Shown one piece after another: positions 1 to 64,000 of a stretch of DNA of 64,000 nt. The DNA comes from Nautilus pompilius (Eukaryota > Mollusca > Cephalopoda > Nautilida > Nautilidae). The translations under genes were made by a program, and so were the position numbers. The stretch spans positions 2,928,501 through 2,992,500 of the forward strand of contig JACATO010002186.1 in NCBI GenBank assembly GCA_018389105.1. The letters are read 5' to 3'. The notes below the pieces were generated by a model. It made no database searches and had not been told where the DNA came from. It worked only from the letters and a program-made list of their open reading frames with translations. Positions within the stretch are counted from its first letter, which is position 1, and each line of letters starts with the position of its first letter.

Positions 1-229
1 TCAATTTTGAGATTAACAAATATATTGGTTAACTATGACACATCAGGTCAAAATATTGAAATAGAAAAATATAAATCGATGTTAGAATTGAAAGAATTTT
101 AGTTAAAAAATAGGCACAAACTAATCCAGAATATTCTTATCATTTCATTTAGAATACCATACAAACGAAACAATGACAGACACAGGTTTATTTACATTAA
201 CTGATATCAGTAAATGACACATTCTTCCT

Positions 230-967
230 TCATGGATTAAATTTTTGTTTGTAGGCTTTTCTGGAGTGCTTCATTTCCAGACAGTCTTTTTTAATACTCC
301 AACAGTAGTCGGCCATCATGTGAGTATCCCACCTTCCTTGGTATCGCTCCTCCATAGCTTGTATATCCTGATGGAACCTTTCACCTTGCTCATCATTTAT
401 GTCACCTAGATTTTCAGGAAATTTATCAAGATGACTGTTGAGGAAATGAACCTTTATGCTCTTGTTGCAACCCAGATGACAAAAATTCTTAAGCAATGTT
501 TGAATAAGATCTTTGTAATTTTCAGCTTTTTTGTTTCCCAGGAAATTTTTCACATTGGCCACGAAAGAATTCCATGCTCTCTTCTCCATATCATTCATGC
601 AGCTTGTAAAATGTTGATATCTCATCAGTTTTCTGATTTGTGGTCCGTCAAACACACCAGCTTTTATTTTTTCATAACTGAGGCTAGGAAATGTTGTGCA
701 TATGTACTTAAAACAGTCATCTTCTATGCTCAGAGCTTTAGCATGCTGCTTCATTAGACCTAGTTTGATGTGGAGAGAAGGAAAGATGATTTTTACCCGA
801 TCTACTAATGGTTGGTTTTTGATATTTGGTTCTCCGACATCTAAGCATGTTCTCACCAGCCAGTTCTTCTGAGTCCAATGCTTGTCCTTAGCTCTACTGT
901 CCCACAGGCACAAGAAACATGGATATTTCGTGTATCCTCCTTGTTGACCAAGTAAAAAGTTAACCAT
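230..967 (-). pseudogene. transposon-derived ORF, C-terminal part of an unclassified element protein
   Basis: An uninterrupted 245-codon minus-strand ORF. It looks like a multicopy protein family seen in many animal genomes, recognised by a 'YTKYPCFLCLWDSRA' segment, a 'PQIRKLM' segment, 'KVHFLNSHLDKFPENLG' and 'DEQGERFHQD' near the C-terminus. The family behaves like a mobile-element protein. I cannot name its superfamily or catalytic residues. The Met at the start is internal to the homology: the frame continues a few codons upstream (FVPRDLK-like) and then decays, so the N-terminal part is missing. There are no introns and no visible terminal repeats. It could be a recently inserted truncated copy or a domesticated gene. 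I favour a truncated copy because degraded hAT pieces lie next to it. Confidence 0.5.
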
Positions 968-1066
968 CTTAAGATCCCGTGGAACAAAAATTTGACATGA
1001 TAGGCAAAAACCGATTTTATTTTTGAAATCAGCGCCCCAAAATTAGCTAAAAACAAGTGTCAGATC

Positions 1067-2118
1067 TTAGTCAGCAGGAAAAAAGTGAAAAAATGTTGGC
1101 CAGTGTAATGAGAGGTGTTGCATTCTTCTGACCAGCAACTTTTGCGATCTCAAAGGGCTTTTAAAGGCAACAGCTTCTTCAGCTAGATTCCATTGACTTG
1201 GAGTTAGATTTAGAATTTTATGGTCTACTGCATATGTCACAATTGGGCGTCTTTGTTCAGTATTACATTCTAACATGTAACGAAATGTTCCAGCAGGAAA
1301 ATGCAGTATAAGTCTTCAGTAGTTTCTGACGGTCATTTAACTTTTGTGAGGCAGCAGGAAAATGATGTAAATGGCAAACTATTGCTTGATTGATACAAAA
1401 GATTTCCTTAAATTGCTGATTGGCTAAATATGGCATCATTAATGCATATAAAACAAGATAGTAATGGTAATCTGGTTTGAGAAGTCAAGCAATCATGTTA
1501 GCAACATTCTTTCTAAGCATTAAACAGACTTTATCCAGAGGTACTTCAACTTTCTTAAAACCAGCCAAAATTTGCTCATCTTTGTGGTTGGCAATTCTGA
1601 AAATGGAACCACATTTAGGATGCCTCTGTTCCTAATGATGGGTCAGACTAAGAATCGGTGTTCTAATCATCAATGTTATAAAAGCATTTCCTTTTGTAGC
1701 ATCTTGGGATTTTTGGAAAACTGTGTTGTACATATCTAGTATCACTGTTTGACTGAAAAAGTTACAAGGTCTATTATACTTAGGAGACAACTGATTGAGC
1801 AGTTTGCAACAACTTAGTAAGGTTTTAAGTCAGCAGCAATTATCTCCTATTCTCTGATGTCCCGCAATCCTCTTTTTTCATATTCATTTGTTTATTACAA
1901 CCTGACCTGAGTTATTCAGGTTTCCTTTTTAGCAACAGCAGCAGAGGTAGGTCTCTTATTTGCTGAAGCAGTTCTGCTTTGCATTTGATTGCATGTTTAA
2001 TTTTTAAGTGGTTTTGTAAATGTCTTTGTAGTTTTTCTTGATTGCAAAGCTTGCATTTAGTTTTGATGGAATCTTTCTGAATCCCAAAGTAATTCCGTGC
2101 AGTGCTTTTTGAAGACAT
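1067..2118 (-). pseudogene. degraded hAT (ZBED-like) transposon remnant
   Basis: Two minus-strand pieces read in the order expected for a hAT transposase. Positions 1912-2118 encode a BED-type zinc finger: Met start, CKLC, then two histidines spaced H-x4-H within 'NHLKIKH'. Positions 1067-1276 encode a stretch with 'LTPSQWNLAEEAV', typical of the hAT core region. The DNA between them is full of stops. The catalytic D/D/E residues and the C-terminal dimerisation domain were not found, so the copy is dead. Ends and the 8-bp target duplication were not located. Confidence 0.5.
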
Positions 2119-3138
2119 CTCTATCTTTAGAATATCTATGCCTGGTTAGTTATTTGGAAATGGGCAGTGTGTCAGTGGTCAGCCTACTACAGTTCTAATT
2201 CCCTAATTTCTCAGCTAAACAGCATCTGAAAAAACTGACTAGCTCCGATATTCATTTAAAATAATGATCAACCACAATATACTCATAATTAGTTAATTAT
2301 TGTAGTGGCACTAACAAAGGCTGCTGTGATGATCACTTCCAGCTATAATAAAAACATCAATGTTTACTGTTCTTAGGCTAAAGTCAGCCATTCGGTTGTG
2401 ACCACAGTACACTCCCATCAGTTATCCCTTATACTGCACACACAACCTGGATTAGGATTAGAGAAACTGGATCACATTGGCAACTTGATTATTCAGTTAA
2501 TGTTTTAAAAGTACAATTACTTGATTTTGCAATTCTTGATCAGTAAGTTTTCTTTATATCAAAGCAATATATTGGCAAAATGTTGCAATACATCACAAGT
2601 TCTCAAAGTTAACATGAACTGAGCATTAATTAGGTGTTTTTACTCTAATTTTCATTAGCGGGTACATTTTTATTGTTAAGATTTTGAGCAAGCAAATAAA
2701 ATGTGAAGTTTCATATACATGTCTGTCTTAGTGGGGGAAGGGGGGCAAGTCCTTCAGATCTATTTATTTTCTTGTGATGATACTCTGTAACAGAAATAAA
2801 TTTCTGTTTTCCCAGTAGAAGCAGAACAAAAATCCTGTTATGAGTTTTACTTATAGGCCAATTATCTTACCTGATTGATCAGGGCATCTTTCTGCTGCTT
2901 TGCACAGGCCCAGAATGTGCGGTTTTACTTGAGCTTTTCCATCATAGTTTCAAGAAACACTGGGTGGGTTTTACTTGCGCGTGGTGAGCACCCGTGAAGT
3001 TGAGCAGATCAGCAGGTGATTGCAGGCCAGAAGAGGCACAGTGTGCTGCTCTAACCTGAAACCATGACGCACAGCCTTGTTGTGGCTTCAGTCCATCTCC
3101 CGTGCCAAATGTATACCATACTTGCAATTTTACCTTCC

Positions 3139-3282
3139 CTGACAGTGAAAACAAAACTTGAAATTATTAGATGGCTTGAGAGAGGCAAGTCTACTGCCTC
3201 CCTCAGACCTGTGTATAATTTGAATGAACCTTTGCAACAGTTAGCACACCAAGCTGCTCAGAAACACCTGATAGCCTGTTGA
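3139..3282 (+). pseudogene. possible pogo/Tigger-type (CENP-B-like) helix-turn-helix fragment
   Basis: A short reading frame contains 'LTVKTKLEIIRWLERGKS' followed by 'TASL'. This resembles the first helix-turn-helix of CENP-B/Tigger/jerky transposases. The match ends after about 30 residues and no DDE domain follows. It lies in the DNA upstream of the first visible Nup155 exon and is not in frame with it, so it is unlikely to belong to that gene. Confidence 0.3.
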
Positions 3283-3777
3283 TGATACCAAATAGCCCTG
3301 TAAAGTTATCTCCACTTGTTGTGATGCTGCCGGTAATGAGGGACTGGCGGTGGAGTTGGACCCTGATTAACTTGGCACCACCCACTTTCTTTGACTAATA
3401 CTCCAACCACATCCAACACCATCTTGTCTCCTCGTGTAAATCATCGCCACAAAATTGAGTACACTTTTTTGTGGTTGGAGTGAATAAGGTGCGGCCTTTA
3501 GGAGGTGTTGACACATCCCTACTTTTTAACCCATATTCATCTGACAGTCTGTTTTCTTTTTAAGGGATAAATCACACACCATCAGGAGGATTGGTGACTG
3601 TGGTAGATTGTAATAGGTATTTGACAAAATAAAGGACCAGCAAAAATAGATTAAATGAGCTGTTAAGATTGATCACTTGGTATTGCAGTAGTTAAGGGAA
3701 TTGGTTTTAAAAACAACTGAATTAAAAGGAAGGGGTTATTTTATGGTTTGTTTTTTTTTTTTTTTTTTTTTACAAAG

Positions 3778-6700
3778 GGAACCCATATTCTCTACAAGAT
3801 GAGACCTGTAGATCAGTTGCGACATCTGCTGCTGCTGTGTCAGGGACCAGATGCTGATGAAGTGAAATCTTTCTTTAGGCTGCATAAGGTTTGTTCACGT
3901 CAGTATATGCTTAACTTCTATCAGACAGATCGACCAACCATCTACCTGACCAACTGCTGACACTAATTAGAGTTTTGCTTGTTTTTAGGTGGACCAAGCC
4001 TGCGCAGCCTGTTTGATTATTGCTTGTTCAAGGTTGGCCACTGATCAAGAGGTGAGTGAAGTAAAGTGACCACCTTTCCAATGGAAAAGTCTGTTTTTGT
4101 GCATCATACTCTGCACATTTCACTTTACATATATCACACACATGGGTAATTTTGTTTTTGGCTTCAAGGTCATCTGTTCTTCATTCTGTTGTGATTATGA
4201 AAATTTGGATTTCTAATATTTGATTCACCTGTATTTATTCAGAATTTATAAAGACCAACATTTGGCAGCTGGTGGTTGACTGCTTAGTTTTCAAAGGAAA
4301 ACTTGTCTTTCTCATTGTCATTAATCTTTGATCAGAAAATCAAATTGTGTGCATGGGTTATTAGATTAGCATGCCTGTTTAATTCCTGGACCAGAGAGAG
4401 AGAGAGAGAGCTCAGAGGTTGACCTACAGCAGTTTTGTTGGCAGTGACCGAGATGAATAACTGTTTTGTATCATCAGTCCCTGCGGGTGATCTCTGAATG
4501 GCTGCTTTTTTGCAGTTGGTTTTCCTTTGGTCACTTTTTGAAATTTTTACATGGAAGCATTATTGTTCATTATCCAGCTCTACACTAAAGCATTTTAAAT
4601 AGGCGAAGTCTGAGCTCAAGAGTTATTTGATGGTTTTGTCAGAATTCAGGTTTCATCTATCAGTGGTGAGTTTTTAATTGACATTTACATCTGTTTTGAA
4701 GTAATTGAATTCCTAGCAGTTACTAGACTTAGTAGCCAACATTTCTACCTAGTAGTGGGACATTACAAAGCTAAAATATTATGTGTAGAAAATATTTTAT
4801 TACTGCTCTGCTGCTAGAATTGCCTGCTAAACCTTTACCATTTCTTGCATTAAGATGATAGGAAATATTGAAATGGATCCTGTGTGCCTACAATTTCTAT
4901 ACAAATTATTTATTTTAGGTTGGAAATTGGGCTAGAGCTGCATTTTCTAAATATGGTGGAGAACCCCATTTCAGTATGTCTCCTATCGAAGGTGGAGTAA
5001 GTCACAATAATGTGACTAATGTTGGAATATCTCCCTATTTATCAAGTAAGTGGTTTTACGTATGTATATATGAGGATAGATAGTGTCTAATTCTATTTGA
5101 GTAAAAGTGTTTAATATCCTTTAAAAGCATGCATTATCTTAGTTGTATTAACTAAATATTTTAAAAAATTAAGGCTGATGCTTTAACATTTTTCTTGTAG
5201 CCATTATAACAAAGTTTTAGGAAAATGTGTAATTGAGATGAAACTTAATATTGTTTTACTTATGTCTTTAGTTTTTTTTCCATGAATCAACAGATTTTTA
5301 AAAATCCACAGTAAAATAGTTTGGTAGCTTCACTGAATCTTGCATTATTTTCAGATTACAGTTCTCCCAGTCAGTTCAGCAGCAGCACTATGTACAACCC
5401 AGGCACCCACTACAATACTCTGTCTGGGGCATCATTACCTGGTCCAGGTAGGTCAGTCTTGGGTTTTATCACCAACAAATTCTACAAGTAAGTTACTCAG
5501 GGTTATTTATCTTGTGTCAGAATTATTTATCTGAATAATGAACTAGATACATTTCTATGTACTGTCAACTTATTTTTGGTTTACCAGTCTCTGCAAGTGA
5601 GTATTGCTGCAGTTAATCTCTGGGAAGCCTTATTTTGTGCCATGAGGAGCCTGGCAGGGAAATCCTTATTAAATTTTGCTATTTATAGATGTGGGTGGAA
5701 ACCCACTGATGATGAAGAGTGAGAAGAAACAATGTCAGGGAGTATGCTAGACTGAGCTGACCTCAACCAGTGACCTAACTTGGGCACTCAACCTTGGCAG
5801 TCAAGTAGACAGTTTTAAATGTTAACAATCTGCTACTCTTTCTACCTTTTGTTACTTAGTACTTTAAAATGGGTGGGTGGGAGAGAACTACTCTCTAAAT
5901 AGTAATTAAAAAAATTATTTTAAACAGAATTCAATTTTTCCTGTTACCTGTTAAATCAAACACTAGCATCACAAGTACAACTTTTTGTGGTTTTATTATA
6001 TTGAAGTTGGTGCCATGTTTTAATACCGACTTGTAGGTGTTCACCCTGTTCAGATGTCCACGCCAACATCTGGATTTCTCAACCATCAGCAACAGCAACA
6101 GCAGGCAGCATATCACTCAGTAACCGGCCGGAGCAGATCGGGTTCATCTGGCCACGAAATAGTCTTTTCTGGTAAACACAATGGAATCTGTCTCTACTTG
6201 GCCAGGATTCTTAGGTAAGTGAACTGAGTAGTTGAGTCTTTTCAGTTTGTCGTGTTGACTTGGTTTTTTTTTTTTTTTGATATAGCAGCTGCATTTAAAA
6301 ACAAAAAAAATCTAATTGAAACTGTTAATATCCTGTTTGGATGGGGAAAATAGAATGCAAGACATATCCTGAAATGAATAACAGATTTGAGAAAAAAATT
6401 TGTTGGTGACAATTTTTGCTTGAAAGCTTTCCCCATACTGTAATTTAGGAGAGGGCTCTACTTTCTCATAAGGTTCGTGGGCTTTTTTTGGTTCAAATAT
6501 TATCAGTAATCTTACACTGGAAAAACTGCCCAACAAAAACAGGATGCTGTACTAGTGCAACTTTGCCTACATATCAGAATTTTTTACTGGTCTCGTGTAG
6601 AAAAATCTTCACAAGTGATTAATTCATTTTCATCTGTATTCTAACTTCAATTGCTCCAACATTTTTACTCTGTTCTTGTTTTCCTTAGTTGAAAATGGAC

Positions 6701-9700
6701 ACAGATTTTACCATTGTAGAACTAGGATTTTTTTTTCCTTGTGCTTTGCTAGTTTTCTTCATGTTAAATTACCTTCATTTTTTTTTTTTTTTTGCACTGC
6801 ACCTCTCAGACTAAACCAAACTACAGTTTTATTTGTTGTCATAAAAAATCAATTATGGTATTTACTAATAGCAGAACAAAACAAAACTTACAACTCATTT
6901 TCTCTGTGAAGATGCTGCTACTCGTCAAGCATCACCATGTAGCCTGCTGTGTGGTGTCTAAAGCAGCCTAGCTCTACCCTGATCTGTCAGTGGGAATGCA
7001 GATGTAGATTTTTAAATGAGATGCCTGGACTTTAAAAAATTTCTTTTTCTTATTTGTTACAAAAATCTGAGCAGCAACAGCTTTCTAAGTTGGCCTTTTA
7101 CAGAAACTTTTCTTTTAGTCCTGTAACAGACTCTCTTTTATTTCTGTGACTTTCCATGTTCTGTGAGATATCTCATTTCACTGCTTACAGACCTGTCTGG
7201 GACTCTGTCGTCACAAAGGATTACCCATGCAAGACAAAGATGGGAACAGTGAACTACGTGTGTATTAATCATTGACCCTTTGATAATTGCCATAGCTGAA
7301 CAATTTTTTTTTTAACTGCAGACGTACAGTAATATTATCTATTTATCTTTCTTACCGTGTTACCCTGCATACACTTGCATGCTAGTGTGAGCGGAATTCT
7401 TCTTATTTATAGGATTTCAGAAATCGAAAAAACGACCCGGACGCACTTGCATGCAAGGGTAACTCCAATTTACCAAAATATTAAAAAATAAACGCAGCAG
7501 TTAAGCATGGAATGTGCAAAAAGGTAATTGTAAGTTAGATAAAGTAAAACAAAATGATTACATTCTGATTTGTTTTCATGTATAAATGAGTGCATAAGTT
7601 ATTCAGGTTACTAAATCTAAATTACTCAATGTCATCTAGCAAATTGTCATTGTCCCCTTCTTCACTGTCATCATTAGAGAGTTCATCTCCGTCGTCCTCA
7701 TCGTCGCTTTGATCCGACTGCTCCTCATCATTAATGTCCTTCATTTCTTGGAGAGAGGCATTGACTTCTTTAATAACATCATCTGGTTATTGAATGAGCA
7801 TTTATTGATTTGAAGAAGGAAAAAGATTTATCCAATCACTTGATAGACAATCGCAAAAACATGCAAACCAGTTTTAAGGTAAAGTAAATACCTTTCCCTC
7901 TAAAAACATTACGGAAAATAGCACAATGCCAAGATTGTCGCCCCTTTTCATTTCAATTTGATAGTTTTGTTACCAGTAACCATATCTACCAATGTTCTTG
8001 GAATCCAATCATCGATGAAACACTAATAACCCGAAGAGAACTCAGAAATTCTCACAACAACTGTGCAGTATGTGTTTTTAAGAACAATCAAATTATTGAC
8101 CACATTCCTAGAGGCATATCCAAAGCATGCTCGAATATTCTTTGTGTGAGCGGAATTTTGGATGCGAAAGTCACAGGAAGAAGGAAAAATAAGCGGCATG
8201 GGGACTAGAAGTTCCAATCGCATGTTATGTGAAAGGACCAAAAAAGCCAATGGAAAATGCTCAAATGTTAATAAATGAATATTTTCAAAGATGTAAATAT
8301 AAATAAATTGAAGTGTTTTCATTTTCTAAAAATATAATCTGGATACACTTGCATGCGAGTATATCTGGGGTGCAGGTATATGCAGAGTAACGCAGTAAGA
8401 GCCAATTTGTGTTGATAAATTCAGTAGTAATCAACTGGATGTTTAAGTATTATTTAATATCTTAAAGCTTATTAACTTCATTTTTTTTTTTAAGAAAAGC
8501 AAAAAAGTCTTTTTCAACTTAGGTTTTTTTGAAAGAACTTTTGCATTTACATTTTAGTTATTAGCAATGGCTTGAAAATCTGTTTCAGCTGGTCAGCAGG
8601 TTTAGTGGAGAGGAGTTGGAACATCTCCTAAACATGGTCAGAGATGTGGCAGCTTTTGTTAACTCTCAGATACTAAACTCTCCTATAACAGCTGACAGGT
8701 ATGTACTTGAAGATTCCTCATCTCTTATCCTGCTAACCCAAAAAGAATAATGCTTAAGGGTGTGCACTATCCAAGTAATCTTGGAAACGAGATACTTCCT
8801 TTTAGCTTTGGGAACAAATTTTTTTTTTGGTTTTGTTGTATGGTAAGCTGCTGTTAAGGACTTGCTACATTAACCTGTTGACTGTTAGAGCAGTTCTGAC
8901 ATTTTTCAGTATGTCCAGCGGAGTTCCTCTCTCTTTAAGACTGATGGGTTTGCAGTATGATGGGAGAGCTATGGATGATCAAACAAGAAATCAGTTGCTA
9001 AGTATGATAAATTTTATAATCTCTTGTCTGTAATATTACACTACACAAGCATCTGTCACTAAACCTTTTCAGCCAATAGGATTTTTATAATAAATGAAAT
9101 AAAAAATCAGTCTTTGAAATGCATTCTTTCTGCTAATGCACACGTTTTGATGCTGACAGGATATGTATATTTTTTGCTTATCTCTAGTTATGATAGTTGA
9201 AATGAAGTGAAATTTGTTTTATTCTGTATTAAGCAAAGGAAAATGAAAGTAATTTAAAACGTAAAAAAAAAATATGCAAAATTCACTTTTTAGAATCTAA
9301 TGTAAATGAATATGAAAGTTTTTTTTGCTGTCTATCAATCTGTAAGACATTGTGGCTGAGCAGTATAAAGATAATGATTTTTCTGTTCTTAGTATTCAGT
9401 GAGTATTGCTGAATCCAGAATATTTAAGTTATTTATTGTCAATATCAGTTGCTGCTGTACTTAGCTATTGAAAATAAACACACTGAGCGGTGGAGCGTTT
9501 CCCCCCACAGATTTCATGTCCCAGGTGAGTTCAGCCAATTTGGAGCTACTCACAGCTGTATTGTAGTTGGGCTTGGTTGGTTTCTCGTTTCTCGGCTGCA
9601 CATGCTGTACGTAACTCAAATTTGTCTTCTGTTCTTTGTAGCCGAATGTCAGAAGATGGAGCGCACGTCCTTAGAAAACTTGAAAGACCTGATAACTCAA

Positions 9701-12700
9701 GTAGAACAGGTATTAGGGCTGCTCAAAGTTTTGGTTGATCATCAGTTCCATGTGCTGGCTAAGGCTCTCATGCAGGTGATTTTTTATTTTATGACAATCT
9801 CTGAATAATCCTAGTATTATCGCTGAACCTTAAGTTAATTGACCACAGGATCAGTTTTTCCACCTCATCACCTAAACTTGCATGTTAGATGGATTGTTTA
9901 AATTAACAAATACAGTTTACTTTTCATTAGCTGGATTAGCACCTGTAGATTGTTTATACTATTTCAACTCTGGTTTTTATCATTATTTTAGGATCATCAA
10001 AACTTACTAAAGACAATGACTTTCAAGCAAATAGTGATCAGTGGAAAAGAGGTAGGTTATCTCCCACTTGCAATGTGATCAGGAAGACAACTGTTTATGT
10101 TTAGACATAAAAGATCTCAAAATTGTGTTGTTCTTAATTACTGATGTGAAATCTTTTTGAAACATTTCTCAAACCCTGACTTAGTTTCATTATTTCTATT
10201 TACTCTCCAATCATGTCCTGCAGATGTGCAGTGCACTCATACAAACTCTCATTGAGCGCTACTTAAATGACCACACAACCATCAGTGTCATCAGCAACAT
10301 GCTGAGAAAGGTGTGTCCTCGCCTGTACAGTAGAGATGATGAAACTTGCTCAGAGGTGAGTTCTATACAATATTATTAAATTAAGGTAATTTTTTTCTTG
10401 TACTTTTATTACCTGCAACAATCTTAACGGTTGCTTTGAAAACAAGTACAATATATGATTTCCCTGGTTCTCATCTAACAACATCTACTACAGAGACAGT
10501 AGCTGAATAAGTATGTAAGAGGTAAAACATTTAAAAGTATTTTTTGTGTATGTTATATCGCTAAGCTTGTCTTTCAAATATTTGCTTTGTGTATGATATC
10601 GAGTTACTTAATATTCAGGTTAATGAACTGCTTCATGCTGCTAGGATAAACCCAAACCAGATGGAGAAGAAGCAGCAGCTGAATGAAGCTTTAAAAGTAA
10701 GCGAAATGATGATGGGTGATTGAAGCGTGTGTTCGTGTGTTCTGAAAGTAATGTGGGTGAGTTTTCTGTCAGAGTAGCTGTGTTAATGCTGATTTAATTG
10801 CTGACAAATTACTGTCTTGGAAATTCAATTTAATGAGCTGTAGCTGTTTGTGCAAAATATCTGATATCTGGACTGCTTCCAGCTCTATAAGGCAATGTCA
10901 CAGCCACTTCAGCTGTCGGAGGTGTGCGCCCAGCTGGCTGGAGCTCAGTACTATGAGGGCATTGTCGACTTGTGCCTGTCCGTGGCTCAGAAAAGGGATC
11001 CACAAAACATCGCCCTGTATTACCACATGAACAGAGACCGGCTTGAAGACACACAAGGCATGCAGGCTTACATGCAGAGGTAAGAAAGATTTCCTTTTGG
11101 AGATTAAACAGAACTGGCCTGTCTTTGGTTGCAAGGGGATATGCATATACTATACAAATGGTAATTTCTGCCAAAATTTATCTTTTTTTTTTAAAAAAAT
11201 AAAAACGAAATAAGCAGATTTTCGGGGTTTGTTTTTCCTTTGGCTGTTTCTGAATATTTAGTAGTGTGGGGAAGCATTAACAGCTTATTTGTCTTTCATT
11301 GATGTAAGAACATTTTTGGCAATAATAATAATAATAATTTGGTTGTGATGTCTATAATATGGTCCCTGTCGAATCATCATTTCTACAATTCTTGTGGTTG
11401 GAGACCTGGTCTGTTGCTTATGCTGAAGTTTATAGTTGTCGTCGCTGACTGATAACTTGTGATCTGTTAGAAAGACAAAGATTTGTCAATTTTGTGGTAA
11501 ATGTTTGGTCGATGAAAGCTAACACTGCCTGGCTTGATGTATTGTGGAAAGGAAGCTTGTTCTAGATCTGCCTGCAAACAAAACGATGATTAACCCTTAA
11601 GCTGTAGCAATTGTAATCATCCTCCTTAGCGTTCGCCGCTAAACTGTCATCCCACAACTAGCGATGAATCTAATAGTCTTCTTCAGATCCTGCCTGCTGC
11701 CATAGAGTTTTGTTCTGAGGGGAGTAGCTGTTGGCCACATTTTCCGTCTCTCTCCCTCCAGAAGTGAACATCTCTGTAGAATGTGTTCAGCTGTCTGATC
11801 CTCTTGACCGCAGGAGCAGGTTGGTGAAGGTATCAGCTTAAACTTTTGGCTCATGTGAGCATTGAGGCAATTGTGTCCAGTTCAGAGTCTCAGCAGAGTC
11901 ACTTGTTGGTCTCTGGACAGTAGGTGGTAGTCATCCCTTTCTGTCTGTGGCCCAAATAATGCTCTGATGATGATCCTCTTCTTCCGAAAGCTAACACTTT
12001 TGTCTGGTTGGTCTTCCTGTTCACCAGCTTTTGCTAGCTCATCTGCTTTCTCGTTCCCTGGTACTCCACATTGGGCTGGGATCGACTGGAGGGCCGCTCT
12101 TCTGGTTCTTCCAACTAACTGTAGAGCATTGGCCAGATGAGGAAGCTTATCATTCTCCATGGCCTGAAGAACGGAAAAAGCATCTGTGAGGAAGACCACT
12201 TGGTGACATTGATCTGCTGATGCCAGTATCATGGAGGTGGCCTGCTCGAGGGCTTCAGTCTCTGCACAGAAGTTTGTGCAGTATCTGCTGGTGGCAACAC
12301 TTGCAGTTGTGGTCTGACCTCCAGGATACTATCAGGATGCCAGCACCCCCATTGGCCATAGCATTAATTGCTGACCCATCTGTATATACATGAATCCATG
12401 CTTCTGACAGGTATTTCTCTTCAATCATGGCCAAGGTGAGAGCTGCTCTTCGCACAATGTCATCCTGTCCTTCCCCTGGTATGACAGCGGGAATTGAAGT
12501 GTGGACTTTGATGTCTGAATGGTCTGAGACCCACAGTTCTGGCTGTTGGAAAGGAATCAATGAGACTGTCTCCTTTGGCAGGTCTTCATGATGTTGTCGA
12601 AACAGTCTTTTGTTCTCATGTACAAAGCTGCTGCTCTTCAGTTGGTTCTTGGTAAGACTGTTCAATTTCTGCTTCATGGGATGGTCTGGCAGACATTTGT

Positions 12701-15700
12701 AATTCTCAGCCAGTATCAAGATCTTTTCTTTCCTCCTTTGACTAACAGGATGGATTGTAGTAAGCTGCTCCGTCTCCCTGATAAGTGTTGACCGCAAGTC
12801 CTGATTCTGCACTCTATCGAGGACCTGCAGATTGGTTCTGGTGGTAGTTGACCATGCAGTGGGGCCTTACTGTTCCCTGGTATACTGTCTTCAGTATCCT
12901 CTCATTCGCTCCCCAGGAGGTGCCTGCCCACTTCCTGAGGATTGCAAGCTTGCATCTGGCCTTTGTTTCTGCTCGCGCGATGTGTGGCTTCCAGATTTAT
13001 CTTTTATCAAAGGTGACACCAAGGTAGGTTGCTTCATCATCCACACTCAGAGGTGTTCCTCCAAGCTTGATGATACCAGGTTTCTGCATGGTCAACAAAG
13101 TGAAGAGGGTTGTGGAGGACTTCGCTTTGTTGATTGATATGCACTAATCCTCTGCCCAAGCATTCAACCTATCTGCTGCTTTCTGCACTCTGTAGGTGGC
13201 AGTTGTAGTGTGTTCCTCCTTACACCAGATCATCTGCATAAAGGGCCGCTTTGATAGTCTTTGGCAGCTCAGACACCAAATCATTGATGAATAGGAGGAG
13301 GAGTATGTGGGGAGAGGACTCTGCCCTTTGGGACACCGTGTCGAAGCAGGAATTTCTTGCTATAGATCTGGTCAACATGGACTCTCACTCTACGGTTAAA
13401 AAGGTAAGCCTTGATCCAGTTGTACATATTGCTGGAGATGCCTGTTCTCAGCAGCTTCACAAGAAGTCCATCTGTCCAGACTTTATCAAAAGCTTTCTGA
13501 AGATCGACCCAGGTAACAAAATCTAGCTTCCGCTCATGAAACACATCATCTATTTCCTGTGATAGGCATGTGGGCTGGTCCTCTGTGCTGCAAAACTGCC
13601 TAAATCCAGCTTGTTCAGGGGCAAGAAGATTCCTGGTCTCAAGGTACCATTGAAGGCGCTCATTCACGATTCTTTCCATGGTCTTCACCATGCAGCTTGT
13701 CAGGCTAAGGGGACGATAGCTGGTTGCCTTCTTTGGATCTTTTCCTGACTTGAGAATAGGTATCGTAACCGCATCTCTCCAGATCTGTGGCAGTGCCCCT
13801 TTTTCCCAGCTGCTGTTAAATACCTCAAGGAGTTTGCACACGGCTGTGCTGCCAAGATGGGTAAGCATCTCGTTGCTGATGCCATCTGGACCTGGTGATT
13901 TCCTTGCCTTCAACTTTTTCAATGTGATATTCATCTCATGCAGTATGAGCGGGAGTTTCATGGGTTCCACAGTGTCTGTATTAGTGGGTCTTTCTCGCTG
14001 TTCTCTTCTGGCTTCTTGCTGTTTTCCAGCACTGACAGGGATGTCACTCTCCTTGGTGTAGCTAGCTGCAAAGCAATCTGCAGCTTTCTTCCCTGTCACC
14101 ACCTTACCATCTTCCGATGTGACTTTGGCTCTACTGTTGTTTTCATCATTCAGCTGCCTTGTGAATTTCCACAACTTTCTGCCATCTTTCTCAGAGTTTA
14201 GGGAGGCTATTTTATCTCTCCAGCTCCTATGTCTTGCTTGAATCTTCATCTCCAAGAATTTGGCCTTTGCTTGCTGGAACCTGATGATGTTTTCTTCAGA
14301 CGGGTTGACTTCTGCTTCCTTCCTAGCTTCTGAGAGGGCATCCTCAAGTTCCTGCAGTTCATTACTCCAGTAAGGTTTATACTCCTTCCGGGATCCCCTT
14401 GGGATGGATTCGTGGGCCACTCTAAGGATGCTATCGTTAAGGTCCTTTACTACCAAGTTGATGTCTCGACGTTGGACTACTATGTCTTTGGTGAGTTTGT
14501 TGGTACGGTGTCGAAAGAGGAACCAATTGGCCTTCTTATAGTTCCACCTTGGGAAAGTAGCTTCAGTGCATAGCTCCAAGCCCAAGGTCAGGAAGACTGG
14601 CCAATGATCATTTCCACCCAATTGTTCCCCCACCTCTCTGTTGGCAATCTTATGCATGTCTTCAGTGCAAAAGGCAAGGTCTGGAGTGGAAGTGCTGTGC
14701 CAGCGCCTAGAATAGAATGTAGGGCAGTCATTTGGGCTGTTCAAAAGAATGAGCCTATTGTCATCCTGCCAATTCTCAAATTCTTCACCTCGCTGATCCA
14801 TGTGGTCATACCCCCAACTCTGTGATTGACTGTTGAAGTCACCTACTATCAAAAAATTGGAAGCCTGTATCTTGATGGTATCAAGGGACAAGGATCTGTC
14901 ATTAGGACATTAGAAGTTAACTAGATGGAAGTATACTGTCTTCGTCTGAATACAGATGACTTGATACTCAGAGTTCTGCATGTACGTATTTATCAGGCAG
15001 GCATTTATTTTATTTCTGACAAGGGTCAGAATACCTCCTTTGCTTCTGTCTGCTCTATCAGACCTGAAGCACTGGTAACCTCTCACCTTGAAAGACTTGT
15101 TGCTCTGCAAATGTGTTTCTTGGATACAGCAGACATTGATATTTCTCTCATGCAGGATATGCTCCAGTTCTGTCTTCTTGTTCAGGACACTTTCTGCGTT
15201 CCAGTGCATGACTATAAAAGGTTGCTGCTGACTGAGACGTCTTTGCAGTTTTATTTTGTGGCCAGTCACTCTCCTCCTGCGCCCCCTAGTGCCACAAAAG
15301 CACCAGGAGGGACCTCCAGTCACTGAAGGTGGATCCCGTTGAGTCTTGGGACCCGACGCTGCTCCATCTTGGAGGGACCTCAATGGGTGAGTGCCATTCT
15401 TGATTATTGTGGATGACAGTGTAACCATTGGCGTAAGGTGCATGGTACTGTGGTTTGCTAAGAGAGTGCACACTGCCCAGTACCTCTGACTTCAGCTCTC
15501 TAGGTTTTCTGTAGGGGTTATCCCGTCCTTAGCACCTGGCTCATACGTCCTACCCTTGGAGCACAGGGGGGATTGTTTCTCTGAGGATCCCACCCTGGGG
15601 CAGGGCTTTTAAGGTGGCCCTTGCCCACCTGCTGGCTCTGTCATGGGACACTTTGGCATAATGGCAGTTTGGTCCATCACTGCTTATTCGACTGGGAACA

Positions 15701-18700
15701 GCTTATTTCGCAGCTAACTTCCATATCTGGAGGCCGTTCCCCAATCTGCCACCTGGGGACATGCTCGGTTGGGGGTGGTCGCCCTGACGAAGAACCCATG
15801 TGCTGGACATGTAGTAAATTGTAATGTTTGATACCCACTATATGCACAAAAAAACAAAGGGTGGAAACATGTATTTTACTTGGCCATCTCCCCCACTCCT
15901 CAAATCATGCTGCTCGTACTGCATGTATTCACAGGCTCTGCAGTACCCTAAGCTCTTGTATATTCATGGGCACTGCAGCTTAAGGGTTAATCCCTTTTGT
16001 TGATAGAATGGCTTTCAAGAAAAATTCTTTGAATTCTACCACAGCTCTTCATCATAAAACTGACAACCCAACTCTTTTTTCCTTGGTGAATAGTGCAGCA
16101 GTTCTGGTGACCAGGCATTTAGTTTTAGTCGGCTGTCAGATGTGAAAAACAGGAAGTGAGATTGTCTCTAGGACACTGGTAAAATTGATTACTTGGTGAA
16201 TTAGCCAGCTTATCATCTATTTCAGAATGGAGTGCTACAAACACATCACTGAGACGTTGAATCACCTACTGTACGCCAGTGTCTCTCCTAGCACGCCAAA
16301 GACTCCTGGTCAGCAGCTACCTGCACCAGATCCAAACAGACTGGCCCCAGCTGAAGCAGAACTCCAAGTAAGTAAGACAAGTGCACTTTGTTTGTGTAAT
16401 GAATGTCAGTGAGAATTCAGTGGCTGTATTTTTACCTTTGAACAGATATAAGTTGTACAGGGGTTCAATATAGCTTGCAGACCCTGACCTATTTTGTGAT
16501 AGGGGTCCGAAATACGATCAGACGAAGGTAGTAAAAACCTAGTCATTGGATTTTGGGTTTCTATTAAAGCTTTAAACATGAATGTTGGTCTATTCAAGTA
16601 TGCAAGAAGACTAAATATTGAGTTGGTATATCTTAAATGTACTCTGGTTTATTAAACATAATTACAATGAGTATGTTACTAAGGAAAGAATCTCAATGGT
16701 TCTGAAAATACTTGTATTGCTTTAAACAAACAAAACAAGTTTATAAGAACAGACAGAAAACAAAAAAAAAAAGATTATTTAAATGGTTTTTTTTTTTTTT
16801 TCTGCATTTTTTAAAAAACTACAGTTGTATAAACTTTACCTTACTTCTGATGTTGTCTGTTTTGTACTTTACATTTCTGGAATCTCTCAGCTTTTATTTC
16901 CTCCCTTTATAGCATAGGTGCAACATCTGCCAGTTAAGTGTAGTGTTTGGCTTACTGGCTCAATCTTCATATCGTTCCTGTATTAACACACATCTGTTAG
17001 TAAAGTAATTTTGAAGGTAACGTGTTTTTTTTATACCTTGCACCACATTGAGCCTGTAGAACTTTATTAAAGTTTGGTATTTCACCTCATTTCTTCAACA
17101 AATCTCCATCTGTGAAAGATTGGAATAAGCTTCTAGTAGGGGAGAGTTTATTCGTTTCTTTTCCTTTCACTTTTATTTAGCAGCATTTAAATGTTTGATG
17201 ATGTTGCTTTCCTGGACCCATGCTGTTTAAAAAGGAATTGATTTATATGCCATTTTAATTTTTTTAAAGTGGCATTTATGTAGTAACAGTGGCATTTTTA
17301 TCTTCATCTCACTGCCTTCAGTGTGTGTGGTTCAGATCATTCTTTACTCAACAACAACTTTTCTTTTCTGTACATGATTGAGACTTGATATGGTGGGTTT
17401 AGGGACTTTCATGGCTGCCATGTTGAGAGGAATTCCAATGGTTGTCAGCTGGTATTGAAACTTCATAGTAGAAAGGTTTGGTCGGCCTTTCCTCCCTCTC
17501 TAGGTAACTGAACTTGGTGGTTTTTCTCCTTGCTCATGATTCTGCAGTAGAGTAGATAGAAACTGAGTCAAAGAAAAGTAGGTGATCTGCTATTTTAGAA
17601 TGTTTGAGTGAAGCAGTCTCCAGCATATCTCTGACTCATGTTTGTGTTTCTTTCAGAAGGAGCAGGTTTTCAAGTTTGCTCTGCAGTCTGATGATGAACT
17701 CTTCCATGTCTCTCTTTATGACTGGATGCTGCACACCAACCTCAGAGATCGGCTGATTTCAGTAAGTGTATATTCAGCTGCTATTTCATTGAGCTGAAAA
17801 CATTGGAACACATGTTTACTTAAACTTTTTTCCTTTCTGTGACTGATTTCTCATTCTGTTCTAAACCATTGTAGCCATGTTTCACTGAAATATCCCAAGA
17901 GGAGAGAACTTGTTCTTCCATTACATATAGATAGATGTCTCTCGATCTGAATTTAGATTTATTTCCATATGACAAAATTTACTTTTGTTCTTTTTTTAAC
18001 CCAGCACATTTTGCAGTTGTCTGCTCAATTGCTTACAGATTTTCTGTCTTTTTTCTAGTTTTTTGTGTTGATCCATTAACTCGCAATCCTTTTATGTTAG
18101 TGTTCATCTGTAATCCAAGAAATTGCCATTCCATAAACTTTATCAGAAACAAAAAAAAACACTTGCACTAGTCTGGCTAGAGATGTTTTAATACAATGAA
18201 GAAGAGTGTTATTTGATTCTCTCTCAGATCCAGACGCCTTATATAGAGAAGTACTTGAAGTGGAAGGCAAGCACAGTCCACGAGGAGCGGACTGTCGTCC
18301 TTGACCTGCTGTGGAAGTATTATGAAAAGAACAAAAATTTCCCCGCAACATCCAGGATTCTCTCTAGACTGGCTGAAAAACATGGGTATGGATTCTGTCA
18401 GCGTATTGACAGGTGTATCACAATTGTTTAATGAGGAATATTATAGCGAATATATTAAATTTCATTTAAACTTGCATTATTACTGAAGTTTTTTGTTTGT
18501 TTTTTTTTTTAAATTTAAGTACCGACTTAGATTTGAGCCAGAGGCTGGAGTATCTGTCTCGTGCTATTGTGTGCGCAAAGGGGTCCAGCACGATGACAAG
18601 CGTGGTGACTGATGGAGAATTTCTGCACGAGTTGGAAGAAAAGATGGAGGTGGGTTAGTTTCTGTAACCTAAGGGAGAGGCTCCTTTGTTGAATTATTCT

Positions 18701-20905
18701 TTCTGTGATATGCTTCTGATCTTCACTGGTGTAAGAGCTTTGATGTATTCTCTCATTCCTGTTAAAACGTCTGTTTGTTAGCTGGTGTCTTGCTCTGTCA
18801 CATGATATTACTGACTGTGCACCAAACTGCAGTGGTTAATTTATAATTGTTTCACTACAATATTTATTTTCTACAGGTTGCTAAGCTGCAAATGATGGTG
18901 TTCAATGCTGTGTCGAATGCAGCCCCAAAGTCTGAGGCTCTGAAGGCTTTGAATTCTGACCTGCTGCCAATTACTGATGTAGGTTGCTTGAAACGATTCC
19001 AACAGAATCTTTTTTGTTGTTTTCTCTTAACCAAATTGTCAGCAGGTGCTTTTGTTATCAAAAGTAAAATTGCAAATTTACTGAAAATAAGTTAAAATTC
19101 CCATTTGTTAAAAAAAACATTATTTACATTTTTTAAAGAAAATTAGAGTAAGTTGAAAGCAGAGTACCTGTGTTGTAAAACCAAAAGGAACCAGATTCAA
19201 GTTTAAAAAAAAAAAAAAAAACATTAATCATTGTTGTTTGTTTGATAAATGCCAATCTAAGACCCTTGATTACTTGTTTAAATTGGTGAGAATTTAATAA
19301 TTAATTTACTTTTATTTTCTTTCTGTCCTGACTCCAATGGGGCAAACATGGTTTTTATCATTGGTGTCCTTATCTATTTTCAGTTGTACAAATTGGGTGA
19401 TGGTTTTGGGCTCCATGAATGTAAACTTGCCATAATTCATTCTGCTGCTCTCTATGACTCTGCTCTGATTGAGAACCAGTGGCAGAGCATCATTGATGCT
19501 GGTCAGTATTGGTAATATCTGTTGATTGAGTTGTAGGTTGAATCAATTTGCTTGCTTAAGTCTTGTTATGTGCCAAATGTTTTAGTTGTCACATGATACT
19601 TATATTTTCTAGCTTCTAAGGAAAAGAGTATAAAGGTTTGGTAGTTAAGTCAGATTTTTTTGAATGCATTCTACTGCTTTGTAAAATGGAATCTCCTTGT
19701 TGCAGTGATGTTTAAAACTTCTTGCACAATGTAGCGTTGAGTGGTATTGCTGGCACTAATCACCGTATTTCTTCTCATTGTGTCTCAATAGCCATTGATT
19801 CTGCCCGAAAGTCCTCTGCAGTCATTGATGCGGTAAACATCATCGATCAGCTGGTACCTGTAGCCAAACTTTACGTCAATGGAGAGCTCTATTTCCCTGT
19901 GGGTAAGTAATCTCATATTTTTTTTTTTTTCATGCTAATGCACACTGCAGTTTTGCTTGTATTCAGCTCCCAAAAATTAAAGTTTATTTCTTTATAACTG
20001 CTGGACTTGTAGCTTTTTAACTTTACAGGAAACAAAACTATTTTTCTTGTTTACTTAAGTTTCAGTGACTAAGACATTGCTGCCTGACATGTCAGTAGAT
20101 CTAGTTACCTGCGCGAGTTTTCTTATTTAGCTAAATCTTATCTTTCAGCATTTATCATTAAGTATATGGAGCAGCGCAGCTGTCAACTAGTTCTTAAGCC
20201 TTGCTGGGTGTTTCGCATGATGCTGGAAATTGGAGTGAAGCCGGCCAAGTTGCTGCAGATTTATGACTGCATATTCAAGTCTCGCGTGAGTTTGTCAGCT
20301 CTTTACATGCGTATTAGGACTGGAATATGCATTAATGTTCCTAGTAGTCAAGCCACTTATCAGTCAGTATTTGTTGTTTTTATTTCTCTAGGGGGTGTGT
20401 TCCTTTCTTTTAATAGTTGGGGAACTTTATAAAGCCATGACACTATTTAACTGCTGTATGGTTGAAGTTTTATAAATTTGGTTTAAAACTGATGCTTGCC
20501 TTTCAGGATCCTTGCTGGCAGAGACTTCAGAAGCCACTCCATCTGTTCACGGTGCTGTATCACCTGATTGAGACCTTTGCGAACACTCCTGGATTGGTCC
20601 CGGTGACAGAGAGGTGAGAACCAAGGACATTGGTGCTTACTGGCTTTACCTCTGCACCTCTCCATTCCCACTAACCATGATTCAGACGAACCATTGTGTT
20701 TTTTTTTTTAAAACAAAAGTTAATAGAGAAGAAATTCTGAACCTGATTTTTTTTCTTTGATTTCAGGACGCAGTTTGCTACTCACTGTCTTGATGCCGTG
20801 TCAAGCTACCTGGTTGAGTTACAGGCCATCAGCAGTACTGACCCACAGGTGTGCCACCTTACATGCCAGTTTCGCTCAGTGCAGGCCAAGCTAGAAAGAA
20901 TGTAA
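3778..20905 (+). CDS. Nup155: nuclear pore complex protein Nup155, C-terminal ~896 aa (5' exons outside the window)
   Basis: Inner-ring scaffold nucleoporin (Nup155/Nup170 family) of the nuclear pore. Exons: 3778-3888, 3989-4051, 4919-5045, 5355-5447, 6037-6214, 7191-7257, 8589-8698, 8910-9001, 9642-9775, 9992-10051, 10224-10355, 10619-10696, 10883-11079, 16226-16367, 17657-17761, 18228-18385, 18520-18649, 18877-18978, 19384-19501, 19792-19902, 20149-20285, 20507-20613, 20767-20905. All join in frame (2691 nt). Family landmarks in order: [10 protein letters not shown] in exon 1, [14 protein letters not shown] in exon 5, DHQF in exon 9, LLWKYYEKN in exon 16, [15 protein letters not shown] across exons 17-18, ECKLAIIH in exon 19, FKSRDP across exons 21-22, and a terminal VQAKLER. 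Vertebrate Nup155 is ~1390 aa, so about 495 residues, the beta-propeller, are missing to the left. The alpha-solenoid seen here looks intact. Exon 4 and the start of exon 5 encode a low-complexity Ser/Gln-rich loop. Intron 13 carries a nested transposon. Confidence 0.93.
4393..4410. repeat. (GA)n microsatellite
   Basis: About nine GA units in the second visible Nup155 intron, with no other coding signal around them. Confidence 0.8.
5640..5815 (-). repeat. dispersed SINE-like repeat, copy 1 (inverted)
   Basis: Read on the minus strand, this intronic stretch contains 'agttaggtcactgg', then 'gtttcttct...cttcatcatcag'. The same landmarks occur in the same order in the plus-strand copies near 42.94-43.3 kb and 53.9-54.2 kb. 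No coding content. Boundaries are approximate. Confidence 0.45.
7360..8392. mobile_element. ~1-kb inverted-repeat DNA transposon remnant in Nup155 intron 6
   Basis: The left end reads 'taccctgcatacacttgca' and the right end, reverse-complemented, reads 'ttactctgcatatacctgca', giving imperfect terminal inverted repeats of about 20 bp. A palindromic 'cttgcatgcaag' motif sits just inside both ends (7444-7455, and diverged at 8347-8358). Inside, the minus strand holds decayed coding matter. This includes a piece with '[14 protein letters not shown]' (8023-8200) and an acidic Asp/Glu-rich tail ending in a stop at 7622-7624. The superfamily is not recognised. No clear target duplication. Confidence 0.5.
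11321..11338. repeat. (AAT)n microsatellite
   Basis: Six AAT units in Nup155 intron 13, about 250 bp left of the nested transposon. It could be mistaken for a LINE tail, but the LINE ends at 11618. Confidence 0.8.
11618..15816 (-). mobile_element. 4.2-kb LINE (endonuclease-RT-RNase H, I/Jockey-type) inside the MITE
   Basis: A non-LTR retrotransposon inserted in antisense, flanked by a 9-bp direct repeat AATTGTAAT (11609-11617 and 15817-15825), its target-site duplication. Reading from high to low coordinates: an untranslated leader (15474-15816), endonuclease, reverse transcriptase, an RNase H domain and a Cys-rich C-terminus, stopping at 11639. The 3' end is short and closes with '...aaggaggatg', with no poly(A). 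An RNase H after the RT points to the I/Nimb side of the Jockey-I group. The exact clade is not determined. Only the ORF2-type product is present; no gag-like ORF1 was seen. Confidence 0.85.
11639..15473 (-). pseudogene. LINE ORF2 remains: AP endonuclease, reverse transcriptase, RNase H
   Basis: Broken frames in one order. 15473-14910: endonuclease start with '[17 protein letters not shown]' and 'IQETHL'. 14891-13281: endonuclease end ('[16 protein letters not shown]', 'NDHWPVF') running into the RT ('[15 protein letters not shown]', '[10 protein letters not shown]', 'QAGFR', '[12 protein letters not shown]', 'HGVPKG'). The catalytic YADD of the RT lies just downstream in another frame near 13230, so there is a frameshift before it and another right after. 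12812-12255: RNase H start with 'VYTDGSA'. 12232-11882: the rest of RNase H. 11854-11639: C-terminal Cys/His segment with '[14 protein letters not shown]'. At least four frame breaks make this copy inactive. Confidence 0.85.
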
Positions 20906-20980
20906 GCAGCTGGGGTCAGGGCAAATACATGAATCGTGATTTTTATATATATAAACATTTTGTAAAAAAAAAAAAAAAAT

Positions 20981-20986
20981 AATAAA
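20981..20986 (+). terminator. polyadenylation signal for Nup155
   Basis: AATAAA 76 bp after the Nup155 stop codon, next to an A-rich run. A second AATAAA lies at 21114-21119. Either or both may be used. Confidence 0.5.
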
Positions 20987-22950
20987 AATTTTTAAAAATG
21001 TCAGTGACATGGAATGTCACCTGCTATCATCAATCTGTTTATGCCATTTGAAGGTGCTGTCTGACTCACAAAAGGACATCATGCTTTTATACTTGGATTT
21101 ATAATGAGATTGAAATAAAATGTAATTAAAACATCTATGAGTTGGTATATAGTACGATCAACATTAGACAGCAGGGTTCTGTGTATCTCGTTTAAAAAAT
21201 GAGAAATTACAGTACACTTGATTGACCTTAATTCCATGTAGTAGGTAGGTAAGCAAAATTCCTTGACTCTGAGATTGTTATTCAACTAAGTGATGATAGT
21301 TGTCTTTAACCAAAACAAGGAGATAGCCATTATGATAAATTTGCCACCATTGATTGCTAGTTTCTTGAAACAACATTCTCAGCAAATCACAGTTTGGCCT
21401 ATACATTTAATGGGACATTGTATGATTATTTTATCTATTCAATTTATGATTTATGTCTAGCTTACAATACAAGTTATTACTGTAGACTATGTAATCTGGC
21501 AATTATGCTAGCTAGACTTCATGTAACTTGGCCTAAGATGTGGCCCAGTGTGCTTTTTTCATTGTGTGGTTCATCTAAGATCAAGCTAAAAATAAAGGCA
21601 TCCCTTTGCTGCTCCTGTAGGTACCTGAATTTTATATCTGTCTTGCCATGCTATGCTGAAAAGTTCTTCATGGAGTCTTAATTCTCTCACTCCTCGGCAT
21701 GTCTGTCAAGAAATACTATAAAGCTGTATAAAGCATTCTTTCACTTAAACGTGCAAGGCGGCTTCAGAAAGTTTGGGATCCACCCCTTTGATTTGAACAT
21801 TTTCACTAATAAAGATCATCTCCCAACCTTAAAACGGAATGATGCTATAAATAAATACAGGCAATATGAGACCACCAACACCAGATAGAACAGTTACACT
21901 AGTGGGCTTACTGCATCTCAACCAACTGCAGATGTCTCAAGCTGAATTTACAGTGAAAAGACATCCCAATACAATCTGCTGGGCATCTACAAAGACTGAC
22001 AAGTGGTGGTGGTACAGAAAGTTGCTGTGATTATGACATTTCCAGTTGAGGTAAGTACAGTTATGTACTGTTACACTCATTTTGTCTTATCAAGTACTGC
22101 GATATTAAGAAAGTTTCTCCACCTTAAAACTAATCTTACATGGCACGACGAAGTGTTTTGAGCTGTTCCATAATGGGAGGCCATTTTATTTAAACAATAG
22201 ATCCATGTAAAATAACTTTTGACAATGATTTGCAAATTTGATAGTACATAGCACGTTGAAAGCTATGCCTCTGATGTAGATCAAAAGATAGCACTACTTA
22301 GATCGTCGTTTTAACCGATTTATTCTGAAGCTGGTTTGAGCCAAGATCTCTGTTGAACTGGTAATTAATTTTTGAATAAGGTCTAGATGGAATTTGCCCT
22401 TTTCTTTTGTATGTTGTTATCATAGTTTGGAATAGAATTTAGTTTATAAGGGCATTCAGCCAGGCTACTTCACCCTGACAACTGGGTTTTTTTCTAAGAA
22501 AAATTCTATTCCCATAACTTGCGTTCCATTATCTAGAAATCTCTTCTTTTTTAAAAAATATTAGTCTTTTGCAGATAATTTTTCCGTAGTCTCACTTGGA
22601 CGAGCATATATTTGGTGACACCAGTATTCCTGGTCAAAGGGGAGGTAACCATTGGTCTTTAAACCATTCTGAGGGGACTGTATGTAAGATGCACCGTATG
22701 ATATCCGGTAGTTTAGACCATCTTACCCTCATCAGGCGTGTACTAATTGGTCTGAACGCCCAATGATCAAGTGAGTGGTCCATCAGACGAAAGTTTAGAG
22801 ATCTAAATGAGTTTTAAAAGGCTCTGCATTTTCCTAAGGATAGATAGGTGAACCTGTTCCATTCATCTTTAATATTCCGGCCAAGTGGAAAGAGTTGCTT
22901 CCCTTTAGTATGGGTGGTTTTAGTATTTCGTCAGTCTTGTGCAATAGCGG
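20987..22950. other. intergenic DNA between Nup155 and the RNF14-like gene
   Basis: About 2 kb, AT-rich. No exon, RNA gene or transposon with clear ends was recognised. Short reading frames here are random. Confidence 0.5.
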
Positions 22951-22956
22951 GTCTGG

Positions 22957-22964
22957 TATATAAA
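22957..22964 (+). promoter_or_regulatory. TATA-like box of the RNF14-like gene
   Basis: TATATAAA lies 32 bp before the start codon at 22996. If used, transcription would begin only a few bases before the ATG, so a very short leader is implied, or else this is a chance match in AT-rich DNA. The local sequence becomes more GC-rich from here, as expected near a promoter. Confidence 0.3.
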
Positions 22965-22995
22965 CAGAGTCGGCTCCCCGTGTGCAGGCCAGAAC

Positions 22996-25900
22996 ATGGA
23001 CTTCAGCCGGAACAGAGACGACCAGACGGACGAGGTGAGTGGGGCCCGAACCTAAACGCGATTTCCCCTCTTTCCCAGATGTTGTCACTGGGAAAACTCT
23101 TTCTTCCCCCTCCCCAGCAGTCTGAGGTCTACTGCTGCTCTCATTGAATGTCACGTTGTTTTGACAGCTGCTGGCTCTGCAGTCGATATACGACGGGACA
23201 TCCAGGCTGCTGGTGAGGCCCCGGAACAGTGAAGACGAGTGCGTCCTCGAGGTAAGTTCGCCGGCCCCGCCCCCCTCTGTGAAAGGATAGACACCCGGAA
23301 ATGACGCCAGTGTTTGTTTTAAGGGTGATGTTGGCAGCCCCCGACCGACTCGTATATCCCTGCAGGACAGAACGGGAGAGGGTCACTGCTAGAGAAACAG
23401 AGAGAAAAATACTTTTCCCTGGGTGGGAACGTGAAATAAATCTAATATTTTTTTTGCCAACTGGGAAGCTGTGTAGATAGGCTCAGCATCCCACGCCCCT
23501 GCTGTGAGTGTTTCAGGCGCATTAAGGGATTGATCTCATTTATTGGTTTTTTTTTTTTTTCTTTCTCAAAGATGCTGATTCCTGTTGTGCTAAATGTATC
23601 ACCAGTGTCTGTGCTGGTGTTTACTCCACCATCCCCAGAATCAGAAAGCGGCCTGAGAAACGATGAACCGAGTTCCGACGGGTATGCTACAGGTAAGTAG
23701 TCACCGATGACTAACAAAGGCATGATTTCCATGGCAAATTCTTCAGACTGTCGTGGACCCGTCTTCTCCATTGTTTTAAAAAAAAAAACATTAAATGCAA
23801 ACTATTGATGTACACACAACAACCTGTTCATTTTTGTAGTATCTATGGTAAAATTAATTTGTTTCTGTGTAAATTTGGCACTACACAGGTAGAGTGTTTG
23901 GAATCAAGTGCAGGCAAGAACCATTGGGATAGTAATTTCCCACTCTGAAATATCAGTATTTTAGTTTTTTTTTTCCAAATGGGTAAAGACTACAACAAAG
24001 TAAAATTTTTTCATTTATTGTAGTTATAAAAAAGCAAACTAGTTATTGCTGTTATTATTATTATTATTATGAGATCACTTTTGTCGATCACCTGCAGTAT
24101 CAGGTGAAAACACAAATCAGCTTTAAGTTAGTTTTTTCAATTAATTAAACTATTTCTGTTTTTTTTCATTGTTGTTGATACCACTTTACACACTATGGAA
24201 CTGTACTTTTTCATGCTTTCAATTGTATTATTTTTTGTTTCTTAAACTTAATCTGGGTAGGCAGAATGAACAGCCAACAATGACCCTAAACTGAAAAGGA
24301 TCATGGGAAGATACTTCCCGCTTAGGATCACCCAAAAGCTTGTTCACTGCGATGGTTCCATATACAACCATGCAGCACTATTATTTCTGATTCTTTGCAA
24401 TGTATTATCCAAATTAAATCTGCATCATTTCTTTCTTTTAAAATTTCTGTTTCAGCTTTTTCGTGTCTGGCCACTTTTGATGTATCTCACCTGGTTCCAA
24501 TAAAATTGGAAGTAACATTTCCCTCATCCTATCCCTCGGACTCTAGCCCCAGCTTCCATCTGTCTTGTAACTGGTTGCAGCCACATCATCTAAGCATGCT
24601 CTGTAGCAAGTTGGATGCGCTCTGGGAAGAAATGCTTAATATTCCAATTGTTTTTCAGTGGGTTGACTGGCTGGAAAACTACTCTCTCAGGTACATGCTT
24701 AGATGTGTCTGTGTACACACACCTTTCTAATTTACTCAAATAGAAGACTAATTCCTTGATTCACTCATCTTTCTATTTCATGGACAAAACTCAAAAATAT
24801 TTTTATAACAAAAACAGTTTCTTTTTTGAAAGTGTAGCTACATTCTAATGTTCGAAGTGTATTGTAACAGGTATTGTCAATTACAATGAAGTTAAGGCTA
24901 GAAAATGTCAGTAATGTTTAGCAGAAAGATGTGTGTTATTTTGAGTTATGCACAAAATTCAAACGGGATCAAATAAGGTAATCTAAAATGTTTAATAAAA
25001 GAAGCAGGCCTGTTGTTTCTTGCTGTTTTGTGCTCATAGATTATAAGAGCTCATAAAATATAATGGTTCTTGTTTTTGTCACAACACAGAAAACTCTCAT
25101 GTGTGCTGCAGCATGCTCAACGTTGCTCAGTCTGCCCGATTCGGTGTAATAGAATAAATATAAATGCATAAAAAATAAGTGACTTCTTATAAGTTGAAAG
25201 TTTTCAGCCCCTTTCTAAGTAACTATAACTGATTTTTCCAGATACTTGGATATAACTGATACAATCAGAATCTACCCTACTACATTAGGAGAAACTGAAC
25301 AGAATTACAGAGTGATCCTCCCTCAGTTTTTGGATGTCACCAAAATTGCTCAAGATCTAGTTCAGTATGTGCAAGATTTTTCTTTACTGTACTGATTTCA
25401 AATACTGGTAACCAAACTTGGTAAGTCATCAGATCTAGGCAAAGTTTCCTGAAGCTGTCTTGTAAAATTTCTTTGATAGAAAGGTAGTTTAAACAAACAT
25501 TTCTGGTTCTGGATATAATCCCTTCTTTCCTTTGCATACATCACCACTCTACTACCACAGTTGAAGGCGAAAAGTGACAACACGTACACCTGTTTTACTT
25601 TTCTATATTCTCTACTTGCAGAAGACTTTTCCATGAATTATTGTATGTATATATTTTTTAAAAAATAATCAAAAAAGAGTCGTGGTTTTTGTTTTCTGTA
25701 AAGAATGAGAACTAGTGTCATCCCCTGCATTAATAACAAATACCCAAAACACTGCTATTTTATTTCCTTAGCAATATATGCTTTAACACGCCCCTCATGA
25801 GCCGGGCGGTCACATTCTCGTTGGTACAAAAATCCATGTCACTGCAGATAAATGGATTTTGTTTGAGAATTTTCATGGGTTGAGAGAAGCCATTTGCCGG

Positions 25901-28900
25901 CCTCTATTTTATTCTCGGTGCATCATGTGAGAAATTATTGAAAAATCTCTTCCCCCAACTTTGTAGGTAGAAACTCTTGTGAAGCATTAATAATGTCTAG
26001 TAATGCAATAGTAGTACCTCGAATTACCACGTGATTAGTCTCACAACAGTGCTGGTGATGTTCAAGGAAGACAGGCAGATGAGCAACTTTCCTACCGATG
26101 GTAAAGTTAAAAGCTTTATCAGTTTGTTGAAGCAGAAGCACAGGAGGCGGCACACAGCAGTAAGTCAGAATGGATCATGTGTGCTGCATGCTTCCCGTGT
26201 TGTATTGCCTCCAGACTATATCTGCATACTTCATTATACATTTGTACTGCATAGTACTGAAAACTCAAATGCCTTTTTTTTCTTTCAATTTTTGTTCAGA
26301 AAGACATTTTGAAATCTGTGATGCTTTGGATGCTTCCACAACGATGTTTTAGGGAATGTCAACAACCCCATAGTAAGAGTGAATACCGGGCTTGTGAGGG
26401 GTGTGTTAAAAATATTGGTAAAAGTTTATAATTGAATGGATTAGTGAGGAGAAATAACTCAAATTATTGTCATTTTAAATTACACAAAAATGGCAATGTA
26501 CTTAGTCACAGGCAGCAATATAATCTCATTAATGGATAGATTACGTGGAAATCCACTTGGCTTGCAGGCACATTTTCCCTGATCTCCATAGTCATGAACA
26601 GTTTTATATTCACAAGCATCATGTACTCTATTTATTTACCAGATATGATATCCAGAGAAAGCAAAAAATACTAGAGAGTCAGCACCAGCAGTGTGGGGTT
26701 TGTTTTGAGGAGAAGTTGGGGTCAAGATTTCTCCAGATAGCCCAATGTGGACATGGCTTTTGCCAGGATTGTTTGTCAGCCTTTTGTGAAATGCACACAT
26801 CAGCAGGGACAGTCAGTGAAATCAAGTAAGTTCTGTGACCAGTAAAGGGAACATTTGTCTGCATTAAAGTTAACTCTTGAATCATCAAAATGCCAGGAAA
26901 TAAAGTTTTTACTGATTCTTTAATATGCTTATATAACAAAATAAATAAATATGTGCATTCAGTCAGTCTCAACTCTCTTCACACACACACACACCTTGCT
27001 TTTTGATAACTCTGTTCAGTTCCTTGTAATGTTTCAAATAACGATTCAATCATTTTCTGTCTAGTCTGCAGTGATCTTTCTAGCTTTCTTTCAAAGAGCT
27101 TAGATGGCTGTTTGAAATGTTTGTTGGTGGTTAAGTGACTAACAATAAATGGAACAATAGAGCTCATATCAGTATTTGTGTACCTCAAATATTACTGACA
27201 AAATATGTTATAACTAGAACAACATTTTAATGTCCTTGTTACCAGCTGAAAACAGTGCTTTTGCTTTGATGACACTTTCTTGTGTTGCTGTAAAGAATGT
27301 AAAAATCCAGCTGAGGGAAGTACCTTGCATACTCAAGTAGAGAGAACCTTTTCTATAAGGCTTTCTAGTACACCTTTATGAATGATGTTTTCTATCAGAC
27401 AATGACTGTGTTAAATTTTCCATTAATCCAGTTGTCCAGAACACAAATGTCAAAGTAGCATACCTGCCAGTATCTTGAAATGCTGCTTGTCAGCTGAGCT
27501 TTACCAGAGATGGGAAGTTTTAACATTCCAGGTTGGTGACACTTCATTGATTTTGATGTAATTACTTTTTCTACCCTCACTTTCAAAAGAGCCAAAAAAT
27601 CCACAAGATTTGTTTCCAAAGTATATGTTAAACATTCTTTGTGCGCACATTATTTTCTGGTGTGCCAACTAAATCAAACCTGTTTTTAGTTAAGAGAATA
27701 ACTTGCATATCATCATGTAACTTGAAAAAGTTTGCTATTACCTGGCTTTAATTAAAACCTACCTCCTCTCAACAGAAATGTCTGGATAGGATGAATGACA
27801 TTATATACTGTCCCCGATGTAACTCACCTGTAATTAAGGAGCCTGAGGAAAGTTTACATCTGGGCCACTGCATGGTCTGTTACTTTTCTTTTTGTACTGA
27901 ATGCAGAGACAATTGGCACCAGGTAAGATATTCTTCACACACAGGATTGTAATAGCCTATGGTCTAAAAACAAATTTCTTTTCTAAAGTTGCTGGATATA
28001 TTTACTTCTTGATTATTTTATGTTGTCTTAAATATGAAAGAATAACTGTTTTTTTTTTAAACTTGGCGAGTTACCTTCCTCATACTAATTGTAGTGGATT
28101 TTCTTTGAGTACAGTACTACTTATTTAAAACAAAAATGAACATTGTTTCTTCTCTGTAACAGTAAAGGATAATGATGATTGCTAGTTTGGTTCTCTTAGG
28201 ACAAAACTGCTTTACTTTGTTTTTGGGGGAGTTTAAACATTTTCACAGACAGCATGTACTGTTATTAGCAATGTTTCCCCTTTAAGGGTGAAAACTGTGA
28301 GACTTTGGAAGAAAAACTTGAAAAGATTACAAAAAGCACTTCATCTGATCCGGCATCATCCACTGATGACTCTGAAGCATTAGTGCTCATGCGACTGAAA
28401 CAAGAAAAAAAAAGTCTACACTTCATCAAGAAGTTTACGAGACAGTGTCCAAACTGCAGTATTCCTATTCGCAGAACTGAGGGGTAAGTATCAGCTACTG
28501 TACTCTCAGGAAGACTAGTATTCACACAAATCAAAAGATGTCAACAAAAATTGTGTTGCTTACTGTATAAGTGTTATAATGTTGACCAATCAGATAAAAG
28601 GTGAGCTGGCTTTTGACCACACAGTTGCTATTGGTTCATAACCAGACAATTTTTAATCAGTAAGAATACTATTAGCTCATCTGTCATGGACCTGATCACT
28701 GTACTGGCCAAAAAAACAAAACAAAACTTGTTCTTTAGTTTATAAGAAAAATTAGTTGAGTACAAGTAAAGGGTGATGCCACAATACATGGACATACATA
28801 TGTGAATGTTATTCTAAAAGGCTTACAGAATTTCTCCTCACTGACATCAAAGAGGATTGAAACTTGAAGGGACTCTGGCCTCTTAATAATGTGTAGTGGT

Positions 28901-30683
28901 TTCATACTGAGATTATATAACTTTGACAGGAATCAAAAGTATGTACTAAAGTCTACTGGATCATCAAATGTAAATCCATATCACCTTTTTTTACTTAGTT
29001 GCATTGCTGCATATAAGGTGGAGAACAAAAATCTTTTGTTCTGCTTTCAGGCGTTTCGGGGGCGGAGGGTTTATGAACGGCCTTTAAATGTAAACTAGAA
29101 TCATGTAATTTCTTTCTACCAGATGCAACCTGATGACATGCAGTCATTGTGGCCATAAAATGTGTTGGGGATGTGGCTGTGAAATTTCAACATATGACCA
29201 CATTTCTACCTGCAAAAAGGTTGGACCAGAGAATGACACACCTTATGTACCACTTCCATTTGTACCAATCCATTTACAGAAGCAAGAAGAACCTGAGGTA
29301 TGTTCTGTGTAGGTAGTTAAATTGTCATCATGTATGTACTGCACATTGGGCAGAAGATTCTTTGCATGCACTGTTACCTGCACTATCTGCTTTTTGCAAC
29401 TTTCGGTCATATTTTACTAATATCATTGAAGATGCTGTATACAATACAATGCATATCCATGTAGTAACTCTTTTCAGACTCTGTTAAGAAATGTTGTCAG
29501 GTGGTTATTCTGTCACTCCATCAAATTGGCTAATACCAGTTTTCTTTCCTTCATAGATAAGTCTAGATAAACTACAGCAATCATAAAACTGCTGCATTGC
29601 TGTCTACAGTACTTTCAATCTCAAATTAATGAACTGTTTATGCATTGTCATTGAAATACTTTGTGGGATGATTTTCTGGATAACTGGGGTATTAAAATAG
29701 TTTTTCAGCACATTTGAAACAAACTGTTAACGTTATTGTCAGTCCTGGTGTTACAGCACACTCAATTCAGAATTTCATTTTTGATAGCACAAGTTCATAT
29801 TCAGCTCACTTTCAAGTCCTGGCCAACACAAATGTCAAGATGCTCAGCTGTTCTCTGATTGAATAATATGGTATGCACTTCTGAGAAACTACCAAGATGA
29901 ATACTCATCAGTTATGATTTGTTTGGCCTTTACTCCCATCTGTACAGTATTAAGTCTATGACATGTGGCAAGTTGAGTTAACACACATTCTTCCACCTAG
30001 CTCTGCAGCCACGATTTGCCTTTGTAGTCTGTAACACATCCTTTGCTTTACACCAGTCTTTAACGCATCTGTTGTTGACATCATTTCCTGTATACAGCCA
30101 TTTTCTCCAGAATACTCAACAACTTCCATGACTTTATGGGAAGCATTTTAAGATGAGGCAGAAGATTTGTTGGGGTAATTGGTGAGCATGCATTTGTAAT
30201 TGATTGGATAATTTTGTATGCTCATTTTTTATTGTTTCATTAAAGTAATTTCAATGACTATCCATAAGTAGACTCTTTCCCCTTGGAAGGCCAGCATTGA
30301 CACATGCTGAAAAAAATTCCCTTCCATAGTATTCTTAACATTCTGCACATCACCTCACTACTATTATCAACAATGAAAGTACAGTAGATGCTGGAAATAT
30401 AGGATCAGTCTGGTAGCATTCTATTCTCAGGCATTAATTACACAAAAATTTATCATTTTAGGCTGCAAAGCAAATGCAAAAAGCCCTTCAGAATGGCAAA
30501 GCAACAAAGGCTGATCTTGTACAGTGTCCATCCTGTCACCATGAAAACCTGAAGCTCAATAAGAACAATCACATCCAGTGCTGGTGTTGTAAGACTAACT
30601 TCTGTGCCAGCTGTCGGAAAAGTATCGGGAAGATGGTGAGCCAGCACTACATGGGCAGAAGTCAATGTAAACAGCATTCGTAA
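22996..30683 (+). CDS. RNF14: RWD-RBR E3 ubiquitin ligase, RNF14-like, complete (541 aa)
   Basis: RBR (RING-in-between-RING) ubiquitin ligase. It takes ubiquitin from an E2 on RING1 and passes it through a cysteine on RING2. Exons: 22996-23034, 23168-23251, 23572-23692, 24456-24690, 25242-25364, 26643-26825, 27432-27531, 27776-27922, 28287-28483, 29123-29297, 30462-30683; all phases fit (1626 nt). RWD domain ~11-170, starting with 'DELLALQSIYD' and holding the YPSDSSPSF signature. RING1 from C218: CGVC, CGH, CQDC, and the last pair CPEHKC supplied by the short exon at 27432. IBR ~296-350 (YCPRC, CMVC, CTEC). RING2 CPNC, then the catalytic position EGC (about C411), CSHC, CWGC. An extra Cys/His module (about 490-541: CPSC, CWCC, CASC, CKQH) follows, which vertebrate RNF14 lacks. 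The symbol is by family; orthology is inferred. Confidence 0.88.
25783..26409. mobile_element. TTAA-bounded inverted-repeat element (piggyBac-type) in RNF14 intron 5
   Basis: TTAA at 25783 is followed by 'cacgcccctcatgagccggg'. The other end, reverse-complemented, reads TTAA 'cacacccctcacaagcccgg' (26406-26409 is the right TTAA). Sixteen of these 20 positions match, and weaker similarity runs further in. Termini starting with CAC after TTAA are known among piggyBac relatives. The 627-bp interior has no recognisable transposase, so it is probably non-autonomous. Confidence 0.65.
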
Positions 30684-30814
30684 TTTACAATATCTGAATA
30701 CAGAAATTTTTTTCCATTTTGAAGAGTATTTAGGTTTGTTTATAAATCTCTTCTTTCTGGTCCACTGATTTCCATTTATGCACCAATGGCTGTGAACATT
30801 GAATTGCTAAGATC

Positions 30815-31030
30815 AAATGGGATGCTTTGGCATCCCTAACTCTGGTCGTTTTACGGCCAGCTACATGAGGTGCTTTGGCGCCTCAACCCGGCCATTTTGG
30901 CCTGCACCAGGAACTTGCTCCACTAGAGGTTTCGGCCTCTCCCACACCCTTCTCTTCAGAGATTCACATGCATACACGAACTTTACACTTGCACATACAC
31001 ACATTACACCACACAAAAAAAATTTTAAAA
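30815..31030 (+). repeat. tandem micro-hairpin repeat, copy A
   Basis: Five short stem-loops in a row: 30819-30836 (GGGATGC, loop TTTG, GCATCCC, perfect), 30842-30860 (CTGGTCG, loop TTTTA, CGGCCAG, one G-U), 30866-30885 (TGAGGTGC, loop TTTG, GCGCCTCA, one G-U), 30890-30902 (GGCCA, loop TTT, TGGCC) and 30925-30940 (AGAGG, hexaloop, CCTCT). A conserved 'ccacacccttctcttcagag' follows, then a CA-rich tract and an A-rich end near 31030. It lies about 130 bp after the RNF14 stop, possibly inside its 3' UTR. A diverged copy sits inverted near 34.5 kb. Confidence 0.65.
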
Positions 31031-31192
31031 AAGATCAATATTATCATATCAAAAACAGGAACATAAATTCCAAGTATGGCCAAGAAATATCACTGTAGAT
31101 CATTTTTTATGGTAAATATTGTTCTTGCACTTGATCTGCAGGTAAAATGAATTTTTAAAGTTATAGGATAGAAGATCAGCTCAATTTGTATA

Positions 31193-31198
31193 AATAAA
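31193..31198 (+). terminator. candidate polyadenylation signal of the RNF14-like gene
   Basis: An AATAAA about 510 bp beyond the stop codon. If used, the micro-hairpin repeat at 30815-31030 would be part of the 3' UTR. Confidence 0.35.
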
Positions 31199-34100
31199 GT
31201 AGCTGTTTCAATTTCAGTGACATTTGAAATAGACTTGGTGGAAAGTATTATAGAACATACTTTAAAAAAATTTAATTTCAGACTCATGCTGGACAAACCA
31301 TGATTTTACTCAAAATGTAGACCCCCCCACACAAATACTGAAATGTCACAGTTATCATCACTACATTTTCCTCTTGCATGTTGTTGCAGGTGTGTCTGCC
31401 TTGCTCATCCACTTGCAAGATATAAATGATCTGACTTCGCTAATTTCAGGAACCTTTAGCATTTTCCAGAGAAGCTATCATTCTTCTATTCAGAAAAGCT
31501 TTACAGCATTTCCCATGGTAGTATATTTTTGGTATTTCATTTAGAGTATGCAAAAAGTATTCAAAGTTCTGAATTTTCACAGCCTTTAGAGGTAAATACC
31601 AAGAACCAGTCCTTTTAGTGAGGTAAGCTCTTTGACAAACACCTGTTTCAAACTCCATTCTAGGGTGTTTTCCTGGAAAAACATTTTCATTTTCAGAATC
31701 TATAACAGCTGTAATGTTTTGGGTTTAATGCTTAGCAGATACATGCATACTTTTATTTACAATACTGAACCAAAAATCAATCCTATTAAAAGTTTTCCAT
31801 GTTATCAATGACAAATTTGTCAGATAGTCAAATTCACTGCCAAACCAAATATTTGTAACATTAAATATTAGTTTAGTAACTTTGTTTATCCACCAGAATT
31901 GAGTGATGAGTATTAAACATAGTCAACAGTATAGTTCAGGAAAAGTCAGATCACCTAGTGGTACAGTATTTGACTTTCTGTAAAATTGTAAAGATTCAAG
32001 TGTCAGTTATATAGGAAGCCTTGCAAAAGCCCATTTGTTTTGAATGAACATTTTTCTTACTCCTTATTTCCTGCATAAAGATAGTAAATCATGACATCTG
32101 TAAGAGATATGCAGTCTTGCACCAGTAACCTAAGACACTGACAAAGACAGGTTTGTCATGTTTAATTATGTATCCCAGTTCATTCTAAATTGTTTGAGGG
32201 GAGTCATCAGACTTGCCAACTCTCCCAATTTAGATGAGAGTCTACCGATTTGTGTAACTATAATTAACTTTTTTGTACATTCAAAATTTCCTGGTAAATG
32301 TCAGCCAGTTGTTTGCTCGCTATATCAAAACCAGTTCAGTAAAAACATGATTTATACCAGAAATCGGGCTTCACTTTCTTCTTGGCCAATGGAAACCGAT
32401 TATACAAATAAGATAACCAATTGTATTTATCATTCTAAATCTAGCATGGTTGTTCATGTGATTACTCAAAATGGCTTCTTTGGCAACTAGGCGAAGTGAA
32501 AATGCTACGAGGTACATTCCAGACATCTTGGGAAACAGAATTTCCCTGGTTGGCCAAATGTACTTAGAAAACAGATGTATTTTGCAAGGTTAGGCCTATT
32601 TTATTTTACATTGACATTTATGAAATGCTTTAATTCTTCAACTTATTATGTTGTATCCATAACTAAGTTTGTTTTCATTTAAACAGGCCAGGCTAGGAGA
32701 ACCCCTGCCCAGATTCTAAATTATTCATTGTTTAGTAAGATTAAAATTCTTATGTTATTTTCAATAATTGCTCTCTTTCATTTTCATTTGTTTGCTACAG
32801 TAAATTATTTTCAAAACATGTTCTGTATTTGTGATTGAAATGTAATGATATAGTTTATTAAATAGTGTCAGTCATTACAATAAAATTTGATAACTGTTTT
32901 CACTTGTTCATTTAATATTTCCAATCAACATAGGTGTATGAGGTCTTCAAAAACAAACTAATTCATCAACTACATATGAGGACATCCAAAGAAATTACTC
33001 CCCAACTGGTATTATATATATGTACATTTGGTACCTCAAAACTGTTTTAAGATTGTCTGAAACTTACAAAAATGATGATATCTTGATACCTGCAGAATTG
33101 AAAAAAATGATAAAAAAGAGAATGAAGGGGATTTTCAAATTGATGGGCTTTAAACCAGTTTTGCTTGCCAGTTGTGCAAAATCTCCCCCCATTAGAATTT
33201 TGAAAAGCTGGCAATATGAGTCATGCTTGGTCCAGAATTTAAGTTTGGAGAGGTGGACCTTTCCTAACTTAGATAGGATCCATGCCATAAAAGCAGAAGG
33301 CACTAGCCTGAGTGCCAAAACACGGGCCATAAGAAAAAACTGAGATAGGTAGCTTGTATGTTCACCCAACCTTTCTAAGAAAAGTGACAGGGACTGTCTT
33401 TAGTTAACACACTAGCCAAAGTTACATCTAAAATCATTGGTGATCATTGCAGAGAACCTGGCCTATATGTTCCACAAACAGGAGAATGGTGTAGAAATAG
33501 CAATAACCAATACTCTTCCTGTTCTGTAGGATATTTTGTTGGTTGGTTTTTAATTTTTTTGCTAAACTCAAGCTGTATGAGAACACATCTGGTACCTAAA
33601 TTAACAAAACCAAAACAGAGCATGGCTAAACTTTCTCCAGAAAGTACAACACAACCCTGACTATTAGGTGGGTTAAGGAAAGAATGGAAATTTTGAGTAG
33701 ATAGTTGAAGATATAGAAAGACTAGCAGACCTGTAACCTTAGCTTTGTCTGTAATATCATAGGAGATAACGGTCATAAGAAAAAAATGGCAAATACTTTT
33801 CTCCCATCAGGTAGCCAAAGCTTTTAATACAGATAAGGGTTAGCCACCCTATTTGGTACACCTAGAATCTACCAAAAACTTAGCAATAACCTTAAAAGAT
33901 TCCATAAAACTAGGATGGAAGTGTAACTCTCACAGGAAACAGTTAAAATAAATGACATAAATATACCTATACACTATCACAATGTGACTGATACCTCCAC
34001 TTAACTCTCAACAGCTAACATTAGCCTATGGCCATACCTCAACATCCACTGGAAAATTATTCAATTTGTACTCCCTATAAGAGAAAATATACATGAACTG

Positions 34101-34480
34101 ATAGCTTTCCCCAAGTCATTTACAGTATCTCTACCTGCCTACGGTATAAAGATCTGAGATCTAGTCAAAATTTTGCAGCCCAGACTTAATCTATACTGAC
34201 ATGTCTCTGGGTTCATCCCTAATAATAAAATGGATTGTCTTTCAAACTTCCTGGCTGCCTTTGCTCTGCAGATGATTTGGGGTAGCTGTGGGGTTTTAGA
34301 GGACAACAAATCCATTCCAATCAAACTATATGCAAGACGTTCAAGAGTTCTAGCATGCTTGACAGGCAAACATTTTGAATACATTGTTAATTAACCAGAT
34401 ATTAGAACACCTTTAAGGCAAACCCCCCCCCCACTCATTTCGCACATTCAAATGCACTTCCAGGAACTTCACACTTCACT
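31199..34480. other. gene-poor intergenic DNA
   Basis: AT-rich. A minus-strand 70-codon frame at 31446-31658 ('YYHGKCCKAFLNRR') resembles Cys-containing parts of unclassified transposon proteins, but is too short to assign. A weak tRNA-like head is at about 31955-32010. A plus-strand 107-codon frame at 33020-33343 matches no family I know. No spliced gene was found. Confidence 0.4.
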
Positions 34481-34494
34481 CAACTTTTTTTTTT

Positions 34495-34635
34495 CTTTTT
34501 GTGTGGTGCTTGCGTATGGGTGTGTGTGTGCGCGTGTTTATCTCTGAGGAGAAGGGTGTGGAGCAAGGGTGCCAAAGCACCTTGTGTAACTGGCTGCCAA
34601 GGCAGCCAGGGTTAGGGGCGTAAGCACCCCATGTT
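34495..34635 (-). repeat. tandem micro-hairpin repeat, copy B (inverted)
   Basis: On the minus strand this reads like copy A at 30.8 kb in the same order: hairpin 1 (GGGGTGC, loop TTAC, GCCCC), hairpin 2 (CTGGCTGC, loop CTTG, GCAGCCAG; 34590-34609, perfect 8-bp stem), hairpin 3 (AAGGTGC, loop TTTG, GCACCCTT; 34566-34583). Then come 'ccacacccttctcctcagag', a CA-rich tract and an A-rich end. Hairpins 4 and 5 of copy A are missing. Confidence 0.65.
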
Positions 34636-34639
34636 TGTG

Positions 34640-36149
34640 TGTTAGTCATCACTTCCCCAGCCAAAAAAAATAATCTTGGGAAAAGACTTAGGAGCAGCCA
34701 GAATTTAATTGTAAACGCCTGGAGAGGTCACAGAGATAAAAGCCAAATTTTTTTTTTTGTCCTTTAACTGATTTTCCATTACAGCTCAGGGGGACAAACA
34801 ATTCTGTTCTGAGGAAAGCACTTGGATAATTTGCATCCTTCCTGCCTACAGGAAGAAGCTGGGTGGCCAGCTCCCTCTTCAGGCTGAATGTGGAACCAAG
34901 CGACTTTACTCTACAGATAGGAATTTTCTAGCTATAGTAAAACTTAAGCACACTCAGAAATTTTTTTTTTTTAGGTTGAGATGCATTGGTATATGGTGTT
35001 GCTTGTGGTGGTCACATGGAGAGGGTTGATGAAAGGGACTACTCATTGTAAAATTTATTTGGGGTTTCAGTGTGATGGGGTGTGAAGGGTAAAATTATAC
35101 TTCTCGCCAGATTTTGTGCAGTTATGTCTGCTCTGTCCTGAGTGTAGTGCCTGCAATCATTAATAGTTTACTAAAATGTTCTTTGAGGAGGTGAACCAAA
35201 GCAGTGAGAATGATGTATTTATGAGATTAGATTTTCCTTTAATTGAACAATGCACAAAAGTTCTATTTTATTGTGTTTTTGTTCCAGTAGTTTTATAAAT
35301 TTAAAGCAGGGCCTATCTGTATTTCTAATATTTCGTATCTTGTGTAGTTTGTACACCATATTGTGCATCTGCCTGTGTGTTGTATAACAGTGCTCTCATT
35401 TAAATTTAAAGTCAACTACAGACTATATACAAGACTAGAAATATTTGGTGCTGTCTGCATAGGAAATCCCTTTACATCTTGATGTATTAGTGATAGAGTA
35501 GAGTAGCTCCAGTCGCAGGCAGAACAGAGGCATTGACAGTAGATACCCTTGTTAGAGCAAGTGATAGAGAACAGTCATGAGGTGTAGCTGTTGATATAAG
35601 CAGAGAGGTTGATGTGTTGATATATAACAATTTAATTCATGTAGGTTGATGCAAAAGGCTTGTCAGTGATCAAGCAATACAATCCAATCCTCAAACAGCT
35701 ATTTTTCTGCCTGGTGTAATGCATGTAGAACAGCAGTTGAAGAAAGAGTAAAGTAGATAGTATTTTGGAGAGAATCTTGTTATCTGTGTTTAGAAGAAAT
35801 ATGGGTTGTCAGTCAGTCACTTCTTGCTATTAGTTTAATGGGCTACAAAAACTTAGTAGGTCCAAGATATTTGTATTTTTTGTTTTGTTTTTTTTTTAGG
35901 AGACTGCTATTAGATATTTCTATTTGTTTTATTATCTGATGCTCATTACTTAGTGTGTGGTATTATTTACTTTTAAGTGCAGTTTAATTAGGGTGACAGT
36001 TGCTAAAGTGTGTTTGCAAATATTGCTGTATTCCTGTGTCCTGTTAATGTACTTTTAAAGCCAGGTAGAAAATTCTTTATATGATGAGTTTGTTTCATTT
36101 TTAAAGTACTTCTTAAAGATTCGCAATTATTTAGTTTGTTTAAATAGGC
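34640..36149. other. intergenic DNA, no feature recognised
   Basis: About 1.5 kb of AT-rich sequence with homopolymer runs. No exon-like frame with splice sites, RNA gene or element end was identified. Confidence 0.4.
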
Positions 36150-38836
36150 AGGTGGGGCATTCCATGTCAAGTGTACACACCCTCCTGACACTAGTACCAT
36201 ATTTTCTCCCCATACCAACTTTCAGACTTTTAGCCCCCTGCCAGCCAGCAAAACCGGTGGTCCCGATATTTTGTGTGGAAAATACCCCTTCATATACTCC
36301 AACACCTCAGCAAAAACAAAAATGGGATCTCCAAGGGTTCAGGATTTTTATTATTTTTTTTTTAGCTGTAGGCCGTAATTATCAAAATTAAAATTAAAAA
36401 ATGCTTGAAACATTTTAGTTTACATGTAATGAGTCTGGAATATATACATTTTTCACTTTCTGAAATAACTGACAAAAAATATTGAGCTCTTCCACGATAT
36501 TCTAATTTTTTGAGATGCACCTGTATATTGCATCATTTGTGAAGCATTCATTCCAATGTGTGAATTGATTTTTAAGTGGATAATCATCATCAAAGTCAAA
36601 TGAGCTAATTTCATTCCTTTTTTTGCATATTTTTCAGCATAAGCATGGCAAGCAAGTTCCACAGATACTGTTGTGACCCATTCAGCTGTCATAAAACAAA
36701 ACAACAAAAAGATCTTCGCAATGTGTCTAATGATAGACTATATTTTGTGCAGGAAAAAACTTGCTAAGTTGTCACCAGAGCATACTGAAGGATCGTCTTC
36801 GACGACATCATCAGAAGGTCCTATCAAAGGAATTGTAGAGTCTGTTTTTACAGATGAGGACAAGAGGTTTTTGAACCAATCTTTATCCATGATAAGGGAA
36901 AGCCCATTCAATAAAAGAAAAGCAGAAAGGAACCCGGGGTACGTTCCTGCAAAGCGAGGTGAAGTGGAAGCTTCTGCGTGAAACAAATAAGATCTAGTTG
37001 CTGGACCAAGCACTATGGAAAAAGCACAAAGTGTGCCATCAAAATGTGATGAAAACTGCATGCCAGAGGTGATCAAAAGTCTGAAAGAAAAATACGTTTT
37101 TTCGAGCCATTCAGAGCAAATATGTATACTGACAATAGTTGCTCGGAATATGGGCATTAGAGGGATGATGAGTGAATTTGGCTGCTCCCAAAGAATGGTT
37201 ATACAAGCCAAAAATTTAGAGAATGTCATCATCTCCCACTCCAAAACAGTAAAATATTGCCAGAGCAAGTTAAATCCGCTGTAACTGAATTCTATTGAAG
37301 TGATGAAGTCAGCTAAATAATGCCGGGGGAAAAAGACTTTCTGGTAGTCAGGAATGAACATGGAAAAGGAAAAAAAATCAAAAGTGCCTGGTACTAAACA
37401 ATCTCAAGGAACTGTTTCAGAAATTCAAAGAGAAGCACCCTAACTTGAAAGTTGGATTTTCAAAGTTTGCCATGCTCCATCCCTGTGTGTGTGTCCTGGC
37501 CGGTTCAAGCAGTACTCACGGTGTGTGTGTGTGTGTGTACGATCCATCAAAATGTGAAACTCATGATGATTGGATCGAAAATGCCACAGATTGCCGAACT
37601 TTCCAGATATCATTATGTGATAGCACGCATAGTTTTCAACCCGGCACGACTGGCATTTTAACATAAGAATTGCAAAGCCTTCCTAAATCTATGTCGTCAC
37701 AAATCAGAGTACGGATGGAAAGGGCTTTTCAGATGGAGTTGGAGGCACAGTCAAACGAGAAGCAACACATGAGAGCTTGCATAGACCATACGACAGGCAA
37801 ATTATTTCTCCAAAAGATCTTTTCGCCTTTGTTGAAAATGGGCTGAATGAAATGAAGTTTGGTTACGGGACCCAAGAGGTGTACGAGGAGGAGAACGAAA
37901 CCTGGAAGACAGGTTAAAAACAGCCAGAACCAAAGATGGGACTCAAAAACTCCATGCTCTCATCCCTATTTCAGAAACTATTCTTCAAGTATGCAAATTC
38001 AGCCTACACCAACTTTTAACGGGAAACTCTCAGGTTATGTCAAAGTGAACTATGACGGACAATGGTCGCTCAGGACATTCATGAAGTTCATCCAAATGGG
38101 CCCTCAAATAGTTTCTTTTTTTCCTGAAATTGAAGATCAGTGTATATTAGACATTTCCGATATTCTTCTTTCTGTAGAACCAAAAACTGCTACAGGAAAA
38201 ACCTACACAATCAGTAAAAAAGAAATCCAGTTGTCAAATAAAGCTTTGGTTGGCAAAAAACCCTGACTGACTTTGCTAGGCAAGACTTTTACTAATATCG
38301 GTGGAAACTTGATTTCTTTCTATGTTGATATCTAGTACTAGAATACAATGATATAGTGTATTGGAAATCTTGCCTTGTGTCGTGTATGGTGATGACACGA
38401 CATAAAACTTTGCCACATCTGAACCCTTGGAGATCCCATTTTTGTTTTTGCTGAGGTGTTGGAGTATATGAAGGGATATTCTCCACACAAAAAATTGGGA
38501 CCAACGGTTTTGCTGGATGGCAGGGGATAAAGGTCAAAGGGCACCGTCAATTACCACTTTTGGAATTTCTATTTTGAAGTGATTTTACTTACGTGATTGG
38601 AAAGATATTGCTCTTACGAGCATTTTGATACCAAGATCATCCAGATTGGACCAGTACAGCCTGAGATAGATATAGTCTCTGAAAGTTTGTGGGTCAGCCG
38701 GGGAAGTCCAAGGCCCCAGTTGGGCCCCAAAGGTCTGAAAGTCGGTACATAATGTTTCACCATAGAAACAAACACCTGCATGAAAAATGAGTGAAATCTG
38801 AGACGGTGTGTACATCTGATGTGGAATACCCCAGGT
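36150..38836 (+). mobile_element. 2.7-kb DNA transposon with long terminal inverted repeats
   Basis: Left terminus 'ggggcattccatgtcaagtg' (from 36154) and right terminus, reverse-complemented, 'ggggtattccacatcagatg' (to 38832). They are flanked by the direct repeat AGGT at 36150-36153 and 38833-38836, a possible 4-bp target duplication. The inverted repeats are several hundred bp long and include near-identical blocks at about 36239-36341 and 38424-38525; translated, these blocks agree at nearly every residue. The right arm carries about 200 bp of extra sequence. A transposase-like ORF runs left to right in the middle but is broken. Confidence 0.7.
36673..37900 (+). pseudogene. broken transposase of the 36-38.8 kb element
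   Basis: Fragments in one orientation. 36673-36981 has 'ESVFTDEDKRFLNQSLSMIR' and ends 'KRGEVEASA'. 37015-37284 has 'IKSLKEKY' and 'ARNMGIRGMMSEFGCSQ'. From ~37410 there are pieces reading 'KHPNLKVGFSKFAMLHP', then a THGVCVC-like run and 'HDDWIENATDCRTFQ'. Near 37730-37860 another frame reads 'DGVGGTVKREATHESL'. I know these motifs from a multicopy animal transposase family but cannot name the superfamily. Several frame breaks show it is inactive. A (GT)n run at ~37519-37538 interrupts it. Confidence 0.55.
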
Positions 38837-38959
38837 GTGCATATTTTCTGGGAATGTAGGGTGGGAGAAGATAACATGGTGCTGTTTGAGCCAAGGGGGG
38901 GGGGGGACATCAGGGGTAGTTAGTATTCAGGGTTTGAGAATGAGCTGGGTGTAATAGGT

Positions 38960-39310
38960 GGGAGTTCCAGGGAAGTCTCCTTACCTGGTTGGTGGGCCGC
39001 TCGAGCCCGCGTGTATGGTCCCCGTCGGGCGATCAGAGGGTCCGTCCGTCCGTTTCAGTGGCAGCGGGGGAAGATGGCGAAACCGCGAGGAACTCCCACC
39101 ATGGAAGTCGGAGGCGCGCGTCTGATGCTTCACCTTTCACAGCGCGGCGTCCCCCCCCCCTCGTTATGCTTGCTGCTGTTGTTGTTGATGAGGAGGAGGG
39201 GGTTGGGTAGGCAGGCTCGCCGTACGTGGCACCAGAAACCATCTGAGTGCCTACATCGGGCCGTAATGCGCATCCCCCCACCCTCGCTGCAGCAGGGGAG
39301 CATCCATTAA
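38960..39310 (+). promoter_or_regulatory. GC-rich promoter-like region
   Basis: A sharply GC- and CpG-rich stretch in AT-rich surroundings. It contains 'gaagatggcgaa' (ATG at 39074), which resembles the TISU element (translation initiator of short 5' UTR genes, also a YY1 site). It may be the promoter and first exon of the zinc-finger gene 2 kb downstream, or of a gene on the other strand. No convincing donor joins it to that gene, so the link is only positional. Confidence 0.4.
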
Positions 39311-39412
39311 TGGTCCGAGGTCGCGGAGTTACCTTGCCAGACTGGAACCGTCACGGATCGAGAGTCTGTAACTCGGCAAACAGAAACAACAACATTTCTG
39401 TTTTCCCCAAGT

Positions 39413-39413
<1 letters not shown>

Positions 39414-39445
<32 letters not shown>
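39414..39445. repeat. (AAT)n microsatellite
   Basis: About ten TAA/AAT units downstream of the GC-rich region. Confidence 0.9.
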
Positions 39446-39447
<2 letters not shown>

Positions 39448-40504
39448 GGGTAAATGACATTTTAGGGGTGGTTTGTGAATAGCGTCTTTTGGCGGAATCT
39501 CATGAATATTAATGAGTGCAGGGGGGAATCTGACGGGGTAAACCTTGAGAAGAATTTCTGTCAGTCTTGAAAATATTCTTAAGGTTGGGACTGTGGTGTG
39601 TCCAACACATACGTACATATATGGTGACAGGTGGAAAATGTGGTGGCGGCTTCCACCTGACCGAAGCTGCGTTCATCGATTTTCCGCGAATCTGTATTTG
39701 CTGCAGTACAATTAGCCAGAAGATGGAGGTTCGTTAGTTTGACTGATGGTGAGTTAGGCTTTGCAATGACGCTGACAAATGTTGTGCTAACTTAGAACTG
39801 AAGGAAAAAAGTGGAATTAAATGTTGCCAAGGAACTCCGCCCCCAAACTATTTTTTTCCCCCTTCTGGTCCCTGCCGTACCTCGCACTAATACGAGCGGA
39901 TTATGTTAATAAAACGAAGCTCCGGCTCCCCCACCTCATCATTCCTGATAACCCTGTCATCTATTCCATTTAATCCCTCACCGCTTTAAACTAATCTGGG
40001 AGGAGGGGAGGGGATTGTTGCTGTACTTTGCGTTCTCGGTTAACTGGAAGGTAAACGAAAATCGGATGCTGTTAAGTGGATGCCGCCGATGTGGTGTTGG
40101 GCTTGCAAACCGGCGGAGGGGGAGGAAGTTGCTGTCCTGTTAAATTGGAGCAGAAATAATGAAATTGCTGCTTTGTTCGTTGTATCGCGAAAGCAGATAA
40201 AATTCCCGATGGAACTGTTAATCATAAAACAAACAAACGAAAGTTATTGTCCCCCCCCCCCAGTCGCGATTTGTCTCATAGGTGTCCTGGCTTCAGATAG
40301 CTTAGAGCAAGTTGGAGGGGGCTCGCTTGTAGGGTTGGAGAAATGGGATTGCAAGGTTTCACTTACTTGGGGATCAAAAGAACGGAGTTTTTTTTTTTAT
40401 TTTTTACTAACGACAGTTGTAATAAGAACTTCTTGTTGTTTTTAAGCATTTCTAAGAAAATGGACACTGAAGACCCCCACAGGAAGTCACATGTCATATG
40501 AGTG

Positions 40505-40989
40505 ATGCAGTATCTGAAGAAAATACCAGACCAGGTTGAACAAATTTTATCATCTGGTAAGGATTTTCTTGTGGGGCTGCGTGAGACAGAGATTGATTTA
40601 GTACAGATTATCATAAAACTGGATAGAACCAGATGTAGCTAGTTTAGCTTAACATTGGTGTGTGTGTGGGGGGGGGGGGGGGAACAGATGGTAGATGAAA
40701 AAATCCGAAGCTAAAAAATATACATAGTCATACAAAGTTTTATTCATATCCATGTAGGTGAATTAGTTCGAAGAGCAAGGTTATTATGTAGTTTATTATA
40801 TCGAATTTTATTTGTAAATTTTGATATAAGATGCTAAAATATATTCTGCTGATTTTGTATTTGTATATTTCGCAGCATTCTGGTGTGGTGAACAGCATTC
40901 TGTTCCAATGCATACTGAGTCAACAACGCATGTACCACAGAAGCAGTCAGGGAGATCAGCTGCATTTCTCCGCTTCCAAGCTTGTGTGT
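40505..40989 (+). other. possible 5' exons of the zinc-finger transcript
   Basis: 40505-40556 starts ATG and ends at a good donor (CTG then gtaagg). An acceptor ('atttcgcag') at 40875 opens an in-frame continuation from 40876. Joined, they make a ~55-codon peptide ending at TGA 40989-40991. That stop is in the same frame as the zinc fingers that follow. So these exons are either a leader with an upstream ORF, or the original N-terminus now cut off by a stop. Confidence 0.35.
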
Positions 40990-41030
40990 GATTGTTTGGA
41001 AAGAAATTTCCTCTCCCAATTTTGGATGTC

Positions 41031-41918
41031 ATGACCTTACAGTGCAACCAGATATTTTACATGTGTGGGCGCTGTGATAAGTCATTCTTTTGTGAAGATC
41101 ACCTTAACAAGCACTTCCGGAGTCATTCAGGAGACAGACCCTTTAGATGTGATTATTGTCGTAAATCATTCTCCCTGCTCTCTTATTTAAACACACACAT
41201 TAGGACACACACTGGGGAGAAACCATACAAATGTGATTTCTGTGACAAGTCCTTTGCAGTGCTTTCCAATCTCACTACACACATTAGGACACATACAGGG
41301 GAGAAACCATACAAATGTGTTCATTGTGACAAATCGTTTTCACAGCTGTCTATTCTCAACAGGCACATCAGGATTCACACTGGTGAGAAACCTCATGAAT
41401 GCCAACACTGTGGCAAGTCTTTCACTCAGCGCTCTTGTCTCAATGAACACGTGAAGATTCACACTGGGGAGAAGCCACATAAATGTGACTATTGTGACAA
41501 GTCATTTACTCACCTGTCAGATCTCAATGCTCATGTTAGGACGCATACTGGGGAAAAGCCTTACAAATGTCAGCAATGTGGTGCAGCTTTCTGTCAGCTT
41601 TCTCATCTTATCAGACACACTAGGACTCACACAGGTGAAAGACCATTTAAGTGTAAGCAATGTGATAAATGTTTCTCACAGCTTTCCAATCTTAGCAGAC
41701 ATGTGAGAACTCACACAGGAGAAAGACCATATAAGTGCAAATACTGTGAGGCAGCATTTTATCAGCTTTCTCATCTCATGAGGCACACTAGGACCCACAC
41801 AGGAGAGAGACCCCATAAATGTGATCAGTGTGAGAAAACTTTTTCTCAGCTTTCTCATCTCACTAGGCATATTAAAACTCACAAAGAAAGATCATCATTA
41901 CAAATATTTGAAAGTTAA
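41031..41918 (+). CDS. C2H2 zinc-finger protein with ten tandem fingers
   Basis: Putative sequence-specific DNA-binding nuclear protein. The frame is open from 40992 (just after TGA 40989-40991), and the first ATG is at 41031, giving 295 aa in one exon. Ten consecutive C-x2-C-x12-H-x3-H fingers run almost end to end, joined by canonical TGEKPYKC-type linkers; the first linker is SGDRPFRC. Fingers 7 and 9 share a QLSHLxRHTRTH core, suggesting internal duplication. There is no KRAB, SCAN, BTB or ZAD domain, so effector function cannot be told. An AATAAA follows at 41937-41942, 19 bp after the stop. Upstream exons are uncertain. Ortholog not assigned, because fingers of this type are too common. 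Confidence 0.85.
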   Translation: MTLQCNQIFYMCGRCDKSFFCEDHLNKHFRSHSGDRPFRCDYCRKSFSLLSYLNTHIRTHTGEKPYKCDFCDKSFAVLSNLTTHIRTHTGEKPYKCVHCDKSFSQLSILNRHIRIHTGEKPHECQHCGKSFTQRSCLNEHVKIHTGEKPHKCDYCDKSFTHLSDLNAHVRTHTGEKPYKCQQCGAAFCQLSHLIRHTRTHTGERPFKCKQCDKCFSQLSNLSRHVRTHTGERPYKCKYCEAAFYQLSHLMRHTRTHTGERPHKCDQCEKTFSQLSHLTRHIKTHKERSSLQIFES

Positions 41919-41936
41919 AATAATACTGATTTGAAA

Positions 41937-41942
41937 AATAAA
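41937..41942 (+). terminator. polyadenylation signal for the zinc-finger gene
   Basis: AATAAA 19 bp after the stop. More AATAAA-like sites follow between 42060 and 42115, so a longer 3' UTR is also possible. Confidence 0.45.
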
Positions 41943-42929
41943 AATGGCTCTGTCTTTAAACAAGAAAACAGGATTTTCTTGGTTTCGTGATACTCAAAAT
42001 TATGGTTCATTTTTATGTTCTTTTTATCAACTGCTTTTTTTTACAATCTACTAAGAAAAACAATAAAAAACCAAAGAGTAAATCGAATTATGTGTATTAT
42101 ATTGAAAAATAAAGTGATAGTCATCTATAAATTTGGTTCACTTTTTACAATCAAACACTGATCATTTACAATCTTATTGTGGAATGGGATGGACACCAAA
42201 CTGGAAAACAGTCTCAGAAAAGGATGTAAGGGCGATTAACCAGAATGTTAAATGTGAAGAGCAGTGCATTTTAGTTGCATACAAAAAAAATTATTAGGAG
42301 CAATTAACTAGAATCAAACAAAAAGAATTTCTGCTGTATGAATCTTTGGTTCTGCTACCTCTTGAAGATATGGGTTCTTATTTTGAGAAAAGTATTTTAA
42401 TTTATTAGGTAGGTAGATTAGGATAGATTTACTAGAATGTTTTCAGTTCTTAAGCATTTGGTATACAATTGATCTTAAAAGTATTAGATGTACCCAGTTT
42501 GAAATTTTAGCATTTAAGATAACTAACAGGTTTTCAAAATAATTAGGAATTTGAGTTTAGATGAACAAATTTTTTTCAGCTATCTACAGTTGCTAGTATA
42601 TTTGGGCATAATTAAAAATTAGTTGAGATTTCAGCATGGGTAGAAATTATTTCATTAGTAATAGCATTGTTAATGAGGTGTAATAAACTAGTGGCAAATG
42701 CTAATAGTGCTAGTATTACTAACTATAATCTGGTAATTATTTTAATGCTAGGTCAGAGTGCTTTATATTACTTATAACAATATTGGGAATAACAAATGCA
42801 GCTCAGATGGACAATTTATATTAACTACAGAATCTTTTGCCATCTTTTTCTTTGCATTGTACAGAAATTTTTCAATCTATAATTCTAACTAAACCTAGTA
42901 ATTAGGCTGGTTTGAAACTATTATGTTGA
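41943..42929. other. intergenic DNA, no feature recognised
   Basis: About 1 kb of very AT-rich sequence after the zinc-finger gene, without recognisable exon or element. Confidence 0.4.
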
Positions 42930-43320
42930 TGGAAAGATGTGGCAGTTAGGTCACTGGACCAATGAGGTTGAGGACCTTAGTTTAATGCTTGTAAGGGGAA
43001 TGACTTGGTTTGATGAATTTTCTTGGCGTGGTTTCTTTTCATTTGTCATCAGCCAGCCATCTAGGTTTGCTTCCATATCTGAAAATTCAGAGTCCTTGAA
43101 AGGATTTTCAATAAGTTTATTCCTGGATAGTGTGGAAGAATTATGGGAACCCTCCCTAGTCTATCTTTGATCTTGAATGTGGTCCAGGACCACCACGATA
43201 ATTAAGTTGACAATCTTACTATAATTAAAAAAAACAGCAAATGAATTCATTTCTGGAGTATAATGTACCAGTTACTGTTTCAAGGAAATAAAATGTCTGT
43301 TTTGAAAGATAAACAAACAA
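42930..43320 (+). repeat. dispersed SINE-like repeat, copy 2
   Basis: It contains 'agttaggtcactgg' (42944-42957), 'gaggttgagga', 'gtttctt', 'tcatcagccagc' (43046-43057), 'cagagtcct' and 'gtggtccaggac', then an A-rich tail near 43310. The same landmarks in the same order occur near 53.9-54.2 kb and, inverted, at 5.6-5.8 kb. The long-looking frame inside (42937-43170) is not a gene. Confidence 0.5.
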
Positions 43321-43659
43321 ACAAAAAAATTAATTATAAAAACAAAATTACCTAGTTGAAGAAGAGTTGCTTGAAAGATTTTGTATAAGTTTACAATCCT
43401 GCTGAGAAAGGGAAGGTCTGTTTATCACTTTTATGTCAGATTATAGCTCATGCCACATAATCAATGTGTAAGGAATCTAACACCAGGAAAAAAATTAAGT
43501 CAGCAGTTGTAGGTAGTAAAGAGAAATATCTAGAACTCAAATGTTCAATGGGTTATCTTCACATCACTTTGGGTTCAGAAGTAGTTACATATTTGATAAT
43601 TTGAGTTACTTCCCTTACATTATAAAGAAATTTGAACCACTACTGTGGAAGGTTGGGTG

Positions 43660-44261
43660 GTAGTGGCGGCGAGCTTTGAAGATCCTTTACGAACAGAAAC
43701 AGTGGCGCACCTTTTTTTTTTTTTTTACAGGTAGATTAGGAAACCGTAAGTTATCCCGCAACGTCGTCAGCTTCTTTCGTGTCGCCACGAAACGTCTACG
43801 CCGTTACGTCACTCCTCTGTCAGGAGTGGGTTAAACAACGACACACACGCACACACCTTCCATTTCTACTAAGAACAGGTACTCTCTCTCTAATTAAATT
43901 CCGCCAACTCCAGAATTTCAATTATCCCCCCCTTACCAAGATCGATATTATCCCACTTAAGATAATTATTTTAGGGGTAACATTTTTAGCAATACACCGG
44001 GCAGGTATGGAATTGCTCAAACAATTTACCTGGATTTCACATTTGATTTGCAAACACAAGTGTAAACTTTAATTGAAATCTTTTTCATCATTTCTTAGCA
44101 AAACGAAAGCAGAGACAGAACAAGTTAATAATAAAATAAAACAACCCTTCCCCCCACCATTTATTGCTGTTACCTGTCGACTTTCAAAATCAGTTACTAT
44201 TTATAATCATTGAACATACCTTTGACAAACCCGTATGTTGAACAGGTGTTAACAGTGTATC
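43660..44261 (+). promoter_or_regulatory. upstream region of the fasciclin-like gene
   Basis: About 600 bp before the start codon. A more GC-rich patch with several CpGs and an ACGTCA half-site lies around 43760-43830, the best promoter candidate. No TATA box is clear. Confidence 0.25.
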
Positions 44262-47200
44262 ATGGCGATTTACCTGCTGGTTTTTATATTACTGATAGAG
44301 TGTTCGGTTGTTTTCTTACAGGGCAACAATATTGACGGGCAGTCGTTGCTGAAGCTAATCGAGACTAAAACAGAACTGACGAAGGTAGGACGACCGTCTC
44401 TCTTACACCACCTTTTGTGTCGTTTCCTTCCCGCGGTAACAAACATGGCGGCGGCCAAAGTAACAGCAAACTGTCGCAGAACCTTTTTGTTTCATCCACT
44501 TCTAAGATATTCTGCCTTCATCTTATTTATGTTCTTTGTTATACAATTTAAATATTTCTGTCAGGAGACTTCATCTATTAGTCTCCTTCTGTTCCACATC
44601 CCGGAAGTGGTTGGTGGTCGCACACAACTGGACCGTCGGTCAATGGTTAGGGAGTTGTGTAACAAATTATTATTATTAATAATAATTATTATTATCATCA
44701 TCATCATCATTTATTATTATTATCATTATTATTATGTCCCAAATCCTGGAAGGGATGGAGATGGTCCGTCGTCACATACAACTGGAGCGACAGCCACTGG
44801 TTAGGAGTTGCAGTACATCCTGAACAAGCTATTATTATCAGTATTATTTGCTAAGCACCAACAATGGTTTGTTTATGTATTGGTTTCCTATGCAGTAATC
44901 TTAGAAACGCTTATTTGTTTACAGTTTAGCTCTTTACTTCGAAAGTCTGAAGAGACCGAATGGATTTTCAGTTGCACGATCTTCGCTCCGAACAACACCG
45001 CATTCGATATCCTGCCCCCTGACAGACAAAGGGAGATAAACAACATGGACAAAAGACAGGCCTGGGAATTTGTCCGGTCTCACATGGGTAAATCCCCCAT
45101 TATCCTCTTTCGCTAAAGTTCTGGTCCTGCTAATGGTGGGGGGGGGCAAGAAATCCACCCGTGAAGCAGGGGTTAGCCAGCTATCTGTTGGTTGGCATTC
45201 TCCCTGTTGAGCAGAGATAGTCTGGACTTTAGACTACAACGATGGCAGGTTCCGAAAACAACAACAACAACAACAAAAGGAGCTCTCGATGATTTATCTC
45301 GTTAAAACCCCGAACCAAAGTCTGTTTCACTCGGGGGGGGGGGGGGACTTAAAAATAGGGGGAATTTTCTCATATTGAAAACCAGTTGAGTTGTATATAC
45401 TTAACGTATTTAAGCAGAGCAGGCCCAATGAGAAGGGTGGGGACATTTGGCCCGGGACTCTACAAGTTCACTTGCTCATCTCATGCTGTTACATTATACG
45501 TACCCACATCACAATAAGTTTAGGCAGACACAGCAATTACAACCAGACCGGGGAACCGCCCCCAGTTAGGGATGCAAACACCGTTTAGTATCGTAAACGT
45601 TTAACGCGATGTTGATTCAGTCCCAGACGCTTTTCTCACAATTTTGGGCGTCAGGGGCAGATAACTCTTTTGAAATAACAAAATAGCAAGCGTTAGAACA
45701 AGAAAAGTGCAGCTCACTCCAAAAAACTACAAATCGCGGAGAATACCATAAATATATCACTTTGTGTAAAAAATGCCTGATTAATTTCTATGGAATAGGA
45801 TACCATAATAATAGCTATTAGCCGTGAGCCTAAATAATATTAGTGAAAGTTTGCGATATATCTGCCAACATAGATAAATGCAAAATATACGAGGTCTGTC
45901 GAAAAAGTATCCGACTGGGAAGTAATGATGTTAGGGAGGCAAAAGTGTGCATAGTGGAGCCGCATGCCTTCGTGCGCATGCGTGATTTTTGGCGGGCTCG
46001 GTGGATGCGTCGTCAGTCGTTGTCGGGCAGCCATCTTTTGAGACGCTGTACTCCGTGATGACGGAACGTGTGAAGCAACGATCTTGCATCAAGTTTCGCC
46101 AAAAGCTCGGAGATACCCAAGCGGAAACAATTCGCAAAATTCAACAGGCTTTTGGTGACAATGCCATGGGTGTTACCCAAATAAAAGAATGGTACAACAG
46201 ATTCAAAGATGGCCGCACCGGTGGAGAGTGACCAGCGTTCCTGGAGGGGGGCCGTCAACAAGCTGCAATACAGTTGTTATTGAGAAAGTGCAGACCTTGA
46301 TAATGGAGGATCGTTGTTTGACGATGCGGGAAATTGGTGACGAGGCTGGGATCAGTAAAGATTCTGCACATGCAATTTTAGAGGAGGATTTGGGTTTGCA
46401 CAGAGTGGCAGCGAAATTTGTGCACCTGCTGCTTTCTCAGGAACAACAACAACTTCGTCTTGAGGTTGCGCAGGACCTGCTGGATACTGCCAACAGGGAT
46501 CCTGAGTTCCAGAATACCGTGATAACTGGAGGGTAGACGTGGGTGTATGGGTGCGACCCATAAACCAAGCTCAGTCATCACAGTGGAAGCACCCAACGTC
46601 GCCAAGGCGCAAAAAAGGACGTCAGCTCCAGAGCAAAATCAAGGTGATGCTGACTGTTTTTCTTTGACTACTGAGGTGTTGTGCATCATGAATACGCACC
46701 AGAAGGACAAACAGTTACAAAGGAGAACTATCAGGAAGTCCTCCGACGTTTTCGTGATGCAGTTCAGCGCAAGAGACCGGATCTGTGGGCCTCACAAAAC
46801 TGACGGCTGCATCATGACAATGCACCGGCTCGTTCGTCGCAGCTGATCCAAGGTTTCTTGGCAAAGAAAGGCATTTCGCTCATTCTCCAGGCTGCCTACT
46901 CTCCAGACATGGCTCCTTCTGACTTCTGGTTGTTTCCAAAAATGAAGATGCCACTGAAAGGCTCCCGCTTTGAGAGCTGAGAGGACATCATTCGGAATGT
47001 GACGGCAGAGCTGAGAGCCATTCAAGAAGAATCATTCCAGACATGTTTCGAACAATGGAAGGATTGCTGGGCTAATTGTGTGGAGGCACAAGGGCCTACT
47101 TCGAAGGGGATTAGCAATTGAACCCATCAAGTACGTTAATTTTTTTTCCCAGCCTAAGGTCGGATACCTTTTCGACAGACCTCGAATATACATCTTTTTT

Positions 47201-48636
47201 TCATTTGAAGCTATATCTTTCTTTGAATTAATAATAACATTTACTCAAGTAATTAATTGTAACATAGTGCTGCTATAACTTGTAGTACTGCAGGGACCAC
47301 GATTATATAAGATTACCGTTCTAATGAAAGCAACAACAAAGATCTTATAAGTTAAATTTATCACAATTTAATAAAAAACACATGGCTAACACCAATGATG
47401 ATTTTTTTAAAAAGAAAATCATCACGTTGACACGTTCCGGTGTCATCTTGTAAGCAGGCGATTAACCGTAAGTCCGACGTTTGGAAGGTACAGACGTTGC
47501 TGGAAGTTCCAAGTCTTGGGAAACTGTGTATTGACTTTCCACCACTCCAATGGTTTAGGCACGAAACCCTGTGGATCCTCGAAGTCGGCAGCTGCACGAG
47601 AAGCGGACGGAAGGAAGCGCATGTGCTTGTGAGGTGGATCTAACAAAGAGGCGGAGAGCAGGAGGCTGCGCTGTTATTGAAAGATGATCATATTTCACGC
47701 GATGACTGCAGCTTTAAAGTCCGCAACGTGTTTGTTTCCAACCGGTACTTTGTCGCTAAGATGATTCTGAAGGAGACCGTTGCAGATTGGACACACGCGC
47801 GATGTGGGAAGAGAACTTTCTGCAGATATAGTGGCAGCTGTCGCACACTTTGAAGTCGAGAGAAAGTGGTAGAATGTCTTCGGTTAGTTAGTTCCCAGTG
47901 CTCATCTTGCAACTTCGAGAACCAGAATGTTTTCGTTACTGAGCCGTTCGCACATCTGAGTTCAGTCCTGCACAACTTGCGCCGGATGGCACTTGGCGTT
48001 GTCTTTTGAGAAATGGCTCTCCACTCGTCGCTCCATCTTTGAAATCTAGCGGCATCGTTAATTGCCAGGGTTTACAAAATATCACGAGATGGAGGCAATC
48101 ACAAATGAAGCCTCGGAGAAAAGAAAACAAGGGTTGGTACGAATAGAGCGAATGGGGAAGTCTGCTGTGTGTCCACAGAGCTCGGGTCGTCCGAATGTTC
48201 TCATACAGCCTGTAGGGGGCGGGGCGGGGCTGACAGGAGACGAGGAGAAGGCGGATAGCAGAACTTTTATCGGGGGACTGTCGGGGTTGGCCTTCTTGAC
48301 AAAAAAGCCTTTTACCCTTCGCCGGATCTGACTGCACCCCGGTCAGCAGACCTTGGGTTCTGGTCACCCCAGACAACTCGTCGGGATGTAACGATCCAGT
48401 CCAGTCCGGGGGGGGGTGTTTGGTGGGAGCTGTATTCAAATGACATAAAATTTTAATTTGAATAGACTTAAAAGGGATTTCGACGAGAAAGAGAGGGAGA
48501 TGCGTCAATTTGTCGTAGACATGGTTCATCTGGTTTTCGGTTCTCGAGGCGGGAACACTAACAAGAGAGTTGTTATAGATAGACAGAACGGGGCTTCTTA
48601 GGCCGCGAGAATGTTTTCTGAAGTCCGTGATAATCC

Positions 48637-48702
<66 letters not shown>

Positions 48703-48769
48703 CATTATTATTATCATTATTATTATCATTATTATCATTATTATTATTATCATTATTATTATTATTATC

Positions 48770-48807
<38 letters not shown>

Positions 48808-48886
48808 CATTATCATCATCATCATTATTATTATTATTATCATTATTATTATTATCATTATCATTATTATTATTATTATCATTATT

Positions 48887-48933
<47 letters not shown>

Positions 48934-48938
48934 TATTA

Positions 48939-48993
<55 letters not shown>

Positions 48994-51900
48994 CATTATT
49001 ATTATTATCATTATTTATCATTATTTATCATTATTTATCATTATTATTATTATTATTGCAGTTTATGAAAGGTTTATAACACTGGACAGGATGACCGACA
49101 ATGGAAAATACAAAAGTATGGCTGCCCGACAAAATGTCCTGTATACGAACGTGAAAAGGGGAGAGAGGCCGGTGAGTTTAGCTTGGTCAATGCCACTCAA
49201 ACCGCCAGAAAGGTGGGCCCAGTGGCCGGGGGAGGAAACCCTCGGCCACACCCCGACCAACAATAAGTAACTTTTGGCTTTCAAATCCTTCGGTGTCTTC
49301 TGAGAAAAAAACAAAGACTAAAGGGAGGTAATTGGCATCTTTTCCAAGAGTAAAGATGTTATAAACTAAATATTTGGACGAAATAAAATGTTATATCGAG
49401 CTGCTGTGCAAATATGTAGATAGATATTTGAAGGTTTATTTTTTGGTACTACATTAACATGCATACACAACATATGGACTAAAATGAACTAGATGTGTTT
49501 GGTTTTAGCAAAATATCTGCGATGAAGTAGGAAGAGCATCAGGCCAGATCATACAGCCTGTTCGGGTAGAGCTTCTGATTAAGGAGAAACATCTAGGTTC
49601 TGAAACAGAATAACTCGAGAAATTACTTATTTTAGGATCAGGAGCTGATGCGAAAAAAAAAATTCTAAACGCACATTCCACAAGCCTTTAAATATTTTAG
49701 AGACATAATTTTAATAACTTCTCATATGCATGACAAACTTGACAATTTTTTCATCACTCAGCATGACAAGTTTTACACGCCTCATACTGAAATGGTGAGT
49801 ATTTTTGTTCTAAGGGTGTTGATATCTGCTTACCAATAAAGAAATCTTGTCTGTATTACACACACCAAATGAGCCTTCCCATTGTAACTGATTTAGCATG
49901 TGGCATTGCTGCTACACTCAGAGCTAGATTAACCCATCACTGGGCTCTAGGCATGGTTGGGCGGTTGCCTGTAAGGTTATCTTTAATGACTGATTTAAAA
50001 ATTTCCTGTGCAATTGATATTGAACTTATTAATCAGTAATTTCCATACTGACCTTAATTTCCCGTTTATTGAAGATAGGAAAAACACTAATATCCTTTCG
50101 TTTGAATGGATATTTATCTGATTTAAGAAACTTGGCAAATATTTCAGTTACAATGTGGCCAATGCTGTGAGCAGCTGCTTATTGTAGAACTTTGGGAATA
50201 CAATTTATCTGGTGCCACTGGTTTGTCCACTTTTTTTACTGTGCTCTTTGCCAACTCCTTACTAGTGAGTGATAACAACCATCCCTGTCCAACCTGTTGT
50301 GTTAGTTCATGACCTTAATTAGTCTGGTATAATTTATCTTTAGGAGGAAGGAAGCCATTAAGGTATACATAGGACCGCAAATGTCAAATTAATTTGCATT
50401 ATCACTGCCAGCAACTTATTCCTTTGATTTATTATTTAATCACTGAAAAGAACTTACTCTTGAGAAATATTAACTTAGCAGCAAGTACGCTCACTCTAAA
50501 TGGATGATTTCTTACCATAGATACTGTCTTAGGTTTGCTTTATAGATAAAAAAAACTACTCAGGTTTTTTTTTTTAATACGCTTTTTGCTCAAATTCTCT
50601 GTACAGTTTTACGTTAATTCAGGTTGGTAGATTTATCACTGGATTTCACCAAACTGGAATCCCTTTTAATTGGTGCCCTAAAGACCTGCTAGGTAATTAC
50701 ATTTCCTCACTCCTTTATTTATTTTTAGCCATATGAAGGAGTCCGGCACTACTACATCAATGGAGCAAGGATTATTAATGGGAATATTAGGGCAAGCAAT
50801 GGGATACTACATATTTTAGACAAGGTCACTGTCATGGCTAGTAACAAACCTGTCTATAGCTACATCTTGAATCCTGATGATCCACGTATCAACTCATCGT
50901 AAGTATTCAGTTTTGTGCTTGCATAGTGTTTTTTTTTTTTATTTTTTCACATTTTTGACATTTTTTTTTAAAAATTGGCAGTCGCGTACAAACAAAAACC
51001 AAAACACACAATAATAAAACCCAGCCAGCTTATAAAAAAAAATTAATTAATTTTCAAATAGATAAAAGATTTAGTTCAAGTTTCTGACTTCAGATGTAGC
51101 AGCTCAGAGAAGCTAGCAATTCTGCAAGATGGAAATAAAGAGAATTAGGACTGGAACCATGCAAAGTCTTCACAAGTTTAGCCATCATTTAGTACTAAAT
51201 AATTAGCGAAAAAAATTGCTTCTTGTAATTCACGTTTCCGAGCTGTTTAGAGAAGGTACAGTCTGTATCTTTGGAATAAGCTTTTAGTTTCACTTTCTTT
51301 GCTATATTATGATGATTGTTTTATATGTACTGGATGCACCGTTTAGTAGATAACAGTTTTGCATTAGTATCCAAAGTAGTGGGAAAGCTCTAAATTTTAG
51401 TCAAAAATGAACTGCGGATGGCTTGAGTGGGGGGTACATGGGTCCAAAATTTTAGATTTGTAAATCTTTGTAAAAACAACAGGGAATTATTATAAGAGAA
51501 CCTGGTGATGAAATCAGGCTTAGGTGTGGACAGAACCCATTATTAGCCAGTGAGCTTGATATGATACTAGAGAACAGATGGAGGCCAGTCACGGAACTTG
51601 GACAAAATGCAAATGTAACTCTTTGAAAAGTACACTCAAATACTTAGGGAGACAGAATTATCTCGCAAATACATATTTTCAAGTTTTTTCTGGGCCACAA
51701 CCTAGAAACATGTATCTACAGGATTACTCTGTTATGATCAATACCTACTCAGCATCAACATATGGGAAAACCCCTTAAAAGATAAAGATGAAATGAAAGT
51801 TGGTAAGGGATAGCCCATTTCTATAGAAATAAACATGTCAGGTTCATAACTAAAATGAATGGCATCATCATATTGTAATTCAGCAATAAAAAACATCTTC

Positions 51901-54900
51901 TGAATCTAGCATACTGGTATTCTGTGTATAGTATTTATAGTGAGTCATGAATGTATTTATCGCTTCGGTGTTTTAGATGATAATCATCATCTACTTTTTT
52001 TTTCCAGAAAGTTCTTGGGCTTGTTGGAATTTACTTCAGAAGCAAAGGAAAAACTAACCAATGCGGGACAGCTAACATTTTTCTTGCCTGATGATAAATT
52101 TATCAATCAGATTAATACAAAGAAGATTTCTCAACTTACAGGGAATCGCGAAGAGTGTGAACGAGTATGTGAAGTGTTAATTGCAGACACGGGACTTATT
52201 GCTGTGGCTGATTGCTTGAGTTTTTGATACTGATTGTACTCATTGCATTTGAGGGAATGAAAGCACTTGCCTGTCTTTATGGGATTCCACGTTCTAACTC
52301 TGCTGCTCCAGAATTTCACATTGAGCACAAATTTTAGCTCACAATTATATCCTGAAAATTAAACTATTTAAAACTAGATTCAATATCAACTACATAAGTT
52401 TGAAGTTTTATAACAAAAAGTGGGACAGACTTCATTTATGATGAGCAGAAAGTAGAATATTGTTTGCATCATGCAGCAGTGCTTGTTTCTCCTAACATTA
52501 AAACATTTGATATGACAGCTAGAACCCTCAAAAAACACGTCATTCCAAAGGGCTCAATTTTGAGTTACCTATCTGGGGTTGTGCTGGTGCTAAACCAGTT
52601 AGAAACAAAATTTGTTGTCATGACAACTTTAGCTTAAGTATTGATCTGTCATTATTCAAAGTAGCCAAAATGTTTATGCTAGCACTACCTATGAGAGAAT
52701 TTCTAGAAAGAAAAAAAAAAAAGAACATTTCTAAAGAATACTGTCTGGGCTTTGGTTTGCAGAAAATGCTACTTTGTTTCTTTTTATCCTTTCTAAATCT
52801 GACAAATCAGCTAACCTAAACAAAAACACTAATGAACCTCCAGAAAGTGTTTCAACTGAAAATATCTCTTATTTCAGGTGATGAGGTATCACATGCTATT
52901 TGGTGATGTTGTGTTTACATCATTTGTTAGGCACAGAGAGCAGTACGAAGTTGGCCAAAACCCAAAATTTATATACAAGTTTCAGCTCAGGAAAAATAAA
53001 TATGATGAAGGTAAAAAAATATTTTAATAATAATCTTTTCTGTATTTGAGGATTGTCTGTTGTTGATGGAGCTAAAGATGCTGTGGTGAGACTGTATCGG
53101 ATGGAGTTTAATTTGTATGTGATTTATATCCAAGTTGTCTTTAAAGAGATTCCTGCATTTAAAACAAACTAAAACTGCGATGCACTCTACCAAACAGAAA
53201 TATCAACTGATGGTATGCTGCATGGGTGAGATCATGGTCAACAAAGTGTCCTTCAACTTGGCTTGAGTTTATGTTGGGCAGCATGAACACCGATGATTAT
53301 ATCAGCACACCATGTCCAGTGTACTCTGGCTTACGTTAAAAGTTAAGCAGGTTTGTCTAAACTTATGTCATGCTGCTACAAGGCCATGACTGACCAACAT
53401 GACAGATTATGCTTTAAGGTTAAAACAGGAAGAGATATTGCTGGGCTATTCAGGGTACATGCAGTTAGTGACTGTTAATCACTTTCCTGTGATATCACCA
53501 GCTAAGACTATCCAGGAACACCATTAACTGTCTAACCACCAGACCAGTTCATGTTGAAACAGTTACCAATTAATTCACAAAATGGTACCAAAAACCATGG
53601 CAACATCTAACCCCAAAGTCACTGTGGTGCACTTTGTCTTAAGCTCCCACGAACCTACAGTAGTAAACAGTAACCTTGATGTACAGTGCTATGATGAGCA
53701 AGTTTCTGAGACCAGTGCTTCAAACCCTTTTTTCAGCAGCAGCAACAATGGAACTGTCTAGAGTATCAACAGGCATGCTGATTTAGGTATATGACACCTC
53801 CCACTAGTGGTGCAGTGGGCAAAAGGCTGCAGGCTCAAGATCAGCTTAAGCCACTTGTACAATCTAAAAATACAACCACTCATTGCAAAACTAACATTGT
53901 GTACAAAAATCTTTCTTGGTTCTAAACCCTAGTGGTCTGCTAAGGTTGAGGAGGCCCTGTTTTTGATTTCTGGTCTTGGTTGGCTCAGTTCTGGTGGACT
54001 GGTTTCTTCTTGCTCTTCTTCATCAGCCAGCAACATGGTTTTCCTCTGGCACTCCAGAGTCCTCACATCTAAAAATGAAGTTTAAGTACAGCTTTCCCTG
54101 CTGAAGTTGGAGAAGCTGGGCTTCATGTGGTGCAGGACTAGCGATAGTTCCTAGTGGACAACTGCATTACTATTCTCTCTCTCAATGGTTGTTTCCCTTG
54201 TAGACAGCAATGCACAAAAATAAAAAAAAATAGCATCAGAGAGATTTCAAAAATGTATGTTTGTTAGCTAGTTTTATTTATTCTAATGAGGCAGTTGGAA
54301 AAGCCCAAAATAGTCCAATAACTTCATCAAAGATGTTGATGTTAAATGTTATCCTTTTCTTGATTTAAGTTATAAATAACAGAAACAGGAATGGTTTATA
54401 CACCGATCTCATAGGACACCATTTTTATGTCTTGGCAATGCCATAAAAAATTACTACTGTTTTTTGTATTTTTGGCATAATAACACTCTTAGCCACTTTA
54501 AAAGTTTGCCATATGATTTCATTCCTTTAAATTTTGTAAAGAATGTTTGTTTCATCTGAAATGTTATCAAATATGTCTCTTATTCACCACCATTAAGCTT
54601 GTATTTTTAACTTCTAAAATTATGAGATTTAAAATATATATATCTTAATGGACCAAATTATTTTCATTGACACAATTACTCTTCAGCTAATTATCATTCT
54701 GTCTCTAAGAATAATCGCATTAATTTGATGCTAACATGTGCAGTATCAGAACACACTTGTGGTGTGTACCATATATCGTCAGACATGGTGGCACTTTATC
54801 ATCGTTTTTCATGAATAGAGGAAATTCTTGTGTATTTAGTTACTTAAACATCTTCATTATCTTATATGTGATAGGATAGAAACAAGAAAAGGTCTAATTC

Positions 54901-57900
54901 ATTCTGACAATTTGAAATTCCAATTTTTTCCTTGAATTTTGATTTCATTTCTATGAGAAAAGAGTTTGCATTTGTGAAAGCTTACTTAACCCTTTACCAC
55001 CTGGGGTGCATTTCCACTCCAATATCCATCAAATTTGTATTACTCAAAACAGGTTGAGCCTCAGGGGCTGTAATGCACACTATTTTTCTCATTAATGTAA
55101 CTCTTTGTAACAACAAATCTGTATGTCACTCCAACTCCATGTGTGTTGACTAAATATTCAAATATATAACCAGTTCAACACAAATGCCAATTAGTGCTTG
55201 TAGGCTGGTGGTATAAGATAAGGTAAAAACTGATGGGGTATACAGAAGGTTAAATCCATCACTGTCACTTATAAAATGTACTACACAGTTCTTGATTTTT
55301 TTATTTGAAGAACAGGTGTTTGTTCTGTGAGACTATTTTGATCAACATAGTAAATAAAACCATCTTGTCTTTGAATGAAGGGAAAGCACAATGTTGGAAG
55401 CTGGTGATAGCCCAATTGTCATTAAGAAATTGTCACAAAACAATTTCAGTATATAAGGCAACATTCCTAAGGTGAGCACATGATGCCTTTTCTACTTTCA
55501 GTTTATATTACAAGTGGATTGGTGACTGCTAAGATCATAAAAGGAAACATAACTGTTTCAAATGGAGTCATACATGTGATAGATCGTTTACTGAACTTCC
55601 GCTACAATGATATTCTGGAGCAAATTGCTGAAGATCCACAGCTGTCGTATGTATCTACTAGTTTTCATCTACCACACACATATAACACATTAAAGGTAGT
55701 GACAAATTGTGGAACAAGAGAAAAGTGTTTTATTTTTAAATAAGTACATGAAGTGAAACTACTGTAATCATTTTCTATTATAAGTGTGGGAAGCAATTGG
55801 GGCTAGTTGTTCCACAGGGGTAAGTTGTTACAGCAGCCAGTAATTCCAAATTATATGTCATTTCTTTGACCTTGATTATAGGCTCAATCATACATTCAAT
55901 TAGAAATTAATGGTGCTGTGATAACTATCCTCAGTTGTCTTTCACGAGGATTGGAATACATTACCAGGTTTTGTTGATGATGATGTAAATAAAAGCCAAA
56001 CAAGGATTTAAGCTGTGATGATTTCCCGTCTCCTGGCAGCAGCTGTTCTGTTGGTGTCTTTGGTAGATTTGTTAGAAGGTTCATGTTTCTATCCTGATCA
56101 GTTATTTTGGGTATGGGAATGAGAGCAGCAGGGTACTTGTTGACAGGGACACTGATTGAACTATTAGTAAAAACAAACCAGGATAGACAGGAGGCCATAA
56201 TTGCAAATTAGCCAAGATTCCAGCATGATTAGATAGCGGAAGATATTTGTTTGCCAATAAAATTGCTAATGAAGGAATGAATTACCAGTGAGTGCAGTTA
56301 ATGAGAATGTTAATTTTTTAAAAAAAAAAAAAAAAACTACCAAAAGTAACAATATTGTACGTCTATTTTTGTCTTTGTTTTCTAGGTTGTTCAAAAGTCT
56401 GTTATCTTTATCTGTAAATCCAGATATTGAAAAGACACTCAGAAGAAAAACAGGAGTCACTCTCTTTGTACCTGTCAACTCGGCCTTTAAATATATCGGA
56501 AAGTATAAAGAGAAATTGCAAACTGACATGTCATTTCTAAACAAAGTGAGTATGTAAAGCTGTCTTCAACTACTAGCTCTTACGTGAAAAAGTTGACTGT
56601 GTTGTATGTTACTATTTATTCTACCTGAATCTCTTTACTAAATAGTAACCTAATCGTTCACCAGACTAGTTGTGTTGTTTCCTGGATATTTCTCTGCCCT
56701 TCCCACTTAATGCTAAACAGGATCTGATTTACCTGGCTTTCTATTATCTGCTGCAGTGTGGAATTTCAGTGAGAACAGGTTTCACTGTAGTGAACAGCAT
56801 TAGGCACCACGTTACTTTTTCTGGTGTATTCAGCGATTCCATTTGGTGTAATATGAACTTAACAGATGGTGCTGCAAACACTTTTAAATCATCACACAGA
56901 GAAAACCAACAAAATAAATAGACGTGTGCACATATATATCATGGAAACCTGCCAACTTGTATGCAAAATTTACAAAAAAAAGGGTGTCTAGGTTGACAGC
57001 TGTGTGTAAACTTCAAGATTTTGTATGGGACATTTTAAAAGGTTTTAAAAAAAGTTTCTGTATCATCAATTGAAGACAGAAACATCCTATTGTTTTTTGT
57101 CACTCTCTGATTGACTGAGAAGCTCTGCAGCGAGCAGCCAGCACATAGAAAACTATTGTGGTTTTGTTGTGATGTAAGATCTGTCTTATAAACTCTTGAC
57201 AAAATGGCAAGAAAAGGATACAGATTTATTGTACATCCTATTTCAAGCTAGTAGTTTACTTCAGTTAGTAAAATGGACATTGTCACTGGACAGTTATCGT
57301 CCTGTGTTCTGAAAAAATTTTATTAGCAGCTTTGATATTTGTACTGTCTTCCTTATTTTTCCAGATCTTACAACTACATTTTCTGCACAGTGGGGCAGTA
57401 TGGGAACTGACCAACGTGGATGGAAACTACGAGAGTCGTGAGGAGAGAATTTCTATGTGGGGCTGGCCAATCAAGGCTTACAACTTTGATTATGGTGAGT
57501 CAGGGCTTGCAACACTCAATAGTGGTCACCCAGTCATGGCCTTATCCACTGCAAAGACAATTAAAATTAAAAAAATCTCTACTTATTTCGGTGATAGTAA
57601 TTATCTGTGACGTTATTAGGCTGCTTTTTGTTACGTCTTGTTTCTACATGCTTCTCTACCATAACAAAGACATCTTTAAAGTTGTAATGTCGACTATTTT
57701 AAAACAATATTTTTTATCATAACTCAAGAAGCAAGAACTAACATTTTTTATTGGTTGGTTTTGTTTGATTTCTCACAACACACCATTAACTTGTATTATA
57801 CAGTTTTTTCCTATACAGATCACATGTAGAATGTCTCTTAGCATGTGTCACTAAATCAGGAATTTTCAAATTTAAAAGGTTGTGTTCAACAGCCTTTACT

Positions 57901-60900
57901 AAAAACATTTTAAGGATAGTTATCACCAACCTAGTTCACTCTATTTCAAAACTGAAAGTTTAAAAAACTTTGTAGATGTCTGATTTAGTAATATATTTAC
58001 CTTTTAGATTATTCTGCATCTTTTATTTTCACGAAATATCAATGATACCATAAAGAAGGTAAAGCCAAGGTGCTTCACAGTTCCATCAATCATGGCTGCC
58101 TAGTTAATGGGTCTTAAGCTCTCCATCAAAGTAGTCATTGTAGTTATGTTAAAAGTGGGTGTACAGTATATAAACATTCTTACAGAAGTGCACCCCTTCA
58201 TCTACATTTTATATTACAGAAATGTACGTGGAAGGAAGCTATGTAAAGGCAAAAGTTCTCCGTCCTGACTATGGAATGACTAATGGTATTATCCATTACA
58301 TTGATAGAATATTTGGTATCCCTGACATGGATATTCCTTCATTAATATTCAGTGAGAACTGGTTAAAGGAGTAAGTTGTGTATTTTGTTTTATACTGGAT
58401 TGACACCCTTTATGTTATGGTAGTCATTTTAAAGTGAAGCTCGTTTAGTGAGATCTTTATTGTAGTTCTTATCCATAAGAAATATTTATTTTCTCATTAA
58501 AGAGAGCAGGAAGTTAAATAAGGTTGTTGTATATAAGGTAAAGAAAAGTTTAAAGCGATTAGCACTGCTATCATTAGTAATGATTTCTTTCTAGATTAAT
58601 TTATTCATGCACTTTTAATAAGTTTTATGCAAGCCAAAAAAACTTCTGCTACATTCTCTTCTGTACTGTCTTGTCACTGTCAGAGTGGACTTAGTCAACA
58701 GAAGATGGGCCTGTCAGCCATATTCATGGCAGTCTTGATTTTCAATGGAATATGGTCAAGAAAGAAACATTTACAGACAGAATAATTATTTCATGTAATT
58801 AATAATCAATGTATTTTTATTATAACAGTCATCCACCATCTATTCTGAATGTGTTCATTATTCATGGATGACAGAAGTATTTAAAAGTTTTGGTCTTGAT
58901 TTCAAATGTTTTTCAGAAGGACATATTATGCATACCAGGTGACTGGTTTGCTGAATGCTCTCCAAGACCCTACCAAAGATGACTACAAACTCAAATATAG
59001 TGATGAGCTGTGCCCACATTATACTAGATGTGATTTCACTGTTTTTGTACCTAATGGAACAGCCATAGAAAACTTTTTGTTGAACCAAAATAGCCGTGAA
59101 ATAGCCCGTAACAAATATTCCTTCAGATATGTGAGTTTTGTTACTTAATAATGTTATTTTCCTTTATTCTGAGTGTCACTTTTACATGTATGTACTGAGG
59201 GAACAGAGTTCTTTAGAGGTGTCCTTACACCTCATCCTTTCTAGCTCACTCTTTAGGACCTTAATGTCATGGTTGAAGATTCCTGATGATAACAATGGCA
59301 ACTTGTGTATAATACAATGAGTTTTACACTTTCTGTTTGGCATATGAGCTACAGTGCCGGACAAAGGAGTTGGGACACTTGCTGTGAAATTGATATTTGA
59401 GCTCCCTTGTTTGAACAAACGCATTTAAATACCCATCACATTGTTTATTATTTGCACAAAACATACCTTTACAATGTATAAAAACAACACATGCTATATG
59501 TTTACATATTCTCTGGAAAAAATATTTGAATCGGCAATGTCCGATTTGTACCGCGACAAAAGAGTTGGGACAGTGAGCAAAACCATGAATATTTTTCAAC
59601 ATTCCAAATTACAATCGAACAAATGCATGGAAATGATCAACTGACTAGTAGTGGATGGTGTATCCATGATTTTCGTTCACTTCTCGAAAACGATGGGGCA
59701 TGGATTCGACCAAACGAAGGCAGTCGGAATGGGCCATTTCCTGCCAGCTTTTCTCGACGGCCTGCCAGAATTGGTCTTGGTTGAGATTCTTGTGTTTGGC
59801 CACCTTGGCCTTCAACTGCTTCCAGGCATTTTCAACTGGGTCGAGATCCGAACTTTGGGACGGCCAGTGCATGACATCCATTCCTAGTTGGGTGGTGAGC
59901 GAAGTGACGACTCTGGTGGAGTGGATCGGGGCATTGTCGTGCTGGAAGATGGCAGTGACTGGCTTGTTCTCGTCGATGTAGTCGAAAACGACATCCCTCA
60001 GTAAATTGCAGTAGGTCTGGGCGGTCACTCTGCCCCTGATAAACTTGAGTGGGCCTGGTCCCGCTGCGCTCATACACCCCCAGACCATCAACGATCCTCC
60101 TCCGGCCTGTACTGTCAGTCGGGTGCACTTTATATTGTATTTTTCGCCATGGTAATGTCGAACGAATACTCGGCCAGCACTGTGAATGTGCATGATCATC
60201 GTTTCGTCGGAAAAGAGAACTCTAGCCCATTGAACTTTGGTCCAGTTTTTGTGCGCTTTAGCCCATGCTATGCGGATGCGCCTGTTCTTGTTGCTGATCA
60301 ATGGCTTTTTCTGGGTGATTTGTCCAAAGAGATTCCCCTCGCATGGACGACGTTGGATAGTGTGACTGGAGACATTCACCCCACTCCGGGAGGCTCGAAT
60401 GGCCGTCGATGTCAGGAAATGATTGGCCCTGGATTTGTGACAAATGAGTTGATCCATTTGTTGTCACATTTTCGATGTCTTCTGATTTCAGACGACGCTG
60501 TCTTGCCAGGCAAGGTGCAAAAATGATCTTAAATGGTCTTAGATGATGTGGTTCTATTCATTTGATCCTTTAAAAATGAATATATTGAGGGGAATAAATG
60601 TATGCTCAGATTTTGTTCACTGTCCTAACTATTTTGTCCGGCACTGTATATCACATCAGCTGGAGTTGTTTTGACTTAATGTAACAAATAGTAACTACAA
60701 ATGAATGGTAATAACTGGAACATGTTATACTTTGTATAGAATAGAACATTATCTAGGTTTTATTAAACAGAATGTGTTATAATTTATTAGTAAAGTAGTA
60801 AGGGGGCTGGATACATCAGATACTCAACCATTGTATCATAATTGCAAGGCTTAGGGTTTACACTGGTTGGATGGTAAGACTACTTTGTAGTTGATTAATT

Positions 60901-61705
60901 AGTTATTATTAATTAAGAACATTTTACTAAGCACATACAGTAACCAACTCAGGGCTAAATCACCTAAAAATATTTATCCACTTTGTTGTAATGTTATCTT
61001 TTGACATATATTTCCAGTTACAGCTCTGACAGGTTTTGAACCATCTTAGTTACTATACTTTAAGGTTTGTCTTTCATGTAATAATGATAATTAAACTTTT
61101 TTCTTAAAGGTTTTAAAGCGTCTCATTGTGCCTAATGAGGTTATACATTTGGATCAACTTGTGGATGGTGATGAAAATAATTATATCTCAGCTAATGGAG
61201 AAAAGATTCGCTTCCATAAATATGGAAACAGATGTAAGTTTAGTGAGATAACCGCAGTCTGTAATAAATATTACTCTTTATATTGAGTGGTTAGTTTTTA
61301 AATGCTAAGAAGGTAATACCTTCAGTTTAATTTAGCTTTTGTTTTACTTAAAACTGTCATTGTATATTGTAATTTGGACTGTTAATATTAAGAAAGATCT
61401 GCCAGGGGAAAGATTCCATGATAACTAACTAAAGTATGGATGGGTAGTTATGTTTGGGAAATTAAATTCTCGGTTTGGTAGAATGGTGGTGCAAGATGAT
61501 GGGACTCATAGCATCTGCAACCAGCCACTTGTAATTGCCTTGGTACTGTTTTCACTTGGTGAAATTTGCATCTCAGAAACTCCAACCATTGTCTGCCACT
61601 CACCCCCCTTCCCGAGTTTTCAGAACACCTAATTTTTTTCATACAGCATTACAAGTGATAAATCAGAAAACAAAATGCAAATTATTATTATTATTATTAT
61701 TATTA

Positions 61706-61792
<87 letters not shown>

Positions 61793-62317
61793 CAAATAAG
61801 ATGAATATAAAAATGTAAAAAGAAGTTGGAGATGCAATCTTTTGATACTCCAGTGGTTTCCACAGATTTTCTGCTTTACAAATGTGCCAAGGGCAAACAG
61901 TCAGCAGTATGTACCATTCAGCACCATTTTATCTCTCTTGGATGGTTCAGGACATGAACCCTTCAATCATCACTGAACACCAGGTGGTGAGTGAATGAAT
62001 GGCTTTATTTGGTGTACCCATAATTCTCTTTTACTCTTGAAGCATTCTCATATTAGACTTCTTGGATTTAAAATTGTATAGTAACCTTTTATTTAATTTT
62101 ATTTGCAGATGTTGAGATTTTATTCGGATTCCAGAAAGCTCTTGTTATTCACTCTGACCTGGGAGCCACAAATGGGGTGATACATATAATAGACAATTTG
62201 TTGTGGGTGCAACAAGACTTATACAGAACCAACAAAGGGTCAGCAGTATCCAAGACAGTGGTTGTACTTTTATCATTATCATTTGTGACATCCTTCAGTT
62301 TACAAATAACAGATTGA
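44262..62317 (+). CDS. Fas1: fasciclin-1-like cell-adhesion protein, four FAS1 domains, complete (662 aa)
   Basis: Extracellular homophilic-adhesion-type protein of the FAS1 family. Exons: 44262-44384, 44925-45087, 49062-49171, 50729-50898, 52008-52164, 52878-53010, 55502-55646, 56386-56545, 57365-57494, 58220-58370, 58917-59130, 61110-61233, 62109-62317; all join in frame (1989 nt). Exon 1 starts with a hydrophobic signal peptide (~1-20). Four FAS1 domains (about 25-185, 189-333, 334-480, 481-640) each end in the H2 signature: NGILHILD, NGVIHVID, NGIIHYID, NGVIHIID. H1-like motifs TIFAPNNTAF, TLFVPVNSAF and TVFVPNGTA are also seen; domain 2 has TFFLPDDKF. A Ser/Gly segment and a hydrophobic end (~643-662) look like a GPI-anchor signal. 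Length, four domains and anchor all fit insect fasciclin-1 (~650 aa) rather than periostin/TGFBI. Confidence 0.88.
44594..44812. repeat. imperfect direct duplication around an (ATT)n tract in Fas1 intron 1
   Basis: 44594-44660 and 44736-44812 share 'cc..atcc.ggaag', 'tggtcg.ca', 'acaactgga' and 'ggttaggagttg' in the same order. A mixed ATT/AAT/ATC tract (about 44668-44735) lies between. Probably two copies of one short element with its simple-repeat tail. Confidence 0.45.
45890..47184 (+). mobile_element. degraded mariner element (DD34D) in Fas1 intron 2
   Basis: Inverted repeats 'cgaggtctgtcgaaaaagta' (from 45890) and, reverse-complemented from 47184, 'cgaggtctgtcgaaaaggta'; 25 of 26 positions match. 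TA precedes the left end. Plus-strand transposase pieces: helix-turn-helix part 46058-46231 ('KLGDTQAETIRKIQQAFG', 'VTQIKEWYNRFKDGR'), a second HTH part 46240-46536, and the catalytic part ~46660-47060 with 'HHDNAPA' and 'YSPDMAPSDFWLFPK', giving the 34-residue D-D spacing. Many stops and frameshifts: inactive. Belongs to the mariner group common across animals. Confidence 0.9.
47440..48070 (-). pseudogene. unassigned minus-strand coding remnant with GC-rich upstream region
   Basis: Minus-strand frames switch several times but look protein-like in sequence: 'KTFWFSKLQDEHWELTN', 'FKVCDSCHYICRKFSSHIAR', then in a shifted frame 'VCPICNGLL', then 'FVPKPLEWWKVN' near the end. The Cys pairs could be a zinc-binding segment. 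'PLEWWK.N...FP' resembles the start of the hAT dimerisation domain, but the parts do not make one known architecture. A GC-rich stretch with GC boxes ('gggggcggggcggggc', ~48216-48231) lies just upstream in its orientation. It could be a decayed gene or an unclassified mobile element. Confidence 0.3.
48638..49057. repeat. ~420-bp (ATT/ATC)n tract ending at a splice acceptor
   Basis: Almost pure ATT triplets with interspersed ATC and a few TTTATC units, running to 'attgcag', the acceptor of Fas1 exon 3 at 49062. The long Ile/Leu/Tyr-only frames across it are artefacts. Confidence 0.95.
49172..50728. other. Fas1 intron 3, no feature recognised
   Basis: About 1.55 kb of AT-rich intronic DNA between Fas1 exons 3 and 4. 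No element ends or coding matter identified. Confidence 0.4.
53795..54230 (+). repeat. dispersed SINE-like repeat, copy 3, with tRNA-like head
   Basis: Head at 53805-53842: 'agtggtgcagtgggcaaaag' then 'caggctcaagatc', placed like the A and B boxes of a tRNA promoter. Body: 'aaggttgaggag', 'ggtttcttcttgctc', 'tcatcagccagc' (54020-54031), 'ccagagtcct' and 'tgtggtgcaggac', shared with copies 1 and 2. It closes with an A-rich tail at about 54215-54230. It sits in Fas1 intron 6. Confidence 0.5.
54986..55253. mobile_element. short TTAA-bounded element (possible piggyBac-type MITE)
   Basis: TTAA at 54986-54989 then 'ccctttaccacctggggtgc'. At the other end TTAA at 55250-55253, with the adjoining bases reverse-complemented reading 'ccttctgtataccccatcag'. 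Only part of the terminal bases match, so the inverted repeat is weak. About 260 bp long, non-coding, in Fas1 intron 6. Confidence 0.35.
59352..60646 (-). mobile_element. Tc1-like transposon in Fas1 intron 11
   Basis: Inverted repeats starting 'cagtgccggacaaa' at both ends (59352 rightward; reverse-complemented from 60646), flanked by TA at 59350-59351 and 60647-60648, the expected target duplication. Length 1295 bp. It carries one long transposase frame in antisense to the host gene. Confidence 0.93.
59645..60457 (-). CDS. Tc1-family transposase (DD34E), 270 aa, catalytic domain complete
   Basis: Cut-and-paste transposase of the Tc1 family. All three catalytic residues are present: D in 'VLFSDET', D in 'QHDNAPIH', and E in 'DLDPVENAW', with 34 residues between the second D and the E. 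The Gly-rich 'GGGSLMVWG' block is intact. Usual Tc1 transposases are ~340 aa. Here the first Met is late: the expected paired helix-turn-helix region begins upstream (about 60458-60540), where 'LARQRRLKSEDIENV' is in another frame or stop-broken. So the DNA-binding N-terminus is probably damaged while the catalytic part is uninterrupted. Confidence 0.85.
   Translation of the reverse strand: MDQLICHKSRANHFLTSTAIRASRSGVNVSSHTIQRRPCEGNLFGQITQKKPLISNKNRRIRIAWAKAHKNWTKVQWARVLFSDETMIMHIHSAGRVFVRHYHGEKYNIKCTRLTVQAGGGSLMVWGCMSAAGPGPLKFIRGRVTAQTYCNLLRDVVFDYIDENKPVTAIFQHDNAPIHSTRVVTSLTTQLGMDVMHWPSQSSDLDPVENAWKQLKAKVAKHKNLNQDQFWQAVEKSWQEMAHSDCLRLVESMPHRFREVNENHGYTIHY
61681..61791. repeat. (ATT)n microsatellite in Fas1 intron 12
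   Basis: About 110 bp of ATT triplets with two single-base phase slips. Confidence 0.95.
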
Positions 62318-64000
62318 TGCTTTCCTAGCATTTACGCTGTACAGGTAATTTTCACATTGTTTGTCTCTGAGGTGCCAATACCACAGTTGTGCTAGTTGTC
62401 TCAGAATCCCTCACACCTTGGCCGAGTCATGCTGACCCTACCACACACAACAACCAGTTCTTTACATTTATCACAAACATGCACATCACCCCCCCTGCTT
62501 TTTACTCTAGCTATACTCATAACCAGCAACAAAAACAACACACTCATCTGTTCCTTGATTTTTACCCACATTCAGTATACATGCTAGTAGAATTTAATCA
62601 GAACTTTTTAGATTTTAATTTTTTAATTAAAAAATTGTTGTATGTAGATGATAGATACATGTCTGTTACTCACTGAGCTTTTTATATTTTTATATACTGT
62701 CAACCTTTGTACATGTTTCCAGTTTATTTTGCTAATGTTGTACAGACTGTACTGAAATTCAGGTATCTTTTTCTCATCTCTGCCATAATAATGCCAATCT
62801 GATTTCAGTAGCTTCATCTATGTATCTCTAAGTTTGTCATCACACTGCTATTGAAAGGGCAGCATTTGAACTATGTAAGGCAGTGATTTGGATTGACTAC
62901 ACCGTTATTTACTTTAAATACCACGTTATGTCTACTGAGTATGTAAATCATTTAATAGTGTTGTTACACAGGTAAACATCCAAAGCTGGATGATGTGTTT
63001 GTTTTTTGAGGATACTTTTTTCTTTTTTACTTGTTGGGCACCTGGGAAAAGTAGAAATGGTTTTGACGTCTGCCAGCCTATTTCATGTTTCATGTTATGG
63101 TTCAGCAAGCGCGGTGGTAATTCAGTGTGGAGTCATGAAGGTGAAAGGAAGCCTCAGTAATGGCCACTGGTTACAACTGGGTATACTGTACGAACATTTT
63201 GTCACTTTTTATGTGGCATGGCTGCTAATTTATATTTAAAAAAATAAATGCTAAGCAAGTTTACTTTTTTATTGCTTAAACAACCATAAAATATAAGCCC
63301 AAAAGATTTGTATGATAAAATATGCAGTGTAAAATATTTGTATAGAATTTGTAAAACATAAGGAAAAAAAATTCTGAATTCTGATAAAAAATAATTTCAT
63401 TATAATTTGGCAGGTAAATATTCCAGGTAATGTAATAAATGACGATAACTAAGCTTGTATTTGTGAAAGGGACCAAAGTGACATTTTTTTCTTTTTTTCT
63501 AAGTCAAGAGCAAAAAATCTCCGTTTAATTTTACATTACTTTTTTGTAAACACAAAGTTCTCAGGTCAATAGAATATTACTATCTGCTCAATTATGAGTT
63601 AATTTAAATATTTATTTTCACACTAAATATTGATACTCTTTTTTTTGTTAATGCTTTTTTCTAATATTAAACAACAACAACAATAGATTCTATTTGAAGA
63701 CATGTTTTGTCACAGAAGGGAAGAATGCCCATCAAGAATAACACCTTTTTATTCTCTCTCTCTCTCCTTAAATGACTGAGTTGTCTTTCAGCCATCTTTT
63801 AAACAATATGAAATAACTCATTATTCTAGGCTTGGAAACTGGAGAAAATAAATTAAAGTGATCAACCAATATCACAAAATCAGTGGTTAAAGCATTGAGA
63901 TGTTGCTGCATTTTGCTGATGTTGACATCCATTAGAGGAAATCCTCTGGTTTCAGTTTTCTAGGCTGAGCAGAAAGTCTGTAATAGAATGTTTCATTGTT
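62318..64000. other. Fas1 3' UTR and downstream DNA, no further gene seen
   Basis: AT-rich. Candidate AATAAA signals occur near 63243 and 63848. A short CT repeat lies at about 63755-63768. No exon of a next gene is recognised up to the window edge. Confidence 0.4.

Follow-up and report, generated by a model that had tools for sequence, protein, structure and literature searches.

Two copies of SINE-1 in the window

The window, which is the whole stretch of 64,000 nt of Nautilus pompilius DNA that was analysed, contains two members, copies A and B, of an interspersed repeat family of approximately 570 nt, here named SINE-1. Both were recovered when the window was compared by blast with the two subfamily consensus sequences. 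From the stop codon in a putative terminal exon (30465-30683) to the start of copy A there are approximately 130 nt, and the copy may thus be part of a 3' untranslated region; the exon was without a Pfam family, and a PDB search gave nothing better than E 0.18. The features of the two copies are as follows.

30809-30816, plus strand: 5' target site duplication AAGATCAA, within the U2-like target GCTAAGATCAA (30806-30816)
30817-31019, plus strand: SINE-1 copy A, truncated at its 5' end and covering positions 370-570 of the consensus, 93% identity to the subfamily A consensus
30819-30836, plus strand: hairpin GGGATGC TTTG GCATCCC (consensus GGGACGC TTCG GCGTCCC), from sequence and fold
30842-30860, plus strand: hairpin CTGGTCG TTTTA CGGCCAG, from sequence and fold
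30867-30884, plus strand: hairpin GAGGTGC TTTG GCGCCTC (consensus loop TTCG), from sequence and fold
30890-30902, plus strand: hairpin GGCCA TTT TGGCC, from sequence and fold
30910-30921, plus strand: decayed hairpin (consensus GGAG CTTG CTCC), from sequence
30926-30939, plus strand: hairpin GAGGT TTCG GCCTC, from sequence and fold
30951-30962, plus strand: terminal hairpin TCTC TTCA GAGA (consensus TCTC TTCG GAGA), from sequence only, beyond the folded stretch
30963-31030, plus strand: CA-rich 3' tract and A-rich tail, from sequence
31031-31038, plus strand: 3' target site duplication AAGATCAA; its first A's are possibly part of the tail
34499-34684, minus strand: SINE-1 copy B, subfamily B, hairpins lost by internal deletion, from alignment and blast (34684-34499)
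34615-34630, minus strand: copy B hairpin GGGGTG CTTA CGCCCC, from sequence and fold
34590-34609, minus strand: copy B hairpin CTGGCTGC CTTG GCAGCCAG, from sequence and fold
34568-34581, minus strand: copy B hairpin GGTGC TTTG GCACC, from sequence and fold

The terminal hairpin of copy A is preceded by a CCACACCCT box. The first-pass annotation had delimited the repeat at 30815-31030, which is correct in position but incomplete, as copy A is only the last part of a longer element. It had also placed copy B near 34.5 kb in inverted orientation, and this was upheld; the actual start of copy B lies approximately 54 nt upstream of its first hairpin. Rfam gave nothing at gathering score on the window, and a tRNA search with ARAGORN found none in it; the SINE-1 copies in the window are without the head described below. 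Elsewhere in the window there are LINE remains with endonuclease and reverse transcriptase domains (11882-15491, minus), an inverted repeat of 108 nt whose arms are 94% complementary and 2 kb apart (36235-36342 and 38419-38526), a C2H2 zinc-finger frame with nine zf-C2H2 stretches (40992-41918, plus), and a Tc1-like transposase frame with DDE_3 and HTH_Tnp_Tc3_2 (59645-60463, minus).

When 30815-31030 was searched against the genome of the animal itself (727.6 Mb in 2558 contigs), 966 candidates were obtained, the best 40 scored matches having 83-100% identity, and all SINE-1 copies examined are best-scoring matches of this kind (individual loci are given L numbers). In the aligned and oriented loci, other copies extend upstream of the part present in copy A through more hairpins. 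The subfamily A consensus is 570 nt long; that of subfamily B, whose upstream half was taken over from A, has 534 nt. The longest copies consist of the start of U2 snRNA, tandem hairpins, several with TTCG loops, a CA-rich tract, and an A-tail. In a set of 64 copies, from which the near-duplicates L020, L027, L035, L037, and L045 and the locus L081 were left out, the 3' end is constant and the 5' ends vary, with consensus starts from 1 to 397; an A-tail is present in 62. The shared 3' end, A-tail, variable 5' ends, and target site duplications are hallmarks of a SINE (retroposon). Five near-identical locus pairs (L026/L027, L034/L035, L036/L037, L044/L045, and L019/L020) were also noted, which suggests uncollapsed haplotypes or duplications in the assembly.

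The hairpin body and its paired arm changes

The stretch 30815-30960 folded at -54.5 kcal/mol, compared with -40.8 +/- 4.0 in 200 dinucleotide shuffles (z -3.45; none of the 200 as good), so the five hairpins originally noticed in copy A are real, and two more (30910-30921, decayed, and 30951-30962) were recognized by sequence. Copy B, folded over 34700-34530 on the minus strand, gave a z of -2.22, with 5 of 200 shuffles as good. The subfamily A consensus has eleven successive hairpins within its 3' half alone, of which four have a TTCG loop, three of these being closed as C(UUCG)G, a very stable loop. The TTTG loops in two copy A hairpins are consensus TTCG loops after CpG loss. The description of a repeat family built of tandem micro-hairpins was thus borne out by family alignment and fold statistics.

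The first-pass annotation had further observed that, where arm sequences differ between copies A and B, the partner arm changes with them, and had seen in this a sign of selection on RNA or DNA structure, or of a hairpin-generating copying mechanism. The observation is literally true of the two copies, but the examples quoted mix CpG decay with membership of two subfamilies. For the palindromic CpG in GGGACGC/GCGTCCC, 34 copies were counted, with the pair CG in 16, UG in 8, CA in 6, UA in 2, and other in 2; the column counts predict 2.6 UA pairs. As these counts are approximately those of independent decay, GGGATGC/GCATCCC in copy A, one of the quoted examples, provides no evidence of selection.

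More broadly, the arm changes could be mutation artefacts only, arising by palindromic CpG decay and by arm-to-arm copying at quasi-palindromes, with no selection on RNA structure. The UA class just described agrees with this, as does the finding that CpG positions deviate from the consensus approximately 2 to 5 times as often as other positions; in single copies, 27% of stem cells at CpG differ from the A consensus, against 10% of the other stem cells. Arm-to-arm copying could yield compensated changes as well. Stems and loops of A copies also decay alike, with changes outside CpG and TG/CA in 8.7% of stem, 8.9% of loop, and 12.6% of spacer positions, and outside CpG only in 10.0% of stem and 12.2% of loop positions (38 copies, one counted twice, as L081 is L004; the near-duplicates named above and L058 were left out; the pair counts at the palindromic CpG come from the same set). 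In B copies, the corresponding values outside CpG and TG/CA are 2.8% for stems, 7.2% for loops, and 10.3% for spacers, in a set biased by the use of the stem-rich copy B as query.

Against a purely artefactual origin stand the cells changed on both sides outside CpG, which numbered 51 in A copies, 27 of them paired, where 23.6 were expected, and 7 in B copies, 2 of them paired, where 0.9 were expected; such an excess would be expected of subfamilies separated by coupled changes. Of 45 stem pairs compared between the consensus sequences of A and B, 10 have changed and all 10 are still paired, 4 by double change, whereas only 2 of 20000 runs with randomly placed A/B substitutions broke no pair. 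For this comparison, arms paired in both subfamilies were picked by hand, and hairpins lacking a B counterpart, namely three further upstream and GAGGTTTCGGCCTC, were not included. Compensated changes outside CpG include AU to UA in GGCCA/TGGCC and UA to AU in L084 and L089.

Covariation was assessed on three hairpins in 55 of the 61 SINE-1 copies with a match, out of 64. In these, 91.4% of 1096 cells are paired, falling to 37-59% when the partner is slid, and 48 cells are changed on both sides, against 20.2 in shuffles; one AU/GC switch between A and B accounts for 23 of the 48. The covariation score was reached by none of 500 shuffles, which ignore kinship among copies. Some A copies (L014, L024, and L086) have U opposite U at the fourth pair of the first hairpin aligned, which counts against strict constraint. 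In A copies the stems change about as loops do outside CpG and TG/CA, yet there is covariation across the subfamilies, and the claim of conserved pairing holds at that level. The artefact explanation is accordingly considered unlikely, and the retention of pairing in every pair changed between A and B argues that structure is kept in the source elements.

The U2 head and the landing site

The head of SINE-1, present in the longest copies, is the first 28-32 nt of a U2 snRNA gene of the same genome, with non-U2 sequence after it. The longest copy, L004 (the same as L081), starts at U2 nt 1 and matches at 27 of 28 positions over nt 1-28, and five others start at nt 2-4; the head of L003 is identical over nt 3-27 (25/25), and L083 and L086 match at 25 of 27. 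In the subfamily B copies L036 and L038 the match reaches nt 32. The variant matched is that of the U2 gene L063, with CTTCTCTGG in the first loop, and not the CTTTTGG variant (L061 and L062); the promoter regions of L063 and L061 showed no likeness above shuffles (116 of 500 as good). The Rfam U2 model gave no match to the heads, which are short, in 15 SINE loci at E up to 1. An Rfam match to SCARNA7 in the same loci was dismissed as chance (score 17.7 bits, gathering threshold 65). In place of the landing core GATCAAGG of the subfamily B head, subfamily A has GAAGG; having lost the core, it would be spared self-insertion.

An ordinary pol III SINE with a tRNA, 7SL, or 5S head, resembling U2 by chance, would have the length, A-tail, and truncation of SINE-1, and one A-box-like string does occur at consensus position 20. 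No B box was found by the pattern used, however, and the A consensus has four runs of at least five T, likely to stop pol III; together these suggest transcription by pol II rather than pol III. The consensus head, whose first bases were set from the few longest copies, matches the own-genome U2 gene at 28 of 28 positions (E 2e-8), and we regard a chance likeness as very improbable.

The favoured SINE-1 sites are themselves U2-like. They read GGCTAA|GATCAAAG, where U2 itself has GGCTAAGATCAAAG. A G directly follows the A-tail in 55 of 62 copies, against 131 of 536 control A-runs from the same loci, and the tail is followed by GAT in 26 copies, GATC in 16, and GATCAA in 10 (14, 4, and 1, respectively, in the controls). 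The 29-nt 5' flank contains CTAAG in 18 of 64 copies, where approximately 1 was expected from 4287 control windows. Among the 40 copies in which truncation extends beyond the head, 15 have such a flank; this count excludes L021, whose CTAAG, one of the 18, is part of the copy's own decayed head. Target duplications, for which the first-pass annotation had proposed to look, were found. Those of at least 8 nt flank 7 of 62 copies (shuffled mean 1.1, maximum 4), and six are convincing, 8-11 nt long, and all at GCTAAG or GGCTAAG, although their first A's may be tail; copy A is among the six, at GCTAAGATCAA. The seventh, at L033, was rejected as probably not real.

A purely DNA-based mobile element (a MITE, foldback, or Helitron-like element), with hairpins produced by DNA copying, is hardly credible in spite of the high palindrome density and of some internal deletions that seem by eye to join similar CTTCGG loops, since SINE-1 is bounded by a U2 head and an A-tail and not by terminal inverted repeats, the 3' end is constant with variable 5' ends, and the duplications begin at the A-tail junction. 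MITE, foldback, Helitron, and tRNA, 5S, or 7SL SINE assignments were thus considered and dropped. SINE-1 can instead be assigned to a known kind, the snRNA-headed SINEs, to which its U2 head, A-tail, and target duplications correspond; the first-pass annotation had known of no standard SINE or MITE with such a design.

Other residents of the U2 site

In 11 of 37 distinct SINE-1 copies, another repeat, here named SINE-2, follows the copy (by eye). SINE-2 is likewise a SINE family headed by U2 sequence, and it keeps the landing site GATCAAAG in that head (L091-L110; for example, L104). From its best 40 scored copies 20 were fetched, and the U2 match starts within nt 1-8 in 7 of these. In several SINE-2 copies (L104, L099, L105, and L106) it runs past the landing site, so SINE-1 has landed in SINE-2 heads that derive from U2. 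The likeness may reach nt 64 in some copies; in L104 it lies at approximately positions 134-195, reverse complement. By eye, L107 and L109 have SINE-1 inserted in SINE-2 from the other side, and L095 has SINE-2 in SINE-2.

Genome-wide, 47 exact matches were counted to AAAAGATCAAAGTGTAGTATCTG, in which an A-run is followed immediately by U2 from nt 27, and none to its reversed control. By blast, neither SINE-1 nor SINE-2 precedes any of these exact junctions (in U2 loci only U2 heads match), so SINE-1 was not seen inside a U2 gene. Upstream of all 47, of which 36 were newly fetched and 11 were already among the U2 loci, are the 3' ends of several other families (by eye). At least three kinds of 3' end were noted at one U2 insertion point, namely CA-rich tails, an GACTGACAATAGGAGAAG end, and a purine-rich end (L111-L130 and L132-L147; the purine-rich end in U2 loci fetched earlier).

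Three of the 47 junctions adjoin L1/Tx1-like LINE reading frames. The LINE L131, upstream of one junction, has an AP-type endonuclease, RVT_1, and zf-RVT, and compared with solved structures it is closest to L1 ORF2p (1e-53; R2, 2e-18); this endonuclease and reverse transcriptase point to the L1/Tx1 group. The C-terminal frame is similar, by eye, in L064 and L067. When SINE tails were compared with LINE tails, 6 of 24 comparisons reached the 5% level or better, and for the best of them 2 of 200 shuffles did equally well.

Two further loci (L148, L149, and L150; C851 and C1494) contain U2 nt 1-45, with 44/45 and 41/45 matches, and then leave U2. In both, the stretch before nt 1-45 resembles the promoter region of L063 (0 of 500 shuffles as good). 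In L150, approximately 860 nt past the U2 part, there is a 411-residue frame with a C-x2-C-x4-H-x4-C string. A Pfam search with E up to 1 gave no match for it, and it is possibly the first frame of a LINE, in which case a LINE would sit behind a U2 promoter.

Proposed origin and relation to known systems

The preferred reading is that SINE-1 resembles SINEU elements and is moved by a U2-targeting LINE. We consider it very likely that it is a U2-headed SINE whose RNA serves as template for the reverse transcriptase of a U2-nicking LINE, primed at the A-tail, with duplications of 8-11 nt and frequent 5' truncation. Observed directly were the head, the A-tail, the truncation, the preference for the target, the six duplications, and LINEs that adjoin the same U2 position. 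In the proposed sequence of events, the LINE enzyme would nick U2-like DNA at GGCTAA|GATC, the A-tail would prime copying of SINE-1 RNA at the nick, and insertion would leave the duplications, often with loss of the 5' part. The enzyme may come from one of the U2-joined LINEs, and the head would have arisen when an ancestor lay within a U2 gene and was read from its promoter. The hairpin body would be a feature acting at the RNA level, through stability or enzyme recognition, and would be kept in a few source copies while inserted copies decay.

A broader scheme is put forward tentatively, in which U2 genes serve as a retroposon nursery: LINEs and an ancestral hairpin RNA would insert at nt 26|27, gain a U2 head when transcribed from the U2 promoter with a start at U2 nt 1, and recruit further copies through that head. 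The U2 part would then be expected to end one duplication length past the cut at nt 26, which the observed ends (nt 32 in subfamily B, approximately nt 34 or later in SINE-2) fit only roughly.

SINEU elements, reportedly described by Kojima in 2015, are a recognized class of SINEs with U1 or U2 snRNA heads, and the crocodilian ones reportedly prefer insertion into another repeat and are probably moved by a Tx1-type LINE. SINE-1 resembles them in its 5' U2 head, its non-coding nature, its probable movement by a Tx1-type LINE, and its landing in another repeat, and differs from them in its tandem-hairpin body and in that its favoured target is U2 sequence itself, between nt 26 and nt 27 of the local gene. 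SINEU stands as a class name in the class list of Repbase. Neither a U2-headed SINE outside crocodilians nor a tandem-hairpin body was found in the titles and abstract openings that made up the literature searched (most subscription papers and Repbase lie outside it), which is no proof of novelty.

According to the paper on U2-targeting LINEs (PMC4640811), Keno and Utopia insert at a common site, and for Utopia of Phytophthora the U2 sequence is taken up again at nt 39; Utopia has a restriction-like endonuclease and occupies U2 genes and U2-like sites, with several families in one genome. L131 resembles Keno, of the Tx1 clade, in being an AP-type endonuclease LINE in U2 genes, but is followed by GATCAAAG, that is, by nt 27 of the local U2 gene instead of nt 39. 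The Nautilus elements share with Utopia the U2 genes, the U2-like sites, and the presence of several families in one genome, and L131 differs from it in endonuclease class and site. Neither L131 nor the other junctions seen, which were collected with a search pattern fixed on the nt-27 junction, resume U2 at nt 39.

The head, the SINE landing site, and the LINE insertion site in U2 genes coincide in one genome, and a route of birth by insertion into U2 and transcription from the U2 promoter is therefore testable here. How SINEs gain small-RNA heads is usually guessed from sequence. The multi-hairpin body with compensation at the subfamily level is, in addition, an unusual natural set for studying what RNA structure a LINE enzyme may need.
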